DNA of 64,000 nt from Promicromonospora thailandica (GTDB taxonomy: Bacteria; Actinomycetota; Actinomycetes; Actinomycetales; Cellulomonadaceae). Under the pieces are notes generated by a model. It was not told the origin of the DNA and searched no databases. It worked only from the letters and a program-made list of their open reading frames with translations. The DNA is taken from the NCBI RefSeq assembly GCF_024171955.1, contig NZ_JAMTCS010000004.1, forward strand, positions 124,001-188,000, written 5' to 3'. Positions 1 to 64,000 of this stretch are shown here, one piece after another. Each line of letters opens with the position of its first letter. The stretch's first letter is position 1. The position numbers were made by a program, and so were the translations under genes.

Positions 1-2364
1 GCCGGCCTCCTGCTGTTGCTCACCTACCGCAGCGACGACGTCGGCCGCGCCCACCCGCTGCGCGCGGTCATGGCCGAGCTGGGCCGCGCCCGGCTCGTCA
101 CGCGGCTCGACCTCGACCGTCTCGGCGCCGACGAGGTGCGCGAGATGGCGCAGGACCTGCTCGACACGTCCGCCGGCGCGGGACCCGGCACGGGACCCGG
201 CACGCTCGACCACGACCTGCTCGCCGACCTGACCGACCGGAGCGAGGGCGTGCCGTTCTACGTCGAGGAGCTGGTCGGGTTCCTCGGCACCGACCTGCCC
301 GGGACGCTGCGCGACATCCTGCTGCTGCGCTACTGGAACCTGAGCCACGGGGCCCAGGCCCTGTGCCGCGTGGCCGCTGCCGACGGACCCCGGGTGGCGC
401 ACGACGTGCTCGACGCCGTGCTGGACGAGGTGCAGGGTGCCCCCGCCGGCGCCACACGTGAGGAGACCGCCCGCGAGGCCGTGGACGCCCAGGTGCTGGT
501 GGCCACCGAGACCGGCTACGCGTTCCGGCACGCCCTGGTGCAGGAGGCCGTGTACGCCGAGCTGCTGCCGGGCGAGCGCCGTCGGCTGCACGCCGCCTAC
601 GCCCGGACGCTCGAGCCGACCACCGTTGCGGGCACCCGCTCGGTCGCGCGGCTGTCCCGGATCGCCGACCACTGGTGGCGCGCGGGCGTGCCCGACCGGG
701 CGCTGGCCGCCGCCGTCGCCGGCCACCGCGCGGCCGCCGCCGAGGCCGCCTCGGTCTCGGCGGTCTCGCTGGGCGAGCGGGCCCTCGAGCTCTGGGAGCA
801 GGTGCCCGACGCCGAGGACGTCGCGGGCCTGTCCCACCACGAGCTGCTCCGCACCGTCGCCGAGGCGCTGCGCGGCGCCACCCGCACCGCACGCGCCCTG
901 GCGGTGGCGCACCAGGCGATCGAGGAGTGGCCCGCCGACGACCAGGTCGGGCTCGCCCGGATGCTGTCCGACACCGCGCTCATCGCCGGGCACGCCGGGT
1001 CGGACGAGGGCGCCGAGCTCATCGACCGAGCCCTCGCCCTCGTGGAACCGGGCCGGGACGACACGGTGCGGGCCCAGCTCCTCGTGCTCCGGGCCCGCCG
1101 CGCGATGCTCGACGGCCACACCCGCGAGGGGGTCGAGGCCGCGACCGCCGCCTACGAGACCGCGGCTGCGGTCGGCAGCGACGAGCTGCGGTCGGTGGCG
1201 CTGAACCTGCTCGGCATGAGCCGTATCCAGCGCGGCGACACCGGCGGGTTCGTCGAGGTCGAGCGCGGTCGGGACGCCGCGGACGGGGCGTGGCAGGGCC
1301 TGAGCCGCTACTACATCAACGGGTCCGACGCCCTGCTCACGACGGGCGACTGGGCCGGCGCGGTACGGATCGCCGAGGAGGGCATCGTCGAGGCGCGGCG
1401 GCACGGTGCGTCGGAGGGGTCGCGCCTCATGCTCGAGGGCAACGTCGCCGAGGCCCGGATCGGGCTCGGCCGGTGGGCGGAGGCCGCCGCCTGGTACGAG
1501 CGTGCGCTGCCGCTGGTGCACGAGAGCGTGTACGCGGTCTATCTCAGCGAGCGCCTGACGTGGCTCGCGCTGTGGCAGGGGCAGGTGGAGCGGGCGCAGG
1601 CGGAGGCGCGGCGCCGGGCGTCGTCCTGGGACCGGTTCGGGCGGCTGGAGGCGCAGATCCGCGGCCGGGTCGCGGTGACCCGGGCCGAGCTGGCGTTGCT
1701 CCGGGACGATCCGGCGGCGGCGCTGGGGCACGTCGCGAGCGTGGTGGACCCGCACGAGCCGCACATCCCGGCCTACGACCTGCCGCGGCTCGCGGTCGCC
1801 GCCCGGGCGGTGGCGCTGCTGGGAGCGGACGACGGCCCGTACCGGGCGGCGCTGGCGGCGTACGCCGGCTGGCCCACGTTCCCCGTGTGGTCCGCGGTGG
1901 TCGAGGCCGAGCTCGGCACCGGGCCGTGGGCCGCCGTCGCGGAGCTGCCCGGCCCGGCGCACCTGCGGCCGTACGCGCTGCTGCGCGAGGGCGGGCGGCT
2001 CCTGGAGGCCGGCGAGCGCACTGCCGCGGGCCAGGCGCTGGAGTCGGCGGCCACCGAGGCGGACCGGATCGGGGCGGGCCTCGTGGCCGGGCGCGCGCGG
2101 GGCCTCGCGGAGCGGGCGGGGCTCGCCGCGCGGGCCGGCGGACCGCCGCCGGGCGGCGCGCCGTCGGCGGCCGGGGCGGACGCGCTCACCGCCCGCGAGC
2201 GGCAGGTGCTGGACCTCGTGGCCGAGGGCCTGACCAACGGGCAGATCGCCGAGCGGTTGTTCATCTCGGCCAAGACCGTGTCGGTGCACGTCTCGGCGAT
2301 CCTGCGCAAGCTGGGCGTGGCGACCCGCACCGAGGCGGCGCTGCGATCTACTCTCCTCCGGTGA
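1..2364 (+). CDS. LuxR-family ATPase transcriptional regulator, 5'-truncated by window edge
   Basis: The reading frame is open from base 1, so the N-terminus, including the P-loop, lies outside the window. The visible 787 residues begin in the AAA/STAND core (LLLLLTYRSDD, the usual sensor strand of LuxR-type ATPases). A long helical, TPR-like, Ala/Glu-rich middle follows. The protein ends in a LuxR/GerE helix-turn-helix over about the last 65 residues (LTARERQVLDLVAEGL...ISAKTVSVHVSAILRKLGV). The family consists of large ATP-dependent activators (MalT/LAL type). The stop overlaps the GTG start of the next gene (GTGA), which suggests translational coupling. Target genes and ligand are unknown. 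Confidence 0.9.
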   Translation, partial: AGLLLLLTYRSDDVGRAHPLRAVMAELGRARLVTRLDLDRLGADEVREMAQDLLDTSAGAGPGTGPGTLDHDLLADLTDRSEGVPFYVEELVGFLGTDLPGTLRDILLLRYWNLSHGAQALCRVAAADGPRVAHDVLDAVLDEVQGAPAGATREETAREAVDAQVLVATETGYAFRHALVQEAVYAELLPGERRRLHAAYARTLEPTTVAGTRSVARLSRIADHWWRAGVPDRALAAAVAGHRAAAAEAASVSAVSLGERALELWEQVPDAEDVAGLSHHELLRTVAEALRGATRTARALAVAHQAIEEWPADDQVGLARMLSDTALIAGHAGSDEGAELIDRALALVEPGRDDTVRAQLLVLRARRAMLDGHTREGVEAATAAYETAAAVGSDELRSVALNLLGMSRIQRGDTGGFVEVERGRDAADGAWQGLSRYYINGSDALLTTGDWAGAVRIAEEGIVEARRHGASEGSRLMLEGNVAEARIGLGRWAEAAAWYERALPLVHESVYAVYLSERLTWLALWQGQVERAQAEARRRASSWDRFGRLEAQIRGRVAVTRAELALLRDDPAAALGHVASVVDPHEPHIPAYDLPRLAVAARAVALLGADDGPYRAALAAYAGWPTFPVWSAVVEAELGTGPWAAVAELPGPAHLRPYALLREGGRLLEAGERTAAGQALESAATEADRIGAGLVAGRARGLAERAGLAARAGGPPPGGAPSAAGADALTARERQVLDLVAEGLTNGQIAERLFISAKTVSVHVSAILRKLGVATRTEAALRSTLLR

Positions 2365-3224
2365 CTGACGACCGGTATGGCTCCGACGTGCTGTCCCCCG
2401 AGTTCCCCGGCGCGCAGCGCGGGCGGCGCCCGACGTCCCAGCCCGTGCCCGCCGAGCTCGGGCTCGTGGTCGAGGAGGTCGAGACCGGCTGGGTGGGCGC
2501 CGTCGTCCGGGTGGAGAAGTCGGGCGGCATGCACCTCGTGGTCCTGGAGGACCGGCGGGGCCGCACCCGCTCCTTCCCCCTCGGCCCGGGTTTCTGGGTG
2601 GAGGGCAAGCCCGTGGTGCTGACCGCGCCCGTGACGCAGCGCGCCCCCGCGCCGCCCGCCCGCACGGCCTCCGGTTCCGTGGCGGTGCACGGCGCCCGGG
2701 CGCGCGTCGCGCGCGGCAGCCGCATCTGGGTGGAGGGCAGGCACGACGCCGAGCTCGTCGAGAAGGTGTGGGGCGACGACCTGCGCATCGAGGGCGTCGT
2801 GGTCGAGATGCTCGACGGCGTGGACCACCTCGCCGAGCGCCTCGCGGAGTTCGGGCCCGAGCCCGGCCGCCGTGTCGGCGTGCTCGTGGACCACCTGGTC
2901 CCGGGGTCGAAGGAGCAGCGGCTGGCCGACGAGGCCCTCCGCGGGGTGCCGGCCGGCACGGTGCTGGTGCTCGGTCACCCCTACGTGGACGTGTGGCAGG
3001 CGGTCCGCGCCGAGCGCCTGGGGCTGGAGCGCTGGCCCGTGATCGAGCGGGGCACGGAGTGGAAGCTCGGCATCCTGCGGTCCCTCGGCTGGCCTGCGCA
3101 GACACAGGCGGACGTCGCCCGCGGCTGGCAGCGCATCCTCGGCACGGTCCGGGACTTCCGCGACCTCGACCCCGCCCTGCTCGGTCGGGTGGAGGAACTT
3201 ATCGATTTCGTGACCGAGTCGTGA
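2361..3224 (+). CDS. DUF3097 family protein
   Basis: This 287-residue protein starts at a GTG that overlaps the stop of the upstream regulator. It has the actinobacteria-specific DUF3097 layout: an N-terminal SH3-like beta region (GWVGAVVRVEKSGGMHLVVLEDR) and then a Toprim-like stretch around residues 120-170 (RIWVEGRHDAELVEKVWG, then VVVEMLDGVDHL and GVLVDHLVPGSKE). The EGRHDAE and DHL elements look like the acidic positions of Toprim nuclease or primase folds. Its molecular role is unknown. Genes of this family often lie near lepA, hemW and hrcA in related genomes, which fits the position here. Confidence 0.88.
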   Translation: MTDDRYGSDVLSPEFPGAQRGRRPTSQPVPAELGLVVEEVETGWVGAVVRVEKSGGMHLVVLEDRRGRTRSFPLGPGFWVEGKPVVLTAPVTQRAPAPPARTASGSVAVHGARARVARGSRIWVEGRHDAELVEKVWGDDLRIEGVVVEMLDGVDHLAERLAEFGPEPGRRVGVLVDHLVPGSKEQRLADEALRGVPAGTVLVLGHPYVDVWQAVRAERLGLERWPVIERGTEWKLGILRSLGWPAQTQADVARGWQRILGTVRDFRDLDPALLGRVEELIDFVTES

Positions 3225-3248
3225 GGTCCAGCCTCTACGGTTGAGCCC

Positions 3249-3728
3249 ATGTCCGAGAACACACAGCAGCCGGAGCCGCCCCAGCAGCCCGGCCAGCCGT
3301 CACAGCCCCAGCCGGGTCCCGCCTACGGGACCCCGCAGCCCGGCCCGTCGCCCTACGCGGGCCAGCCCTACCCGGCCCCCGGCGCGTACCAGCCGCAGCC
3401 GCTCACGCCGTCCGACGAGCGCATGTGGTCGATCTTCGCCCACGTCGGCCCGTTCGTCATGAGCTTCATCGCCCCCCTGGTGATCTGGCTGGTCTTCCGG
3501 GACCGCAGCCGGTTCGTGGACCAGGAGGCGAAGGAGTCCCTGAACTTCCAGATCACGCTCGTCGTCGCACAGGTCGCGGCCGTGATCATCACCTTGGTCA
3601 CGTTCGGCATCGGCGGGATCGTCTACGTCGTGTTCATCGCGGCGATCGTGTTCCAGATCCTGGCCGCCGTCGCCAACAACCGGGGCGAGCCGTACCGCTA
3701 CCCGGTGAACATTCGCTTCATCAAGTAG
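3249..3728 (+). CDS. DUF4870 family small membrane protein
   Basis: This is a 159-residue protein. The first 50 or so residues are a Pro/Gln/Gly/Tyr-rich cytosolic tail with imperfect PYxGQP repeats. A Tic20/DUF4870-type membrane domain follows with three hydrophobic segments. Family signatures include ERMWSIFAHVGP and FVDQEAKESLNFQITL near the membrane, and a terminal RGEPYRYPVNIRFIK. The function is unknown. It is one of three consecutive membrane proteins here with similar low-complexity tails. The ATG at 3249 is preceded by only a weak ribosome-binding site. Confidence 0.88.
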   Translation: MSENTQQPEPPQQPGQPSQPQPGPAYGTPQPGPSPYAGQPYPAPGAYQPQPLTPSDERMWSIFAHVGPFVMSFIAPLVIWLVFRDRSRFVDQEAKESLNFQITLVVAQVAAVIITLVTFGIGGIVYVVFIAAIVFQILAAVANNRGEPYRYPVNIRFIK

Positions 3729-3742
3729 TCGCGCCTCGGACC

Positions 3743-3786
3743 ACGACGCGCCTGCCGCCGGGTGGACCGGCGGGCAGGCGCGTCGT
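3743..3786. terminator. Bidirectional hairpin terminator candidate
   Basis: A long GC-rich inverted repeat, with arms of about 18-20 bases and one bulged base, lies between the stop of the DUF4870 gene and the stop of the convergent membrane-protein gene. No clear T-tract follows, which is common in high-GC actinobacteria. Its position between convergent genes supports a shared terminator. Confidence 0.65.
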
Positions 3787-3813
3787 CGTTCGTGCGGGTG
3801 GTTCGCGCGGGGG

Positions 3814-4680
3814 TCAGGCCGCGACCGGGCCGCCGGTCAGGCGGCGGAAGGCGTAGGCCACCGCGATCGTGGTCAGCGGGATGGTCACCAGGAGACCGAT
3901 CAGGCACACGAGCGTGCCGACGATGTTGATGCCCAGGACGGCGAGCTCCAGCAGGAACACGGCGCCGAAGTTCTGCCCCACCTGGCGGAACGAGGTGGTG
4001 AAGGCCTCCCACGCGTTGAGGTTCCGGTCGACGACGTTGTGATAGGTGAACACCGAGAAGATCGCGACGGCGATGAGGCCGACGCCGCACAGGAGCACGC
4101 CCACGAAGCTGGCGGCGAGCAGCAGGAGCGCCGCCAGGACGACCATGCCGAAGCTGTTGACCTTGAACAACGAACCCCACGTCGCCTTCTCGCCGGACAC
4201 CTCGCGCAGCGCCGCGTTGACGCCCAGGGCGCTGAGCACGGACGTGACGAGCGACCCGATCAGCTGCAGCAACGAACCGCCGGCCGACGCTCCCGCGGCC
4301 GTGCTCGCGCTGATGTCACCGCGCATCGCGGCCTCGTTGATCTCCTGGAGATCGCCGAACGAGGGTGCGTTGAAGATCGCGCCCACGACGAACGTGAGCA
4401 GCACGAACAGCACCCAGAACAGCCAGTTCCCCGTGAACCGGCGCCAGCCGTACCCCAGCGCCTCGCCGACCGAGAACGGCGCGCCGGCCTGCGTGCCGTA
4501 GGTGTCGCCCGGGCCGCCGTACGCCGGCGGCCGGCCGGACTCACCGTACGCGGGCGGCTGGCCGCCGCCGTAGGCCGGGGGCTGCCCGCTCCCGTAGGCG
4601 GGCGGCTGGGCCGGGCCGGACGGCGGCGTGGGGCCGCCCGCACCCGGCTCGTAGGGGTTCTGCGGAGTGTTCTCGCTCAT
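3814..4680 (-). CDS. Multi-pass membrane protein with Tyr/Gly/Pro-rich N-terminal repeats
   Basis: This 288-residue protein starts at an ATG five bases after GGGAG. Residues 1-75 or so are low-complexity with repeated QPPAYG units. The rest contains about five hydrophobic helices (WLFWVLFVLLTFVVGAIFN, VVLAALLLLAASFVGVLLCGVGLIAVAIF, FGAVFLLELAVLGINIVGTLVCLIGLL). It ends TTIAVAYAFRRLTGG, a signature also seen in its neighbour (VGAYLVQRWTGEP), so the two are probably distant paralogues. No catalytic motif is visible. A role in the envelope is only inference. Confidence 0.82.
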   Translation of the reverse strand: MSENTPQNPYEPGAGGPTPPSGPAQPPAYGSGQPPAYGGGQPPAYGESGRPPAYGGPGDTYGTQAGAPFSVGEALGYGWRRFTGNWLFWVLFVLLTFVVGAIFNAPSFGDLQEINEAAMRGDISASTAAGASAGGSLLQLIGSLVTSVLSALGVNAALREVSGEKATWGSLFKVNSFGMVVLAALLLLAASFVGVLLCGVGLIAVAIFSVFTYHNVVDRNLNAWEAFTTSFRQVGQNFGAVFLLELAVLGINIVGTLVCLIGLLVTIPLTTIAVAYAFRRLTGGPVAA

Positions 4681-4794
4681 GTGGGCTCCCTGGTTGTCGG
4701 CTCTCCGACCACCACTTTCACCCTTTCTCCGCACCGTCGCACCCGGAAACTACCGGCGTGTCATCCGCCCTCCGGGCGGCGGTGCGCGGGGACC

Positions 4795-5766
4795 TCAGAC
4801 GTGCACCGGCTCACCGGTCCACCGCTGCACGAGATACGCCCCCACCAACAGCATCGCCGGGCCGAGCACGATCACGCCGAGGCCGCACGTGAAGACCGAC
4901 GCGAGGCCCAGTCCTGCGAAGATCGCGTACACCCCGAGCACGGCCGGCAGGTGCGTCAGCACCAGCCCGACGCCGGTCCCGAACGCCCGGCCGAGGCCCG
5001 CACCGCCGAGCAGCAGGAAGGGCACGGGCAGCAGGAGCAGGGTGAACACCACCTGCACGAGCCAGCCCACCATGGGCACCGTGGTCGCCACGAAGCCGAG
5101 CGCCCCGGTGACCACCGCGTAGGCGAGGAGGCCGCCGAAGCCGCGCAGCAGGAAGAAGTCGCGCAGCCGCACCGACCGCGTCCGCGTCGCGGCGAGCGCC
5201 CCCGCGTACAGGAGCGCCTGGAGCAGGAACCCGACGGCGGTGCCCGCCGCCGAGATACCGCGCGCCGTGACCGTCCGGCCCGCGGCCTGGGCGGCCGCGA
5301 CGGCCTCGGGGTCGGTCGCGTTCATGAGGGCGTCCACCGTGGAGGGGCTGAACGCCAGCACGACGGCGACCTGCGCCACGCCGACCAGCAGGCTCATGAG
5401 CACCCACGTGCCCCAGCTCGCACCGAACGCGCCCCAGCCCCAGCGCCAGGCGCGGCCGACCGTCGCCGGCTCCTCGGGCGCCCGCGGCCCGGGGTCCGCG
5501 GGTTGTGGCGCCGGGTACTCCGGGACGCCGTACCCCGGGAAGCCCGGGCCCGGCTGCTGGACGGGCGGGTACCCCTGGCCGGGCTGCTGCGGGTAGCCCT
5601 GACCCGGTTGCTGCGGGCGCGGCTGGTAGTCGGGCCGGCCGTACGGGTTGGCCGGGCGGCCGTAGGGGTCGCGCGGACCGTACGGGTCGAACGGTTCGGG
5701 CTGTTGCGGCCGGGGCTGCTGCTGTCCGTACGGGTCCTGCGGGGTCCAGCCGTCCGTGCTGCTCAT
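4795..5766 (-). CDS. Multi-pass membrane protein, distant paralogue of its neighbour
   Basis: This is a 323-residue protein with a Pro/Gln/Tyr-rich N-terminal tail (DPYG and QPGQGYP repeats, about residues 1-95) and then five or six hydrophobic helices. The C-terminus reads MLLVGAYLVQRWTGEPVHV. It lies 114 bases upstream of the paralogue at 3814-4680 on the same strand. The ATG at 5766 follows a GGGG-type ribosome-binding site. The function is unknown. Proteins of this type in actinobacteria carry disordered tails that could interact with cell-envelope or division partners, but nothing in the sequence proves this. Confidence 0.82.
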   Translation of the reverse strand: MSSTDGWTPQDPYGQQQPRPQQPEPFDPYGPRDPYGRPANPYGRPDYQPRPQQPGQGYPQQPGQGYPPVQQPGPGFPGYGVPEYPAPQPADPGPRAPEEPATVGRAWRWGWGAFGASWGTWVLMSLLVGVAQVAVVLAFSPSTVDALMNATDPEAVAAAQAAGRTVTARGISAAGTAVGFLLQALLYAGALAATRTRSVRLRDFFLLRGFGGLLAYAVVTGALGFVATTVPMVGWLVQVVFTLLLLPVPFLLLGGAGLGRAFGTGVGLVLTHLPAVLGVYAIFAGLGLASVFTCGLGVIVLGPAMLLVGAYLVQRWTGEPVHV

Positions 5767-5907
5767 CCACGTGCCCCTCGCCGGGCGGCGTCGGCCGCCC
5801 CCTCACCAGCTGAGCTGGTCCATCTCGACGGGCACAAAATACGACGATCCGACCACCGGAGCAAACAAACGATTTCGCCCGCAAGAGGACCCGGCGGACG
5901 CCGCCGG

Positions 5908-7176
5908 TCAGGAGGTCAGGTCACGCACCACGGCGTCGGCCAGCAGGCGGCCGCGCCGCGTCAGCACGGCGCGCGCGGGGCGGTCGCCCGCGCCCACCGC
6001 GGCCGGCCCGTCGAGCAGGCCGCGCGCCACGAGGCCGGCCACGGACGTGCGGCCCGACGGCGTCAGCACACCGAGGTCGAGGCCCTCCCGCAGGCGGACC
6101 CCGAGCATGACGCGCTCCAGGTGCGCCTCCGCGGCCGTCAGCAGCTCGCGGCCGGCGCCGGGGCTCTGCCCGGCCTCCAGCCGGGTCGCGTAGGCCCGGG
6201 GGTGCTTCACGTTCCACCAGCGGACGCCGGCGGGGTGCGCGCCGTCGTCGTCCGCCGAGACGTAGCTGTGTGCCCCCGGCCCCACGCCCCACCAGTCGTG
6301 GCCGCGCCAGTAGCCCACGTTGTGCCGGCACTCGTGACCCGGGCGCGACCAGTTGGACACCTCGTACCAGCGCAGACCCGCCGCGGTGAGCAGGTCGTCG
6401 GCGAGCTCGTACTTCGCGGCCTGGTCGTCCTCGTCGGGCAGGGTGACCTCGCCCCGGCGCACCTGGGCGGCCATCTTGGTGCCCGGCTCCACCACGAGGG
6501 CGTAGGCGGACACGTGGTCCACGCCGGTCGCCAGCGCGGCCTCGACGCTCGTGCGCCAGTCCGCCAGGGACTCGCCGGGCGTGCCGTAGATGAGGTCGAG
6601 GGACACGTCCAGCCCGGCGTCCCGCGCCCAGCGCACGACGTCGGGGATGCGCGCCGGGTCGTGCGTACGCTCCAGCGTGGCCAGCACGTGCGGCACCGCG
6701 GACTGCATGCCGAAGGAGACGCGCGTGAACCCGGCGTCGGCCAGCACGCGCAGCGACTCCGGCGTGACCGAGTCGGGGTTGGCCTCGGTGGTCACCTCGG
6801 CGCCGTCGGCCAGCCCCCACGTGTCGCGGACGCCGTCCAGCACGCGGGCCAGGTCGTGCGCGGGCAGCATCGTGGGCGTGCCGCCACCGAAGAAGACGGT
6901 GGACACCGCGGCCGGGGCGCGGCCGGCGTCGGCCAGCACGCGCCCGGCCAGGGTCACCTCGCGCAGCGCCGTGCCCGCGTAGGCGGCCTGGTTCGCACCC
7001 CCGCCGAGCTCGGCGGCCGTGTACGTGTTGAAGTCGCAGTACCCGCACCGCACGGAGCAGAACGGCACGTGCACGTACACGCCGAACGGCCGGTCGGACA
7101 CGTGGGCCGCGGGGCGCACCCAGGCCGGCAGCGCGCCGTCGTCCGGGACGGGGACGCCAGGGGGTAGTGCGGGCAC
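5908..7176 (-). CDS. hemW: Radical SAM heme chaperone HemW
   Basis: This 422-residue protein matches HemW (formerly annotated as HemN-like coproporphyrinogen oxidase). HemW binds heme and a 4Fe-4S cluster and delivers heme to haemoproteins. The radical-SAM motif is C40-x3-C44-x2-C47 (HVPFCSVRCGYCDFNTYT). Later signatures are FFGGGTPTML, TTEANPDS, RVSFGMQS, DLIYGTPGES and VSAYALVVEPGTKM. The GTG start sits directly behind the lepA stop (TAG-GTG), so the two genes are almost certainly cotranscribed. The lepA-hemW order is widely conserved in actinobacteria. Confidence 0.95.
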   Translation of the reverse strand: MPALPPGVPVPDDGALPAWVRPAAHVSDRPFGVYVHVPFCSVRCGYCDFNTYTAAELGGGANQAAYAGTALREVTLAGRVLADAGRAPAAVSTVFFGGGTPTMLPAHDLARVLDGVRDTWGLADGAEVTTEANPDSVTPESLRVLADAGFTRVSFGMQSAVPHVLATLERTHDPARIPDVVRWARDAGLDVSLDLIYGTPGESLADWRTSVEAALATGVDHVSAYALVVEPGTKMAAQVRRGEVTLPDEDDQAAKYELADDLLTAAGLRWYEVSNWSRPGHECRHNVGYWRGHDWWGVGPGAHSYVSADDDGAHPAGVRWWNVKHPRAYATRLEAGQSPGAGRELLTAAEAHLERVMLGVRLREGLDLGVLTPSGRTSVAGLVARGLLDGPAAVGAGDRPARAVLTRRGRLLADAVVRDLTS

Positions 7177-9042
<1,866 letters not shown>

Positions 9043-9175
9043 AGCGATCTCGCTCCGTCGTCAGGGGGTGGTCAGGGTAGGCGGGGCCAACCATCATTCT
9101 CCCACGTCCCGTGCGAGCGGGGGACGGGCGTGCCTACGGTCGAGGGACAGCGACCCCGACCGACGGAGGAGAACC

Positions 9176-9745
9176 ATGTCGCACCTGACCGGTAGGCAAG
9201 TGCTCGCGATCGTCACCAACTACGGCGTGGAGCAGGACGAGCTGATCGTGCCCCTGCGCCACCTGCGCGACCACGGCGCGGTGGTCACCCTGGCCGCGGT
9301 GTCCGGCGAGGACGTCCGCACCCTGGTGGGCGACGAGAAGCCCGGCGAGACGGTGGCGCCCGACACGACCGTGGCCGAGGTGGACCCGGCCGGCTTCGAC
9401 CTGCTGCTGGTGCCGGGCGGCACCATCAACGCCGACACGCTGCGCCTGCAGCGGGACGCGGTGGACGTCGTCGAGGCGTTCGCCTCCTCCGGGCGTCCCG
9501 TGGCCGCCATCTGCCACGGCCCGTGGCTGCTCGTGGAGGCCGGCAAGGTGTCCGGCGCCCGCCTCACGAGCTACCCGTCCCTGGCCACCGACGTGCGCAA
9601 CGCGGGCGGCACCTGGGTGGACGAGCCGGTCGTCCGGGACACGGGCGCGGGGTTCCCCCTCGTCACGTCCCGCAACCCGGACGACCTGCCCGACTTCCTG
9701 CGCGAGATCGAGGCGGTGCTGGAGGCGCACCGGCCGGGGTCCTGA
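9176..9745 (+). CDS. DJ-1/PfpI family type 1 glutamine amidotransferase-like protein
   Basis: This is a 189-residue single-domain protein of the DJ-1/PfpI superfamily (YhbO/PfpI-like), whose members are glyoxalases, deglycases, chaperones or proteases. The nucleophile elbow is AAICHGPWLL with Cys113 and His114. The strand-loop LLLVPGGTINAD and the ending LVTSRNPDDLPDF are family hallmarks. The ATG at 9176 has a strong GGAGGA six bases upstream. It appears to be transcribed alone, divergent from lepA. The exact substrate cannot be told from sequence. Confidence 0.9.
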   Translation: MSHLTGRQVLAIVTNYGVEQDELIVPLRHLRDHGAVVTLAAVSGEDVRTLVGDEKPGETVAPDTTVAEVDPAGFDLLLVPGGTINADTLRLQRDAVDVVEAFASSGRPVAAICHGPWLLVEAGKVSGARLTSYPSLATDVRNAGGTWVDEPVVRDTGAGFPLVTSRNPDDLPDFLREIEAVLEAHRPGS

Positions 9746-9760
9746 CCGGCGCGGCCGGCG

Positions 9761-10807
9761 TCAGGCGGGCCGGGCCGCCGCCGTCCGCGGCAGGATGCGC
9801 CGCAGCACGTCGGCGAGCGTGACCACGCCGAAGTCGGCACCGGGCCCGTCCGGCCCGTCGGCGTCGGACCGCGGCACGACGGCGAGGTGGTTGCCCGTCT
9901 CCCGCATGCGGGTCAGCGCGGTGTGCAGCGGCACGTCCGCCCCGAGCACGAAGACGGGCCGGGCGACGTCCGCCACGGGGGCGTCGTCGGGCAGCAGGAG
10001 CGTGTCGCGCACGTGCACCACGCCCTCGGGCCGGCCCTGCCCGTCCTGCACGAGGATGCGCAGGTGGCCGGAGGCGCGGGACGCCTCCTGCACGTGCGCG
10101 GCCGTGGCGCCCGGGCCGACGGCGGACGGCGCCGCGTGGCCGGCCAGCAGGTCCTCGACCGTCAGACGGCGCAGGTCGAGCGCCCCCGAGAGCTGGTCGG
10201 AGTAGGCCACGTCGAGCGCCCCGACGCTGGCCGAGTGCTCGACCAGGTGGCGCAGGTCGTCCGGCCCCTGGCCGGCGGCCACCTGGTCCGCGGGCTCGAC
10301 CCCGATCCGGCGCAGGCACCAGTTCGCCGCCCCGTTCAGCGCGAGGAGCGCCGGCCGGGTCAGCGTCATGAACGCCCGCATGGGCAGCGCCAGCATGATG
10401 GCGCTGGTCTCCGGGTGCGCGATCGCCCACGACTTGGGCGCCATCTCCCCCACCACCAGGTGCAGGAACGTGACCAGCACCAGGGCCAGCGCGAAGCCGG
10501 CGACGTCGGCGGCCCAGAAGGGGGCGCCCCACGTCTCGAACAGAGGCGTGAGCCAGTGGTGCACCGCGGGCTTGGTGATCGCACCGAGCGCGAGCGTGCA
10601 GACCGTGATGCCGAGCTGCGAGCCCGCCAGGAGCACGGTGAGCTCGCCGGAGCTGCGCAGCGCGGCCCGGGCGGAGCGGCTCGTGGGCGCGGCGTCCTCC
10701 AGCCGGTGCCGCTTGGCGGCCAGGAGCGCGAACTCCACGGCCACGAAGAACGCGCTGAGCGCGATGATGACGACGGTCGCGGCGGCGACCACCCAGGGGT
10801 TGCTCAT
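9761..10807 (-). CDS. CNNM/CorC-type membrane protein with CBS domains (second of a pair)
   Basis: This 348-residue protein has an N-terminal CNNM (DUF21) membrane domain (FFVAVEFALLAAKRHRLE, LAGSQLGITVCTLALGAITKP, HLVVGEMAPKSWAIAHPE) and a cytosolic CBS pair. It lacks the C-terminal CorC_HlyC domain of its neighbour. The family is tied to Mg2+/divalent-cation homeostasis. Its ATG overlaps the upstream gene's stop (ATGA at 10807-10804), so the two are translationally coupled and may form a heteromer. The GAMTKP-like GAITKP and GEMAPK motifs agree with other CNNM proteins. Confidence 0.92.
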   Translation of the reverse strand: MSNPWVVAAATVVIIALSAFFVAVEFALLAAKRHRLEDAAPTSRSARAALRSSGELTVLLAGSQLGITVCTLALGAITKPAVHHWLTPLFETWGAPFWAADVAGFALALVLVTFLHLVVGEMAPKSWAIAHPETSAIMLALPMRAFMTLTRPALLALNGAANWCLRRIGVEPADQVAAGQGPDDLRHLVEHSASVGALDVAYSDQLSGALDLRRLTVEDLLAGHAAPSAVGPGATAAHVQEASRASGHLRILVQDGQGRPEGVVHVRDTLLLPDDAPVADVARPVFVLGADVPLHTALTRMRETGNHLAVVPRSDADGPDGPGADFGVVTLADVLRRILPRTAAARPA

Positions 10808-12153
10808 CGGCTCTCCTCCTCGACCACGGTGACCCGGACGCGGGACGGCACGTGCCGTTCCACCTCCAGCACCTCGATGCGTAGGGCCTCGGCCGGGTGC
10901 GGCTCGGCGGCCACCAGGTCGGCGGGGTCCGGGGGCAGCACGACGTCGACCACGTCGCCCGCCACGGGCAGGGCGCCGTGGGCCGCGATGGCCAGGCCCG
11001 CGATGGTCTCGTGGTCGCCCTCGGGCAGGTCGCGCTCGACGGCTCGCTCCACCTCGTCGAGGTGCACGTCGCCGGCCATCACCCAGATGCCGTCCGACGC
11101 CGCGGTCACCGGGTCGGTCTCGTCGTCGTGCTCGTCGGTGATCTCGCCGACCAGCTCCTCCGCGAGGTCCTCGACCGTCAGCACGCCGGCGAACCCGCCG
11201 TACTCGTCGACCACGCACGCGAGCTGGTTCCGGGTCACCGAGAGCTGCCGCAGCGCGTCCGGCAGCGCCATCGAGGTGGGCAGCACGAGGGCGGGGCGCA
11301 CGAGGTCGGAGACGCTCGCCGCGGCCGGCGCCGACAGCAGGTCCGTCAGGTGCACCACGCCGGTGACCTCGCCGTCGTCGTCCACCACCGGGTAGCGCGA
11401 GTGGCCCGTGGCCATGAGCTCGCGCACCTGCGCGAGGCCGTCACCGCTGTGCACCACGCCGACGCGGGAGCGCGGCACCATGGCGTGCTCCACGTCCTGG
11501 CGCGGGAAGTCGAGGACGCGGTCCAGCAGCACCGACAGGTCGTCCGGCAGGTCCCCGCTGGCGCGCGAGTCCGCGACGATGTGCTCCAGGTCGCGGACGG
11601 TCGCCGAGTGCTCGACGTCGTGCACCGGCTCGATGCGCAGCAGGCGCAGGAGGCCGTTGGAGGCCGCGTCGAAGACCCTGACCAGCCAGCCGAACACGGC
11701 GAGGTACGCCGTCGTGGAGCGCGCGAGCCAGAGCGCCACGGGCTCGGGCCGTGCGATGGCGAGGTTCTTCGGGACGAGCTCGCCGAACAGCATCTGGACC
11801 AGCGTCGAGAACAGGAGTGCCAGCACCGTGCCGACGGCGACGCCCGTCCCGGCCGGCACGCCGACGCCGCCGAGTGCCTCGCCCAGCGCCTCGCCGACCA
11901 GAGGCTCGGCGACGTAGCCCACGAGCAGGCCCGTCACGGTGATGCCGAGCTGCGCCCCGGACAGCATGAAGCTCGTGCGGCGGGTCACGCCGAGCGCGCG
12001 GCGCGCACCCGCGTCCCCGGACTCCGCGCGGGCCGCGAGGCGCGCGCGGTCGACGGCCATGTACGCGAACTCCTGCGCCACGAAGTAGCCCGTCACGGCG
12101 GTGATCGCGAGGATCACCAGCACGCCCAGCAGGAGGGAGATCACCCAGCTCAA
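10804..12153 (-). CDS. CNNM/CBS/CorC_HlyC membrane transporter (first of a pair)
   Basis: This protein of about 449 residues has a CNNM membrane domain (VAQEFAYMAVDRARL, LSGAQLGITVTGLLVGYVAEP, LFGELVPKNLAIA), a CBS pair (HAMVPRSRVGVVHSGDGL, RYPVVDDDGEVTGVVHL) and a C-terminal CorC_HlyC domain (EVERAVERDLPEGDHETIAGLA). The open frame extends to a GTG at 12162. However, the ribosome-binding site GGAGG at 12166-12162 overlaps that codon, and TTG at 12153 lies eight bases behind it, giving the typical N-terminus MSWVISLLLGV; I therefore prefer 12153. A role in divalent-cation efflux is known for the family. Confidence 0.92.
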   Translation of the reverse strand: MSWVISLLLGVLVILAITAVTGYFVAQEFAYMAVDRARLAARAESGDAGARRALGVTRRTSFMLSGAQLGITVTGLLVGYVAEPLVGEALGEALGGVGVPAGTGVAVGTVLALLFSTLVQMLFGELVPKNLAIARPEPVALWLARSTTAYLAVFGWLVRVFDAASNGLLRLLRIEPVHDVEHSATVRDLEHIVADSRASGDLPDDLSVLLDRVLDFPRQDVEHAMVPRSRVGVVHSGDGLAQVRELMATGHSRYPVVDDDGEVTGVVHLTDLLSAPAAASVSDLVRPALVLPTSMALPDALRQLSVTRNQLACVVDEYGGFAGVLTVEDLAEELVGEITDEHDDETDPVTAASDGIWVMAGDVHLDEVERAVERDLPEGDHETIAGLAIAAHGALPVAGDVVDVVLPPDPADLVAAEPHPAEALRIEVLEVERHVPSRVRVTVVEEESR

Positions 12154-12366
12154 CGCCACCACCTCCGTCCGGGGGTGCTGCGGCGTACGGCTGGGCAGGG
12201 ACTATGACTGTCTGCGTCCATGGTGTTCTGCTGTGGTTCCTTCTCTGGTTCTGCGGGTCGTGTCGTGGGGAGAACGACCGCTGCGGTCCTACGGTTCCAC
12301 GGGGCACCGGACCCGTCATCCGGAGCGTGACCCGGGATGTCGGTGGGCGGCGGTACCTTTCGGGCC

Positions 12367-13107
12367 ATGAGCCTCGACCACCTGGCGCTCCTGACCCGTC
12401 TCCAGGACGACTTCCTCGCCGCCATCGACGACGCCGACCCGGCCGCGCCCGTCCCCGCCTGCGCCGGCTGGACGGCGCGTGACCTGGTGGAACACCTTGC
12501 CGGCATCCATCACTGGGCCGCGAGCTGTGCCTACCGGGTCGAGGCCGAACCGCTCGGCGACGGCCCGTTCGACCTCGCGCCCCACTTCGCGGCGCAGGTC
12601 GCCACGCTGCGGCGCGCCCTGACGGAGCTCTCCCCCGACGCGACCGCCCGCGTCCTGGCCCATCCCGAACCCCTGGGGCCGGGGCCGGTGCGGTTCTGGC
12701 ACCGCAGGCAGCTGCACGAGACGCTCGTGCACCTGCACGACCTGCGGGCGTCCGTCGCCGGGCACGGCGCCCTCGGGCTCGCGGGCGCCGAGCCCGAGGT
12801 GTGGGCGGACGGCGTCGACGAGGTGGTCACGATGTTCCAGCCCCGGCAGGTCGGCCTGGGCCGGATGGCGCCGCTGCGCCATCCCGTCACACTCGTGGCG
12901 ACCGATGCGCCCGGCACGCCGCTGTGGGTGCTCGGCGCCCCGGGACAGCGCGCGGAGGAGGTGGCGCCGGACGTGGTCGTGTCCGGCACCGCCGAGGGCC
13001 TGGCGCTCATGCTGTGGGGCCGGCTCACGCCCGCCGAGGCGCAGCTCACGGTCGAGGGCGACCGCGCCGACCTCGAGGCCGCGCTGGAGCAGCCGCTGGT
13101 GCCGTAG
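12367..13107 (+). CDS. Maleylpyruvate isomerase-fold (mycothiol-dependent enzyme) family protein
   Basis: This 246-residue protein belongs to the DinB-like TIGR03083/MDMPI family. The N-terminal helical bundle contains CAGWTARDLVEHLAGIHHWA, and HRRQLHETLVHLHD carries the histidines expected to bind metal. A C-terminal domain follows (VVSGTAEGLALMLWGRL, LTVEGDRADLEAALE). In actinobacteria these proteins often use mycothiol. ATG at 12367 fits the family N-terminus better than the upstream ATG at 12337. A second family member lies at 49841-50518. Confidence 0.9.
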   Translation: MSLDHLALLTRLQDDFLAAIDDADPAAPVPACAGWTARDLVEHLAGIHHWAASCAYRVEAEPLGDGPFDLAPHFAAQVATLRRALTELSPDATARVLAHPEPLGPGPVRFWHRRQLHETLVHLHDLRASVAGHGALGLAGAEPEVWADGVDEVVTMFQPRQVGLGRMAPLRHPVTLVATDAPGTPLWVLGAPGQRAEEVAPDVVVSGTAEGLALMLWGRLTPAEAQLTVEGDRADLEAALEQPLVP

Positions 13108-13115
13108 GCCGCCGC

Positions 13116-14009
13116 TCAGGCGGCGACGGCCGCGGCGACCCGCGCCTGGCTCGCGCGGGCGAACTCGGGCCAGCGGTCCCAGTAGTACGGCAGCGCGATC
13201 ACGGCCTGGACGAGCATCCAGCCGCGGCCGCGGTCCCAGGCGTCGGCGGGGTCGGCGAGCCCCGCGGTGGCCGCAGCCCGGAAGTCCGCACGTTCGGCCG
13301 CGGTGAAGCCGGTACCCCAGGCGGGGATCAGGTCGGCGGCCGGGTCGCCGACCCCCATGGCACCCCAGTCGATGACGCCCGTCAGCCGCCCGCCCCGGGC
13401 CAGCAGGTTGCCGGGCAGCAGGTCGCCGTGGATCCAGCGGCCCTCGGGGGCCGGGCGGGCGGCCAGGGCCCGGTCCCAGGCCGCGAGCACGGCGGCGCCG
13501 TCGACGCGGTCACCGGATGCGACGACGGCGGCGCGCACGTCGTCGTCCAGCCGGGACAGGGGGACGCCGCGGGACGTGCCCTCCTTGACCGGTCCGCCCG
13601 CGACGGGCACGGCGCGCAGGGCCGCGACAGCCTCGCCGAGGTCGCGGACGCCCTCGCGGGTCAGGTCGCCGGGTGCGGGCGGCGCGCCCTCGAGCCACGG
13701 CACCACCGACCAGTGGAACGGGAAACCGTCGCCGGGACCGGCCACCGCCTCGGGGACGGGGACCTCGACGGGCAGGTGGGCGGCGAGGTGCGGCAGCCAG
13801 CGTGCGTCGGCCACGGCGTGGTCCCGGGCCCATCCGGTCTTGGGCATCCGGGCCAGGAGCTCGTCGCCGACCCGGAACAGGTGGTGGTCCGTGCCGCCCG
13901 CCGGGCCGCGCGTGACCGGGAGGTGGGCCCACGCCGGGTACCGGGCGGCGACGAGGCGGCGGACCAGGTCCGGCGTGGAGACGACCTCGTCGTCGTGCAG
14001 CGTGCTCAC
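13116..14009 (-). CDS. Aminoglycoside phosphotransferase (APH)-family kinase
   Basis: This is a protein of about 297 residues with a protein-kinase-like APH fold. The catalytic loop is IHGDLLPGNLL and the metal-binding segment is GVIDWGAMGVGDPAADL; the N-lobe shows GGTDHHLFRVGDELLARMPK. These residues are those needed for phosphotransfer. Chromosomal copies in actinobacteria are often not resistance genes, and the substrate is unknown. GTG at 14009 is chosen because it precedes the family-like VSTLHDDEVV; longer starts only add Arg-rich sequence. The gene converges with the gene ending at 13107, eight bases away. Confidence 0.88.
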   Translation of the reverse strand: MSTLHDDEVVSTPDLVRRLVAARYPAWAHLPVTRGPAGGTDHHLFRVGDELLARMPKTGWARDHAVADARWLPHLAAHLPVEVPVPEAVAGPGDGFPFHWSVVPWLEGAPPAPGDLTREGVRDLGEAVAALRAVPVAGGPVKEGTSRGVPLSRLDDDVRAAVVASGDRVDGAAVLAAWDRALAARPAPEGRWIHGDLLPGNLLARGGRLTGVIDWGAMGVGDPAADLIPAWGTGFTAAERADFRAAATAGLADPADAWDRGRGWMLVQAVIALPYYWDRWPEFARASQARVAAAVAA

Positions 14010-14110
14010 GCGACCCACCGTGGCACCCGCGTGCGTGCGGCGGCCAGGCAATTCCGATGGTGGGGCCGGCATGAGCCTGCCCGGTTCGCCCGCTCCGGTA
14101 CGGTTCCGGC

Positions 14111-14542
14111 GTGACCTTCGCATCGGACAACAGCTACCCCGGCGACTACGAGGGGGACGTCCACCCGATCTACAACCCCGAGCTGGACGGCGACCCGGAC
14201 CCCGGCGAGGTGGTCTGGACCTGGGTGCCCTACGAGGAGGACCACAGCCGCGGCAAGGACCGCCCGGTGCTGCTCGTGGGCCGGGACGGGCCCTGGCTGC
14301 TCGGTCTCCAGCTCACCAGCCAGGACCACGACCGCGACGCGCTGCAGGAGGCGCGGGCCGGCCGCATCTGGATGGACGTCGGCACCGGCCGCTGGGACCC
14401 CTCCGGGCACGACTCCGAGGTGCGCATCAACCGGGTCGTCCGCATCGACCCGGACGACGTGCGCCGCGAGGGCGACATCCTCGACCAGGACGTCTTCGAG
14501 GAGGTCGTGAAGTACATGGAGCGGGCGCTCGAGCTCACCTGA
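14111..14542 (+). CDS. PemK/MazF-like protein, copy 1
   Basis: This 143-residue protein has a PemK/MazF (type II toxin) beta-barrel pattern: DPGEVVWTWVPYEEDHSRGKDRPVLLVG, then LLGLQLTSQDHD, then RIWMDVGTGRW and SEVRINRVVRI. GEVVW and RPVLLVG align with the GDIVW and RPALVV strands of MazF toxins, which are endoribonucleases. No antitoxin-like gene precedes it, which is unusual for this family, so an intact toxin function is doubtful. It starts at GTG 14111. It is a tandem duplicate of the gene at 14613-15176. Confidence 0.8.
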   Translation: MTFASDNSYPGDYEGDVHPIYNPELDGDPDPGEVVWTWVPYEEDHSRGKDRPVLLVGRDGPWLLGLQLTSQDHDRDALQEARAGRIWMDVGTGRWDPSGHDSEVRINRVVRIDPDDVRREGDILDQDVFEEVVKYMERALELT

Positions 14543-14612
14543 GCGACCTCGGCACACGGCTCCGCCGTCGGCCCGCCTGCTCGCGGGCCGGCGCCGGGCT
14601 ACCCTGCCCTGC

Positions 14613-15176
14613 GTGACCCAGAACCCGTGGCTCAAGCTGCTCGGCGACGTCGTCGAGGCAGTCGTCCGCACAGCGCTCGACCCGAAGACCGACCCGAAGT
14701 CCGACCCGAGGTCCGACCAGAGGTCCGACCAGAGGACGGCCCCGCGGCCCACGCGGCCCGCGCGCCGCGCCCTCCCCGAGACCGACGGCTACCCCGGCGA
14801 CTTCGTGGGCACGGTCACGCCGGTGTACCGCCCCGAGCTCGACGGCGAGCCGGACCCGGGCGAGGTCGTCTGGTCCTGGGTGCCGTATGAGGAAGATCAC
14901 AGCCAGGGCAAGGACCGCCCCGTGCTGATCGTCGGCAACGACGGCCCCTGGCTGCTCGCGCTCCAGCTCACCAGCCAGGACCACGACCGTGACGCCCAGC
15001 AGGAGGCCCGCGCCGGACGCCGCTGGATGGACATCGGCACGGGCGACTGGGACCGCTCCGGCCGACCCTCCGAGGTACGGCTGAACCGGGTGGTCCGGAT
15101 CCACCCCGACGCGGTGCGACGCGAGGGCGCGGTGCTGGACAAGGCGGTGTTCGACCGGGTGGTCGCGGCGCTCTGA
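14613..15176 (+). CDS. PemK/MazF-like protein, copy 2, with repeat-rich N-terminal extension
   Basis: This 187-residue protein is a close paralogue of the 14111-14542 product. The shared core includes YPGDFVGTV, DPGEVVWSWVPYEEDHSQGK, DRPVLIVGNDGPWLLALQLTS and DIGTGDWDRSG. It has an extra N-terminal helix (WLKLLGDVVEAVVRTAL) followed by five four-residue repeats D-P/Q-K/R-S/T. It starts at GTG 14613, 70 bases behind copy 1. No antitoxin is visible. The amphipathic helix and charged repeat may tether or localise this copy, but that is speculation. Confidence 0.8.
   Translation: MTQNPWLKLLGDVVEAVVRTALDPKTDPKSDPRSDQRSDQRTAPRPTRPARRALPETDGYPGDFVGTVTPVYRPELDGEPDPGEVVWSWVPYEEDHSQGKDRPVLIVGNDGPWLLALQLTSQDHDRDAQQEARAGRRWMDIGTGDWDRSGRPSEVRLNRVVRIHPDAVRREGAVLDKAVFDRVVAAL
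14679..14738 (+). repeat. Five tandem 12-bp repeats inside a coding region
   Basis: Five in-frame 12-base units with consensus gacccgaggtcc and one to three changes each encode DPKT-DPKS-DPRS-DQRS-DQRT. They occur only in copy 2 of the PemK/MazF-like pair and probably arose by slippage after the duplication. Confidence 0.85.
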
Positions 15177-15195
15177 CGGCCGCGACCGCCCGGGC

Positions 15196-16320
15196 TCAGG
15201 GCTGTATCGACACCACCAGGAACGCCCCGAGCAGCACCAGGTGGACCACGCCCTGCAGCGTCTTGGCCCGGCCGGGCGCGACGCTCAGCATCGCCACCAC
15301 CACGGAGACGGCCAGCAGCACGATCTGCGTCGGGTCCAGGCCGAGCGTGAGCTTGCCGCCCATCCAGATCATCGCCACGGCGATGCTCGGGATGGTGAGG
15401 CCGATCGACGCCATCGCGGAGCCGTAGGCGAGGTTGAGGCTGGTCTGGACGCGGTTGCGCAGGGCGTTGCGCACGGCCGCGATCGACTCGGGCGCCAGCA
15501 CGAGGAAGGCGATCACGACACCGACCACGCCGTAGGGGAGGCCGGCCGCCACGACGGCGTGCTCGATGGTGGGCGAGAGCATCTTGGCCAGGAACACCAC
15601 GGAGACCAGCGCGACCAGGAGCAGGCCGACGCTGAACCACGTCTCGCGGGCCGACGGCGGGTCCGCGTGGTGGTCGCCGTCCTCGTCACGGATGATGCCG
15701 GTGACCCGGCCGAACCGGTCGCTGGTGACGGGCAGGAAGAAGTCACGGTGGCGCACGGTCTGCGTGAACACGAAGGCGCCGTACAGCGCGAGGGACGCGA
15801 CCGCGGCGAAGCCGAGCTGGAAGGGCGTGTAGGCGCCGTCGTCGGCCGAGGTGGTGAAGCGGGGCAGGACCAGGGTGACCGCGGCCAGCGCGATCACGGT
15901 GGCGAGGGCCGAGCCCGTGCCCGACGCGTTGAAGCTGACCAGGCGGTGCTTGCTCGCCCCGACGAGCAGGCTCAGCCCGACGATCCCGTTGAAGGTGATC
16001 ATGACGGCGGCGAAGACGGTGTCGCGGGCGTAGGTGCTGGACGCGTCGCCGCCGCTGCTCATCAGCATGAGGATCAGACCGACCTCGATGACGGTGACCG
16101 CCACGGCGAGGATGAGCGACCCGAACGGCTCGCCCACCTTGTGGGCCACCACCTCCGCGTGGTGGACCGCCGCGAGGACCGCACCGACCAGCGCCGCCCC
16201 GACGGCCGTCAGGACGACCGGGTGCTCATGGTTGCTCCACGTCGCGACGAGGAGCACCAGCGCAAGGATCGGGACCACCACGGTCCATTGAAATCGGCCT
16301 CTCACGGTCGCGGAATTCAT
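15196..16320 (-). CDS. chaA: Ca2+/H+ (Na+/H+) antiporter, ChaA-type
   Basis: This 374-residue polytopic cation/proton exchanger has about 11 hydrophobic helices and two CaCA alpha-repeats. In repeat 1, GEPFGSLILAVAVTVIEVGLIL carries the conserved Glu; in repeat 2, VVIAFLVLAPESIAAVRNALRN carries the second. A hydrophilic acidic loop (DEDGDHHADPPSARE) separates the halves. The architecture matches E. coli ChaA, which extrudes Ca2+, Na+ and K+ at high pH. It starts with ATG at 16320 and is divergent from rpsT. Confidence 0.9.
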   Translation of the reverse strand: MNSATVRGRFQWTVVVPILALVLLVATWSNHEHPVVLTAVGAALVGAVLAAVHHAEVVAHKVGEPFGSLILAVAVTVIEVGLILMLMSSGGDASSTYARDTVFAAVMITFNGIVGLSLLVGASKHRLVSFNASGTGSALATVIALAAVTLVLPRFTTSADDGAYTPFQLGFAAVASLALYGAFVFTQTVRHRDFFLPVTSDRFGRVTGIIRDEDGDHHADPPSARETWFSVGLLLVALVSVVFLAKMLSPTIEHAVVAAGLPYGVVGVVIAFLVLAPESIAAVRNALRNRVQTSLNLAYGSAMASIGLTIPSIAVAMIWMGGKLTLGLDPTQIVLLAVSVVVAMLSVAPGRAKTLQGVVHLVLLGAFLVVSIQP

Positions 16321-16421
16321 GGGCCGGAGTCTAAGGTCCCACGTCAGCGCGACTTCTCGGGCCGGCGGGCGGCGTTGCCGCCGTCACACCGGGCGGTTCG
16401 GTGGGGGCCCGGTCCCTCTGG

Positions 16422-16461
16422 TAATCTTGGAGGTCGCGTGTCCGCCCAGGTCGGCGGGCAC
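16422..16461 (+). promoter_or_regulatory. rpsT upstream region: -10 candidate and leader hairpin
   Basis: TAATCT at 16422-16427 is a good -10 candidate without an obvious -35. Just downstream, 16438-16446 and 16453-16461 form a nine-base stem with one G:U pair and a six-base loop. About 100 bases of leader then precede the GTG of rpsT. S20 leaders can be autoregulatory in other bacteria, but whether this hairpin does so is inference. Confidence 0.45.
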
Positions 16462-16565
16462 AGTCGCAGCTCCTCTCCACGGGTCCCCACCCCAGTCCCG
16501 GATCTGCGACCGCCCTCTACGACCTATCCGCTCGCCATCCGGCGAACACACCAGGAAGTCCACTC

Positions 16566-16826
16566 GTGGCAAACATCAAGTCCCAGCTGAAGCGCATCAA
16601 GACGAACGAGAAGGCTCGTCTGCGCAACAAGTCCGTCAAGTCGGAGCTGAAGACCCACGTCCGCAAGGTGCGTGAGGCCGTCGCCGCCGGTGACAAGGAG
16701 ACCGCGACGGTCGCCCTTGCCGTCGCGTCGCGCAAGCTCGACAAGGCTGTCGCCAAGGGCGTCATCCACGCGAACCAGGCCGCGAACCGCAAGTCGGCCA
16801 TCGCGAAGCAGGTCGCGGCTCTCTGA
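16566..16826 (+). CDS. rpsT: 30S ribosomal protein S20
   Basis: This 86-residue basic protein matches S20 over its full length ([28 protein letters not shown] at the start, [20 protein letters not shown] at the end). It binds 16S rRNA early in 30S assembly. It begins with GTG at 16566. The gene faces holA, the usual actinobacterial arrangement, and a strong hairpin follows its stop. Confidence 0.97.
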
Positions 16827-16837
16827 GCTGACTTCGA

Positions 16838-16870
16838 GGACGCCGTTCACCCCTCGGGTGGACGGCGTCC
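16838..16870. terminator. rpsT/holA bidirectional terminator hairpin
   Basis: Two 15-base arms (16838-16852 and 16856-16870) pair with a single G:U and a three-base loop. The hairpin lies 11 bases after the rpsT stop and 30 bases from the convergent holA stop. Confidence 0.8.
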
Positions 16871-16900
16871 TTCGCGTGTCCGGGACCGGGCCGCCGTGCC

Positions 16901-17914
16901 TCAGGACCGCCGCGACCGCGCGATGGTCATGACCGCTCGCTCCACGGCGTAGACCGTGTCGCGGGCCTCCCCCTTGACGTCCGCATCGGCCTGCGCGACC
17001 GCGGAGATCGCCGCGGCCAGCCCCTCCGGCGTCCAGGCGCGCAGGTCCCTGCGTGCGCGGTCGATCTGCCAGGGCGCCATGCCCAGGTCCTTGGCCGTGA
17101 GCCCGCCGCCGCGCATCGAGGCGACCTTGGCGAGGTTGCGCAGCCGCAGCGCGAGGGCCGCGACGATCGGCACCGGGTCGAGGCCCGTGTCCAGGGCGTG
17201 CCGCAGGAGCGCGACGGCCGAGCCCGCGTCGCCGGCCACCGCGGCGTCGGCGACCCGGAAGCCCGTGGCCTCCACGCGCCCGCCGTAGTACCGGTCCACC
17301 GTGTCGACAGTGACGGTGCCGGTCGTGTCGGCCACGAGCTGCGAGCAGGCGGACGCCAGCTCGCGCAGGTCGTTGCCGAGCGCGTCGACCAGGGCCCGCA
17401 CCGCCTCGGCGTCGATCCGGCGGCGGGCGGCCTTGAACTCCCCCACCACGAACGACGCCTTCTCGGCGTCCTTGGCCACGGGTTCGCAGACCATGACGGG
17501 CGCGCCGGACCGCGTGACGGTGTCGAGCATCTTCTTGCCGCGCTGACCCCCGCCGTGCACCACCACGACGACCGTCTCCTCGTCCGGTCCCGCGACGTAG
17601 GCGATGAGGTCGGCCATCAGGTCCTCCGTACCGGACTCCGCCGATCGCACCACCACGACCTTGGCCTCCCCGAACAGGGACGGGCTCGCCGCGACCGCGA
17701 GCTGCCCCGCGCCGTAGGTGGCCCCCTCGAGCTCGACCTTCTCGACCTCCGGGTCACGCTCGCGGGCGAGCCGCAGCACGCCGTCCACCGCGCGCTCGGT
17801 CAGGAGCGGCTCGGCGCCCCGGACGAGCACGACCGGCGCGAGCGTGGGCTCGTCCCAGCTCCGGCCGGAGGGGGGCGTGGCGGTACGTCGCTTGGTCGCT
17901 GGAGGCACGGACAC
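16901..17914 (-). CDS. holA: DNA polymerase III subunit delta
   Basis: This 337-residue clamp-loader delta subunit opens the sliding clamp. Features are LVRGAEPLLTERAVDGVL at the N-terminus, GAGQLAVAASPSLFGEAKVVVVR, the DALGNDLRELASACSQLVADT segment, and the C-terminal collar domain (MAPWQIDRARRDLRAWTPEGLAAAISAVAQADADVKG). Two GTG codons, 17914 and 17908, are possible starts and neither has a strong ribosome-binding site. It lies 23 bases behind the lipoprotein gene and is probably the last gene of the comEA-comEC run. Confidence 0.94.
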   Translation of the reverse strand: MSVPPATKRRTATPPSGRSWDEPTLAPVVLVRGAEPLLTERAVDGVLRLARERDPEVEKVELEGATYGAGQLAVAASPSLFGEAKVVVVRSAESGTEDLMADLIAYVAGPDEETVVVVVHGGGQRGKKMLDTVTRSGAPVMVCEPVAKDAEKASFVVGEFKAARRRIDAEAVRALVDALGNDLRELASACSQLVADTTGTVTVDTVDRYYGGRVEATGFRVADAAVAGDAGSAVALLRHALDTGLDPVPIVAALALRLRNLAKVASMRGGGLTAKDLGMAPWQIDRARRDLRAWTPEGLAAAISAVAQADADVKGEARDTVYAVERAVMTIARSRRS

Positions 17915-17937
17915 AGCCTGCCACGCGCCACCGACAT

Positions 17938-18810
17938 CTACTCCCAGAGCAGGTCCGCCGCCGCCAGGCGGCCGCCGTCGGTCCGGGCGTTCGCCACCAC
18001 GCACGCGCCGGGCTCGGCGCAGTCCGCCGTGCCGCCGCCGACGAGCGCGATCTCGCGCTCCACGGGCAGCCGGGTGACGACGGACCCGCCGCGGTCGGCG
18101 ACCACCCGCTTCCCGTCGTCGTACAGGCAGTTCTCCGCGTCGACGCCGCCGTCGGGTGTCGTCGCGCACTGGGCGAGCCGTACCACGGCGCCCGCGGCGT
18201 AGCCGGTGCCGGTCACGGTGACCGTCCCGTGGTCCGCGCCCAGCTCCTGCTCCGACAGCTCGAGCACAGGGGCGTCGGGCGTCTCCGCGTCGTCGGGCAA
18301 CGGAGCCGCGGCCGACGCGAGCACCTGGTCGGACAGGTCCGCGACGGCGAGCGTGCACGGGTCCGCGGCGCAGTCCACCTCGCGCACCGAGCCGACGTGC
18401 ACGAACGCCCGCGCCTGGCGCGTGGCCGAGATGCGGCCCCGCCCGTCCGCGACGACCTGCTCCCGGGTCGACATGTCGCACTCGTCCAGTGCCTCGGCGC
18501 CCGGTGCCGTGCCACCCGTGCACTGGACCAGGTACTGGTTGCCGCCGGTGAAGCCGGTCCCGGTGACGAGCCAGGCCGTACCGGCGGTCCGCACGGCGAG
18601 GTCGGGGCCGCCGGAGCCGGCACCGCCCGGTGCCTCGTCCGCTGAGCTGCCCGACGGGGACGGGCTGCCCTCGGCGCTCGTCGGCCCCGGCGTCGCGCCC
18701 ACGCCCGACGTACCCTCCTGGGCGGGCGAGCACGCCGCGAGCGCCAGCAGCACGACGGCGACGGGGACGAGCAGGCCGGTGCGGCGCCGGACCGCGGCAG
18801 GCCGCCTCAC
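17938..18810 (-). CDS. Lipoprotein with two neocarzinostatin-like Ig-fold repeats
   Basis: This protein of about 290 residues has a lipoprotein signal (LLVPVAVVLLALAAC, lipobox LAAC) and then a Ser/Pro/Gly-rich linker. Two repeats of about 100 residues follow. Both share a VTGTGF/Y...G...xxQC strand near the start and a Cys pair near the end (VDCAADPCTLAVADLSD; ADCAEPGACVVANARTD). This spacing resembles the neocarzinostatin/enediyne-apoprotein fold, whose conserved disulfides sit at these places. In lipoproteins such domains probably bind ligands or partners at the cell surface. The GTG start overlaps the amidase stop (GTGA). The domain assignment rests on pattern only. Confidence 0.72.
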   Translation of the reverse strand: MRRPAAVRRRTGLLVPVAVVLLALAACSPAQEGTSGVGATPGPTSAEGSPSPSGSSADEAPGGAGSGGPDLAVRTAGTAWLVTGTGFTGGNQYLVQCTGGTAPGAEALDECDMSTREQVVADGRGRISATRQARAFVHVGSVREVDCAADPCTLAVADLSDQVLASAAAPLPDDAETPDAPVLELSEQELGADHGTVTVTGTGYAAGAVVRLAQCATTPDGGVDAENCLYDDGKRVVADRGGSVVTRLPVEREIALVGGGTADCAEPGACVVANARTDGGRLAAADLLWE

Positions 18811-19523
18811 GGGTAGCCCAGGTACGCGTCGATGCCCGCGGCGATGCGCCAGCTCCAGGCGTCTCGGGCCCACATCCAGCGCACGCCCCGGTCCCAGACG
18901 TGGAAGTCCTGCTCGAGGTAGCAGGCGACCGCGTTGGTCTGGTTGAGCTCGCCGAGGTCCGTGCGGTACTGGCGGGTGTCGTTGGTGCCGGGGCTGCTCG
19001 CGCCCACGCTGGACACCAGCCGCTCGGCGCACTGGCGGCCCGCCTTGGACACGTACAGGACGTGGGTGCCGTACCGGTCGGCCGGGAGGCCGCTCTCGCA
19101 GCCCTTGTCGATGGCGTTGGAGTGCAGGGGCACGTGCACGTCGGCCCCGACCCGGTTGGAGCTGTCGATGTTCTGCCGGGTCAGGCCGTTGCCCCGGACC
19201 ACCTTGTAGCCCCGTTCCAGGAGGTTGGGGTGCGAGGTCCCGGTCGCGCGGACGGCCGACATCGCCACGAGGCGGGAGTTGGTGTTCTCGCTGAACCCGA
19301 GGCAGCCCCTGTTGTCGTGGCAGACGGTGTCGCCGCGGTCGTGGCACGACTGGGACAGGTAGACCACCTTGCCGTTCCACTTCTCGGGCACGTAGGTCAC
19401 GTCGGCGGACGCCGCCGGTGCCAGGGCGAGCAGCCCGCTCGCGACGAGCGCGAGGCCTGCCGCGCCGGACAGGACGCGCCGGATCACTGTGGTCTGCGCG
19501 GTGGTACGCACGGTGCTCCTCAC
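18807..19523 (-). CDS. Secreted N-acetylmuramoyl-L-alanine amidase (Amidase_3-like)
   Basis: This 238-residue protein has a Sec signal peptide (VLSGAAGLALVASGLLALAPAASA). The mature part follows the Amidase_3 zinc-amidase plan: a first ligand in LSQSCHDRGD, Glu in FSENTNSRLVAM, HVPLHSNA as the third ligand, and DLGELNQTNAVACYLEQDFH holding the catalytic Glu. The first motif is divergent from the usual DPGHGG, and there are several extra Cys. It would cleave the stem peptide from cell-wall glycan. GTG at 19523 overlaps the upstream stop; a second GTG at 19511 behind GGAG is also possible. Confidence 0.82.
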   Translation of the reverse strand: MRSTVRTTAQTTVIRRVLSGAAGLALVASGLLALAPAASADVTYVPEKWNGKVVYLSQSCHDRGDTVCHDNRGCLGFSENTNSRLVAMSAVRATGTSHPNLLERGYKVVRGNGLTRQNIDSSNRVGADVHVPLHSNAIDKGCESGLPADRYGTHVLYVSKAGRQCAERLVSSVGASSPGTNDTRQYRTDLGELNQTNAVACYLEQDFHVWDRGVRWMWARDAWSWRIAAGIDAYLGYP

Positions 19524-20368
19524 CCGAGCTCGATCGGCAGGTCGGTCGCGGCGCACATGTCGCCGCCGGTCGCGTACGCGAAGGCGAGGCAGTCGCCGCC
19601 GAGCGTGAACGTCACGGAGTCGACGGCGCCGTTGCTGTGCGCGGTGAACAGGAGTGCCTGCCAGACGTCGCCGGGGTAGACCCCGGCGTCCGCGAGGGCC
19701 TCCTCGAAGCCCGGGGCGACGTCGACGGTGGCCGCGCCGTCGTCGAGCTCGACCGTCGTCGGTGCCAGGCCCGCGCCGGGCAGGTAGGCCGCCAGGACCG
19801 CGTCGACGGCCTCGGCGAGCGTGGTCCCGGCCGAGCCCCCGGTGATCGTCTCGCCCAGGGCCACCTCGGCGCCGTCCTGCGACTGCAGGCCGCCCCGGCC
19901 GTCGGAGCGGGCCGTGGGGTGCACGGCCGCGGTCGTGCCGCAGCCCAGGTAGGGGGTGGTGGCTCCGTCCTGCAAGCGCGGCCCCTCGGGGATCTCCGGG
20001 CAGTCCGCGGCGCCCGGCGCCGGGTCCGCCGCCATCGCCTCCGCGTCCCGCGCCGCGCGGGTTTCCCCGGACGACGCCTCGGTGCCCGCCACGACGACGG
20101 TCCAGCCGTCGAGCACCTGGGCCGACTCGTCGAGCCAGGCGTCCGCCGCGCCGGGGTCCCGGCTGACGTCCACCCGCACGACCTGTTCGGCCTCGGAGAC
20201 GTCGGTCACGACGGCCTGGTCCAGCAGCTCCTGTCGCTGCTGCAGCACCGCGGCAGCCTGGTCCTGCCCGGCGGCGCTGAACGTCGCCGCCGGTACGAGC
20301 AGTGCGGCCGCCACGGCGATCGCGATGGCCCGGCGGTGCCGCCGGGCGGTCAGCTTGAGATCGATCAC
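19520..20368 (-). CDS. Secreted GerMN-domain-like protein
   Basis: This 282-residue protein begins with a signal or anchor segment (AIAIAVAAALLVPAATFSAAG). A region of about 120 residues of unclear fold follows, with several Cys. The C-terminal 110 residues look like a GerMN domain: TLAEAVDAVLAAYLPG, then the beta strands TTVELDDGAATVDVAPGFEEAL, then WQALLFTAHSNGAVDSVTFTLGG. GerMN domains occur in spore-germination proteins and in envelope lipoproteins such as LpqB. The start is GTG 20368 behind GGGG. It is coupled to the downstream amidase by a GTGA overlap, so joint cell-wall work is plausible. Confidence 0.75.
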   Translation of the reverse strand: MIDLKLTARRHRRAIAIAVAAALLVPAATFSAAGQDQAAAVLQQRQELLDQAVVTDVSEAEQVVRVDVSRDPGAADAWLDESAQVLDGWTVVVAGTEASSGETRAARDAEAMAADPAPGAADCPEIPEGPRLQDGATTPYLGCGTTAAVHPTARSDGRGGLQSQDGAEVALGETITGGSAGTTLAEAVDAVLAAYLPGAGLAPTTVELDDGAATVDVAPGFEEALADAGVYPGDVWQALLFTAHSNGAVDSVTFTLGGDCLAFAYATGGDMCAATDLPIELG

Positions 20369-20381
20369 GAAGCCCCCTTAC

Positions 20382-20408
20382 GTGATGCCGGAGCGTCTCC
20401 GACATCAC
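20382..20408. promoter_or_regulatory. Palindrome between comEC and the secreted operon
   Basis: Arms 20382-20393 and 20397-20408 pair at 11 of 12 positions around a three-base loop. The palindrome lies 13 bases upstream of the GerMN-like gene and 70 bases after comEC. It could be an operator for the secreted trio or a comEC attenuator; sequence alone does not decide. Confidence 0.4.
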
Positions 20409-20478
20409 CCACGGTAGGCGCGCGTACGGGATCCGCAACGTTTCGCGATACGTCGCGGTGCGTGTCGACCGGTCCTGG

Positions 20479-22947
20479 TCAGCAGCCCGCCAGGCCCACC
20501 TCCCCTCCGCGCACGACCAGGGCCACCGTGCCGCACTCGTCGGTCCGCACCACCGCGGCCCCCGCGCCGGCGTAGAGGCCGAGCGCCTCGCGGGTGGGGT
20601 GCCCGTAGTCGTTGTCCCGGCCCGCCGAGACGAGAGCGACCGCCGGGCTGAGCCGCCGCGCCAGCTCGTGCGACTGCACCGCCGAGCCGTGGTGGGCGAC
20701 CTTCACGACGTCGACGGCCCCCACCAACGGGACGAGCGCCGCCTGTCCCGCGTCCTCCAGGTCCCCGAGCAGCACCACGTCCAGGTCCCCGGTGCGGGCG
20801 GCGAGCACGACGCTGGAGTCGTTCGCCCCCTCGCCCGCGCCGGCCAGGAGAACCCGCCACGCGATCGAGCCGGCCACGCCGCGTTCCCCCGTCCGCGCGG
20901 CACGGACCGGGATGCCGGCGGCCGCCAGGGCCGCACCCGTGACCGCGGCGCCGGCCGCGGGCTCCGCCACGGGCGACACCAGGGCCGCCGTCACCTCGCG
21001 CCCCGCGAGCACCGGTCCGAGCCCGCCCACGTGGTCGGCGTGGAAGTGGCTGAGCACGAGCAGATCGACGCGCGTGATGCCGAGCCGGTCGAGGCACCTC
21101 CCGGCCGCTGTCCCGGCCGGGCCCACGTCGACGACCACCGCCGACGCCGGCCCGGTGCGCAGCGCGACCGCGTCCCCCTGGCCCACGTCGCACGCCGCGA
21201 CCACCCAGTCGGCGGGGAGCGCCGCGCGGCCCACCAGGCGCGGCACGGCGGTCACGGCGACGAGCACCACGACGCAGGCGGCGGCCAGGAGGACGACGAA
21301 GCAGGTACGGTCGCGGCCGGCCGTCCGCGAGGTATCGGGAGAACCGCCGCCCGGCGCGCGCGGTGCGGATACCCGGCGCCACCTGCCCGTCAGCGCGTCC
21401 CGGACGGCCGAGCGCGCGGCCGCCCGCCAGGGCTCGGGCCAGCCCCGCCGGGGTGCGCCCCGCAGCACCACCCAGAGCACCGTCGCCGTCGCGAGGGCGA
21501 GCAGCACGGCACCGGCCGGGCCGCCCGGCCAGGGCACGGCCGCACCCGGAGCGGTCGCGAAGACGTGGGCGACCGCCGCGATCCACCACGTGGCGCAGCC
21601 CGCGACCGCGGCGACCACCCCCGCGACGCCCGGCACCCATGGTGCGAGCACCGTCGCGACGAGCCCGAGCACGGTGGCCGGCACGAGGGCGGGCGCCGCC
21701 AGCAGGTTCGCCGGCACGGAGACGGTGGACACCGCCGGGTCGAGCAGCACGAGCACCGGACCGCACGCGGCCTGGGCGGCCGACGGGACCGCGAGGGCGA
21801 ACGCGCCGGCCCGGCCCGTCCAGGGCTCCAGCCGGGCGGCCAGCGGCGCCGCGAGCAGCACGAGCCCCGCGGTCGCCGCCGCGGAGAGCGCGAAGCCGAA
21901 CGAGCGCGCCAGCCACGGGTCGACGACCAGCAAACCGACGACCGACGCCGCGAGCGCCGGGGCCGACGGCGCGGGCCGGCCCAGGGCGACGCCCGCGAGC
22001 GCGAACGCCGCCATGACCGCCGCCCGGAGCACGGCGGGCTCGGGCCGGACCAGCGCGACGAAGGTGAGCGACGCGAGCGCGACGAGCACGACCCGGACCG
22101 CACGCGGCACGCGCGCCACCGAGCAGAGCAGCGTCAGGACGGCGACGACCACCGCGAAGTGGCCTCCGGACACCGCGGTGACGTGGCTGAGCCCGCTGGC
22201 GCGCATCTCGTCCGCGACGTCCTCGGGCAGCCGCGACGTGTCGCCGATCGCGGCGCCGGGCACCAGACCGCGGGCCTGCGGGGACAGCGGGTCGGTCACG
22301 TCGAGCAGGGCCACCCGGTGGGTGTCGAGCAGGCGCAGGGCCGCCGGAGGGGCGCGGGTCTCGGGCACGCCGTCGGTGGTCAGCCGTGCGGCCTCCGCCC
22401 GTCCTGGGTCGGCGGTGCGCAGGCTGCCCGAGACGGTGACGGACGCCCCGTAGCGCGGCAGGCCGGCGGACAGCACCTGGACGTGGCCGGCGGCGACGGA
22501 CCCGACGCCGCGGGCGTCGACCGTGCGGGCTGCCAGGACCCAGCGGTACCGCTGCGCGCCGTCGGCTCCCCCGCCCGCGCCGAACGCGAACGGCTCGGGC
22601 TGCGAGACGACCACACCCGTGAGCGTCGCGGTCACGCGCTGTCCCGCGAGGGCGGTGAGGGGTGCGCGGCCCGCGAGCTGGACGTGCGCCGACACGGCCA
22701 CCGCGAGCACGCAGGCTCCGGCGAGCGCGACGTGCGCGGCGGCGGACCTGAAGCCGTGCGCCGTGCCGCGGGTCGGGGCACCGGCACCAGCACCGGCACC
22801 AGCACCGGCCAGGCCCAGGCCGGCGGTGCCCACCGCGGCGGCGGCCCACCAGGTCGCCGGGCCGCTCAGCCCGGCGGCGGGCCCGGTCAGCAGCCAGGCG
22901 ACGCACCAGGCGGCGAGCGCCGCGGGTGCGAGCCGCAGGTCGGTCAC
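20479..22947 (-). CDS. comEC: ComEC/Rec2-family DNA internalisation channel
   Basis: This 822-residue protein has the ComEC plan. N-terminal membrane helices and an OB-like segment (VTVSGSLRTADPGRAEA) come first. The Competence domain of many helices starts around GLSHVTAVSGGHFAVVVAVLTLL. A C-terminal metallo-beta-lactamase domain follows (VVACDVGQGDAVAL, LVLSHFHADHVGGL, VVKVAHHGSAVQ). It is the inner-membrane channel for single-stranded DNA uptake. The zinc-site motif HxHxDH is intact, as in ComEC proteins with a nuclease-like domain. Its GTG overlaps the comEA stop (GTGA). Confidence 0.94.
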   Translation of the reverse strand: MTDLRLAPAALAAWCVAWLLTGPAAGLSGPATWWAAAAVGTAGLGLAGAGAGAGAGAPTRGTAHGFRSAAAHVALAGACVLAVAVSAHVQLAGRAPLTALAGQRVTATLTGVVVSQPEPFAFGAGGGADGAQRYRWVLAARTVDARGVGSVAAGHVQVLSAGLPRYGASVTVSGSLRTADPGRAEAARLTTDGVPETRAPPAALRLLDTHRVALLDVTDPLSPQARGLVPGAAIGDTSRLPEDVADEMRASGLSHVTAVSGGHFAVVVAVLTLLCSVARVPRAVRVVLVALASLTFVALVRPEPAVLRAAVMAAFALAGVALGRPAPSAPALAASVVGLLVVDPWLARSFGFALSAAATAGLVLLAAPLAARLEPWTGRAGAFALAVPSAAQAACGPVLVLLDPAVSTVSVPANLLAAPALVPATVLGLVATVLAPWVPGVAGVVAAVAGCATWWIAAVAHVFATAPGAAVPWPGGPAGAVLLALATATVLWVVLRGAPRRGWPEPWRAAARSAVRDALTGRWRRVSAPRAPGGGSPDTSRTAGRDRTCFVVLLAAACVVVLVAVTAVPRLVGRAALPADWVVAACDVGQGDAVALRTGPASAVVVDVGPAGTAAGRCLDRLGITRVDLLVLSHFHADHVGGLGPVLAGREVTAALVSPVAEPAAGAAVTGAALAAAGIPVRAARTGERGVAGSIAWRVLLAGAGEGANDSSVVLAARTGDLDVVLLGDLEDAGQAALVPLVGAVDVVKVAHHGSAVQSHELARRLSPAVALVSAGRDNDYGHPTREALGLYAGAGAAVVRTDECGTVALVVRGGEVGLAGC

Positions 22948-23993
22948 GGTCCGACCCGGGCGCTGTCCCGGATCTCGTCCAGCGTGGCGGGGCCGATGCC
23001 GGGCACGTCCTCCAGCTCGTCGACGCTCGCGAACGGTCCGTTGGTCTCGCGCCACTCGACGATCGCCTGGGCGATCGACGGTCCCACGCCCGGCAGGGCC
23101 TCCAGCGCCGCGGCGTCCGCGGTGTTGATGTCGACCGCACCGCCGGTGCCCGATCCCGGCCCCGGTCCTGCTGCGGGCGGCGTGCCGGGCCCCGGGGGTG
23201 CCTCTCCCGGCTCCGGGACGTAGAGCTGTTCGCCGTCCGTCACGGTGCGGGCCAGGTTCACGACGGTCAGGTCGGCCGCGTCGGTCGGTCCCCCGGCGGC
23301 ACGCAGGGCGTCGGCCACCCGGGCGCCGGCGGGCACCGTCACCAGGCCCGGCTTCCGCACCGCCCCGACGACGTGGACGAGCAGGTCGGCGCCGATCTGA
23401 GCCGGCCCGCCGGCGGTGTCGGCCTCGGCTGCCGGCGGCCGTGCGGTCCCGGCCGGCAGGGCACTCGCTCCGGTGGCACTCGCTTCGGTGGCGCCCGGCC
23501 CCGGTGTGCTGTCTCCGGCCGCCACCGGCACGACACCGTCGCCGCCCAGCGACAGCGCGGCCACGACCAGTCCCAGCAGGAGCACGCTCACCACGGCGAC
23601 CGCCGCCGTCGTACCGGTCAGTGCCCACCGGCGCGTCCCCTGCTCGGCGCGCGGGTCCGCCGGATGGCCGTGCGCCGCGGCGTAGGCCGCCGCCACGCCC
23701 GTCGCGGACCGGCGGGCCCGCAGGCGGGCGACGAGCGCGTCGGTGTCGTCGTGCGCCTCGGCGCCTGGAGCCTCCGCGCGCCACGGCGGCTGCCGGCCGG
23801 GGTCGTCCGGCACCGCGTCGCCCGGCGTGGCACCGTCCGGCGTGGCACCGTCCGTGGTGCCGTGACTCATGGTGGCGTCGTTCGTGGTGGCGTCGTTCGC
23901 GGTGGCGTCGTTCGCGGTGGCGTCGTTCGTGGCGCCGAGGACGGGGCTGAACGGCCACGGGGACGGTGGGCGGGACGCGGTGTCTGGCTGCAT
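22944..23993 (-). CDS. comEA: ComEA family DNA-binding competence protein
   Basis: This 349-residue protein has a hydrophilic N-terminus of about 140 residues with NDATA-type repeats and a transmembrane helix (AAVAVVSVLLLGLVVAALSLGG). A SLBB domain follows (LLVHVVGAVRKPGLVTVPAGARVADAL), then a Gly/Pro linker, and a tandem helix-hairpin-helix pair at the C-terminus (VDINTADAAALEALPGVGP, LEDVPGIGPATLDEIRDSA). The HhH part binds double-stranded DNA and feeds it to ComEC. ATG 23993 is chosen because upstream sequence is Arg/Ser-rich non-coding in style. It is coupled to comEC. Confidence 0.92.
   Translation of the reverse strand: MQPDTASRPPSPWPFSPVLGATNDATANDATANDATTNDATMSHGTTDGATPDGATPGDAVPDDPGRQPPWRAEAPGAEAHDDTDALVARLRARRSATGVAAAYAAAHGHPADPRAEQGTRRWALTGTTAAVAVVSVLLLGLVVAALSLGGDGVVPVAAGDSTPGPGATEASATGASALPAGTARPPAAEADTAGGPAQIGADLLVHVVGAVRKPGLVTVPAGARVADALRAAGGPTDAADLTVVNLARTVTDGEQLYVPEPGEAPPGPGTPPAAGPGPGSGTGGAVDINTADAAALEALPGVGPSIAQAIVEWRETNGPFASVDELEDVPGIGPATLDEIRDSARVGP
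23871..23930 (-). repeat. Four tandem 15-bp repeats in the comEA N-terminus
   Basis: Four adjacent 15-base units (ggtggcgtcgttcgt, last base t or c) give the in-frame NDATA/T repeat of ComEA. Each unit is otherwise identical, which points to recent slippage expansion. Looser gtggcaccgtcc copies continue to about 23821. Confidence 0.9.
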
Positions 23994-24234
23994 GTCCCAG
24001 GACGCTAGGCGGAGCCGGGCCACCGCGGAGGGGCCCCGCGGCGTGCCTGTGCACGAGCGGGCCGGACGGCACCCTGTGGTCACGCTCGCACCCACGGAGG
24101 CCCGTGCGGCGGGTCTCCCGTGCCGTGGCCCGGATCCGGGTCGACGGGCACCGATGAGTTCCGCGTGGGACCGTCGTCGGACCTGGCACGACGGACGCAG
24201 CAGCGTACCCACCAGCCGACCCCAGGAGTGCACG

Positions 24235-25104
24235 ATGACCGACAAGAAGACCTTCACCCTCGACGTGCCGGGCGCCGTCCTCACCTACGACGTGCGCGAG
24301 CCCGCGACGCCGTCCGACGCCCCGCCGCTGCTGCTGATCGGGCTGCCGATGGGCGCCGAGGGCTTCACCACGCTCGCGAGCCACTTCACGGACCGCACGG
24401 TGGTGACGTACGACCCGCGCGGGGTCGAGCGCAGCACCCGGGAGCCGGGCGCGGACCCCGACGTCGCCGTCCACGCCCACGACGTGCACCGGGTCGTGGC
24501 GGCGGTCGACGGCGGCCCCGTCGACCTGCTCGGATCGAGCGGCGGTGCGGTCGTGGCGCTCGAGCTCGCGGCAGCCTTCCCGGGCGACGTGCGGACGGTC
24601 GTCGCGCACGAGCCGCCGCTGGCCGCCGTGCTCCCCGACCGCGACGCCATGGTCGCCGCCATGACGGACATCCACGACACCTACCAGGCCAGGGGCTTCG
24701 GCGCCGCGATGGCGAAGTTCATCACGCTGGTCATGGTCGAGGGCGAGCTCACCCCCGAGTACGCCGACCGGCCCGACCCCGACCCCGCCCTGTTCGGTCT
24801 GCCGACCGGCGACGACGGCTCGCGCGAGGACCTGATGCTCGGCGTCAACATGCGCGTGCTGCCGCCGTACGAGCCGCCGTACGACACCCTCCGCGGCGGC
24901 ACGCCGCGTGTCCTGGTCGCCGTGGGCGCCGAGACCGGCGAGCAGATGACGGGCCGCTCGGCGCGCGCGGTCGCCGCCCTGCTGGGCAGCGAGCCGGTCG
25001 TCTTCCCCGGCGGGCACGGTGGGTTCAGCGGCGGTGAGTACGGTCAGCCGGCCGACAAGCCCGTCGAGTTCGCCGAGCGGCTGCGCGAGGTCCTCGGCGG
25101 CTGA
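24235..25104 (+). CDS. Alpha/beta hydrolase
   Basis: This 289-residue alpha/beta-hydrolase has oxyanion region LLLIGLPMGAEGF, TYDPRGVERSTRE, a nucleophile elbow LLGSSGGAVVALELA (Ser in GSSGG) and a late His in FPGGHGGFSG. The acid residue is probably in the strand before VLVAVGAETGEQM. The substrate is unknown; chloroperoxidase/esterase-like enzymes have this form. ATG 24235 follows AGGAG at a six-base distance. The 241 bases between comEA and this gene hold the two divergent promoters, and I see no other feature there. Confidence 0.9.
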   Translation: MTDKKTFTLDVPGAVLTYDVREPATPSDAPPLLLIGLPMGAEGFTTLASHFTDRTVVTYDPRGVERSTREPGADPDVAVHAHDVHRVVAAVDGGPVDLLGSSGGAVVALELAAAFPGDVRTVVAHEPPLAAVLPDRDAMVAAMTDIHDTYQARGFGAAMAKFITLVMVEGELTPEYADRPDPDPALFGLPTGDDGSREDLMLGVNMRVLPPYEPPYDTLRGGTPRVLVAVGAETGEQMTGRSARAVAALLGSEPVVFPGGHGGFSGGEYGQPADKPVEFAERLREVLGG

Positions 25105-25115
25105 GCACCGGCCCG

Positions 25116-25997
25116 TCAGTGGGTGTGGTCGCCCAGGTCCGCGACGACGACGGCGAGCGTGCCCGGACCGACGTGCACGCCCAGCACGGCGCTCAGCGGG
25201 GTGACCTCGACGTCGGCTCGCGTCCGCGTGTGCAGGCGGCCTGCGAGGGCCTGGGCACGGTCGTAGGCGCCGAAGTGGTGCACGGCGACGACGGGACGGC
25301 GCGCCTCGGCGACGAACCCCGTGGCCAGCTCCAGCAGCCGCTCGGCTCCGGCGGCGCGGGTGCGGACCCGCTGGGCGAGCTCGACGGCGCCGTCGGACAG
25401 GCGCAGGATCGGCTTGACCCCGAGGACCGTGCCGAGCGCCGCGGCCGGGCCGGACAGCCGGCCGCCGCGGCGCAGGTGCTCCAGGGTGTCGACCACGAAG
25501 ACGGCGTCCGCCGTACCGGCGACCTCGATCGCACGGGCGGCGACGTGGGCCGCGTCGGCGCCGGCGGCCGCGCACTCGGCGGCCGCGCGGGCGGCGAAAC
25601 CGAGCCCGGCGGCGCCCGTCCGCGAGTCCACGGGACGGATCTGCAGGGGTGACCGCGCGGCGGCCGTGCCCGCGGACCCCACGGTGCCGGACAGCGCGCC
25701 CGAGAGGTGGACCGACACGACGGACCGCGCGCCGTCGTCCGCCAGGCCGCGGTAGACGGCGGCGAACGCCTCGGGGGGCGGCTGCGACGTCGTCACCCGC
25801 TCGCCCTGGGCGACGAGCTCGGCGAGCCGCTCCGGCGTCACGTCCTCGCCCTCGGCGTAGACGTCGTCGCCGACCAGGACGCGGAGCGGGACCACCACGG
25901 GACCGCCGGGCAGCCCGGCGGGCAGGCAGGCGGTCGAGTCGGTGACGACCCGCACCTCCTGGGGTGCCGGGCGGGAAGGACGACGACGGGTGCGCAT
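25116..25997 (-). CDS. DegV family fatty-acid-binding protein
   Basis: This 293-residue protein has DegV signatures: VVTDSTACLPAG at the start, VTTSQPPPEAFAAVY, SVHLSGALSGTVGSA, VDSRTGAAGLGF, and FVVDTLEHLRRGGRLSG. Family members bind a fatty acid and in Firmicutes serve as FakB, partners of the FakA kinase. No fakA-like gene is seen in the window. It converges with the hydrolase gene 11 bases away and is divergent from the HerA-like gene. Confidence 0.93.
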   Translation of the reverse strand: MRTRRRPSRPAPQEVRVVTDSTACLPAGLPGGPVVVPLRVLVGDDVYAEGEDVTPERLAELVAQGERVTTSQPPPEAFAAVYRGLADDGARSVVSVHLSGALSGTVGSAGTAAARSPLQIRPVDSRTGAAGLGFAARAAAECAAAGADAAHVAARAIEVAGTADAVFVVDTLEHLRRGGRLSGPAAALGTVLGVKPILRLSDGAVELAQRVRTRAAGAERLLELATGFVAEARRPVVAVHHFGAYDRAQALAGRLHTRTRADVEVTPLSAVLGVHVGPGTLAVVVADLGDHTH

Positions 25998-26090
25998 GAC
26001 CGCGCCACTCTATCCGCGCGACGAACCCGACCGGTAAACGCGCGGGTCCTCGCCGCGCGGAGCGGGTGGGCCCGACTTAGCATCCGAGAC

Positions 26091-27806
26091 ATGTCCGATG
26101 CATCGACGCCGGAGCTCGCCAGGCTGCGCGAGGCCGCTGCCGCGGCCCAGAAGGCCCTCGAGGAGGCGGAGCGCGCCGCGGAGCGGGCGCCCGCCGAGGA
26201 ACCGGCGGAAGCGCCGGAGGGTTACGCGGCGCAGGTCGCTGCGGGCTACGCCGCGGAGGCCACGCTGCCGCTGGGCGCCCTCCTGGAGGGTGAGCCGGGC
26301 GGCGAGGCGACGCCGAACCCGCAGGTCCAGGTCGGCTTCGCGCTCTCGATGCTGAACCGGCACGGCCTGGTGGCCGGCGCGACGGGAACCGGCAAGACGA
26401 AGACGCTGCAGGGCATGGCCGAGGGTCTGTCGCTGGCCGGGGTACCCGTCTTCCTCGCGGACATCAAGGGCGACCTGTCCGGCCTCGCGGTACCCGGGGC
26501 GGACAACCCGAAGGTCGCCGAGCGTGCGGCGAGCATCGGCCAGGACTGGACGCCCACGCAGTACCCGGTCGAGTTCTACTCGCTCGGCGGCATCGGCAAG
26601 GGCGTACCGATCCGGACGACGGTCAGCGACTTCGGGCCGCTGCTGATGTCGAAGGTGCTCGGTCTGAACGAGACGCAGGAGTCGAGCCTCTCGCTCATCT
26701 TCCACTGGGCCGACAAGCAGGGCCTGGCGCTGCTCGACCTCAAGGACCTGCAGTCGGTGATCGCGTACCTGACCTCCGACGAGGGCAAGGGCGAGCTCAA
26801 GGGCATCGGCGGCGTCTCCGCGGCCACGGCCGGCGTCATCCTGCGCGAGATCGTGGGGCTGGAGGGCCAGGGCGCCGACGTGTTCTTCGGGGAGCCCGCC
26901 TTCGCGACGTCGGACCTCATCGCGACCCGGGACGACCTCGGCGTGCTCAGCGTGCTGGAGCTGCCCGCCGTCCAGGACCGTCCGCAGCTCTTCTCGACCT
27001 TCCTCATGTGGCTGCTCGCGGACCTCTTCCAGGAGCTGCCCGAGGTGGGCGACGCCGACAGGCCCAAGCTGGTCTTCTTCTTCGACGAGGCGCACCTGCT
27101 GTTCGCCGACGCCTCGAAGGACTTCCTGCAGCAGGTGGTCCAGACCGTGCGGCTGATCCGGTCCAAGGGTGTCGGAGTGTTCTTCGTGACGCAGTCGCCC
27201 AAGGACGTGCCCGCCGACGTGCTGGCGCAGCTCGGCAACCGCGTCCAGCACGCCCTGCGCGCCTTCACGCCCGACGACGCGACCGCGCTGCGTGCCGCCG
27301 CCCGCACCTTCCCGACGTCGCCGTACGACCTGGAGCGGCTGCTGCAGGAGCTCGGTACGGGCGAGGCGGTGGTCACGGTGCTGACCGAGAAGGGCGCGCC
27401 CTCCCCCGTGGCCTGGACCCGGGTGCGGGCCCCGCAGGCCTCGATGGACCCCGCGGACGACGCCGAGATCGACCGGGTGGTCGCGGCCTCCCCCGGGCAG
27501 GCGCGCTACGGCACGCCGGTCGACGCGGAGTCGGCGTTCGAGCTGCTCCAGGCGAAGGCTCAGGAGCAGGCGGCGGGCCGCGAGGCCGCCGCGGGGTCGG
27601 CCACCGCGGCCGAGGACGAACGCGAGCTGGCCAAGGAGCGCGCCCGGCTGGAGAAGGAGGCCGCGACCCGCGAGCGCGCTCAGGCCCGGCACAAGGAGCA
27701 GACCACGCGCGAGCGCAACCGCGTGGTGACGTCACTGGCCCGGACCGCGGGCACGGTCATCGTCCGGGAGCTGACCCGCTCCCTGTTCGGCACCCGCCGC
27801 CGCTGA
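26091..27806 (+). CDS. HerA-like ATPase (DUF853 family)
   Basis: This 571-residue P-loop ATPase starts with a coiled-coil-like Ala/Glu helix (residues 1-40). Walker A is GLVAGATGTGKTKTLQGMAEGL and Walker B is PKLVFFFDEAHLLF; VFFVTQSPKDVPADVLAQLGNRVQHALRAFTPDDATAL is the HerA/FtsK arginine-finger region. A second charged coiled coil (ERELAKERARLEKEAATRERAQA) and a basic tail end the protein. HerA-type hexamers translocate DNA, often with a nuclease partner. ATG 26091 gives the family-typical N-terminus. A DUF3800 gene follows 43 bases downstream on the same strand. Confidence 0.92.
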   Translation: MSDASTPELARLREAAAAAQKALEEAERAAERAPAEEPAEAPEGYAAQVAAGYAAEATLPLGALLEGEPGGEATPNPQVQVGFALSMLNRHGLVAGATGTGKTKTLQGMAEGLSLAGVPVFLADIKGDLSGLAVPGADNPKVAERAASIGQDWTPTQYPVEFYSLGGIGKGVPIRTTVSDFGPLLMSKVLGLNETQESSLSLIFHWADKQGLALLDLKDLQSVIAYLTSDEGKGELKGIGGVSAATAGVILREIVGLEGQGADVFFGEPAFATSDLIATRDDLGVLSVLELPAVQDRPQLFSTFLMWLLADLFQELPEVGDADRPKLVFFFDEAHLLFADASKDFLQQVVQTVRLIRSKGVGVFFVTQSPKDVPADVLAQLGNRVQHALRAFTPDDATALRAAARTFPTSPYDLERLLQELGTGEAVVTVLTEKGAPSPVAWTRVRAPQASMDPADDAEIDRVVAASPGQARYGTPVDAESAFELLQAKAQEQAAGREAAAGSATAAEDERELAKERARLEKEAATRERAQARHKEQTTRERNRVVTSLARTAGTVIVRELTRSLFGTRRR

Positions 27807-27849
27807 GTCCCCGCAGCGCAGATCACCCCCGGGCGTGTGAGACTCAGGC

Positions 27850-28473
27850 GTGCTCCTGGCTTACATAGATGAGACGTCGAACACGCGGTGCTACCGCACG
27901 GTAGGGCTCGTCGTGCGGGCCGACGACGTACGACCCTTCGCCGAGCAGCTCGACGCGGTCGTGGCGGGGGCACCGCTCAAGTCCATGGTGCGGGCGCGCA
28001 TCTCGATCTACCGGCAGGCCTTCGACGTGACGGCACAGCATGCGGAGGGCATCTGGGTGGAAGGACTGGACCGCAAGAGTTTTCGCGACCGTTATGCCGG
28101 CCGACACGACGAGCACGTCACGACCCTGCTTCATCTTCTCGAGAAGCTGAACAGGTATGCCAACCGCCGTGGGGAGGACCTGATCGTCATCGCCGACGAG
28201 CACCGGACGGCGCGCAGCGCTCAGGCCGCACTCCGCCAGGCACGCCGTGAGCGGGTCTGGGGATACCGGGGCAAGCCGCAGCGGATCGCCGACACCGTCT
28301 ACTTCGTCTCGTCCGCCGGGAGCAGGCTCGTGCAGGCAGCGGATCTCGTGGCGTTCCTCTATCAGCGACTGGCCGACGGGGTCGACCGCAACGAACGCGC
28401 GGCGGCAGCGAACAAGGCATTGTGGTCTGCGCTGGGGAACGTGCCCGTACACGATCGACTCTGGGAGCCCTGA
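27850..28473 (+). CDS. DUF3800 family protein
   Basis: This 207-residue protein has the DUF3800 hallmarks: LLAYIDETSNTRCY at the start, LIVIADEHRTARSAQAALRQA in the middle, and SRLVQAADLVAFLYQRLADG near the end. The acidic residues of YIDE, ADE and AADL are the conserved ones and suggest a nuclease-like (possibly RNase H-like) active site, but the biochemical role is not established. Codon choice is less extreme than in neighbours (ttt, agt, tat and ctt occur), which hints at horizontal acquisition. Such genes are common in phage, plasmid and defence contexts. It starts at GTG 27850. Confidence 0.85.
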   Translation: MLLAYIDETSNTRCYRTVGLVVRADDVRPFAEQLDAVVAGAPLKSMVRARISIYRQAFDVTAQHAEGIWVEGLDRKSFRDRYAGRHDEHVTTLLHLLEKLNRYANRRGEDLIVIADEHRTARSAQAALRQARRERVWGYRGKPQRIADTVYFVSSAGSRLVQAADLVAFLYQRLADGVDRNERAAAANKALWSALGNVPVHDRLWEP

Positions 28474-28488
28474 CTCCGGACGCACGAC

Positions 28489-28510
28489 AGCCCCCGACGG
28501 TGCGGGGGCT
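28489..28510 (+). terminator. Hairpin terminator of the DUF3800 gene
   Basis: Perfect eight-base arms (agcccccg and cgggggct) with a six-base loop begin 15 bases after the stop. No T-tract follows. Confidence 0.6.
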
Positions 28511-28565
28511 GAAGGCAGGGCGCTCAGGATCTCTCCCTCTTGCGCATCTCCACTATAGGCGCGGG

Positions 28566-28597
28566 CCCGTGCGTGGTCCAGCGCGACCACGCACGGG
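28566..28597 (-). terminator. leuS terminator hairpin
   Basis: A perfect 13-base stem with a six-base loop lies nine bases after the leuS stop on the minus strand. There is no U-run, as is usual in this genome. Confidence 0.7.
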
Positions 28598-28605
28598 GCG
28601 ATGTC

Positions 28606-31551
28606 CTACGCGGGGACGATGTTGACCAGGTTGGGGGCCCGGACGATGACCTTGCGCACGCCGCGCCCGTCCAGGAACTTGATCACGTTCGGCTCGGCCA
28701 GGGCCGTCGCCTCCAGGTCCTCCGCCGAGATGTCCGGCGCCACCTCGAACCGCGCGCGGACCTTGCCCTGGACCTGGACCACGCAGGTCACGGTCTCCTG
28801 GACCAGGTACTGCTCGTCCGCGGTCGGGAACGGCTCGTGCGCCAGCGACTCCTCGTGCCCCAGCCGGGACCACAGCTCCTCCGCGATGTGCGGGGCGATG
28901 GGCGCCGTCATGAGGACGAGCGGCTCCACGGCGGCGCGCGGCACGGACGACAGGCCGGTGAGGTGGTTGTTCAGCGTGATGAGCTTGGCGATCGCCGTGT
29001 TCGGCCGCATGTTCTCCATCTCGGCGCGGACGTCGGCGATGGTGCGGTGCACGATGCGCAGCGTGGCGGTGTCGGGCTCGTCGTCCGTCACCGTCAGCTC
29101 GCCCGTCTCCTCCGAGACGACGTTGCGCCACAGCCGCTGCAGGAACCGCTGTGAGCCGACGACGTCGCGCGTGTTCCAGGGGCGCGACAGGTCGAGCGGT
29201 CCCATCGACATCTCGTAGACGCGGAACGTGTCGGCGCCGTACTGCTCGTACATCTCGTCGGGCGTCACGACGTTCTTGAGCGACTTGCCCATCTTGCCGT
29301 ACTCGCGGTTGACCGGCTGGCCCTGCCACGTGTAGCCGCTCTGCTCGTCACCCTCGACCTCCGCGGCCGGCACGTACTGGCCGCGCGAGTCGGTGTACGC
29401 GTACGCCTGGATGTAGCCCTGGTTGAAGAGCTTGCCGAACGGCTCGAGGCTCGTGACGTGGCCGAGGTCGAGCAGCACCTTGTGCCAGAACCGCGCGTAC
29501 AGCAGGTGCAGCACCGCGTGCTCCACGCCGCCCACGTACAGGTCGACACCGCCTGCCGGGCCGGACGTCGCGTTGTGCTGCGGCCCCAGCCAGTACTGCT
29601 CCAGCTCGGGCAGCGCGGCCGCGCCGTTCTCGGCCGGGTCCAGGTAGCGCAGGTAGTACCAGCACGACCCGGCCCAGTTGGGCATGGTGTTGGTGTCGCG
29701 ACGGTACGTGCGCGGCCCGTCACCCAGGTCCAGGGTGACGTGCACCCACTCGTCGTTGCGGCCCAGCGGCGCCTCCGGCTCGGAGGTCGCGTCGTCCGGG
29801 TCGAAGGTGCGCGGCGCGTAGTCGGGCACGTCCGGCAGGTCGACCGGCAGCATCGCGTCGGGGATCGCCACGGGCCGGTCGTCCTCGTCCCACACGACCG
29901 GGAACGGCTCGCCCCAGTAGCGCTGCCGGCTGAACAGCCAGTCGTTGAGGCGGTAGGTCGTGGTGCCCTCGCCGATGTTCCTGCTCTCCAGCCAGGCGAT
30001 GATCCTCGCCTTGGCCTCGGCGACACCCAGGCCGTCGAGCGAGATCTCGTCGTTGGCGGAGCGCACGGCGACGCCCTCGCCCGCGTACGCGCCGGTGTGG
30101 CCCTCGGGCAGGCCGCCCTCCGGCTCGACCGTGTAGATCACGGGCAGGTCGTAGGCCTCGGCGAACGCGAAGTCGCGCTCGTCACCGCCCGGCACCGCCA
30201 TGATGGCGCCGGTGCCGTAGCCCATGAGCACGTAGTCCGCGGTGAAGACCGGCACCTGCGTGCCGTTCACGGGGTTCACCGCGAGGTGGCCGGTGAAGAC
30301 GCCGGTCTTCTTGCCTGCGTCGGCCTGGCGCTCGACCGCAGTCTTCGCGGACGCCTCGCGCCGGTAGGCGGCGACGGCCTCGACCGGGGTGTCGTACCCG
30401 CCGGTCCACGCCGAGCGCGTGCCGTCGGGCCAGGCCGCGGGGACCTCGTCGAGCAGCGGGTGCTCGGGAGCCACCACCATGAACGTGGCGCCGAACAGCG
30501 TGTCGGGGCGGGTCGTGAAGACCTCGAGGGTGCCCGCCGCACCGGCCGGGTCGCCCTCGGCGGTGCCGACGACGTCGAACCTCACGTTCGCGCCCGTCGA
30601 CCGGCCGATCCAGTTGCGCTGCATCGACTTGACCTTGTCGGGCCAGTCGATCAGCTCCAGGTCGTCCGCCAGGCGGTCGGCGTAGGCGGTGATGCGCATC
30701 TTCCACTGGCGCAGGTTGCGCTGGAACACCGGGAAGTTGCCGCGCTCGGACCGGCCGTCGGCCGTGACCTCCTCGTTGGCGAGCACGGTGCCCAGGCCGG
30801 GGCACCAGTTCACCGGGGAGGAGTCGATGTAGGCCAGGCGCTGGCCGTCGATGACGTCACGCTGCTCGAGCTCGCTGAGCCCTGCCCAGACGGCGCCGCC
30901 GGTGTTGTCGCCGTCGTGCCCGGGGACGGGCCGCGTGCCCGCGGCGAGCTCCGCGCGCAGCTCCGCGATCGGGCGGGCCCGGCCGGTGCCGGCCGACGGC
31001 CCGGGGCGCTCCGCCTCGGTGTCGTACCAGGAGTCGAAGATCTGCAGGAAGATCCACTGCGTCCAGCGCACGTACTCGGGGTCGATGGTCGCGAAGGTGC
31101 GGCGCGAGTCGTGCCCCAGGCCCAGGCGGCGCAGCTGGCGCCGCATGTTGAGGATGTTGGCCTCGGTGGTGACGCGCGGGTGCTGGCCGGTCTGGACGGC
31201 GTACTGCTCGGCGGGCAGGCCGAACGCGTCGTAGCCCAGCGCGTGCAGCACGTTGTCGCCGCGCATCCGGCGGAACCGCCCGGTCACGTCCGTGGCGATG
31301 TAGCCCAGCGGGTGGCCGACGTGCAGGCCCGCACCCGACGGGTACGGGAACATGTCCATGATGAAGTACGGGTCGCCCTGTGCCGGGCTGCCGCCCGGCC
31401 CCGTAAGTCGCCCCTGCGGGTTCGCCGCGTGGAAGGTTCCGCGCTCCTCCCAGATGTCCTGCCAGCGCAGCTCGATCTGCTGCGCGAGGGCCGGGGTGTA
31501 GCGGAAACGGGGCTCGTCCGGGGACGTGGTGCGCTCGGGTGCGTCGGGCAT
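28606..31551 (-). CDS. leuS: Leucyl-tRNA synthetase
   Basis: This class I aminoacyl-tRNA synthetase has about 981 residues. The HIGH-type motif reads [16 protein letters not shown] and the KMSKS-type motif reads KMGKSLKN. The CP1 editing domain is present ([39 protein letters not shown], whose Asp aligns the editing site). The anticodon domain and C-terminal extension ([15 protein letters not shown]) complete it. ATG 31551 (MPDAPERTT) is preferred to longer frames. I looked for a T-box leader upstream and saw none. Confidence 0.97.
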
Positions 31552-31679
31552 GGTCACGGCTGGAAGTCTACCGACCGCGCGGGCGCCCGGCCTCGGCTGT
31601 CCACAGGCCCGGGCCCTGCGGACGCGTTCATGCGACATTCGCCCGCACCTCCCCCGCCGTTCGCCGTCCGGGTGCTCGA

Positions 31680-32999
31680 ATGGCCCGCATGATGCCCTCG
31701 TTGCGGAAGACCCTCGCCACCTGCATCGCCGTCGCCCTCGCCACCACCGTCGCCTCCACCGCCGCGGCCGCGCCCGGCACCGGACCGCGCACCGCGCCCC
31801 GCGACGCCCCTGCCGACCACGTCGTGCTGCTGGCCCTGGACGGGTTCGACGTCGAGTACCTGGACCTGGTGCGCTCCGGCGCGGCGCCGATGCCGAACCT
31901 CGAGCGCCTGCTGCGCCGGGGCAGCGTCAGCACCTCCACGGGTGTGATGACGTCGATCACCAACCCGTCCTGGTCGTCGGTGGCCACGGGCGCCTGGCCC
32001 GCGACGCACCGCAACACGGCGTACTGGTTCGACACCTCCACGAACACGGCACGCGGCCAGCAGCGGGACCTCGCGGTGCCGACGGTCGCGCAGTCGATCC
32101 GCGCCCAGGGCGGCACCGTGTTCTCGGCGCAGTGGTTCATCCTGCAGAACTACGGCGTCACCTTCGGGGACCCCGACGGCCTCTACACGCAGCCCGGCGG
32201 CGACTGCGCCCGCCGTACCGACGACGCCGTGTCCGTGCTGCACGGGGAGCCCGTCGACTCCGGCGGCGATCAGGTCCGGGCGAACGGCGTGCCGGACCTG
32301 ATCGCCGTGTACTGCGACGTGCTCGACGCGATCGGCCACGAAGGCGGCGACGCCGACCCGCGGATCCCCGCCGCCCTCGCCGACATCGACGCGCAGATCG
32401 GCCGTCTCGTGCAGGCGACCAGGGACGCCGGCGTGTACGGCCGCACCGCGTTCGTGGTCACGGGCGACCACGGCATGACCACCTTCGACAAGGGGTTCGG
32501 CGCCGAGGGCCTGGCCGCGATCGAGGACGCCGGGTTCACCCCGCAGATCCTGACCAGCGGGCAGACGCCGGCGCCCGGCACCGACGTCGTCATCGTCGTG
32601 GGCGGCGTGGCCGACGTGCGGGTCATCGGTGAGCGCGCGGGTGACCGCTCCGCCGTCCGCCGGCTGGAGCGTGCGCTGCGCGGCCTGCCCCAGGTGCGGG
32701 ACGTGCTCGACGAGGGAGACCAGCGCAGGCTGCGCATGAGCCCGGGCTACGGCGACCTCGTCGTCGAGCCCGAGCCGGGCTGGTCGTTCGGTCCGACGCC
32801 CGCCGACGCGGCCGGCCGGCACGGCGCCCGGACGGAGCTGCGCGTGCCGCTGGTCCTGGCCGGGGCCGGGGTGCGGCCGGGCGTGCGGCCGGCGCACCCG
32901 CGGCACGTCGACGTCGCGCCCACGATCTCGGCGCTGCTGGGCTACGCCCCGCCGTCGGGCGCCGAGGGCCGGGTCCTGCGCGAGGCACTGCGCCGCTGA
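31680..32999 (+). CDS. Secreted alkaline-phosphatase-superfamily nucleotide pyrophosphatase/phosphodiesterase
   Basis: This protein of about 439 residues has a Sec signal ([22 protein letters not shown]). Metal ligands of the NPP type are visible: [12 protein letters not shown] (Asp), [14 protein letters not shown] (Thr/Ser nucleophile region), [15 protein letters not shown] (Asp/His), and [13 protein letters not shown] (Asp-His). The protein would hydrolyse phosphodiesters outside the cell. ATG codons at 31680, 31689 and 31692 are all in frame, and the first is used here. It is divergent from leuS with 128 bases between. Confidence 0.9.
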
Positions 33000-33027
33000 G
33001 GCCGCCCGACCTCGGCGCGTGAGCGGG

Positions 33028-33672
33028 TCAGAACGAGTCGACCAGCGGGCCGCCGACCGCCAGGAGCAGCCAGGCCACCGCGGCCACGTAGCCGATGACC
33101 AGGATGATGTGCCGGTTGCCGACGACGGCGTCCCGCAGGCCCTCGCCCACCCGCAGGTCGCCCGAGCCGATGCCCCGCACGAGCTGGTACCACAGCAGCG
33201 GCCACATGATGGTCCACACGACCATGCAGTAGGGGCACAGCGCGACGATCTCGTAGAAGCTCGTGTACATCAGGAAGAAGATCAGCGCCTGGCCCAGCAC
33301 GGTGCCGACCAGCAGCGACCCCCAGTACCAGCGCGGCAGGCGGGTGCCGAGCAGCAGCATCACGCCCGTCGTGACCACCACGGGGAACGCCGCCACGCCG
33401 ATGTACGGGTTGGGGAACCCGAGCAGCGCACCCTGCCACGAGTCCATGGCGGCGCTGCACGTCACGAAGAGGTTGATGCTGCACGACGCCGTGCGGTCCG
33501 GCTCGACGAACGCCAGGTACTTCTCCCAGGCCAGCGCGAACGAGGCGATGAACCCGATGCCCCCGAGCACCACCAGGAGCAGGCCCATGGTCCGTGCGCC
33601 GAACGGCTCGGTGGCCGTGGCGCCCTGCGATGCGTTGTCCGACGACGTCATGGTCGCCCCGGTCCCAGTCAC
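33028..33672 (-). CDS. Vitamin K epoxide reductase (VKOR) family membrane protein
   Basis: This is a 214-residue protein with five hydrophobic helices. The redox-active CPYC motif lies at the membrane face (EIVALCPYCMVVWTIMW). A second Cys pair (SCSINLFVTCSAAM) matches the loop cysteines of bacterial VKOR, and NPYIGVAAFPVVV is typical. In actinobacteria VKOR reoxidises DsbA-like proteins using quinone, making disulfides in exported proteins. GTG 33672 opens the frame, and ATG 33651 is an alternative with a GGGG-rich leader. Confidence 0.93.
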   Translation of the reverse strand: MTGTGATMTSSDNASQGATATEPFGARTMGLLLVVLGGIGFIASFALAWEKYLAFVEPDRTASCSINLFVTCSAAMDSWQGALLGFPNPYIGVAAFPVVVTTGVMLLLGTRLPRWYWGSLLVGTVLGQALIFFLMYTSFYEIVALCPYCMVVWTIMWPLLWYQLVRGIGSGDLRVGEGLRDAVVGNRHIILVIGYVAAVAWLLLAVGGPLVDSF

Positions 33673-33717
33673 GCGCCTACGGTACCGGCGAACCCTGGAG
33701 CTTCGCTGGGATCCGGG

Positions 33718-34908
33718 TCACGATGCGGTCTCCGGCACCTGGTGCACCACCCGCTGCCGCCCGAACGCCAGGATCAGGCCGAGCCCGAGCACCGTGACGG
33801 CGAACCCGGCCCACGCGGGCGCCAGGTAGCCCCACCCGGCGTCGATCACGAGGCCGCCGACGAACGCGCCCGCGCCGTTGGCGACGTTGAGGCCCGCGTG
33901 GCACAGAGCCGCGCCGAGCGACGGCGCGCCCGGCGACAGGTCCATGAGCCGCGTCTGGAACGCGAGCCCGAGGATCTGCGACGTGACGCCCAGCAGGAAC
34001 AGGGCCAGCAGGGCGGGCACCACCCAGGCGCCGGTGAGCGCGAACAGGACCAGCGACGCCGCGGTGGCGACGAAGCCGATCACGACGGCCCGCAGCACAC
34101 CCCGGTCGGCGAGCCGCCCGCCGATCTGGGTGCCCACCGTCATGCCCACGCCGAACAGCGCGAGCACCCACGGCACGGCTCCGCCGGGTAGCCCCGTCAC
34201 GCCCGTCATCGTGGGCGCCACGTACGTGTACACGGCGAACATGCCGCCGAACCCGACGGCGCCCGCCCCGAACGCGAGCCACAGGGGCGCGTTGCGCAGC
34301 GTCGCCAGCTCGGTGCGCACCGAGCGGCCCTCGCCACCCGCGCCTGCGGGCACCAGACGCCACAGCCCGAGCAGCGTGGCCAGCCCGAGCCCGCCGATCA
34401 GCACGTAGGACACGCGCCAGCCGAAGGTCTGTCCCACCCACGTGGACAGCGGCACGCCCACGACGTTGGCGATCGTCAGGCCCGTCATCATGGTCGCGAC
34501 GGCGCGCCCCCGCTGGGCGGGCCCGGCGACGGCGGCGCCCACCGCCGCGCCGACGCCGAAGAACGCCCCGTGCGGCAGGCCGGCGAGGAACCGGCCGACC
34601 ACGAGCCAGCCGACGTCGGGCGCCGCCGCGGACAGCACGTTCGCGACCGTGTAGAACCCCATGAGCGCCAGCAGCAGCCGCTTGCGCGACATCCGCGCCG
34701 CCGCGACCGTCAGCAGCGGCGCCCCGACGACGACGCCCAGCGCGTACGCCGTGATGGTGTGTCCTACCTGCGGATCGGTGGCGCCGAGGTCTGCCCCGAC
34801 GTCCGGCAGCAGGCCCATCGCCGCGAACTCCGTGGTACCGATCGTGAAGCCGCCGACGGCCAGCGCGACGAGCGCGGGCGCGGCGGAGCGCAGGGAGGTG
34901 CTGGTCAC
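33718..34908 (-). CDS. MFS transporter, DHA1-type
   Basis: This protein of about 396 residues has 12 predicted helices. DHA1/AraJ-like signatures are GFTIGTTEFAAMGLLPDV in helix 1, AARMSRKRLLLALM in the 2-3 loop and AGLPHGAFFGVGAAVG in helix 4. GTG 34908 is chosen because GGAG lies five bases upstream; the longer frame to 34953 has no such site. The substrate is unknown, and sugar or drug export is usual for the group. The MntR-type regulator gene lies 76 bases upstream on the same strand, so they may be cotranscribed. Confidence 0.9.
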   Translation of the reverse strand: MTSTSLRSAAPALVALAVGGFTIGTTEFAAMGLLPDVGADLGATDPQVGHTITAYALGVVVGAPLLTVAAARMSRKRLLLALMGFYTVANVLSAAAPDVGWLVVGRFLAGLPHGAFFGVGAAVGAAVAGPAQRGRAVATMMTGLTIANVVGVPLSTWVGQTFGWRVSYVLIGGLGLATLLGLWRLVPAGAGGEGRSVRTELATLRNAPLWLAFGAGAVGFGGMFAVYTYVAPTMTGVTGLPGGAVPWVLALFGVGMTVGTQIGGRLADRGVLRAVVIGFVATAASLVLFALTGAWVVPALLALFLLGVTSQILGLAFQTRLMDLSPGAPSLGAALCHAGLNVANGAGAFVGGLVIDAGWGYLAPAWAGFAVTVLGLGLILAFGRQRVVHQVPETAS

Positions 34909-34984
34909 GTGGTCTCCAGATGTCGTATCGATTCGAGGCACCGTCGGCGACACCGGCGACGAAAGGGGAGGAACGGGGGACAGA

Positions 34985-35713
34985 CTACTCCTGGGACACC
35001 CACACGCGGGAGGCCGCCAGCAGGCCGAGGTCGGCCACCCGCTCGACGGAGCGCGGCTCGGCGCCGGGCGCCTCCGGGTCGGACGTCAGGCACGTCCACG
35101 TCACCGCGACCGTCCCCGCGAACTCCCGCCGCGTGGTCACCTCCACCCGCATGTCGAGGTCCATGCCGAGCTCCGCCAGGTAGCGCAGCGCCTCGGGGTC
35201 GGCGTCCGAGATCCGCACCACCGTGCCCGCGTCACCCGCGTGCATCGACGACAACGGCACCGCCGACGGCCGCACCACCGTGCCGTCCGCGCTCGGGATC
35301 GGGTCGCCGTGCGGGTCGCGCGACGGGTTGCCCAGCCGCTCCGCCATCCGCTCCACGAACACGTCGGAGACGGCGTGCTCCAGCACCTCCGCCTCGTCGT
35401 GCACCTCGTCCCAGCCGTACCCGAGCTGGCTCACCAGGAACGTCTCCAGCAGCCGGTGCCGCCGCACCATCGCGAGCGCGAGCCTGCGCCCGTCGTCGGT
35501 CAGCCGGATCGCGCCGTACCGCTCGTGCTCCAGCAGACCCTGCCCCGACAGCCGGCGCACCGTCTCGGACACCGTGGACGCGCCCACCCCCAGCCGGTCG
35601 GCCAGGTGCTTGGTGGTCACCTTCTCGTCGGACCACTCCTGCGCCGACCACACCGCCTTCAGGTAGTCCTGGGCGACGGGCGTCAGCTCGGCCGGGTCGG
35701 TTGCGATGTCCAC
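34985..35713 (-). CDS. DtxR-family metalloregulator, MntR-like
   Basis: This 242-residue protein has an N-terminal winged helix (LTPVAQDYLKAVWSAQEWSDEKVTTKHLADRLGVGASTVSETVRRL), a metal-binding/dimerisation domain (MVRRHRLLETFLVSQLGYGWDEVHDEAEVLEHAVSD, RDPHGDPIPSADG), and an SH3-like domain at the end. The RRHRLLETF...GYGWDEVHDEAE pattern is closer to actinobacterial MntR (Mn2+) than to IdeR (Fe2+). GTG 35713 lies 10 bases behind the metallophosphoesterase stop. Targets are unknown. Confidence 0.9.
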   Translation of the reverse strand: MDIATDPAELTPVAQDYLKAVWSAQEWSDEKVTTKHLADRLGVGASTVSETVRRLSGQGLLEHERYGAIRLTDDGRRLALAMVRRHRLLETFLVSQLGYGWDEVHDEAEVLEHAVSDVFVERMAERLGNPSRDPHGDPIPSADGTVVRPSAVPLSSMHAGDAGTVVRISDADPEALRYLAELGMDLDMRVEVTTRREFAGTVAVTWTCLTSDPEAPGAEPRSVERVADLGLLAASRVWVSQE

Positions 35714-35723
35714 ACCCCCGAGC

Positions 35724-37388
35724 CTAGTTGCCGGACGGCGACGACGAGGGTGCCGCACCATCGCCGGGCAGGTCACCCGGTACGTCGTCCGGCACCTCGT
35801 CGGGCAGCGGCACCACCGGCGGCACCGTCTGCCGCTCCCCCACGAACGCCTCACCCTCGGGGGTGACCTCCACGAGCTGCCAGTCCACGAACCGGCGCCG
35901 CTCCGGGTCGAACCGCAGCACCGTCATCTCCGACGAGTCCCGCAGCGGGCCCACCGACGTGTTCCCCTTGGTGGCACCACCCGTGCTCGCGTTCACGTAC
36001 CGCACGCCGTACCCCACCACGTCCGGCCCGATCCGCGTGTGCATGTGCCCCGAGACCTGGAACGGCACGCACCCCGACTCCAGCGCCGCGTCACCCACGG
36101 CCGGCTGGTGCACCAGCAGCAGGTCCACCCGGTCCTCGCCCGTGTACCCGCCCAGGCCCGGCTCGCCCGCGACCTCGCACGCCACGTCCCGCAGCCGCTC
36201 CCCCGCCTCCTGAGGCGTCTCCTCCCGCGACATCACCGTGCCGCCACCGATCCGCGTCTCCAGCGGGTCCCGGTCGCCCAGGATCCGCACCCCCTCGACC
36301 TCGACCACCTCGCCGTCCAGCACCACCTGCCGGTTCGCGAGCTCCGTCGCCGTCGTCAGCCGCGAGTCGTGGTTGCCGTCCGCCACCACGAACGGCACGC
36401 CGTCCGGCACCGCGGACGCGAACGAGTCCACGCACACCGACTCCACGCTCGTCCCGTTGATCGTCGTGTCCCCCGCGTTCAGCATGACGTCCGGCCCGAT
36501 CCGGTCGGCGAGATCCCGGATCAGCGGCGTCATGCCCGTGTTGCAGTGCAGGTCCGACACCAGCAGGAACGTCACGTACTCCGGTGCGTCCGGGCTGCCC
36601 GACGGCGACGCGCCCGTCCCGTCCGCCACCTCCTGCTCGGCCACCCGCGCGTCCCACGCCTCCAGCAGCCGCTCCCGCGCGCCCGCGTAGAACACCTCGT
36701 TCGCCTGGTACGTCTCCACGAGCTGGCCGCTGTACGTGTCGATCACACCCGCCAGCCGGCCCGTGATCCGGGCCCCCTCCAGCGCCGTCCCCTCGAACAC
36801 CGCCGACGCCGGCAGGGCGGCCCGCTCCTGCGGCGCGGAGCTCGCCGTCGCGGTGGCGGCCACCAGGACGACGACGGCGACGCCCGCGGTGATCTCCCAC
36901 GTGCGGGCCGCGGCGGCGCGGGCGAGCTCACGGCGCCGCGCCGCGCCGAGCAGCGCGCGCACGCCCAGTGCCCCCGCGACGAGGACCACGGCGGCGCCCC
37001 CGGCACCCCGGGCGGCGTCCCACGCGAGGGCCCACGCGACGGTGCGCACCGTCTGCTGCGGGGTGTCGAAGAACTGGAGGTAGCCGTCGAGGTCGCCCGC
37101 GAGCGCGTCGAAGCTGGCGGCGTCCACGGCCGACAGGTCGGCCGGGATCTCGTGCACGGTGATCCGGACGCCGAGGGTGAGCGGCAGCGGGGAGTCGGTG
37201 ACGACGGTGCCGAGGGGGCCGAGGTCCGCGACGAGCCGGTCCTGCGCGGTGACGGCGTAGGTGGCCTCGTGCGGGCCGAGGCTGAGCTCGGCCCGCGCCG
37301 TCGTGATCCCGTACATCAGGCAGGCGAGGGCCGCGAGCGCACCAGCCAGGGTCCAGCGCAGCCAGCGGGGTGGGGCAAGGCGAGTCAT
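35724..37388 (-). CDS. Membrane-anchored metallophosphoesterase
   Basis: This is a 554-residue protein. The N-terminal half carries an anchor (WTLAGALAALACLMYGITTA), an extracytoplasmic stretch and two more helices (AVVLVAGALGVRALL, VAVVVLVAATATAS). The C-terminal half is a calcineurin-like phosphoesterase: VSDLHCNTG (D-x-H), MLNAGDTTINGTS (GD-x...), VADGNHDS (GNHD), LLLVHQP and VSGHMHTRIG (GHxH). All metal ligands are present. The tail is Pro/Asp/Ser-rich. The substrate is unknown, and a role in the envelope is inferred from topology. Confidence 0.9.
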   Translation of the reverse strand: MTRLAPPRWLRWTLAGALAALACLMYGITTARAELSLGPHEATYAVTAQDRLVADLGPLGTVVTDSPLPLTLGVRITVHEIPADLSAVDAASFDALAGDLDGYLQFFDTPQQTVRTVAWALAWDAARGAGGAAVVLVAGALGVRALLGAARRRELARAAAARTWEITAGVAVVVLVAATATASSAPQERAALPASAVFEGTALEGARITGRLAGVIDTYSGQLVETYQANEVFYAGARERLLEAWDARVAEQEVADGTGASPSGSPDAPEYVTFLLVSDLHCNTGMTPLIRDLADRIGPDVMLNAGDTTINGTSVESVCVDSFASAVPDGVPFVVADGNHDSRLTTATELANRQVVLDGEVVEVEGVRILGDRDPLETRIGGGTVMSREETPQEAGERLRDVACEVAGEPGLGGYTGEDRVDLLLVHQPAVGDAALESGCVPFQVSGHMHTRIGPDVVGYGVRYVNASTGGATKGNTSVGPLRDSSEMTVLRFDPERRRFVDWQLVEVTPEGEAFVGERQTVPPVVPLPDEVPDDVPGDLPGDGAAPSSSPSGN

Positions 37389-37441
37389 CCCGCCCAGCCT
37401 TTCATGCGTACGGGGTGCTCACCCGCCACGGGCGGGCGGCG

Positions 37442-38386
37442 TCAGCCGGCCTTGCGGGACCGCGACCTCGACGCCGGCTTCTTGGCGGTGCCGGACTTCG
37501 AGCCCGACTTCGAGGCGGTCCCCGACTTCGTGCCCGACCCCGACTTCGAGCCCGACTTCGAGCCGGACCTGGTGCCGGACCCCGACGTCGAACCCGATCT
37601 CGACCTGGACTCCGCGACGCTGCGCTTGAGGGCCTCCATGAGGTCCACCACCTCGGCGCCCTCACCCTCCTCCTCGGTCTCGCCGAAGGTCTCCGCGGTG
37701 TCGACGCTCTCTCCCGCCTCGAGCTTGGCGTCGACCAGCTTGCGCAGCTGCACCTGGTACTCGTCCTCGTAGTCCTCGGGCGTGAAGTCCGCCTCGAAGC
37801 TGCTGACGAGCTGGGCCGACATCGCCAGCTCCTTGTCGCTGATCCGCGCGGGCTCGTCCAGGGCCGGGAACGCGGCCTCGCGCACCTCGTCTGCCCACAG
37901 GAGGGTCTGCAGCACGAGCACCTCGTCGCGCACGCGCAGCGCCGCGAGCCGGGTGCGCTGCCGCAGCGCGAACTTCACGACGGCGGTGCGGTCGGTCTCC
38001 TCCAGCGTGCGGCGCAGCAGCACGTACGCCTTCGTGGACTTGGAGTCCGGCTCCAGGTAGTAGGTCCGGTCGAACATGATGGGGTCGATCTGCTCGCTCG
38101 GCACGAACTCGACCACGGAGATCTCGCGGTCGCGCTCGGCGGGCAGGTGTGCGAGCTCCTTCTTGGTGAGCACCACGGTGCGCTCGCCGTCGTCGTAGGC
38201 GCGGTCGATGTGCTCGTACGGCACCACCTCGCCGTCGATCTCGCACACGCGCTTGTACCGGATGCGCCCACCGTCGGTGTCGTGCACCTGGTGCAGCGGC
38301 ACGTCGTGGTCCTCGGTCGCGCTGTACAGCTTGACCGGGACGTTGACGAGACCGAAGGTAACGGCACCCTTCCAGATAGCCCTCAT
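37442..38386 (-). CDS. ku: Ku protein (NHEJ) with long basic Ser/Lys/Arg tail
   Basis: This 314-residue protein has a bacterial Ku core: MRAIWKGAVTFGLVNVPVKLYSAT at the start, VHDTDGGRIRYKRVCEIDGEVV and FVPSEQIDPIMFDRTYYLEP in the ring, and ALRVRDEVLVLQTLLWADEVR. The dimer binds DNA ends and recruits LigD. From about residue 260 a tail of SRSGS, SGSKSGSK and KSGTA units ends in RSRSRKAG, longer than the minimal Ku C-terminus. Such basic tails give extra DNA binding in some bacteria. It lies near ligD, with only the mycoredoxin-like gene between. Confidence 0.96.
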   Translation of the reverse strand: MRAIWKGAVTFGLVNVPVKLYSATEDHDVPLHQVHDTDGGRIRYKRVCEIDGEVVPYEHIDRAYDDGERTVVLTKKELAHLPAERDREISVVEFVPSEQIDPIMFDRTYYLEPDSKSTKAYVLLRRTLEETDRTAVVKFALRQRTRLAALRVRDEVLVLQTLLWADEVREAAFPALDEPARISDKELAMSAQLVSSFEADFTPEDYEDEYQVQLRKLVDAKLEAGESVDTAETFGETEEEGEGAEVVDLMEALKRSVAESRSRSGSTSGSGTRSGSKSGSKSGSGTKSGTASKSGSKSGTAKKPASRSRSRKAG

Positions 38387-38465
38387 GCTTCTATAGTGCG
38401 CCCCAAGCGCACCACTCGCCCAGGTTTCGTCCTGGGACGAATCCGCGGACGGGGCGATGCGGGGG

Positions 38466-38786
38466 TCAGAGGCCCGCGCGGTCCAGCTTCGCGGCGAGCT
38501 CGGCGTTGGTGGGCTCGACCAGGTGCTCGCCGTCGGGGAACACCAGCACCGGGATGGTCTTGCGGCCGGTCAGCGCCTCGGCCTCGCACGCCCGGTCCGG
38601 CTGCGCCACGAGGTCCACGTACACGTACTCGACGCGGCGCACGTCCAGCACCGCCTTGCTGCGGCGGCAGTCCCGGCACCACGCGGCGCCGTACACGGTG
38701 AGCTGCTGCGGCGGGGCCGCCGCGGGGTCGCCGTCGGGTGCGAGGATCCCCCGGAAGGGCCCGGTCGCGAAGTCGTCCGAGATCAC
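38466..38786 (-). CDS. Glutaredoxin/mycoredoxin-like protein
   Basis: This protein of about 106 residues has one thioredoxin fold. The active site is WCRDC (LTVYGAAWCRDCRRSKAVL); TIPVLVFPDGEHLVEPTNAEL is the cis-Pro and final strand region, as in mycoredoxins. It would reduce mycothiol-mixed disulfides. GTG 38786 starts a short acidic leader (VISDDFATGPFRG). It lies between ku and ligD, an unusual place, but no direct link to DNA repair is known. Confidence 0.88.
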   Translation of the reverse strand: MISDDFATGPFRGILAPDGDPAAAPPQQLTVYGAAWCRDCRRSKAVLDVRRVEYVYVDLVAQPDRACEAEALTGRKTIPVLVFPDGEHLVEPTNAELAAKLDRAGL

Positions 38787-38920
38787 CCGCGGGAGCCTAG
38801 CGGACCCGCTCGCCCCGTCACGACCCGCGGCCGCGTGATCTCGCTCGCTCCCCCACGGCCTCGGGCGGCGCGCCGCACCGCGCACGAGCGCGTCGTCGCC
38901 ACGGGCGGCACGATGGTGTG

Positions 38921-41458
38921 ATGGCGCCCACCCAGCGGACGGTCACGCAGACGGTCTCCGTCGAGGGTCACCGCCTGCGCCTGAGCAACCTCGACAAGGT
39001 GCTCTACCCGGCGTCCGGCACCACCAAGGGCGAGGTGCTGCACTACCTGACCCAGGTGGCTCCCGTGCTGCTGCCGCACGCGGCCAACCGTCCCGCGACG
39101 CGCAAGCGCTGGCCCGACGGCACCGGCGGGCAGATGTTCTTCCAGAAGAACCTCGACGCCTCGACCCCCGACTGGGTCAAGCGCAGGTCCATCCAGCACA
39201 AGCGGTCGTCCAACGACTACGTGCTCGTCAACGACCTGGCGACCCTGACCTGGCTGGGCCAGACCGCCACGCTGGAGCTGCACACCCCGCAGTGGCAGTT
39301 CGGCCGCACGGGCGCCCGGCTCGACCCGGACCGCCTCGTGCTCGACCTCGACCCCGGGCCGGGCGCCGGGCTGCCCGAGTGCGCGCAGGTGGCCCGCTGG
39401 GCCCGGGAGATCCTGCAGGGCATGGGCCTGGAGCCCTACCCGGTCACGTCCGGGTCCAAGGGCATCCACCTCTACGCGGCCCTCGGCCGGAGCTCCGAGA
39501 CGCGGCTCGGGTCGGACGCCGTCTCCGCCGTCGCGCACGAGCTGGCCCGGTACCTCGAGACCGAGCACCCCGACCTCGTCGTCAGCGACATGAGCAAGAA
39601 GCTGCGCACGGGCAAGGTGCTCGTCGACTGGTCGCAGAACAACGGCAACAAGACCACCATCGCGCCCTACTCGCTGCGCGGCCTCGACCGCCCGTACGTC
39701 GCCGCGCCCCGCACGTGGGAGGAGCTCGACGACCCGGACCTCGCCCAGCTCACCCCCGAGGAGGTGGTCGAGCACATCGAGGCCGACGGCGACCTCCTCG
39801 CGCCCCTGCTCGAAGGCCACCGCGCAGCGCTCGAGCCCACGCCCGAGCGGCTGGCCACGTTCGAGAAGCTGGAGACCTACCGCGCCAAGCGGGACCCGGG
39901 CAGGACCCCGGAGCCGTTCGGGCCCCCGGGCGGCGGCGAGCCGTCGGGCGCCGGGCCGGACGCGCCGTCCTTCGTCATCCAGGAGCACCACGCCCGCCGC
40001 CTGCACTGGGACTTCCGCCTCGAGCACGACGGCGTCCTCGTGAGCTGGGCGCTGCCCAAGGGCGAGCCCACCGACCCCGCGAAGAACCACCTCGCGGTGC
40101 AGACCGAGGACCACCCCCTGGAGTACGGCTCGTTCGAGGGCAGCATCCCCGCGGGCGAGTACGGCGCCGGCGAGGTCACCATCTGGGACTCGGGCACCTA
40201 CGAGCTGGAGAAGTGGCGCGACGACGAGGTCATCGTCACCCTGCGCTCCGAGCGCCGCGGCTCCCGCCGCCTCGCCCTGATCCGCACCCGCGGGCGCGAC
40301 GGCGACGCCGAGAACAACTGGCTCATCCATCTCACCAAGGCCCAGCCGGACGGCGCGCCCGGCACGCCGGAGGCCGCCGCCGAACCCGAGACCGACACCG
40401 CCACCGACACCGCCGCCGCCGAGCCGGAGCGCACCGCGCGGTCCGGGACGCCCCCCGCCGCACGCCGCTCCTACCGCGCCATGCTCGCCGGCGCCGCCCG
40501 TGCGGGCGAGCTCCGCGACCCCGACGCGTGGATGTTCGAGATGAAGTGGGACGGGTTCCGCACCCTCGCCCACGTGACCGACCCCGACACCGTCCGGCTC
40601 GTCAGCCGCTCCGGCCAGGACCTCACCGTCACCTTCCCGGAGCTCGCCGCCCTCGCCGCCCAGGTGGACCCCGACCGGCTCCCCGCGGTGCTGGACGGCG
40701 AGATCGTCGCCCTCGACCGTGCCGGGCGCCCCGACTTCCGCCGCCTCCAGCAGCGCGCCAACCTCCGCAAGGAGCACGACGTCGCCCGCGCCCGGGCCCG
40801 CGTCCAGGTCGACCTCATGCTCTTCGACGTGCTCGAGGCCGACGGCGACGACGTCACCGGCCGCCCCTGGACGCAGCGGCGCGAGCTGCTCGAGTCGCTC
40901 GTGACCCCGAGCCCGCCCGTGCACCTCCCGCCCGTGTTCGACGGTGACCTCGAGGCCGCCATGCGCACCTCGCGCACCCTGCGCCTGGAGGGCGTCGTCG
41001 CCAAGCGCCGGACCTCCACCTACACGGGACGGCGCTCGCGCGAGTGGCTGAAGGTCAAGCACAGCGCCACCCAGGAGGTGGTCGTCGTGGGCTGGCGGCC
41101 GGGTCACGCGAACGCCTCCGTCATGGGCTCCCTGCTCATGGCGGTGCCCGACGACGGCGCCCTGCGCTACGTCGGCCGCGTCGGCACCGGGTTCACCGAA
41201 CGGGAGCGCCGCGAGATCACCGCACGCCTGCGGGACCTGGAGCGCGCGACGCCCGGCGCGACGGGCGTGCCCGCGCAGGACGCGCGAGACGCCCGCTGGG
41301 TCACCCCCCGCCTGGTGGGCGAGGTGACGTTCGCCGACTGGGCCGAGGGCAGCGACGGGGCGTCGGGCGAGCGGCGCATGCGGCACTCGGTGTGGCGCGG
41401 CTGGCGGCCGGACAAGAAGGCCGCGGACGTCGAGCTCGAGCTGCCCGGCGAGGCGTGA
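38921..41458 (+). CDS. ligD: Multifunctional non-homologous end-joining DNA ligase LigD (POL-PE-LIG)
   Basis: This 845-residue protein has the mycobacterial domain order. The archaeo-eukaryotic primase-like polymerase covers about residues 10-310 (DLDPG at 142-146, SGSKGIHLY). The 3'-phosphoesterase covers about 345-475 (EHHARRLHWDFRLEHDG with the metal His and Asp; EYGSFEGSIPAGEYG). An acidic linker follows, and the ATP-dependent ligase covers about 515-845 (FEMKWDGFR with Lys542 as the adenylated residue; EGVVAKRRTSTY; REWLKVKH). It trims, fills and seals broken ends held by Ku. ATG 38921 is preceded by an in-frame GTG. Confidence 0.97.
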   Translation: MAPTQRTVTQTVSVEGHRLRLSNLDKVLYPASGTTKGEVLHYLTQVAPVLLPHAANRPATRKRWPDGTGGQMFFQKNLDASTPDWVKRRSIQHKRSSNDYVLVNDLATLTWLGQTATLELHTPQWQFGRTGARLDPDRLVLDLDPGPGAGLPECAQVARWAREILQGMGLEPYPVTSGSKGIHLYAALGRSSETRLGSDAVSAVAHELARYLETEHPDLVVSDMSKKLRTGKVLVDWSQNNGNKTTIAPYSLRGLDRPYVAAPRTWEELDDPDLAQLTPEEVVEHIEADGDLLAPLLEGHRAALEPTPERLATFEKLETYRAKRDPGRTPEPFGPPGGGEPSGAGPDAPSFVIQEHHARRLHWDFRLEHDGVLVSWALPKGEPTDPAKNHLAVQTEDHPLEYGSFEGSIPAGEYGAGEVTIWDSGTYELEKWRDDEVIVTLRSERRGSRRLALIRTRGRDGDAENNWLIHLTKAQPDGAPGTPEAAAEPETDTATDTAAAEPERTARSGTPPAARRSYRAMLAGAARAGELRDPDAWMFEMKWDGFRTLAHVTDPDTVRLVSRSGQDLTVTFPELAALAAQVDPDRLPAVLDGEIVALDRAGRPDFRRLQQRANLRKEHDVARARARVQVDLMLFDVLEADGDDVTGRPWTQRRELLESLVTPSPPVHLPPVFDGDLEAAMRTSRTLRLEGVVAKRRTSTYTGRRSREWLKVKHSATQEVVVVGWRPGHANASVMGSLLMAVPDDGALRYVGRVGTGFTERERREITARLRDLERATPGATGVPAQDARDARWVTPRLVGEVTFADWAEGSDGASGERRMRHSVWRGWRPDKKAADVELELPGEA

Positions 41459-41521
41459 CCGCTTGGCACACTTTTCTGCAGACCCGGAATACCCCCACGA
41501 GGACGAGAGGTTGCCCCAACC

Positions 41522-42445
41522 ATGCGAGCGATCACCTATGCACGATTCGGCGGAGCGGACGTCCTCGAGCTCACCGAGCAGCCGGACCCGCACATCGGCC
41601 CCGACACCGTCCTGGTCCGCGTCCGGGCCGCCTCGGTGAACCCCGTGGACTGGAAGGTCCGGGAGGGTGCCCTGCAGGGGCTGATCGACACGCACCTGCC
41701 CGCGATCCCCGGCTGGGACGTGGCCGGCGTGGTCGAGCAGGTGGGCCTGGACACCCCCGAGTACCAGGTGGGTGACGAGGTGTACGGGTACGTGCGCAAG
41801 GACGTGGTCCAGGGCGGCACGTTCGCCGAGCTGGTCGCCGCGCCCGTCCGCACCCTGGCCCGCAAGCCCGCGTCCCTCACCTTCGAGGAGGCAGCGGCCG
41901 TACCCCTCGCCGGCCTCACCGCGTACCAGGCGGTCCAGCGGGCCGGCGTCCGGGAGGGCCGGACGGTGCTCGTGCACGCGGCGGCCGGCGGCGTCGGCGC
42001 GTTCGCCGTGCAGATCGCACGAGCGCTGGGGGCGCACGTCATCGGCACCGCGAGCGAGGCGAACCACGAGTTCCTGCGCGGCCTGGGTGCCGAGCCCGTC
42101 ACGTACGGCGACGGCCTCGCCGACCGCGTCCGCGCCCTCGCCCCCGACGGCGTCGACGTGGCCCTCGACCTCGTCGGCAGCGGCGCGGTCGCGACGAGCG
42201 CGGAGGTGCTGGCCGACGGCGGCACCATCGCCTCGATCACCGACGCCACCGCCCGCACGGAGCACGGCGGCCAGTACGTGTGGGTGCGCCCCTCCACCGC
42301 CGACCTCGACGCGCTCACCGCCCTGTTCGACTCCGGGAAGCTGTCGGTCGAGGTCGCCCAGGTCTTCGACCTGGCGGACACCGCCGAGGCGCACCGGGCC
42401 AGCGAGTCGGGGCACACCCGCGGCAAGATCGTGGTCCGGGTCTGA
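41522..42445 (+). CDS. NADP-dependent quinone oxidoreductase-like MDR protein
   Basis: This 307-residue medium-chain dehydrogenase/reductase lacks zinc ligands. The N-terminal GroES-like half contains RVRAASVNPVDWKVREG and GWDVAGVVEQVG. The Rossmann half contains VLVHAAAGGVGAFAVQIARALGAHVIGTAS, an AAxGGVG dinucleotide motif. It is of the zeta-crystallin/quinone reductase type. It starts with ATG 41522 after a GAGAGG-type site. It converges with the VOC gene, and a nine-base-stem hairpin (42453-42483) spans the junction. Confidence 0.9.
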   Translation: MRAITYARFGGADVLELTEQPDPHIGPDTVLVRVRAASVNPVDWKVREGALQGLIDTHLPAIPGWDVAGVVEQVGLDTPEYQVGDEVYGYVRKDVVQGGTFAELVAAPVRTLARKPASLTFEEAAAVPLAGLTAYQAVQRAGVREGRTVLVHAAAGGVGAFAVQIARALGAHVIGTASEANHEFLRGLGAEPVTYGDGLADRVRALAPDGVDVALDLVGSGAVATSAEVLADGGTIASITDATARTEHGGQYVWVRPSTADLDALTALFDSGKLSVEVAQVFDLADTAEAHRASESGHTRGKIVVRV

Positions 42446-42452
42446 CGACGGC

Positions 42453-42483
42453 GCCCGCCGGGACCGGTCAGGAACCGGCGGGC
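42453..42483. terminator. Hairpin at convergent gene ends
   Basis: Perfect nine-base arms (gcccgccgg and ccggcgggc) lie around a 13-base loop between the oxidoreductase stop and the VOC gene, overlapping the VOC 3' end. It may serve both transcripts. Confidence 0.5.
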
Positions 42484-42917
42484 TCGACGCCCTCCGTGGT
42501 GCCCTGCTCGGCCGCCGCCCGGTGCGCCTCGACCTCCGCGCGCGAGCGCACCACGCAGAACTCGTTGCCCTCGGGGTCGGCGAAGGTGACCCAGCCGGAG
42601 CCGGGGCCGTAGATGCCGCGGTGGTCGCCGACGACGGTGGCGCCGTGCGCCTTGATCCGCTCGATCTCGGTGTCCCGCAAGCCCTCCTTCGGGCGCAGGT
42701 CGAGGTGCACCCGGTTCTTGCCGGACTTGCCCTCGGGCACCTCGGCGAACAGCACGTCGACGCCCGCGCCGGTCGGGTCCGTGATCATGCACTCGGTGTG
42801 CCCCGGCAGGTTGGGGTCGCCCGGCACGTCCTCGTAGCCGAGCACGGGCTTCCACCACTGGGACAGGGAGTAGGCGTCGGAACAGTCCACGGTCACGTGG
42901 GAGACGAAAGAGACCAT
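42468..42917 (-). CDS. VOC family (glyoxalase/bleomycin-resistance fold) protein
   Basis: This 149-residue protein has two beta-alpha-beta-beta-beta units. VSHVTVDCSDAYSLSQWWKPVLGYE and VHLDLRPKEGLRDTEIERIKAHGATVVGDHRG are typical, with His and Glu at possible metal positions, and GWVTFADPEGNEFCVVRS is the classic closing strand. The substrate is unknown. It probably forms its own transcript from ATG 42917. Confidence 0.9.
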   Translation of the reverse strand: MVSFVSHVTVDCSDAYSLSQWWKPVLGYEDVPGDPNLPGHTECMITDPTGAGVDVLFAEVPEGKSGKNRVHLDLRPKEGLRDTEIERIKAHGATVVGDHRGIYGPGSGWVTFADPEGNEFCVVRSRAEVEAHRAAAEQGTTEGVEPAGS

Positions 42918-42974
42918 CCCCGGACCCTGGCACAGACCGGGGCGCCCACCAACGGATTTCGGTGGGCTCCGGGC

Positions 42975-43838
42975 TCAGCCCGGCGACGAGCGCCCGTGGC
43001 GCCAGTAGCCCACGAAGTCGACGTCCGACCTCGGCACGCCCCGCTCGCCCACCAGGTGCCGCCGCGCACCCGTGGCCAGCGACGACTCGCCGGCCACGAA
43101 CGCGTACAGCCCCCAGGCCGCGGGGTCGGGGCCGAGACCGGCCCCCAGGTCCAGGTCGCGCAGCGCGGACAGCGCCGCCTGTCCGGGGACCGCGTGCGGG
43201 TCGACGGCGGAGCGCACCACCCACCGCAGCTCGACGCCCGCCGGCGCGCGCACGTCCTGCTGGTCGTCGGCGGTCGGCACCTCGACGACCGCGACACCAC
43301 GGGCGTGAGCGGGCAGCGACTCGCAGATCCCCGCCACGGCGGGCAGGCCCGACTCGTCGGCGACCAGCAGCACCCGGTCGCAGGGACGCTCGGCGTCGAA
43401 GCCGATGCCCTGGTCGAGCAGGCCCACGTGCATGCCACGCTCGGTCGCCAGCGCGAAGCCGGCTCCGGGGCCGTGCGCGTCGGCAGCGTCCGCGCCGTCG
43501 TCCTCGGCGCCGTGGAGCACGAAGTCGACGTCGATCTCGTTCAGGTCGGGACGCGCGGCCCGGACGGTGTAGTTGCGCACCCAGGGGCGGCGCGCCTTCG
43601 GCGTCGTCAGGTACTCCGCGTACCAGAGGGCGGAGGTACGGGTCGGCAGCCGCAGCACGTCCTGGCCCGGGCGGGGCAGGAAGAGCCGGAACCACTGGTC
43701 GTAGCCCGCCGGCGTGAACTGCGTCAGCCCCTCGCCGCCGAGGGTCACGCGCATCATGTGCGGCGTGATCCGCTTGGTGTTGACCACCTCGGCCATGACG
43801 ACGTGCGGGTCGACCGCTCTGCGCCCCTTGTGTGCCAT
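42975..43838 (-). CDS. Siderophore-interacting protein (FAD-dependent ferric-siderophore reductase)
   Basis: This 287-residue protein has the SIP (FAD_binding_9/SIP) plan. A ferredoxin-reductase FAD domain (RITPHMMRVTLGGEGL, WVRNYTVRAARPDLNEIDVDFVLHG) precedes an NAD(P)H-binding half (RVLLVADESGLPAVAGICESLP, YAFVAGESSLATGARRHLVGERGVPRSDVDFVGYWRHG). Members reduce Fe(III)-siderophores in the cytosol. A DtxR/IdeR-like box lies four bases upstream of the ATG, so iron repression is likely. There is no clear ribosome-binding site, so a leaderless transcript is possible. Confidence 0.94.
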   Translation of the reverse strand: MAHKGRRAVDPHVVMAEVVNTKRITPHMMRVTLGGEGLTQFTPAGYDQWFRLFLPRPGQDVLRLPTRTSALWYAEYLTTPKARRPWVRNYTVRAARPDLNEIDVDFVLHGAEDDGADAADAHGPGAGFALATERGMHVGLLDQGIGFDAERPCDRVLLVADESGLPAVAGICESLPAHARGVAVVEVPTADDQQDVRAPAGVELRWVVRSAVDPHAVPGQAALSALRDLDLGAGLGPDPAAWGLYAFVAGESSLATGARRHLVGERGVPRSDVDFVGYWRHGRSSPG

Positions 43839-43842
43839 GTGC

Positions 43843-43861
43843 TGAGGTTAGGCATGCCTAA
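43843..43861 (-). promoter_or_regulatory. DtxR/IdeR-type iron box
   Basis: On the minus strand the site reads TTAGGCATGCCTAACCTCA and matches 15 of 19 positions of the IdeR/DtxR consensus (TWAGGTTAGSCTWACCTWA). It lies directly upstream of the siderophore-interacting gene and overlaps the last bases of the MFS gene. Confidence 0.65.
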
Positions 43862-45255
43862 GTGGGTTTGACCAGGGCCTGGTCCGGATCCACCCCACGC
43901 GGGCTCCGGATACCGGCCAGCGAGAGCAGCCCGCCGAGCACCAGCAGCCCGGCCGTCACCAGGAGTGCCCGGTGGAACGACGCCACGTCGAGCACCCCGC
44001 CGGTGATGATCCCCGCGAAGGCCACGGTCACCAGCCCGGCCACGCGGGCGACGGCGTTGTTCACCGCCGACCCGATCCCGGCGTCGTGGGCGGGAACCGC
44101 GCCGAGGATCGCGGCCGTCAGCGGCGCCACGGTGATGGAGAGGCCGAGCCCGAACACGAGCTGGCCCGGCAGCACCTGCGTGGGGTAGAACGCGGTCTCG
44201 TCGATCGCGAGCATGAGCAGGAAGCCGGCGCCCGCCACGAGCGGGCCCACCGTCATGAAGAGCCGCGGCCCGTAGCGCCCGGCCAGCGTGCCGAACCAGG
44301 CGGACAGCCCGATCATCGCGAGCGTCGTGGGCAGCTGCGCCAGCCCGGACCACGTCGCCGAGTACCCGGCGACCTGCTGCAGGAACAGCGTGAGCACGAA
44401 GCCGCCGAGCGAGAGGGCGCCGTAGATCGCCGTCGTGGCCAGGTTGCCCCAGGCGAAGTTGCGCGCCCGGAACAGGCGCAGCGGCAGCATGGGGTCGGCC
44501 GCGCGCCGCTGGTACAGCACGAACGCCACGAGCAGCACGGCGCCGCCCAGCACCGAGGTCAGCACGCCGGGCGACCCCCAGCCCAGCCGGTCACCCTCGA
44601 TCAGCCCGAAGACCACGCCCGCGAGGCCGAACGCGGCGAGCACGGCGCCCGGCACGTCGACCCGGCGGCCCGGCTCGCCGTCGGCGGCAGGGATGCCGCG
44701 CAGCAGCCAGAGCGTCACCGCGATCACCGGCACGTTGATCCAGAAGACCCAGCGCCACGACGCCAGGTCGACCAGCAGGCCGCCGACGAACGGGCCGACG
44801 ATCATCGCCGCCGTCGTCCACGACGTCCACCGCCCGATCGCGCGGGACTGCGCCTCGCCGGAGAACGTCGCGACGATCAGCGCCAGCGAGCTCGGCACGA
44901 GCAGCGCGCCGGCGACGCCCTGCAGCGCACGCGCGATCACCAGCACCGGACCGGTGGGCGCCACCGCGCACAGCACGGACGCCACCGCGAAGCCCGCGAG
45001 CCCGGTCGCGAGCACCCGGCGCCGCCCGTAGACGTCCGACACCGAGCCGGCCACCAGCATCAGCGCGCCGAGCGTCACCAAATAGGCGTCCACGACCCAC
45101 TGCTGCAGCGCCAGGCCCTCGGCCCCCGGTCCGCCGAGCTCCCGCGCGATGGCGGGCAGCGCGACGCTCACCACCGTGCCGTCGAGGAAGGACACGAAGG
45201 AGCCGAGGATCGCGACGAGGAGCACCCGCCGCTGGAGCGTGGTCACGAGGGTCAC
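43858..45255 (-). CDS. MFS transporter, DHA2 (EmrB/QacA) type
   Basis: This protein of about 465 residues has 14 hydrophobic helices. Hallmarks are SFLDGTVVSVALPAIARELG in helix 1 (motif D1), GSVSDVYGRRRVLATGL (motif A), and RALQGVAGALLVPSSLALI (motif B/C region). It exports drugs or related hydrophobic compounds by proton antiport. GTG 45255 is preferred for its GGGG leader, and GTG 45246 is an alternative. The siderophore-interacting gene follows 19 bases downstream, so export of a siderophore is conceivable but unproven. Confidence 0.9.
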   Translation of the reverse strand: MTLVTTLQRRVLLVAILGSFVSFLDGTVVSVALPAIARELGGPGAEGLALQQWVVDAYLVTLGALMLVAGSVSDVYGRRRVLATGLAGFAVASVLCAVAPTGPVLVIARALQGVAGALLVPSSLALIVATFSGEAQSRAIGRWTSWTTAAMIVGPFVGGLLVDLASWRWVFWINVPVIAVTLWLLRGIPAADGEPGRRVDVPGAVLAAFGLAGVVFGLIEGDRLGWGSPGVLTSVLGGAVLLVAFVLYQRRAADPMLPLRLFRARNFAWGNLATTAIYGALSLGGFVLTLFLQQVAGYSATWSGLAQLPTTLAMIGLSAWFGTLAGRYGPRLFMTVGPLVAGAGFLLMLAIDETAFYPTQVLPGQLVFGLGLSITVAPLTAAILGAVPAHDAGIGSAVNNAVARVAGLVTVAFAGIITGGVLDVASFHRALLVTAGLLVLGGLLSLAGIRSPRGVDPDQALVKPT

Positions 45256-45345
45256 GCTATGCCCCGCCACCGACACCCGCGCCGGGCGGCGCGAAGTTCG
45301 CCCCCTCGTGCCCGGCTCGTGCGGGGCGTGCGGCACCATCGGGGG

Positions 45346-45876
45346 ATGGACCTCACAATCCGGCCCGCGACCGTTGCGGACGCCGCGGCCTGCGCGGACA
45401 TCTACGGCTACTACGTGCGGCACACCCACGTCAGCTTCGAGGCCGAGCCCCCGGACGCGGCCGAGATGGCGCGGCGGATCACCGCGTACTCGGCGTCCCA
45501 CGCGTGGCTGGTCGCCGAGGGCGACCCCGGCGACGTCGTCGGGTTCGCCTACGGCAGCCCCTACTCCCCGCGCGAGGCCTACCGGTGGGCCGTCGAGACC
45601 AGCGTCTACCTGGAGGCCGGACGACGGCGCACGGGCGCCGGGCGCGCCCTGTACGAGGCGCTTCTCGGGCGCCTGGCCGGACGCGGCTTCCGCCGCGCCG
45701 TCGCCGGCCTGGCCCTGCCGAACGACGCGAGCCGCGGCCTGCACGCGGCCCTCGGGTTCGAGGAGGTCGGCACGCTGCACCGGATCGGCTGGAAGCACGG
45801 GCAGTGGCACGACGTGCTGCGCCTGCAGAAGGACCTCGCACCGGGGCTCGGCGCGGCCCCGCCGTCGCCCGTGTGA
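45346..45876 (+). CDS. GNAT acetyltransferase, phosphinothricin-acetyltransferase-like (1)
   Basis: This 176-residue protein is of the PAT/Bar subfamily. It has TIRPATVADAAACADIYGYYV, SFEAEPPDAAEMARRI, VETSVYLEAGRRRTGAGRALYEALL (acetyl-CoA pyrophosphate loop) and the diagnostic GWKHGQWHDVLRLQ near the end. Family members acetylate phosphinothricin or methionine sulfoximine-like amines. It is a paralogue of the next gene. It starts with ATG 45346 after a G-rich site. Confidence 0.9.
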   Translation: MDLTIRPATVADAAACADIYGYYVRHTHVSFEAEPPDAAEMARRITAYSASHAWLVAEGDPGDVVGFAYGSPYSPREAYRWAVETSVYLEAGRRRTGAGRALYEALLGRLAGRGFRRAVAGLALPNDASRGLHAALGFEEVGTLHRIGWKHGQWHDVLRLQKDLAPGLGAAPPSPV

Positions 45877-45958
45877 CCTGCATCTACCCGTTCGACCCAC
45901 CGCCGTCAATTCCGCGCTGCGATCATCGGCCCCCTCCGGAGCGGAGAAGAATCCGTGC

Positions 45959-46594
45959 ATGGACCGCATCGTCCGCGTCGCGACACCAGACGACGCCGCA
46001 GCCTGCGCCGGGATCTACGCCCCCTTCGTGGCCGACTCGGCGGCGACCTTCGAGACCACCCCGCCCGACGCCCGCGAGATGACCCGCCGCATCGAGCGGT
46101 TCTTCGGACGGGAGACCTGGCTCGTGCTGGAGACCGACGGTGTGGTCGCGGGCTTCGCCTACGCCAAGCCGTTCGCCGACCGGCCCACGTTCCGCTGGAC
46201 GCTGGAGACCAACGTCTACGTGGCCACGGACCACCAGCGCCAGGGCGCCGGCCGCGCGCTGTACGACGCGCTCCTGGAGCGCCTCGCCCGCCGCGGCTAC
46301 CACCGCGTCGTCGCCAGCATCGTGCTGCCGAACGACCCGGCCGTCGCCCTGCACGAGGCGGCCGGGTTCCAGCGCGCCGGGTCGTTCGAGCGCATCGGCT
46401 GGAAGCACGGCCAGTGGCACGACGCCGTGATGTTCCAGCGCGACCTCGTCCCGGACGACGGCATCACGCCCGGCAACCGCACGGCCGACGCCGAGCTGCC
46501 CAGCCTGCTCACGCCCGAGCCGCTGGAGGTCACGCGCACCCCCCTGGTGCGGCCGCACCCCGCCGAGGAGCTGGTGGCCTACTTCGGCGACTGA
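45959..46594 (+). CDS. GNAT acetyltransferase, phosphinothricin-acetyltransferase-like (2)
   Basis: This 211-residue paralogue of the preceding product shares VRVATPDDAAACAGIYAPFV, VYVATDHQRQGAGRALYDALL and GWKHGQWHDAVMFQRDL. It carries an extra C-terminal segment of about 40 residues (LTPEPLEVTRTPLVRPHPAEELVAYFGD) that is absent from copy 1. ATG 45959 is preceded by GGAG. The pair probably arose by tandem duplication and then diverged in substrate. Confidence 0.9.
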   Translation: MDRIVRVATPDDAAACAGIYAPFVADSAATFETTPPDAREMTRRIERFFGRETWLVLETDGVVAGFAYAKPFADRPTFRWTLETNVYVATDHQRQGAGRALYDALLERLARRGYHRVVASIVLPNDPAVALHEAAGFQRAGSFERIGWKHGQWHDAVMFQRDLVPDDGITPGNRTADAELPSLLTPEPLEVTRTPLVRPHPAEELVAYFGD

Positions 46595-46642
46595 GGCTTT
46601 TCGGTTCGCCCGCCGGCCCGCCTCTTCCCTAGGGTCGCCCCC

Positions 46643-47848
46643 ATGAGCATCACCGTGCGTCCCGTCGGGTACGACGACCAGCCCGCCTACACGCGCCTCG
46701 GCGGAGAGGCGTTCGGCGTGCCCGACGGCGGGCGCGCCGTCCCCTCCCGCGAGGAGTGGGCCGCGGCGGGCTTCCGCGAGTGGGGCGCGTTCGACGGCGA
46801 CGAGCTGACCGCCCGCCTGCGGGTCTACGGCTTCACGTCGTGGTTCCACGGCGCGCCGGTGTCCACCGCGGGGATCGCGGGCGTCGCGGTCGAGCCGGAG
46901 CGGCGGGGCTCCGGGCACCTGGCGCGACTCTTCGCGGCCGCTCTGACCGAGGCCCGCGAGGGCGGCGAGACCGTCTCGACCCTCTACCCCACCGCGCCCG
47001 GCATCTACCGCCGCCTCGGCTACGAGGTGATCGGCTCGTTCGACGACGTGGACGTGCCCCTGCAGAACCTCGCCCGCGTGCCCGCGCCCGACGGCGTCGT
47101 GACCCGCCGGGCTGGGGTGGCCGACTTCGACGCGGTCGTCGGCGTCCACCGGGCCTGGGCCGCGCGGCAGAACGGGCCGATCTCGCGCGCCGAGAAGCCG
47201 TTCTGGACGCCACCGGAGAAGTTCTTCGCGGACTACACGGGCGTCACGCTGGCCGTCGACGCCGCGGGCGAGGTGGTGGGCTTCGCGAGCTGGATCCGCG
47301 GGGAGGGCTACACGCCCGCGACCGCGGTCATGGAGGTCGACGACCTCATCGCTCTGACCCCCGACGCGGCGCGCGCCCTGTGGCGCACGATCGGCAGCTT
47401 CTCGACGGTGGTGGGCACGGCACGCGTGTCGACGTCGGGCCTGGACCCCGCCTGGCTGGTGCTGCCCGACCTGACCTCGACCGTGCACGCGGCACACCCC
47501 TACATGCTGCGGATCCTGGACGTGGCCGGGGCGCTCGGCGGCATCGAGTCGCCGCTGGAGGGTGCCCGCGTCCCGTTCGCGGTGCGCGGCCCGGCCGACC
47601 TCGCCGGCGCGTGGACGCTCAGCGTGGCGGACGGCGTCACGCACCTCGAGCACGACCCGGTCGCCGTCGATGACGCGCACCACGAGCGCCCGGTGCTCAC
47701 CGCGAACGGGCTGGCGCTGCTCTACGCGGGTGCGCAGTCGGCGGCGAACCTGCGGCTCGCGGGCCACCTGGCGGGCCCGGACGGGTACGACGCCGTCCTC
47801 GGCGCGCTGTTCGCCGGGCGGCAGGTGCACGTGCGCGACTACTTCTGA
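46643..47848 (+). CDS. Eis-like GNAT acetyltransferase
   Basis: This 401-residue protein has the three-part Eis architecture. The N-terminal GNAT domain contains IAGVAVEPERRGSGHLARLFAAAL, the acetyl-CoA loop with R-x-x-G-x-G/A. A second, degenerate GNAT domain follows, and then a C-terminal SCP2-like domain ending QVHVRDYF, with the terminal carboxylate that Eis uses in catalysis. Eis enzymes acetylate aminoglycosides or protein lysines at several positions. It lies 48 bases after the second PAT-like gene, in the same direction. Confidence 0.9.
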   Translation: MSITVRPVGYDDQPAYTRLGGEAFGVPDGGRAVPSREEWAAAGFREWGAFDGDELTARLRVYGFTSWFHGAPVSTAGIAGVAVEPERRGSGHLARLFAAALTEAREGGETVSTLYPTAPGIYRRLGYEVIGSFDDVDVPLQNLARVPAPDGVVTRRAGVADFDAVVGVHRAWAARQNGPISRAEKPFWTPPEKFFADYTGVTLAVDAAGEVVGFASWIRGEGYTPATAVMEVDDLIALTPDAARALWRTIGSFSTVVGTARVSTSGLDPAWLVLPDLTSTVHAAHPYMLRILDVAGALGGIESPLEGARVPFAVRGPADLAGAWTLSVADGVTHLEHDPVAVDDAHHERPVLTANGLALLYAGAQSAANLRLAGHLAGPDGYDAVLGALFAGRQVHVRDYF

Positions 47849-47906
47849 CCCGTTCTGACCACGTCGCGCCACGGACCGTCGCACCGCCGGGGCACATACT
47901 GGGCGC

Positions 47907-48125
47907 GTGAACATCCCCGTCGCCTGGTCCGTCGTGCTGATCCTCACCGCCGCCTGGAACCTGCTCATCTGGCCCCGGTTCTGGCAGCGGATCGCCGCCG
48001 ACCCCCGCTCGCGCGACGCCGACGGCCGCGCGACCCGGTTCCGCACGGTCCACGCGGTGCTCATCGGGGTCTCGCTGGCGCTGGCCCTGGCGGTCGGCGT
48101 CCTGGGCGTCCTCACCCTGTTCTGA
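47907..48125 (+). CDS. SCO4848-family small membrane protein
   Basis: This 72-residue protein has two hydrophobic helices (VAWSVVLILTAAWNLLIWPRFW and VHAVLIGVSLALALAVGVLGVLTLF) joined by a basic loop (RSRDADGRATRF). The WPRFWQRIAADPRSRD stretch is typical of the family. The function is unknown. It starts with GTG 47907. Its stop lies just before the AGATCT repeat array. Confidence 0.88.
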   Translation: MNIPVAWSVVLILTAAWNLLIWPRFWQRIAADPRSRDADGRATRFRTVHAVLIGVSLALALAVGVLGVLTLF

Positions 48126-48140
48126 CCTCTCCCGCCCGGG

Positions 48141-48543
48141 CGCCGAGATCTGGCGCCGCGCACCCACGCCCGACGCTGCCCACTGAGACCTGGCGCCATG
48201 CAGCCGCGCCCGGCGCTGCCTGCTGAGATCTGGCGCCATGCAGCCGAGATCTGGTGTCTACGCCGAGATCTGGTGGCGCACTGCCAGATCTCGGCTCAAC
48301 AACCAGATGTCGACGGCGAACCACCAGATCTCAGCGCATGGGGACACCGAGATCTGGTGGCCGCGCCACTCGCGCCCGCGCCTGCCCTGCCCTGCCGCGC
48401 CGAGATCTGGCGCTCGGCAGCCGAGATCTGGTGTCCACGTCCAGATCTGGCAGTGCGCCACCAGATCTCGGCTCAACCGCCAGATCTCGACGGCGAACCA
48501 CCAGATCTCAGCGCGCCCGCGCGGCAGCGGCACCAGATCTCCC
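48141..48543. repeat. Gene-free array of AGATCT palindrome repeats in both orientations
   Basis: Fourteen exact AGATCT hexamers start at 48146, 48226, 48247, 48266, 48286, 48326, 48350, 48403, 48424, 48443, 48463, 48482, 48503 and 48535, with degenerate ones at 48186 and 48305. Each sits in a larger motif (CCGAGATCTGG or its reverse complement), and most steps are 19-21 bp. A block of about 97 bp (48241-48337) recurs at 48418-48514 with about 90% identity. Upstream, 48145-48184 and 48185-48224 form a 40-bp tandem repeat. This explains the otherwise empty 461 bases between the SCO4848-like gene and the TetR gene. Stem-loops such as 48262-48273 with 48284-48295 (12 bp, 10-base loop) are perfect. 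Confidence 0.95.
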
Positions 48544-48570
48544 GAGCGCCGGCATTATTCGGTTGGCGGC

Positions 48571-48588
48571 ATACCTGGAGGTAGGTAT
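48571..48588. promoter_or_regulatory. TetR-type operator candidate overlapping the ribosome-binding site
   Basis: ATACCTGGAGGTAGGTAT is an inverted repeat (ATACCT/AGGTAT arms) whose centre is the GGAGG of the TetR gene and whose right arm enters its ATG. The placement suggests autorepression. Confidence 0.65.
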
Positions 48589-49153
48589 GGTGACGCCCAT
48601 GAACACCGCCGCCGCACGCGACCGGCTCGTCGACGCCGCGCAGGACCTGTTCGCCGCCCAGGGCGTCGGCGCCACGAGCCCGCGCGCGGTGCTGGCGGCG
48701 TCCGGTGTCGGCCAGGGCAGCCTGTACCACCACTTCCCCACGAAGCACGACCTCGCGGTGGCCGCCGTCGGCGCCACGGTGGACGACGCGCTCGCGCGCG
48801 CCTTCCGCACCCTGGACAGCGGCTCCCCCGCCCTCGAGCGCGTGATCGCCTACCTCGAGCGGCCGCGCGACGCGCTGGCGGGCTGCCGGATCGGCCGGCA
48901 CACGGCCGACCAGGCCGTGATGGACGACGACGGCCTGCGCGACGTGCTCACCGCCTACTTCGTGCGGCTGCTGGCGGCGCTCACCACGATCTTCCGCGAG
49001 ACGGGCCTGCCCGACGACGTCGCCCGCGACCGCGCGCACGCCGCCCTCGCGATCATCCAGGGCGGGTACGTCCTGGCCCGCGCCACGCAGGACCCCGACG
49101 CGCTCACCGCAGCGGTGCGCGGTTTCGTCGGCCTGCTGGACCGGCACCAATGA
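48587..49153 (+). CDS. TetR/AcrR family transcriptional regulator
   Basis: This is a protein of about 188 residues. The N-terminal helix-turn-helix is clear: LVDAAQDLFAAQGVGATSPRAVLAASGVGQGSLYHHFPTKHDLAVAAV. The C-terminal helical domain (GCRIGRHTADQAV, HAALAIIQGGYVLARA) is the TetR_C LmrA/YxaF-like type. ATG 48587 is favoured because GGAGG lies five bases upstream; ATG 48599 would be too far. An 18-base palindrome covers the start. The PNPOx-like gene follows after 43 bases and may be its target or partner. Confidence 0.92.
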   Translation: MVTPMNTAAARDRLVDAAQDLFAAQGVGATSPRAVLAASGVGQGSLYHHFPTKHDLAVAAVGATVDDALARAFRTLDSGSPALERVIAYLERPRDALAGCRIGRHTADQAVMDDDGLRDVLTAYFVRLLAALTTIFRETGLPDDVARDRAHAALAIIQGGYVLARATQDPDALTAAVRGFVGLLDRHQ

Positions 49154-49196
49154 CCCCACAGCACCGACCACACAGCACCGACCACAAGGAGAGCAC

Positions 49197-49850
49197 GTGA
49201 CCCTCCGCGAGCGCCTGCGCGCGCTGCCCGCTTTCGCCCGGCCGGGCCTCCCGGCCTTCGACCCGGACGCCGCACCGGCGACCCCGCACGAGCTGTTCGA
49301 GGCCTGGCTGGACCAGGCGATCGACGGCGGCCTCCTGGCCCCGCACGCCGCGACCCTCTCGACGGCGGACGCCGCGGGGCACGTCACTGCCCGCACGCTG
49401 GTGCTCAAGGACGTGACGGCGGACGGGTGGTGGTTCGCGTCGCAGTCCACGGGGCCGAAGGGCCGGGACCTGGCGGCGAACCCGCACGCCGCGCTGACGT
49501 TCTTCTGGCCGGAGCTGGGCCGGCAGGTCAAGGTGACGGGCAGCGCCGCGCCGGCGGGGCCGGACGCGAGCCGGGCCGACTTCCTGGCCCGGCCCGACGC
49601 GTCCCGGGCGGCGGGCCTGGTGAACCGGCAGAGCGAGCCGCTGGGCTCGCGCGCGGAGTACGAGCGGGCGTTCGCCGAGGCGCTGCGCACCGTCACGGCC
49701 GACCCGGAGCTGGCGGCGGAGGGCTGGACGGCCTACGTGCTGGCGCCGACGAGCGTCGAGTTCTGGCAGGCGCCCGCCGACGGTCCGCACACGCGCCTGC
49801 TGTACCGGGCGGACGCCGACGGCTGGACGAGGGGGCTGCTGTGGCCGTGA
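49197..49850 (+). CDS. Pyridoxamine 5'-phosphate oxidase family protein (PdxH-like)
   Basis: This 217-residue flavin-binding split-barrel protein has ARTLVLKDVTADGWWFASQSTGPKGRDLAANPHAALTFFWPELGRQVKVTG, which matches the PdxH FMN/PLP region, and an SR-like pattern at NRQSEPLGSRAEYE. The C-terminus shows FWQAPADGPHTRLLYR, like the W-x-G-x-R-LHDR region of PdxH but altered. Whether it oxidises PNP/PMP or another substrate is open. GTG 49197 follows AAGGAG. It overlaps the next gene by 10 bases. Confidence 0.88.
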   Translation: MTLRERLRALPAFARPGLPAFDPDAAPATPHELFEAWLDQAIDGGLLAPHAATLSTADAAGHVTARTLVLKDVTADGWWFASQSTGPKGRDLAANPHAALTFFWPELGRQVKVTGSAAPAGPDASRADFLARPDASRAAGLVNRQSEPLGSRAEYERAFAEALRTVTADPELAAEGWTAYVLAPTSVEFWQAPADGPHTRLLYRADADGWTRGLLWP

Positions 49851-50518
49851 CCGGACCGACCGAGACCACCGGGCACGCCCTGGCCGACTCCTTCGCCGCC
49901 CTGGACGGGCTCCTGTCAGCGGTCGAACGGCTGGACCCGGAGGACCTGGCCGGACCGTCGGCCCTGGTGGGCTGGACCCGCGGGCACGTGCTGTCCCACG
50001 TGGCCGGGCTCGGCACGGCGCTGCTCGGGCAGGCCCGGGCGGCGGCCCGCGGCGAGGTGGTGCCCGTGTACGCGAGCCAGGCGGCCCGGGACGCCGGCAT
50101 CGAGGCGGGCGCCGGGCGCACGGTGGCCGAGCACCTGGCCGTGCTGCGCGCACTGCGCGACGACCTGGCGGCGGCGTGGCCCGAGCCCGGTTCGCCGGTG
50201 TGGGACGCGCCCACCGGGTACCGCGCCGGCCCGCTGTCCGGCTGCCTGCTGGCCTGGTGGCGCGAGGTGCGGATCCACGCCGTCGACGCGCTGTCCGGCA
50301 CGGCGCAGGAGATCGGCTTCGAGACGTGGGACGACGCGCTGCACGCCCACCTGCGCCAGTTCCTCGCGGTGCGGCTGCCGCGGGGCGTGTCCGTGGACGA
50401 CGTCGCGGGCGACCCGCGGGACGTGACGGTGTGGCTGGCCGGCCGGGTGCCGCCGACGCCGCTGCCGGGGGACCTGCCCGCCCTGGGTCCGTGGCCCTCG
50501 GCGACGCCGGCCCGGTAG
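49841..50518 (+). CDS. Maleylpyruvate isomerase-fold (mycothiol-dependent) protein
   Basis: This protein of about 225 residues is from the DinB-like MDMPI family. It has LVGWTRGHVLSHVAGLGTALLGQ with the N-terminal His, and LSGCLLAWWREVRIHAVDAL with the second His cluster. The TIGR03083-type C-terminal domain ends DVTVWLAGRVPP. It resembles the 12367-13107 product in fold. GTG 49841 lies six bases after GAGGGG and within the 3' end of the PdxH-like gene, so translation is coupled. Mycothiol use is inferred from the family. Confidence 0.88.
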   Translation: MAVTGPTETTGHALADSFAALDGLLSAVERLDPEDLAGPSALVGWTRGHVLSHVAGLGTALLGQARAAARGEVVPVYASQAARDAGIEAGAGRTVAEHLAVLRALRDDLAAAWPEPGSPVWDAPTGYRAGPLSGCLLAWWREVRIHAVDALSGTAQEIGFETWDDALHAHLRQFLAVRLPRGVSVDDVAGDPRDVTVWLAGRVPPTPLPGDLPALGPWPSATPAR

Positions 50519-50524
50519 CCCGCC

Positions 50525-51475
50525 TCAGCGCGCCGCGGCGGCGACGCTGACGCCGGTGAGGCGTTCGGACATCTCCCACACCCGGGCGGCCTCCGGCTCG
50601 CTGCGCAGCGGCGGGTACAGGGGCTGCTCGGCGGGCGGGCCGCCGAGGTGCCGGGGGCCGCTCGGCCCGTAGAGCACGCCGGGCCGGGACTCCGGGCCGG
50701 TCGCGGCGAGCAGCGCGGGCAGCTGGGCCGACTCGACGGTGCCGAGCAGGATCCCGCGCGCCGAGAGCGCCCGGACGAGCCGCCCGCCCACCGTGACCCG
50801 GTCCCGGCCGATCTCCGGGCGTGCGGCGAGCAGGCTCGTGGGCGCCACGCCGGGGTGCGACAGGTTGCTGGTGACGCCCCACCCCTCGGCCGCGCTGCGG
50901 CGCTGCAGCTCGAGGCCGAACAACCCGAGCGCGATCTTGGACTGGGCGTAGGCGCGCATGCCCGAGTACGACCGCTCCCAGCTCAGGTCGTCCCAGTGGA
51001 TGCCGCCGCGCTCGGCCGCGACGCTCACCTGGGAGGTGATGCGGGCCCGGCCGGCGCGCAGCAGCGGCATGAGGTGCGCGACGAGCGCGACGTGCCCCAG
51101 GTGGTTGGTGCCGAGCTGGAGCTCGAACCCGTCTGCGGTGGTCTGTCGCCCCGGGGGCTGCATCACGCCCGCGTTGTTGATCAGCACGTGGATCGGCCGG
51201 CCCTCGGCGCGCAGCGTCTGCCCGAGCGCGGCGACGGAGTCCAGCGACGCCAGGTCGAGGTCGTGCAGCGCGATGTCGGCGTCGGGCACGGTGCGCCGGA
51301 CCGTGGCCGCGGCCGCCTCGCCCTTGCTCCGGTTGCGGACCGGCATCAGCACCTCCGCGCCCGCGGCCGCCAGCCGGGTGGCCAGGCCCAGGCCCATCCC
51401 GTCGCTGGCTCCGGTGACCAGCGCGCGCTTCCCGGCCAGGCTCGGCACGGTGATGTCCAGCGGTGTCCGTGACAT
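50525..51475 (-). CDS. Short-chain dehydrogenase/reductase
   Basis: This 316-residue classical/extended SDR has a TGASDGMG cofactor loop (residues 20-30), NNAG ([11 protein letters not shown]), a Ser of the active site around [13 protein letters not shown], and YAQSK as the Tyr-x-x-x-Lys pair. The long C-terminal part ([21 protein letters not shown]) is typical of retinol-dehydrogenase-like actinobacterial SDRs. The substrate is unknown. It starts at ATG 51475 and is divergent from mqo. Confidence 0.92.
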
Positions 51476-51611
51476 GGGTACGGCTCCTTCGTGTCGTGCG
51501 CCGCCGGCGGGTGCCGGCGGTCATGACTCCGATCGTCGGCGGGCCGCGGGGCCGGAACCAGGGCCTGCCGATCACAGGCTCGCCGGGGCGTGGCTCCGGC
51601 GTCGGCGCGCG

Positions 51612-51643
51612 CGTGAGCGAGGTCACGGCACGTATCACGTGAT
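51612..51643. promoter_or_regulatory. Possible CRP/GlxR-like site and palindrome upstream of mqo
   Basis: CGTGA-N6-TCACG at 51612-51627 matches the GTGA-N6-TCAC core of CRP/GlxR sites. Immediately downstream, ATCACGTGAT (51634-51643) is a perfect palindrome. Both lie within the mqo upstream region. Regulation is inference. Confidence 0.4.
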
Positions 51644-51694
51644 TCATGCCACAGCGCTCGTTCCGCTTTTCACAAGCGGGCTATCGTTCTAGCC

Positions 51695-53188
51695 GTGACT
51701 TCTTACCACCAGAGCGCCCCCCGTCCCTCCGAAGAGGTCGACGTCGCGCTGATCGGCGGCGGGATCATGAGCGCCACCCTCGGTGCGCTGCTCACGATCC
51801 TGGAGCCGACCTGGCGCGTCGGGATCTACGAGCGTCTCGACGAGGTTGCGCTCGAGTCGTCCAACCCGTGGAACAACGCGGGCACCGGCCACTCCGCGCT
51901 CTGCGAGCTGAACTACACCCCGGAGCGCAAGGACGGCTCCGTGGACATCTCCAAGGCCGTCACGATCAACGAGCAGTTCCACACCTCCCGCGAGTTCTGG
52001 AACCACCTGCTCACCGCCGGCCTGATGGAGGGCACCGACTTCATCAACGTCACCCCGCACATGACGTTCGTGCGCGGTGCCGAGAACGTCGACTTCCTGC
52101 GCCGCCGCTACGAGGCCCTGAGCGCGCACCCGCTGTTCCGCGACATGGAGTTCAGCACCGACCCCGCCGTCATCGGCGCGTGGGCCCCGCTGATGACCCT
52201 CGAGCGCGACGCCGACGAGCCGATCGCCGCGACCCGCGCCGCCGCGGGCACCGACGTCGACTTCGGCTCGCTCACCAAGAAGCTGATCGGCTTCGCGACG
52301 GCGCACAACACCGAGCTGCACGTCAACCACGAGGTGCGTGGCCTCAAGAAGCTCAAGGACGGGCGCTGGCGCCTGACCCTGCACGACCGCTCCTGGAACG
52401 CCGGCACCCGGCGCCGCACCGTGACCGCGAAGTTCGTCTTCGTCGGCGCGGGTGGTGGCGCGCTGCCGCTGCTGCAGGCCTCGGGCATCAAGGAGGCCCG
52501 CGGGTACGGCGGCTTCCCGATCTCGGGCGAGTTCCTGCGCACCGCGAACCCCGAGCTCGTGGCGCAGCACCACGCGAAGGTCTACGGCAAGGCCGACGTC
52601 GGCGCCCCGCCCATGTCGGTGCCGCACCTGGACACGCGCATCGTGGACGGCAAGGGCTACCTCATGTTCGGCCCGTACGCCGGGTTCAGCCCCAAGTACC
52701 TCAAGAAGGGCAAGTACCTGGGCCTGATCACGTCGCTGCGCCTGCACAACGTGTTCTCGATGCTGGGCGCCGGTGTGAAGAACCTCGACCTCACCGGCTA
52801 CCTGGTGGGCCAGGTCGCGGCCGCGCCGGAGACCAAGTTCCACGAGCTGCAGCGGTTCATGCCGACGGCGCAGCCGGGCGACTGGGAGAAGATCGTCGCC
52901 GGCCAGCGCGTCCAGGTCATCAAGTGGGTCAAGGGCAAGGGCGGCGTGCTGGAGTTCGGCACCGAGGTCGTGGCGGCCTCCGACGGCACCATCGCCGGCC
53001 TGCTCGGCGCGTCCCCGGGCGCGTCCACGGCGGTCGCCGCCATGACCGGCCTGCTGGAGCGCTGCTTCCCCGCCAGGTACGCGGAGTGGAAGCCGCAGCT
53101 CACCGCGATGATGCCGAGCCTCGGCGGCGCGGTGGCCGACGACGCCGCCCAGCTCGCCCCCCGCGAGACCGTCACCACGAACGCCTGA
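51695..53188 (+). CDS. mqo: Malate:quinone oxidoreductase
   Basis: This 497-residue FAD enzyme is membrane-associated and oxidises malate to oxaloacetate, passing electrons to quinone. FAD-binding GGGIMSAT is near residue 15 (VALIGGGIMSATLGALL), followed by SSNPWNNAGTGHSALCELNYTPE. Other Mqo hallmarks are VFVGAGGGALPLLQ, GGFPISGEFLR, FGPYAGFSPKYLKKGKYLGL, and a C-terminal LGASPGASTAVAAM. GTG 51695 starts the gene. It replaces or complements NAD-malate dehydrogenase in the TCA cycle. Confidence 0.97.
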   Translation: MTSYHQSAPRPSEEVDVALIGGGIMSATLGALLTILEPTWRVGIYERLDEVALESSNPWNNAGTGHSALCELNYTPERKDGSVDISKAVTINEQFHTSREFWNHLLTAGLMEGTDFINVTPHMTFVRGAENVDFLRRRYEALSAHPLFRDMEFSTDPAVIGAWAPLMTLERDADEPIAATRAAAGTDVDFGSLTKKLIGFATAHNTELHVNHEVRGLKKLKDGRWRLTLHDRSWNAGTRRRTVTAKFVFVGAGGGALPLLQASGIKEARGYGGFPISGEFLRTANPELVAQHHAKVYGKADVGAPPMSVPHLDTRIVDGKGYLMFGPYAGFSPKYLKKGKYLGLITSLRLHNVFSMLGAGVKNLDLTGYLVGQVAAAPETKFHELQRFMPTAQPGDWEKIVAGQRVQVIKWVKGKGGVLEFGTEVVAASDGTIAGLLGASPGASTAVAAMTGLLERCFPARYAEWKPQLTAMMPSLGGAVADDAAQLAPRETVTTNA

Positions 53189-53215
53189 CGTTCGCTGTCC
53201 CCCTCGGGGGGTCGT

Positions 53216-53271
53216 CGAGAACGACCTGAGGTACCGGATCGCTGCAGGTCCGGTACCTCAGGTCGTTCTCG
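53216..53271. terminator. 23-bp perfect hairpin between convergent genes
   Basis: Arms 53216-53238 and 53249-53271 are perfectly complementary around a 10-base loop. The hairpin lies between the mqo stop and the stop of the minus-strand condensation-fold gene. It is unusually long for a terminator and shares a 12-mer at its right edge with the AGATCT array. A smaller hairpin (53199-53210) precedes it. Confidence 0.75.
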
Positions 53272-53273
53272 GC

Positions 53274-54683
53274 TCAACCTCGGGGCAGAGCCGCCAGCAG
53301 GGCTGCCCAGCGGGTCAGGAGTGCGTCGACCGTCGTCGTCGCCTCCGGCGTCCGGGGCATGCGCGCGCGGACGGCGAGGCCGTCGTCGGTACGCGTCACC
53401 CAGAGCTGCAGGTCGTCCGCCCGGGTCGCGGCGGACACGTGGTGCGCGTCGTGCCGCACCGCGGCCGCGTACCCCGGCAGCCGCCGGTAGTCCAGGTACG
53501 ACACCTGGAAGATGTCGACCCGCTCGAACCGCAGCGGCTCGGGCAGCGACTCCACCACCCGCTCGAGCGGTACCGCCGCCAGCTCGCGCGCGGCCCGCAG
53601 CGCCTTGCCCGTCGCGGCCAGGGCGGTGTCCGGCACGGCGGGTCGCGGGCGCACGGCGCCCGCCCAGTCCCGGGCCGGCACGGCCGGACCCTCCGTGTCG
53701 ATCCGCAACGGCACGGTCGTGGTGTGCCAGCCGACCGACCCGCGGGCCGCGGCGTCCGCCCGGGTGTGCACAGGCAGCAGGGTCTCGAGCGTCGCCGGCC
53801 CGCCCAGGTCGCGCACCGCACGGGCGAGCGTGGTCAGCACGGCCGCGGACGTCGACGCCCCCGCGGCCCGCGCTCGTGCCCCCACCGCGTCGGCGGTCGC
53901 GGCGTCGCACAGCGGCACGACGACGGTGCGCTGGGGCAGGCGGGCGCCGTCGGGCACGCCCAGCGGCAGCGGGAACGTGGGCAGCGCCCAGCCGCGGCCC
54001 CGCAGGAAGCCGTGCCACGCGGCGAGGCGGGGGTCGTCGTCGCCCACGCGGAGCGGCACCGGCCGCGGCACGGCGTCCGCCCCGACCACGGCCGCCGGAG
54101 CGGACGCCGTGACCTCCTGCCGGGTGTGCGCGGCGTACGCGGCGGCCAGCTCGTCGACGACGACGGCGGTCGACCACGCGTCGGTGTGCAGGTGGTCCAT
54201 CCCGAGCACCACCGTGGACCGCCCCGCCCGGCTGATCGCCGCGGGCAGGAACGCCGGGTACCCGAACGGCGCGCACCGGCGGCCGAGCTCGGCCACGAGG
54301 TGCTCCCGGGTCTGCGCCACGGTGGCGGTCGCAGGGCCCTCGTACCGCTCCCAGACCAGCGCGCGGGCGTCGTGCCGCACGAGGCGCACGTCGCCGGCCG
54401 TACCCGCCGCATCCTCGCGGAGCGCCTCGACCCGCAGGCCGGGGTGCCGGTCCACGAGCTCCCGGAACGCGGCCTCGAGAGCTTCGACGTCGACGGGTCC
54501 GTCGACGTCGAACGCGGCCGCGATCCACACGCTCGGCTCCCCCGCCGCCGCGCCGAGCAGGTGGTTGCGCTGGTTGAACGTGAGCGGGGCCGGGACCGGC
54601 GCGCGGTCCCGGCCCGGGCGCACGTCCCAGGTGACGACCCGGCCCGGCGCCGGCTCCCAGAGGTCAGCCGAGGCGAGCCGCAC
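53274..54683 (-). CDS. Stand-alone condensation-domain-fold protein (1)
   Basis: This 469-residue protein has the NRPS condensation/CAT-like fold: VWIAAAFDVDGPVDVEALEAAFRELVDRHPGLR at the start, and the active-site variant D163-H164-LHT-D168-A169 (GMDHLHTDAWS) in place of HHxxxDG. LLPVHTRADAAARGSVGWHTTTVPLRID is the usual C-lobe latch region, and IFQVSYLDYRR is the closing strand. His and Asp are kept and the final Gly is Ala. The GTG start overlaps the upstream gene's end by 20 bases behind a GGAGGAG. It probably transfers an acyl or amino-acyl group; substrates are unknown. Confidence 0.85.
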   Translation of the reverse strand: MRLASADLWEPAPGRVVTWDVRPGRDRAPVPAPLTFNQRNHLLGAAAGEPSVWIAAAFDVDGPVDVEALEAAFRELVDRHPGLRVEALREDAAGTAGDVRLVRHDARALVWERYEGPATATVAQTREHLVAELGRRCAPFGYPAFLPAAISRAGRSTVVLGMDHLHTDAWSTAVVVDELAAAYAAHTRQEVTASAPAAVVGADAVPRPVPLRVGDDDPRLAAWHGFLRGRGWALPTFPLPLGVPDGARLPQRTVVVPLCDAATADAVGARARAAGASTSAAVLTTLARAVRDLGGPATLETLLPVHTRADAAARGSVGWHTTTVPLRIDTEGPAVPARDWAGAVRPRPAVPDTALAATGKALRAARELAAVPLERVVESLPEPLRFERVDIFQVSYLDYRRLPGYAAAVRHDAHHVSAATRADDLQLWVTRTDDGLAVRARMPRTPEATTTVDALLTRWAALLAALPRG

Positions 54684-56133
54684 CCGTCTCCTCCCGGCGC
54701 TCGGTCCCCGGCTCGCCAGGATCCGCTGCCGCCGCGAACGTCGCCCTGAGCTCGGCCACGTACCGGTCCGCGGCGGCCTGCGCGGACGGCACGTCCGGCG
54801 TCTGCATCACCACGTACAGCCGCTCGTGGTCGCGGTTGACCCACAGCGACGCGTTGGCGGTGCGACCCTCCCCCGTGAAGTGCAGGCCGTTGGCGTAGGC
54901 CGGGCGGCCCGCGCCGGGGAACCGCCGCAGGTCGAGGTAGCTGATGAGCTGCGGGCTGCCGAGCGAGGCGGGGTCGAGCACGCCGCCCGCGAGCATGACG
55001 CCGAGCGCGGCGTGCACCGGCACCGCCGCCACGGCCCGGGCCCGGCGGAACGCGGCGTCCGCCACGGGCAGGACGGCGCCGAAGGACGCCGGGGTGCCGC
55101 CCTCGGACACCGGGAACGTGACCGGGGCGAAGTTGCAGAGCCAGCCCTGCGCCGTCTCGAAGCCAGGACCGCGCGAGCCCACCACGGTCACGCCGAACCA
55201 GTCGGCGGCGCCGGTCAGGCGCGCGTCGGTGAGCGCGATCCCGGCGAACACCGCGCCGGTGAACCGGGCGCCGTGCTCCGCCGCGAGCGCCTCGAGCCGG
55301 GCGAGCCCGTCGGCGTCGAGCAGGTCGGCCGAGCGGATCCGTACGGGCGCGGTCTCGCCCGGCGGGAGGCCGAGGTCGAGCGCGAACCGGGGCAGCCGGC
55401 CGCCGTGCGTGGTGACGGCGCCGGACCAGGCCTGGATCTCCGGGGCGTCGGGCGGTGTCGCGGCGGCCAGGGCGTGCTCGGCCCGGGCGTGGTCGAGGAA
55501 CGACCCGGCCGTCGTGGGCTCGTCGGGGGCGTCGCCGCCGAGCTCGGCCTGGTACAGCTCCTCGATCTCGCTGAGCACCATGAGCTGGGACGCGCCGTCG
55601 GTGAAGGCGTGGTCGCAGCCCCAGAAGAGGCCGAGGCCGTCGTCGGTCACCACGACGCCGAGCGCGAACGGGGCCCAGGAGTCGGGCCGGCAGGCGGCGT
55701 CGAACGTCGCGGTCAGGTGCGTCGTCAGCCACTCGTCCCACGGCAGGCCGGGCGTGGGCGAGAACGCGGGCACCTCGACCGTCTCGAAGGCGACGGCATC
55801 GGCAGGGACCAGGTGCCGCACGGGGTCGCCGGCGTCGACGTCGAACCAGGTGCGCAGGCCCTCGTGGCGCCGCACGAAGCGGGTGAGCGCCCGGGCGAGG
55901 GCAGGGCCGTCGAACGGGCCGTCGAGGTGGGTGGCGGTGCCGGTCCACGCCCGGTGCACGCCGCCCGCGGCGCGGCGGGCGGCGTAGGCGCGCAGGTGGT
56001 CGCCCTGCAGGAACGACGGCGGGCCGGGGTCCACGGGAGCGGACGCCGCGGCGGCGAGCGCCGGCGCCGTCGGCCGCACGTGCAGCACCTGGCCGGGGGC
56101 GGTGGTCCAGGTGCCCAGCGCGCCGAGGATCAT
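54664..56133 (-). CDS. Stand-alone condensation-domain-fold protein (2)
   Basis: This 489-residue protein is of the same fold. DGPFDGPALARALTRFVRRHEGLRTWFDVD and the active site D174-H175-AFT-D179-G180 (WGCDHAFTDGASQL) are clear, so the DG is intact. WLCNFAPVTFPV and PQLISYLDLRRFPGAG match the C-lobe. A Glu/Arg-rich tail ends the protein. ATG 56133 overlaps the stop of gene 3 (ATGA), making a tight three-gene unit with proteins 1 and 3. No carrier-protein domain is attached, so substrates may be CoA- or glycolipid-bound. Confidence 0.86.
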   Translation of the reverse strand: MILGALGTWTTAPGQVLHVRPTAPALAAAASAPVDPGPPSFLQGDHLRAYAARRAAGGVHRAWTGTATHLDGPFDGPALARALTRFVRRHEGLRTWFDVDAGDPVRHLVPADAVAFETVEVPAFSPTPGLPWDEWLTTHLTATFDAACRPDSWAPFALGVVVTDDGLGLFWGCDHAFTDGASQLMVLSEIEELYQAELGGDAPDEPTTAGSFLDHARAEHALAAATPPDAPEIQAWSGAVTTHGGRLPRFALDLGLPPGETAPVRIRSADLLDADGLARLEALAAEHGARFTGAVFAGIALTDARLTGAADWFGVTVVGSRGPGFETAQGWLCNFAPVTFPVSEGGTPASFGAVLPVADAAFRRARAVAAVPVHAALGVMLAGGVLDPASLGSPQLISYLDLRRFPGAGRPAYANGLHFTGEGRTANASLWVNRDHERLYVVMQTPDVPSAQAAADRYVAELRATFAAAADPGEPGTERREETGAARLG

Positions 56134-57575
56134 GCGACCGCCTCCCGCAGCCCGGCGGAGCCGAAGGCGCCCAGGCTGGTGCGCAGCTCCGTGATCAGGG
56201 CGTCCATCGCGGCGTGCGCCTCGGGGGTGTCGGGGTGGCGGGTGGACACGTTGAGCCCTTCGTGGGTGCGCAGGAACCAGAGGTACAGCTCGTCGGTGCC
56301 GTAGGCGGGGCTGCGCAGGGTCCGCGCGGACCAGGAGCTCCAGCGTTCGGCGCCGGGCACGAACCGGGTGTCGACGTACGACACGGCGAAGTGGGGGGTG
56401 TCGGCGATCCCGCCGAGCTCGGCGACGCGGGCGAACGAGTACCGCACGAGGGGTTTCCCGGCCGAGATCGCGGCGTGCACCCGCTCGACGGAGGCGGTCA
56501 GGGCGTCGCCGTCGACCACGTGCGCCGGGCCGGCGGCGCCGTCCACCTCCCGCAGCAGGGGCCGGGTGCCGCTCAGGTCCAGGTCGACGGGGCACAGGCC
56601 CACGTACCAGCCGACCGCGGCGGCGTGCTGCGGCGCGTACCGGGTGTGCATCGGCAGCACGAACCGGAGGCGGTCGACGCCGTGCACCCGGCGCGCGGCG
56701 TGCGCGAACGCGGCCAGCACCCCGGACTGTGCCGACGCGCCCCGGGCGCGGCTGCGGTCGCTGAGGTCGTCGGTCTGCTCGACGGTGGCGAGCCACTCGG
56801 AGCGGGACGCCTGCGGGCGGGCGGCCTCGGCGGCGCCGGCGGCGGGGCGCGTGACGCCGGCGTAGCGCGGGAACGCGGCGTCCGGCCCGAGGAAGTCGAG
56901 CCAGCGGCGCACGGGTTCGCCGTCGGCGGCGAGCGTCATGGCCAGCTTGCGGTCCTCGGCGGAGAAGTCGACGTGGGAGCCCACCTCGAGCGCGCGGAGC
57001 TCGGCGTCGGGCACGCCGCGGCGGGCGGCGTCGTACAGCGAGACGATCTCCTCGAACCAGAGCAGCTGGGAGTAGGCGTCCATCACGGAGTGGTCGGCGC
57101 CGAAGGCGAGCACGAAGCCGTCGTCGGCCGCGGGGCTCGGCTCGGGCACGACGCTCGCGAGCACGCAGTGCGGCCAGGCGGTGGGCGAGACGTCGGCGAG
57201 CAGGCTGGGCAGCAGCGTGCCCACCTGGGTGGCGGTGAGGTCGCCGACCACGAGGTCGCGGACGGCGACGGCCTCGGCCGGGGCGGTGACGCGGCGCCAG
57301 CCGCTGTCGGCGTCCCGCGTGACGGTGGTGCGCAGCACCTCGTGGCGGCTCATCCAGGCGTGGATCGCGCGCCGCAGCGCCTCGGGCTCGTACGGGCCGG
57401 GCACCCGCAGCACCGAGCCGATCCAGGAGCCGGGCTCGGAGTCGCGCAGGTGGGCCTCGTGACCCGGCGACAGGTCGCGCGGGTCCTGCTGCCATCGTCC
57501 GGCGTCGGCGCGTGGCGTCCACGACGTCACGGTCCCGGCGGGCAGCTCGTAGGCCGACAGCTCGGTGTATTCCAT
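56130..57575 (-). CDS. Stand-alone condensation-domain-fold protein (3), first gene of the minus-strand unit
   Basis: This 481-residue protein reads like a C-domain: SWIGSVLRVPGPYEPEALRRAIHAWMSRHEVLRTTV, active site D161-H162-SVM-D166-A167 (GADHSVMDAYSQ), then FVLPMHTRYAPQHAAAVGWYVGLCPVDLDLSG and HFAVSYVDTRFVPGAERW. As in protein 1 the last Gly of HHxxxDG is Ala. It begins at ATG 57575 after GAGGG, with a candidate -10 (TATAAA on the minus strand at 57674-57669). It is coupled to protein 2 by the ATGA overlap. Confidence 0.86.
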   Translation of the reverse strand: MEYTELSAYELPAGTVTSWTPRADAGRWQQDPRDLSPGHEAHLRDSEPGSWIGSVLRVPGPYEPEALRRAIHAWMSRHEVLRTTVTRDADSGWRRVTAPAEAVAVRDLVVGDLTATQVGTLLPSLLADVSPTAWPHCVLASVVPEPSPAADDGFVLAFGADHSVMDAYSQLLWFEEIVSLYDAARRGVPDAELRALEVGSHVDFSAEDRKLAMTLAADGEPVRRWLDFLGPDAAFPRYAGVTRPAAGAAEAARPQASRSEWLATVEQTDDLSDRSRARGASAQSGVLAAFAHAARRVHGVDRLRFVLPMHTRYAPQHAAAVGWYVGLCPVDLDLSGTRPLLREVDGAAGPAHVVDGDALTASVERVHAAISAGKPLVRYSFARVAELGGIADTPHFAVSYVDTRFVPGAERWSSWSARTLRSPAYGTDELYLWFLRTHEGLNVSTRHPDTPEAHAAMDALITELRTSLGAFGSAGLREAVA

Positions 57576-57666
57576 ACGTGCGGGTCCCTCGAGTCGTTGT
57601 GTGGGCGAGTCGGTGTGGGCACGGCCGGCACGACGTCGGACGAGTTCCGCAGTCCCCTTGCGGCGA

Positions 57667-57718
57667 CCTTTATACCGGATATGCCGGGTGAAAGTTAGTC
57701 CCCTGCGATATGCCGGGT
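57667..57718. promoter_or_regulatory. Divergent control region of the condensation cluster
   Basis: Between the divergent genes at 57575 (-) and 57769 (+) lie a minus-strand -10-like GGTATAAAGG (57676-57667) and two perfect 12-base direct repeats gatatgccgggt at 57678-57689 and 57707-57718, 29 bases apart. The repeats look like binding sites for one regulator serving both directions. Confidence 0.5.
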
Positions 57719-57768
57719 ATGGTCTGCCACTTGAAGACGACCGTGCCCGAACCGGACGGGAGACGAGC

Positions 57769-59214
57769 GTGACCGACACGCCACGCACCCTGCGCCTGCA
57801 GTTCGCCGACGACATGTTCCTGCGCCGGCACGAGGGCGGCGCGAGCCCCGCCGTGAACCAGGTGCTGTGGCGGCTGGACGGCCCGTACGACGCCGACCGG
57901 CTCCGTGACCTGGCCGAACGCCTCGGCCAGGGCGCGCTGCACCGTCGGGTGGTCCGCGCCCGCGTGCCCGGGGCGCGGCACCGGTGGGCGCCCGCCGGCA
58001 CCCTGCCCGTGCTGGACCTGCGCACCGCGGCCGTGGCCGAGGACGGGATCGGCGCCTGGGCGCAGGCCGAGGCCGACGTGCCGCTCGACCCCGCCCGCGG
58101 CCGGTCCTGGCGGCTGGCCGCCGCCGACGTCGTGGCCGACGGCGACGACGGCGCGGCCGTCGTCGGCGGGATCGTGTCCCTGACGTGCGCGCACGCCGTC
58201 GCCGACGGCGCCGCCCTGATCGACGCCGTGGTGCGCGCCGCGACGCACGCCGACCCGATCGTCGTGCCGGTGCCGGAGCGCGGGAGCCGGGCCCTGCTGG
58301 CCGACGCCGCCGACGCCGCGGCCCAGGCGGCGGCCGTGGCGCGCTGGGCACAGGCCCGCGCGCGGCAGGCGGCGCGCGACCGGCGGGCGGCGGCGGGACC
58401 GGACGCGACGGCGACCGGGCTTCCGGCCGGGGCCGAGCCGACGACCGGACCGCCCGCCGGGTTGCCCGCCGCGGCGCGGACGCCCGCCGGGTTGCCCGCC
58501 GCGGCCCAGGCCGCGCCGCCGCCCCGCGACCCCGGCACGTGGCGCGCCCCCGTGCTGCACGTCGAGCTGCCCTCGGAGCGCGTGGCCGAGGCCGCCGCCG
58601 AGCGCGGCGGCACGCCCAACACCTGGTTCGTCGCGTTCCTCGCGCGGCTCGTGCACGCCACGGGCCGCTTCCCGGGCGAGCCGGTACCCGTCGCGCTGCC
58701 CGTGGCCACCCGCGCGCCGGACGACCCGCGCGCCAACTCCACCAAGATCGCCCGCGTCACCATCCCGGCGGACGTGCTCGACGCCCGCGACCTCGGCTGG
58801 GTGCGGTCCGCCGCGAAGGAGGCGTACGCCGCCGTCGGCCAGGCGGAGCCCGGCGCCGCGCCGGTGCCGCTCGAGCTGGTGCAGATGCTGCCCGACACCG
58901 TCGTCAGCCGCCTGCCGCAGCCGCCCGTCGCGGCGGCACTGGCCTCCAACCTGGGCAAGCCGCCCGCGGGCTACACCCAGGCGCCCGGCGGGTCCGTCCG
59001 CGCGGTCGCCACCCTGTCGCACTACCAGGGCGCCACGGCCGCCGAGCTGCGCGCAGCGGGCGGCGGCCTGGTCGCCTTCTGCACCACGGTGGGCCCGACG
59101 ACGACGCTCAGCGTCGCCGCCCTCGACCCCGACCGCGTGCCCGACGCCGGCACGCTGCGCGCACTCGTCCTCGCCGAGGCCGCCGCCTGGCGTCTGCCCG
59201 CGGTGCCGTGGTGA
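57769..59214 (+). CDS. Condensation/WS-DGAT-like acyltransferase-fold protein (4)
   Basis: This 481-residue protein belongs to a second subgroup with the 60596 product. Its N-terminus reads LQFADDMFLRRHEGGASPAVNQVLWRLDGPYDADRL, like the D-x-FL opening of wax-ester-synthase-type enzymes. The active site is H142-AVA-D146-G147 (CAHAVADGAAL). The C-lobe contains DDPRANSTKIARVTIPADV and ALASNLGKPPAGY. An Ala/Pro/Gly linker with GLPAAA repeats sits at about residues 215-250. GTG 57769 follows GGGAG. It is divergent from the three-gene unit. Confidence 0.83.
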   Translation: MTDTPRTLRLQFADDMFLRRHEGGASPAVNQVLWRLDGPYDADRLRDLAERLGQGALHRRVVRARVPGARHRWAPAGTLPVLDLRTAAVAEDGIGAWAQAEADVPLDPARGRSWRLAAADVVADGDDGAAVVGGIVSLTCAHAVADGAALIDAVVRAATHADPIVVPVPERGSRALLADAADAAAQAAAVARWAQARARQAARDRRAAAGPDATATGLPAGAEPTTGPPAGLPAAARTPAGLPAAAQAAPPPRDPGTWRAPVLHVELPSERVAEAAAERGGTPNTWFVAFLARLVHATGRFPGEPVPVALPVATRAPDDPRANSTKIARVTIPADVLDARDLGWVRSAAKEAYAAVGQAEPGAAPVPLELVQMLPDTVVSRLPQPPVAAALASNLGKPPAGYTQAPGGSVRAVATLSHYQGATAAELRAAGGGLVAFCTTVGPTTTLSVAALDPDRVPDAGTLRALVLAEAAAWRLPAVPW

Positions 59215-59228
59215 CAGCCCGGGCCCGG

Positions 59229-60536
59229 TCAGACCCGGACGCCGCCGTCGAGCGCGTCGGCCGCGGCGGCGACCGCCCGGCCGGCGGGCACGAGCCGCGC
59301 CGCGAGGGCGGTGGCGCGGGCCGCCGTGGCGTCGTCGAGCACCTCGGCGAGCGCGCCGGCCAGGACGCCGGGCTCGGTGAGCGCGCTCGCCCGCCGGGCC
59401 ACGCCGACCCCTGCCCGGCGCAGCAGCTCGCCCCACAGGGGCTGGTCGGCCGAGTACCAGCCGACCACGGCGGGCAGCCCCGCCCGCAGCACGGCCCCCG
59501 TGGTGCCCGCGCCGCCGTGGTGCACCGCGGCCCGGCAGCGGGGCAGCACCGCGGCGTGGTCCACCGCGCCGACGACGCGGACCCGCGCGCCGGTGCCGCC
59601 CGCCGCGACCGCCGAGAAGTCGTTCCAGCCCGCGCTGACCAGCGCCCGCACCCCGAGCTGCGCGCACGCGGCGTCGACGGCGGCCAGGAGCGCGGCGGGG
59701 TCGGCGACCGGCATCGACCCGAACCCGACGTACACGGGCGGGTCGCCGTCGACCAGCCAGTCGTCGAGCCCGCCGTCCCGCGCGTCGAGCCGGTCGCCGG
59801 CCCGCGCGCCGGTCTCGCCCAGGCGGGCGCGGGCGTCGTCGTCCAGGGCGAGGAAACCGGTGAGCGGGCGGCGCGGCCCCCACTCCGCGGCCAGGCCCGG
59901 CACCAGCACCGGGTCGTAGGCCTGGATCTCCACGGCACCGGCGTCGCGCAGGCGAGCCGGCAGGTGCACCCGGGTGCCGGGCAGGCCGAGGGCGGCACGC
60001 TGCTCGTTCTCCGCGCGCCGGGTAAGACCCCAGCGCACGCGCTCCCCCAGCGCCCACGCCGCCCGGGTCGCGCGCGGCCCGCGCAGCCCGCCGACCGGCG
60101 CCACCACACCGTTGGCCCGCACGGGGCAGTAGTGCAGGGCGGCCGTGCGCAGCCCGCGCCGTTCGGCCACGGCGGCCGCGACCTCCTGTCCCAGCGGGCC
60201 GGTCACCACGGTGTCGGCGCCGCCGACGTCGTCCAGCAGCGCCGTCAGCCCGGTCCGCAGCTCGGCCCAGCCCGCCGCCGCGACGGCGCGCAGCGCCCGC
60301 ACCCGGCGCACGGGGTGGGCCGACCGCATGTCCCGCCGCACCAGGTCCGAACCCAGCAGCCGGGCCGAGTCGATGCCCAGCGGCACGGGGTCCAGACCCA
60401 GCCGTCCCGCGAGCGGAACCAGGTTGGGGGCCACGCCGGTCACCACCTCGTGCCCGCGGCGCCGCAGCTCCAGCGCGACCGCGAGCGCCGGCTGGACATC
60501 TCCTCGACTGCCCACCAGGGCCATGACGTGACGCAC
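59229..60536 (-). CDS. GT1-family glycosyltransferase (MGT/Gtf type)
   Basis: This 435-residue GT-B enzyme starts MRHVMALVGSRGDVQPALAVALELRRRGHEVV, the usual acceptor-domain opening. Later motifs are VYVGFGSMPVADPAALL and AAVHHGGAGTTGAVLRAGLPAVVGWYSADQPLWGELLRRAGVG, the nucleotide-sugar site with HHGGAGTT and the D-Q pair. It resembles sterol/lipid and antibiotic glycosyltransferases. Its place between two acyltransferase-fold genes suggests it makes the glycoside that they acylate. GTG 60536 or ATG 60524 can start it. Confidence 0.92.
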   Translation of the reverse strand: MRHVMALVGSRGDVQPALAVALELRRRGHEVVTGVAPNLVPLAGRLGLDPVPLGIDSARLLGSDLVRRDMRSAHPVRRVRALRAVAAAGWAELRTGLTALLDDVGGADTVVTGPLGQEVAAAVAERRGLRTAALHYCPVRANGVVAPVGGLRGPRATRAAWALGERVRWGLTRRAENEQRAALGLPGTRVHLPARLRDAGAVEIQAYDPVLVPGLAAEWGPRRPLTGFLALDDDARARLGETGARAGDRLDARDGGLDDWLVDGDPPVYVGFGSMPVADPAALLAAVDAACAQLGVRALVSAGWNDFSAVAAGGTGARVRVVGAVDHAAVLPRCRAAVHHGGAGTTGAVLRAGLPAVVGWYSADQPLWGELLRRAGVGVARRASALTEPGVLAGALAEVLDDATAARATALAARLVPAGRAVAAAADALDGGVRV

Positions 60537-60595
60537 GCGCGCACCCTACCGACCCACGGCTCTTTCACCCGCACCGCATCCGCACCGGAGGCCCC

Positions 60596-62017
60596 GTGAC
60601 CAGCCCAGCCACCCTCACCGACCCGGCGGCGACCAACCGCCTCACCTACGACGACGACCTGTTCCTGCGCACCCGCCGCGTGCTCGGGGTCTCGGTGGTC
60701 AACCAGACCGTCTGGCGGCTGCCCGTGCCGCTGGAGCCCCGCGCGGTGCGGGCCCTGCACCGCGGCCTGACCGAGGGTCCGCTGCAGCGCGTGGTCCGGC
60801 CGGGGCGGCTGCCCGGCGCGCGGGCCCGGTGGTCGGCGTCGGCGGTCTCGCTCGATCCGGCGATCGAGTCCACGCCCGTGCGCGACGACGCGGTGCTCGC
60901 CTGGGCGGACCGGCAGGCCCAGGCGCACCTCGACCCGGAGCAGGGCCCCACCTGGGCTCTCGCGGCGGCGCCCACGGTGAGCGGGGGCAGCGTGCTCAGC
61001 TTCGTCACGTCGCACGTGGTCGCCGACGGCGGCATGCACGTGGGTGCCCTCCAGGCCGCGGTCGCCGCCGCCGGGTTCCGCGCGGACGACACCGGCGGCT
61101 TCACGTCGCCGTCCGGCCCCCGCCGTCTGCCGCGGGACGGCGAGCGGATCCGCACGGGGCTGGTGGCCGACCTGCGCGACGCGACCGGGCAGGCCCGGGC
61201 CGCCGTGGGCGGTCTGCGCCGGGCCGTGCGCCAGGGGCCCGTGCCGCCGGTGCTGGCGCAGCAGTCCTCGGACCGGCCGCGCCCCGAGCCGCGCGCCGAC
61301 GACACGCAGCCGGCGCACCCGCCCGTCGTCGTGGTCGACACCGACGCCGCAACCTGGCACCGCACGGCCCACGCCGCGGGCGGCACGGCGAACTCGCTGC
61401 TCATCGCGGTGTGCACGGAGATCCTGCTGGCGGCCGGCGCGGCGACCGCGGGCATGCCGGTGCGGGTGTCCGTGCCCGTGAGCCTGCGCGGCAAGGACGA
61501 CCTGCGGTCGAACGCGACGTCGGGGGTGTCGATCACCGTCGACACGACCGTGACGCCGGCGCCGGAGCGTGCCGGGGTGGTGGCCGACATGGCGCAGATC
61601 CGGGCGAGCGCGTCCGCGGAGTTCCGGGCCCTGACGTCGGGCACGCGCGTGGACACCCTGGGGCCGCTGAAGCCGCTCATGCAGATGGTGCCGGACGCCG
61701 TGGCCAAGCGCGCCGCGCGCGACGCCACCGCGCCGCTGTGCCTGGCCTCGAACCTGGGAAGGCTGCCGGCGGGGTTCGCCGCGCCGCTCGGCACGCCGGC
61801 CACGAGCGTGCTCATGCGCGGGGTGACGCAGGGGCTGACCCGGGGCCGGCTGCGACAGATGCGCGGCGGCCTGGACTCGTGGTGGTCCGAGCACGACGGC
61901 GTCGCGACGCTCGTGGTGCTCGGCCTCGACATCGAGCGGCTGGGCGAGCCGGGCCAGGTGCGTGCCGCGGTGGAGACGGTCTACGCCCGGCACGGACTCC
62001 CGGTCCGCTTCTGGTGA
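60596..62017 (+). CDS. Condensation/WS-DGAT-like acyltransferase-fold protein (5)
   Basis: This 473-residue protein is a paralogue of protein 4. It has LTYDDDLFLRTRRVLGVSVVNQTVWRLPVPLEPRAVRAL, active site H140-VVA-D144-G145 (TSHVVADGGMHVG), VSVPVSLRGKDDLRSNATSGVSITVD, and LCLASNLGRLPAGF. GTG 60596 follows GGAG. It is divergent from the glycosyltransferase, with 59 bases between. Five such proteins plus a glycosyltransferase in 9 kb point to a multiply acylated product, by analogy with PapA-type lipid assembly; this is inference. Confidence 0.83.
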   Translation: MTSPATLTDPAATNRLTYDDDLFLRTRRVLGVSVVNQTVWRLPVPLEPRAVRALHRGLTEGPLQRVVRPGRLPGARARWSASAVSLDPAIESTPVRDDAVLAWADRQAQAHLDPEQGPTWALAAAPTVSGGSVLSFVTSHVVADGGMHVGALQAAVAAAGFRADDTGGFTSPSGPRRLPRDGERIRTGLVADLRDATGQARAAVGGLRRAVRQGPVPPVLAQQSSDRPRPEPRADDTQPAHPPVVVVDTDAATWHRTAHAAGGTANSLLIAVCTEILLAAGAATAGMPVRVSVPVSLRGKDDLRSNATSGVSITVDTTVTPAPERAGVVADMAQIRASASAEFRALTSGTRVDTLGPLKPLMQMVPDAVAKRAARDATAPLCLASNLGRLPAGFAAPLGTPATSVLMRGVTQGLTRGRLRQMRGGLDSWWSEHDGVATLVVLGLDIERLGEPGQVRAAVETVYARHGLPVRFW

Positions 62018-62034
62018 GCAAGGGTGGGCCGGTG

Positions 62035-62460
62035 TCAGGCCGCCATGCGGAGCGGGGGGTGGCCCGGCTCCTCGACGGGGTCAGGGGCGGGGGTGCTCCG
62101 GCGGCGGCGCGTCGCCAGCACCCCGGCCGACGCCGCGGCGAACGAGACGACGCCGAACCCCGTGGACCAGGCGTCCAGCTCGGCCGTGACCGCGAAGGCG
62201 ACGACGGCCGCGGCGGGCACGGCCAGACCGATCGGCAGCGAGAACCGGGCCAGCCGCAGGGCGCGGGCCATGCGGGCGACGCTCCAGCCGACCGCGGCCC
62301 ACGTCATGAAGGTCAGGGCCGCGCCGCCGAACGACGCGAACAGCTCGCCGGCGTTCTGCGCGCCGGTCGGGGGCCCGAACCAGAAGAGCTCCGTGGTCGC
62401 GACGAGCGCCAGGAACCCGACGACCGCGACCGCACCGGTCGCGAGAGAGCGTGTCAACAC
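62035..62460 (-). CDS. Small four-helix membrane protein
   Basis: This 141-residue protein has four hydrophobic helices: SLATGAVAVVGFLALVATTELFW, ASFGGAALTFMTWAAVGWSV, LPIGLAVPAAAVVAFAVTAE and FGVVSFAAASAGVLATRRRR. The polar Pro-rich tail ends GHPPLRMAA. No catalytic motif is visible, and the layout resembles DUF6069-like actinobacterial proteins. The start is GTG 62460. It carries upstream the same 10-base promoter-like motif as condensation gene 3, so it may belong to that cluster, for example in transport. Confidence 0.75.
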   Translation of the reverse strand: MLTRSLATGAVAVVGFLALVATTELFWFGPPTGAQNAGELFASFGGAALTFMTWAAVGWSVARMARALRLARFSLPIGLAVPAAAVVAFAVTAELDAWSTGFGVVSFAAASAGVLATRRRRSTPAPDPVEEPGHPPLRMAA

Positions 62461-62505
62461 TCGGCCTCCGCACTGAGGGACTGCGCCGGGCTTTCCTGGC
62501 GCGCC

Positions 62506-62515
62506 CCTTTATACC
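62506..62515 (-). promoter_or_regulatory. Promoter-like GGTATAAAGG motif
   Basis: The minus-strand sequence GGTATAAAGG, with TATAAA as a -10 candidate, lies 46 bases upstream of the four-helix membrane protein gene. It is identical to the 10-mer at 57667-57676. No good -35 is seen. Confidence 0.4.
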
Positions 62516-62627
62516 AAGTCGTTACCCCGCGATCACAGCGCGGTACCTTCGTTTCACCCGCGCCTGACCACCTGTAGGCGCAGGCCGCCGCCCCCTGGCG
62601 CCCTGTGCCGGACCACCGGCGCCCGTC

Positions 62628-64000
62628 TCAGAGCGCCTGCACGATCAGCTCCACCTGCTCCTTCGCGTCTCCGAACAGCATGGCTGTGTTCTCACGGAAG
62701 AACAACGGGTTCTGCACGCCCGCGTAGCCCGTGGCCATGGACCGTTTGAAGACCACCACCTCCTGAGCCTGCCACACCTCGAGCACCGGCATGCCCGCGA
62801 TGGGCGAGCCGGGGTCGTCCTGCGCGGCCGGGTTGACCGTGTCGTTGGCGCCGATCACGAGCACGACGTCGGTCGCGGGGAAGTCGCCGTTGATCTCGTC
62901 CATGCCGAGCACCTGGTCGTACGGCACCTTGGCCTCGGCGAGCAGCACGTTCATGTGCCCGGGCAGGCGCCCCGCCACGGGGTGGATGCCGAACCGGACG
63001 GTGGTGCCACGCGCCGTGAGCCGGGCGACGAGGTCCGCGACCGGGTACTGGGCCTTCGCCACGGCCATGCCGTAGCCCGGCACCACGATCACCGAGCGCG
63101 CGGCGGTGAGCCGGTCGGCCACCTCGAGCGCCGTCGTCTCGCGGTAGGTGCCCGGCTCGACCGGGCCGCCCGGTGCGGCGGCGCCGGTCTCCGCGCCGAA
63201 CCCGCCCAGGATCACGCTCACGAAGGACCGGTTCATCGCCCGGCACATGAGATAGCTGAGGATGGCACCCGAGGAGCCGACCAGCGCCCCGGTGATGATC
63301 AGCAGGTCGTTGCCCAGCATGAAGCCCGCCGCGGCAGCCGCCCACCCGGAGTAGGAGTTCAGCATCGAGACGACGACGGGCATGTCGCCTCCGCCGATCG
63401 CCGCCACCAGGTGCCAGCCCAGGGCCAGCGCCACCAGCGTCATGAGCAGCAGCGGCACCAGGCCGACCGCGGGCGCCGTCAGGAACCACCAGAGCAGCCC
63501 GCCGCAGGCCACGACGGCGGCGAGGTTGAGCCAGTTGCGGCCGGGCAGGAGCAGCGGCGAGGAGCGCAGCCGCGCCGAGAGCTTGCCGAACGCCACCACC
63601 GAGCCCGTGAGGGTCACGGCGCCGATCAGCACACCCAGGAAGACCTCGACCAGGTGCACCGTGCCGCCGGCCCCCGGCGTCGCGGGCTCCGTGAGGTAGG
63701 ACCCGAAGCCCACCAGCACGGCCGCCGCGCCGACGAACGAGTGGAGCAGCGCGATGAGCTCCGGCATCTGGGTCATCTCGACCGTGCGGGCCCGCCAGGT
63801 GCCGACGGCGGCGCCGACCAGGAGCACCAGCAGGATCAGCCCCGCCGTCACCCCGACGGGCCGCTCGGACCGGACCAGCGCCAGGGCGACCGTCGCGGCG
63901 AGCGCGAGCACCATGCCGCACATGCCGAGCAGCACGCCGCGGCGCGCCGTCTCCTGCCGCGACAGGCCGGCGAGCGACAGCACGAACAGCACGCCCGCCA
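62628..64000 (-). CDS. pntB: NAD(P) transhydrogenase subunit beta, 5'-truncated by window edge
   Basis: About 457 residues are visible, and the frame stays open to the window end, so roughly the first 15 residues are missing. The membrane part has about eight helices ([25 protein letters not shown]-type segment, [53 protein letters not shown]). The NADP domain III contains [43 protein letters not shown] and [32 protein letters not shown]. It couples proton entry to NADPH formation. pntA is expected just outside the window. Confidence 0.96.

Follow-up and report, generated by a model that had tools for sequence, protein, structure and literature searches.

What is a dense, gene-free array of AGATCT palindromes doing between a gene of the SCO4848 family and a gene for a TetR family regulator? 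Across the window (the whole stretch of DNA analyzed here, 64 kb in length), we observe 17 exact copies of AGATCT, 14 of them within 48146-48540 and three as single copies at 30042, 31038, and 38119, with whole-window shuffles giving an expectation of 2.54 (largest 7). Two near copies (AGACCT at 48186 and AGATGT at 48305) bring the array to 16 sites, whose neighbor spacings are 40, 40, 21, 19, 20, 19, 21, 24, 53, 21, 19, 20, 19, 21, and 32 bp, 10 of the 15 being 19 to 21. This confirms the earlier note, which had counted 14 exact and two near copies in about 400 bp, mostly 19 to 21 bp apart, with only scattered single copies elsewhere in the window. Its description of the array as gene-free also holds: our own gene caller (a codon-model script, not a standard program) places no gene between 48126 and 48586, and the open reading frames listed there are mechanical. 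An Rfam search of 47500-49000 returned nothing above the gathering score and eight matches at an E value of up to 1 (seven miRNA families and one sRNA family). Elsewhere in the window, two neighboring genes (45346-46594), also found in G001 and G007, have products that are 49 to 50% identical to each other across species and likely represent a tandem duplication.

The array begins with two outlying sites at 40-bp steps, followed by a block of six sites; after an extra site (48350) come the second block and, last, an outer site (48535). The palindromes are embedded in CCGAGATCTGG or its reverse complement, as had been stated, and their orientation is moreover ordered, with each block carrying three GAGATCTGG rightward and then three leftward at 21-19-20-19-21 bp (Table 1). 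The third site of block B (48443) reads CCAGATCTGG in both directions. The similarity between the directly duplicated blocks (86% identity) extends across 116 bp at an offset of 177 bp. The inner ten bases at 48274-48283 and 48451-48460 are reverse complements of each other despite the direct duplication, as if the center had been flipped. The array folds far more stably than shuffled sequences (z = −14.8), as is expected of any such palindrome.

Table 1. Features of the AGATCT array and its surroundings (window coordinates)
Feature	Position	Strand	Remarks
Whole AGATCT array	48143..48543	.	14 exact and 2 near sites
Outlying forward site	48143..48153	+	
Near copy CTGAGACCTGG	48183..48193	+	40 bp to neighbor on either side
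Block A	48222..48337	.	Six sites at 21-19-20-19-21, one decayed (AGATGT at 48305)
Core of block A	48265..48292	.	GAGATCTGG-N10-CCAGATCTC, exact (G000:C4:172265-172292)
Extra forward site between blocks	48347..48357	+	
Block B	48399..48514	.	Direct duplicate of block A, 86% identical; core inner ten bases reverse-complemented
Core of block B	48442..48469	.	One mismatch (G000:C4:172442-172469)
Outer reverse site	48533..48543	-	32 bp past last block B site
Upstream gene, SCO4848 family membrane protein, 72 aa	47907..48125	+	Stop-to-array gap of 17 bases
Conserved inverted repeat, likely TetR operator	48570..48589	.	Separate from array
TetR family regulator	48599..49153	+	Start is the authors' choice; in-frame ATG also at 48587

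The earlier note had proposed a search of the host genome and its relatives for such clusters, and this search reveals a dispersed family with 26 cores, the array being one of them. The window's genome, with 5.38 Mb in 24 contigs, contains 21 exact copies of the core GAGATCTGG-N10-CCAGATCTC and five with one mismatch; there are no cores with two mismatches and three with three mismatches. The same genome holds 144 copies of GAGATCTGGNG, 134 of them within 450 bp of a core, and the 10 copies outside clusters appear chance-like, given that 7.5 are expected genome-wide from base composition. The pattern AGATCTGG-N27..31-CCAGATCT is present in the window's genome and in 4/12 other genomes of the genus, and in 0/46 genomes of other genera, with 26 cores in the window's genome versus three pattern loci each in G001 and G007. 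An exact core scan of 84,980 species yielded 26 stretches, 24 of which are in Promicromonospora (citrea ATCC 15908, AC04, and MEB111). The assignment of the window to this genus is based on the kinship listed between its genome and these. The two matches outside the genus (L137, a Dokdonia bin, and L139, a Planctomycetaceae bin) were rejected as chance, being lone pairs without a nearby flanking site. G008 has at least 21 cores, these having been fetched from 34 of 48 forward matches, and the exact scan shows more on other contigs. In a four-gene tree, the carriers do not form one clade: P. citrea is sister to the window's genome, the partners of AC04 and MEB111 are one non-carrier (support 0.82) and three non-carriers (1.00), respectively, and G001 has no firm place.

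In four sister species, the basic element is a 66-bp near-palindrome with four inward-pointing GAGATCTGG sites at 19-20-19 bp, and 28 of the 34 elements at the relatives' fetched loci have exactly this layout with at most one mismatch per site. At least one further outward site is found in 24/26 elements of the window's genome versus 3/34 in the relatives (at 21 to 32 bp); the fetched-locus counts of site layout, outer spacing, linker similarity, and arm pairing, here and below, exclude the window itself. In our view, the array is somewhat probably a duplicated and outward-extended copy of a palindromic insertion element, whose gene-end copies have been recruited as two-way terminator hairpins without a U-tract.

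Position with respect to genes is strongly skewed. With genes called by our own script, the convergent, tandem, and divergent arrangements among 49 gene-flanked element regions in five genomes number 23, 22, and 4, versus 17, 85, and 43, respectively, among 145 control gaps (at least 30 bp, from the same loci; Fisher, P = 7.5e-7); this orientation count does not cover the in-gene elements L054, L076, and L088, the elements L089, L093, and L103, which have a neighboring gene on just one side, L059-L065, or the window. In tandem regions, the element lies closer to the upstream stop than to the downstream start in 19/22 cases (the exceptions being L047, by one base, L091, and L102), and at L082 and L098 it occupies most of the stop-to-stop gap (81 and 78 bp). 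Many cores of the window's genome lie 70 to 200 bp from a stop codon. No TTTT was observed within 12 nt past the element ends (0/107). The placement of copies beside stop codons does not favor the partition or nucleoid role that had been suggested for the array. As to whether the clusters lie at conserved or variable sites, the element is absent from 10/13 TetR loci, and 11 loci at orthologous places, some with a single visible neighbor, are common to two or three species (window/L074/L084, L046/L103, L051/L098, L053/L095, L058/L099, L067/L080 with two elements, L075/L081, L076/L088 within a gene, L077/L091, L078/L096, and L083/L086). L057 and L102 also have a gene in common, but its distance from the elements is too great for them to count as a pair.

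Furthermore, the same gene-end places hold other palindromes in other species. Downstream of two orthologous genes, we observe a palindrome scoring at least 14 within 220 nt of the stop in 23/25 sequences (G010, with a cut gene, was left out of the second slot), with low scores for G009 (11) at one slot and G012 (7) at the other. Only 4 of these 23 palindromes are AGATCT elements; the rest belong, by eye, to several unrelated types, some of them common to a few species. A convergent partner lies within 75 to 213 nt in 12/12 sequences of the second slot. The first slot is not always convergent, since its partner is close (66 to 109 nt) in 8/13 only, more than 1.1 kb off in four, and not found in one. 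In convergent gaps from random stretches, palindrome scores reach at least 20 in 12/30 cases in the genus versus 0/28 in other genera (medians, 16 and 6), and tandem and divergent gaps show no such genus difference (medians, 6 to 7).

A second palindrome word, TCGAGCTTGTCGAG, has 1 to 37 copies in the eight genomes of the genus without the AGATCT pattern and none in the five with it; among 150 genomes drawn from the family, nine carry it, eight of them from this genus. This mutual exclusion of the two families across 13 genomes is only suggestive, since few switches are involved, decayed copies escape exact patterns, and the choice of the word came after the slots had been viewed. Another long convergent-gap palindrome (CGAGAACGACCTGAGGTACC...) lies in the window at 53189-53273, and its type is also present at L204:13176-13274 and in the L051 slot of G001. 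At L060:2026-2136 and L217:5606-5709, convergent gaps contain palindromes in which a unit of about 16 bp (GAGGTAGAAC- or GAGGTAGGAC-like) is repeated, so that the AGATCT family is not the sole one with repeated words in its arms. In addition, GAGGTTGCTTCGCT and its complement mark a further palindrome family in convergent gaps of the window's genome (L047:756-880, L053:1632-1721, and L061:807-1003); the comparison of gaps that yielded this and the 16-bp-unit families had the L059-L065 gaps among its controls.

Taken together, the enrichment past stop codons, the occupation of the same slots by other palindromes, and the absence of a T-run point to use of the element as an I-shaped two-way terminator hairpin. 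According to this scheme, the element, which can insert at new places, including in frame inside genes, is found mostly at gene ends; its 66-bp core, transcribed from either side, would form a hairpin with up to 32 bp that may terminate transcription in both directions without a U-tract and also shield mRNA 3' ends. We infer both that transcription is terminated there and that an inserting element was recruited to this end. Of the features by which U-less terminators are recognized, a stable hairpin just past stop codons and the lack of a U-tract are present, but three fetched elements lie inside predicted genes. I-shaped terminators are described in parts of one review as lying within 50 bp of the stop codon, and the 70- to 200-bp distance of many cores in the window's genome goes beyond this limit and speaks against termination (PMC12288462). 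The same source indicates that U-less termination is itself disputed, citing one paper titled as needing a U-tract and one titled as not (PMC12288462). The 4/49 divergent regions also speak against a reading based on gene ends.

Three elements lie within open reading frames (L076:3046-3111, L088:3008-3072, and L054:2982-3047). L076 (AC04) and L088 (P. citrea) encode LacI-family regulators by Pfam (PF00356 and PF13377), in which the element is in frame, free of stops, and lengthens a loop of the sugar-binding domain by about 22 codons. It is present in 2/10 orthologues and missing from eight, including the one in the window's genome, to which P. citrea is sister. The length of this loop varies across all orthologues, which hides the insertion borders and any target duplications, and either two gains or several losses could have produced the distribution. 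L054, from the window's genome, is a gene for a small protein with no Pfam match, again with the element in frame, and 2/11 orthologues carry the element, the P. citrea copy being decayed with its outer sites kept and nine lacking it. That these three frames are gene miscalls was considered and rejected, since two are LacI-family genes and 10 other genomes contain relatives of the third. Presence and absence inside two kinds of genes indicate that the element is a true insertion, its 66 bp being readable as 22 codons. The earlier note had named a match to a known mobile or coding element as grounds against its reading; in-frame insertion in two kinds of genes partly provides this, although no known family matches.

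These insertions, the dispersed copies, and the presence or absence at the TetR locus are also in line with a palindromic element of purely selfish nature (REP-, MITE-, or RPE-like) that is simply tolerated at gene ends and in variable protein loops, as is the disparity in copy number between the window's genome and G001 or G007. Moreover, a strong terminator inside the LacI-family or small-protein gene would truncate the product unless ribosomes hold the hairpin open, which argues against termination. Tolerance alone, however, does not predict that unrelated long palindromes occupy the same gene-end slots elsewhere, and the 11 loci common to several species also count against a purely selfish nature. 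The Y1 transposase PF01797 was found in 0/13 genomes (control genomes positive, 5/14); a RAYT-driven REP was rejected on this ground, and the absence weakens the selfish reading, which we consider unlikely.

The sites added outward in the window's species are mostly 21, 32, or 42 bp apart, corresponding to two, three, and four helical turns. Counted arm by arm (n = 60), outer spacings are 21 bp in 30 cases, 42 bp in 8, and 32 bp in 8, with a resultant at 10.5 bp of 0.84, and of 0.70 for the 30 spacings other than 21 bp (Rayleigh, P of about 4e-7). Periods of 9.5 to 11 fit the latter about equally (0.66 to 0.72) and related copies are not independent, so that the phasing claim is limited to whole turns. 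Off-phase spacings of 25, 27, 46, and 60 bp, as well as 40 bp in the window, are also present; the 52-bp spacing is about five turns and thus not off phase. Linkers of 42 bp have a similarity of 0.79 within a locus (7 pairs) and of 0.39 between loci versus 0.33 when shuffled, whereas between-locus values are 0.47 for 32-bp and 0.53 for 21-bp linkers, each versus 0.36. The 42-bp linkers of separate loci are thus barely alike, which suggests that this length was reached more than once. Sites are constant across copies while linkers vary. At L051/L098, L053/L095, and L058/L099, the window's genome has at least six sites where P. citrea has four, indicating that sites are gained or lost in place.

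Pairing between the two arms is restricted to the inner part of the element. Based on 54 elements (without L076 and L079, with 20-20-19 and 20-20-18 layouts, L084, which has no core, and L093, at a contig end), inner arms match in 395/540 columns versus 342 (standard deviation, 8) when permuted within genomes, with 0/20000 permutations as high, and the inner linkers of the two arms therefore change together. Outer linkers do not pair (113/204 versus 110 permuted), nor does the core center pair better than permuted (72/120 versus 77; 72/100 versus 73), and arm mismatches in tandem regions show no G-U preference on the transcribed strand (44 versus 40, with 52 others). The hairpin does not account for the phased outer sites with their non-pairing linkers; a DNA-binding protein may. 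The lack of a wobble preference, the constant AGATCTGG, and the phased outer sites argue against a purely RNA-based reading and would be explained by a DNA-bound protein.

Such a dedicated protein, binding the sites cooperatively on one face of the helix, could block polymerase in both directions, insulate supercoiling, or organize the chromosome, and it is compatible with the terminator explanation. Constant sites at phased distances, with a 42-bp length seemingly reached more than once and 32-bp linkers somewhat alike, fit this idea, but the breadth of fitting periods among non-independent copies, the off-phase spacings, and the 16-bp units of the other palindrome family (about one and a half turns) do not, and bound copies inside two genes would hinder the transcription of those genes. 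We regard protein binding as unlikely. Of the earlier suggestion of cooperative binding, the phasing is real and recurs genome-wide, and a protein may bind there cooperatively. A more elaborate proposal, distinctly improbable in our estimate, would have each genome write its gene-end palindromes in its own dominant word, with AGATCTGG as a protein-read roadblock carried by the inserting element and phased sites added in parallel; a dedicated protein on one DNA face would then halt converging polymerases, and one mobile palindrome family would displace another across many loci.

A DNA uptake signal like those of Neisseria and Haemophilus, arranged in inverted pairs where genes end, is very improbable: passages on paired uptake signals describe the same layout (PMC1852404), but the present word is barely above chance outside its clusters, and known signals have hundreds of copies. 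At the TetR locus, read in 13/13 genomes, the interval from the SCO4848-family gene to the TetR gene is 465 nt long and holds the array in the window's genome, contains a four-site element in G001 and a degenerate element with outer sites kept in G007, and spans 39 to 98 nt without an element in the other 10 genomes, several of which have a short GC hairpin. The degenerate TetR-locus element of MEB111 (L084, around 3068-3112) has lost two inner sites and kept its long outer stem. The inverted repeat CATACCTGGAGGTAGGTATG at the start of the TetR gene is exact in 12/13 genomes, with one change in P. citrea, and is likely the operator of this gene. That the array is itself an operator of the adjacent TetR gene, as the earlier note allowed from its palindromic sites upstream of that gene, is hardly credible, with 10/13 orthologues lacking it and retaining the other inverted repeat and other copies lying beside unrelated genes.

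Returning to the recruited insertion element as the preferred explanation, we observe that each of its ingredients (in-frame palindromic elements, REPs, U-less hairpins, and paired short terminator words) is known. The Rickettsia palindromic elements (RPE), as described in passages of PMC10969869, also lie both between genes and in frame within genes, but they are about 150 bp long and nearly half of those first reported are in open reading frames, whereas the present elements are 66 bp, mostly intergenic, phased, and from other bacteria; the likeness is one of description and of in-frame insertion into genes that lack the element in orthologues. The pneumococcal SPRITE, a repeat family likened there to rho-independent terminators, can be set beside them by description only (PMC10969869). 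REP and BIME sequences are dispersed extragenic palindromes, with arrays of alternating orientation (as outlined in PMC2817692); unlike them, the present element occurs without a Y1 transposase in 13 genomes, has a fixed four-site layout, and is also found inside genes. I-shaped terminators likewise have a stable stem without a U-tract past stop codons (in the parts of PMC12288462 and PMC8269248 that describe them), but here one sequence family carries constant words at fixed spacing, and termination is something that we only infer. The uptake-signal terminators of Neisseria and Pasteurellaceae also build a hairpin from inverted pairs of a short constant word, but the present word is not spread over the genome, and its stems are far above the modal 11 bp that is given for theirs (PMC1852404). 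Hairpin clusters described as terminators similarly place multiple hairpins past a stop codon (in passages of PMC8355165), whereas the present family consists of ordered palindromes and not of any set of hairpins. Titles and abstract openings yielded no published account of AGATCT or TCGAGCTTGTCGAG palindrome families, and the passages of a REP survey do not mention Promicromonospora. The new variation is a family confined to the genus, with outward growth by whole turns, with copies both within genes and at their ends, and with other palindromes taking its place.

These results present the gene-end palindromes of the genus as a turnover system, in which the place stays and the palindrome family differs by species, with at least one such family being an insertion element that also enters reading frames. 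Should transcription indeed end at the gene-end copies, mobile palindromes would be a source of terminators, and a protein reading the phased sites would mean that bacteria may possess roadblock terminators that work in both directions.
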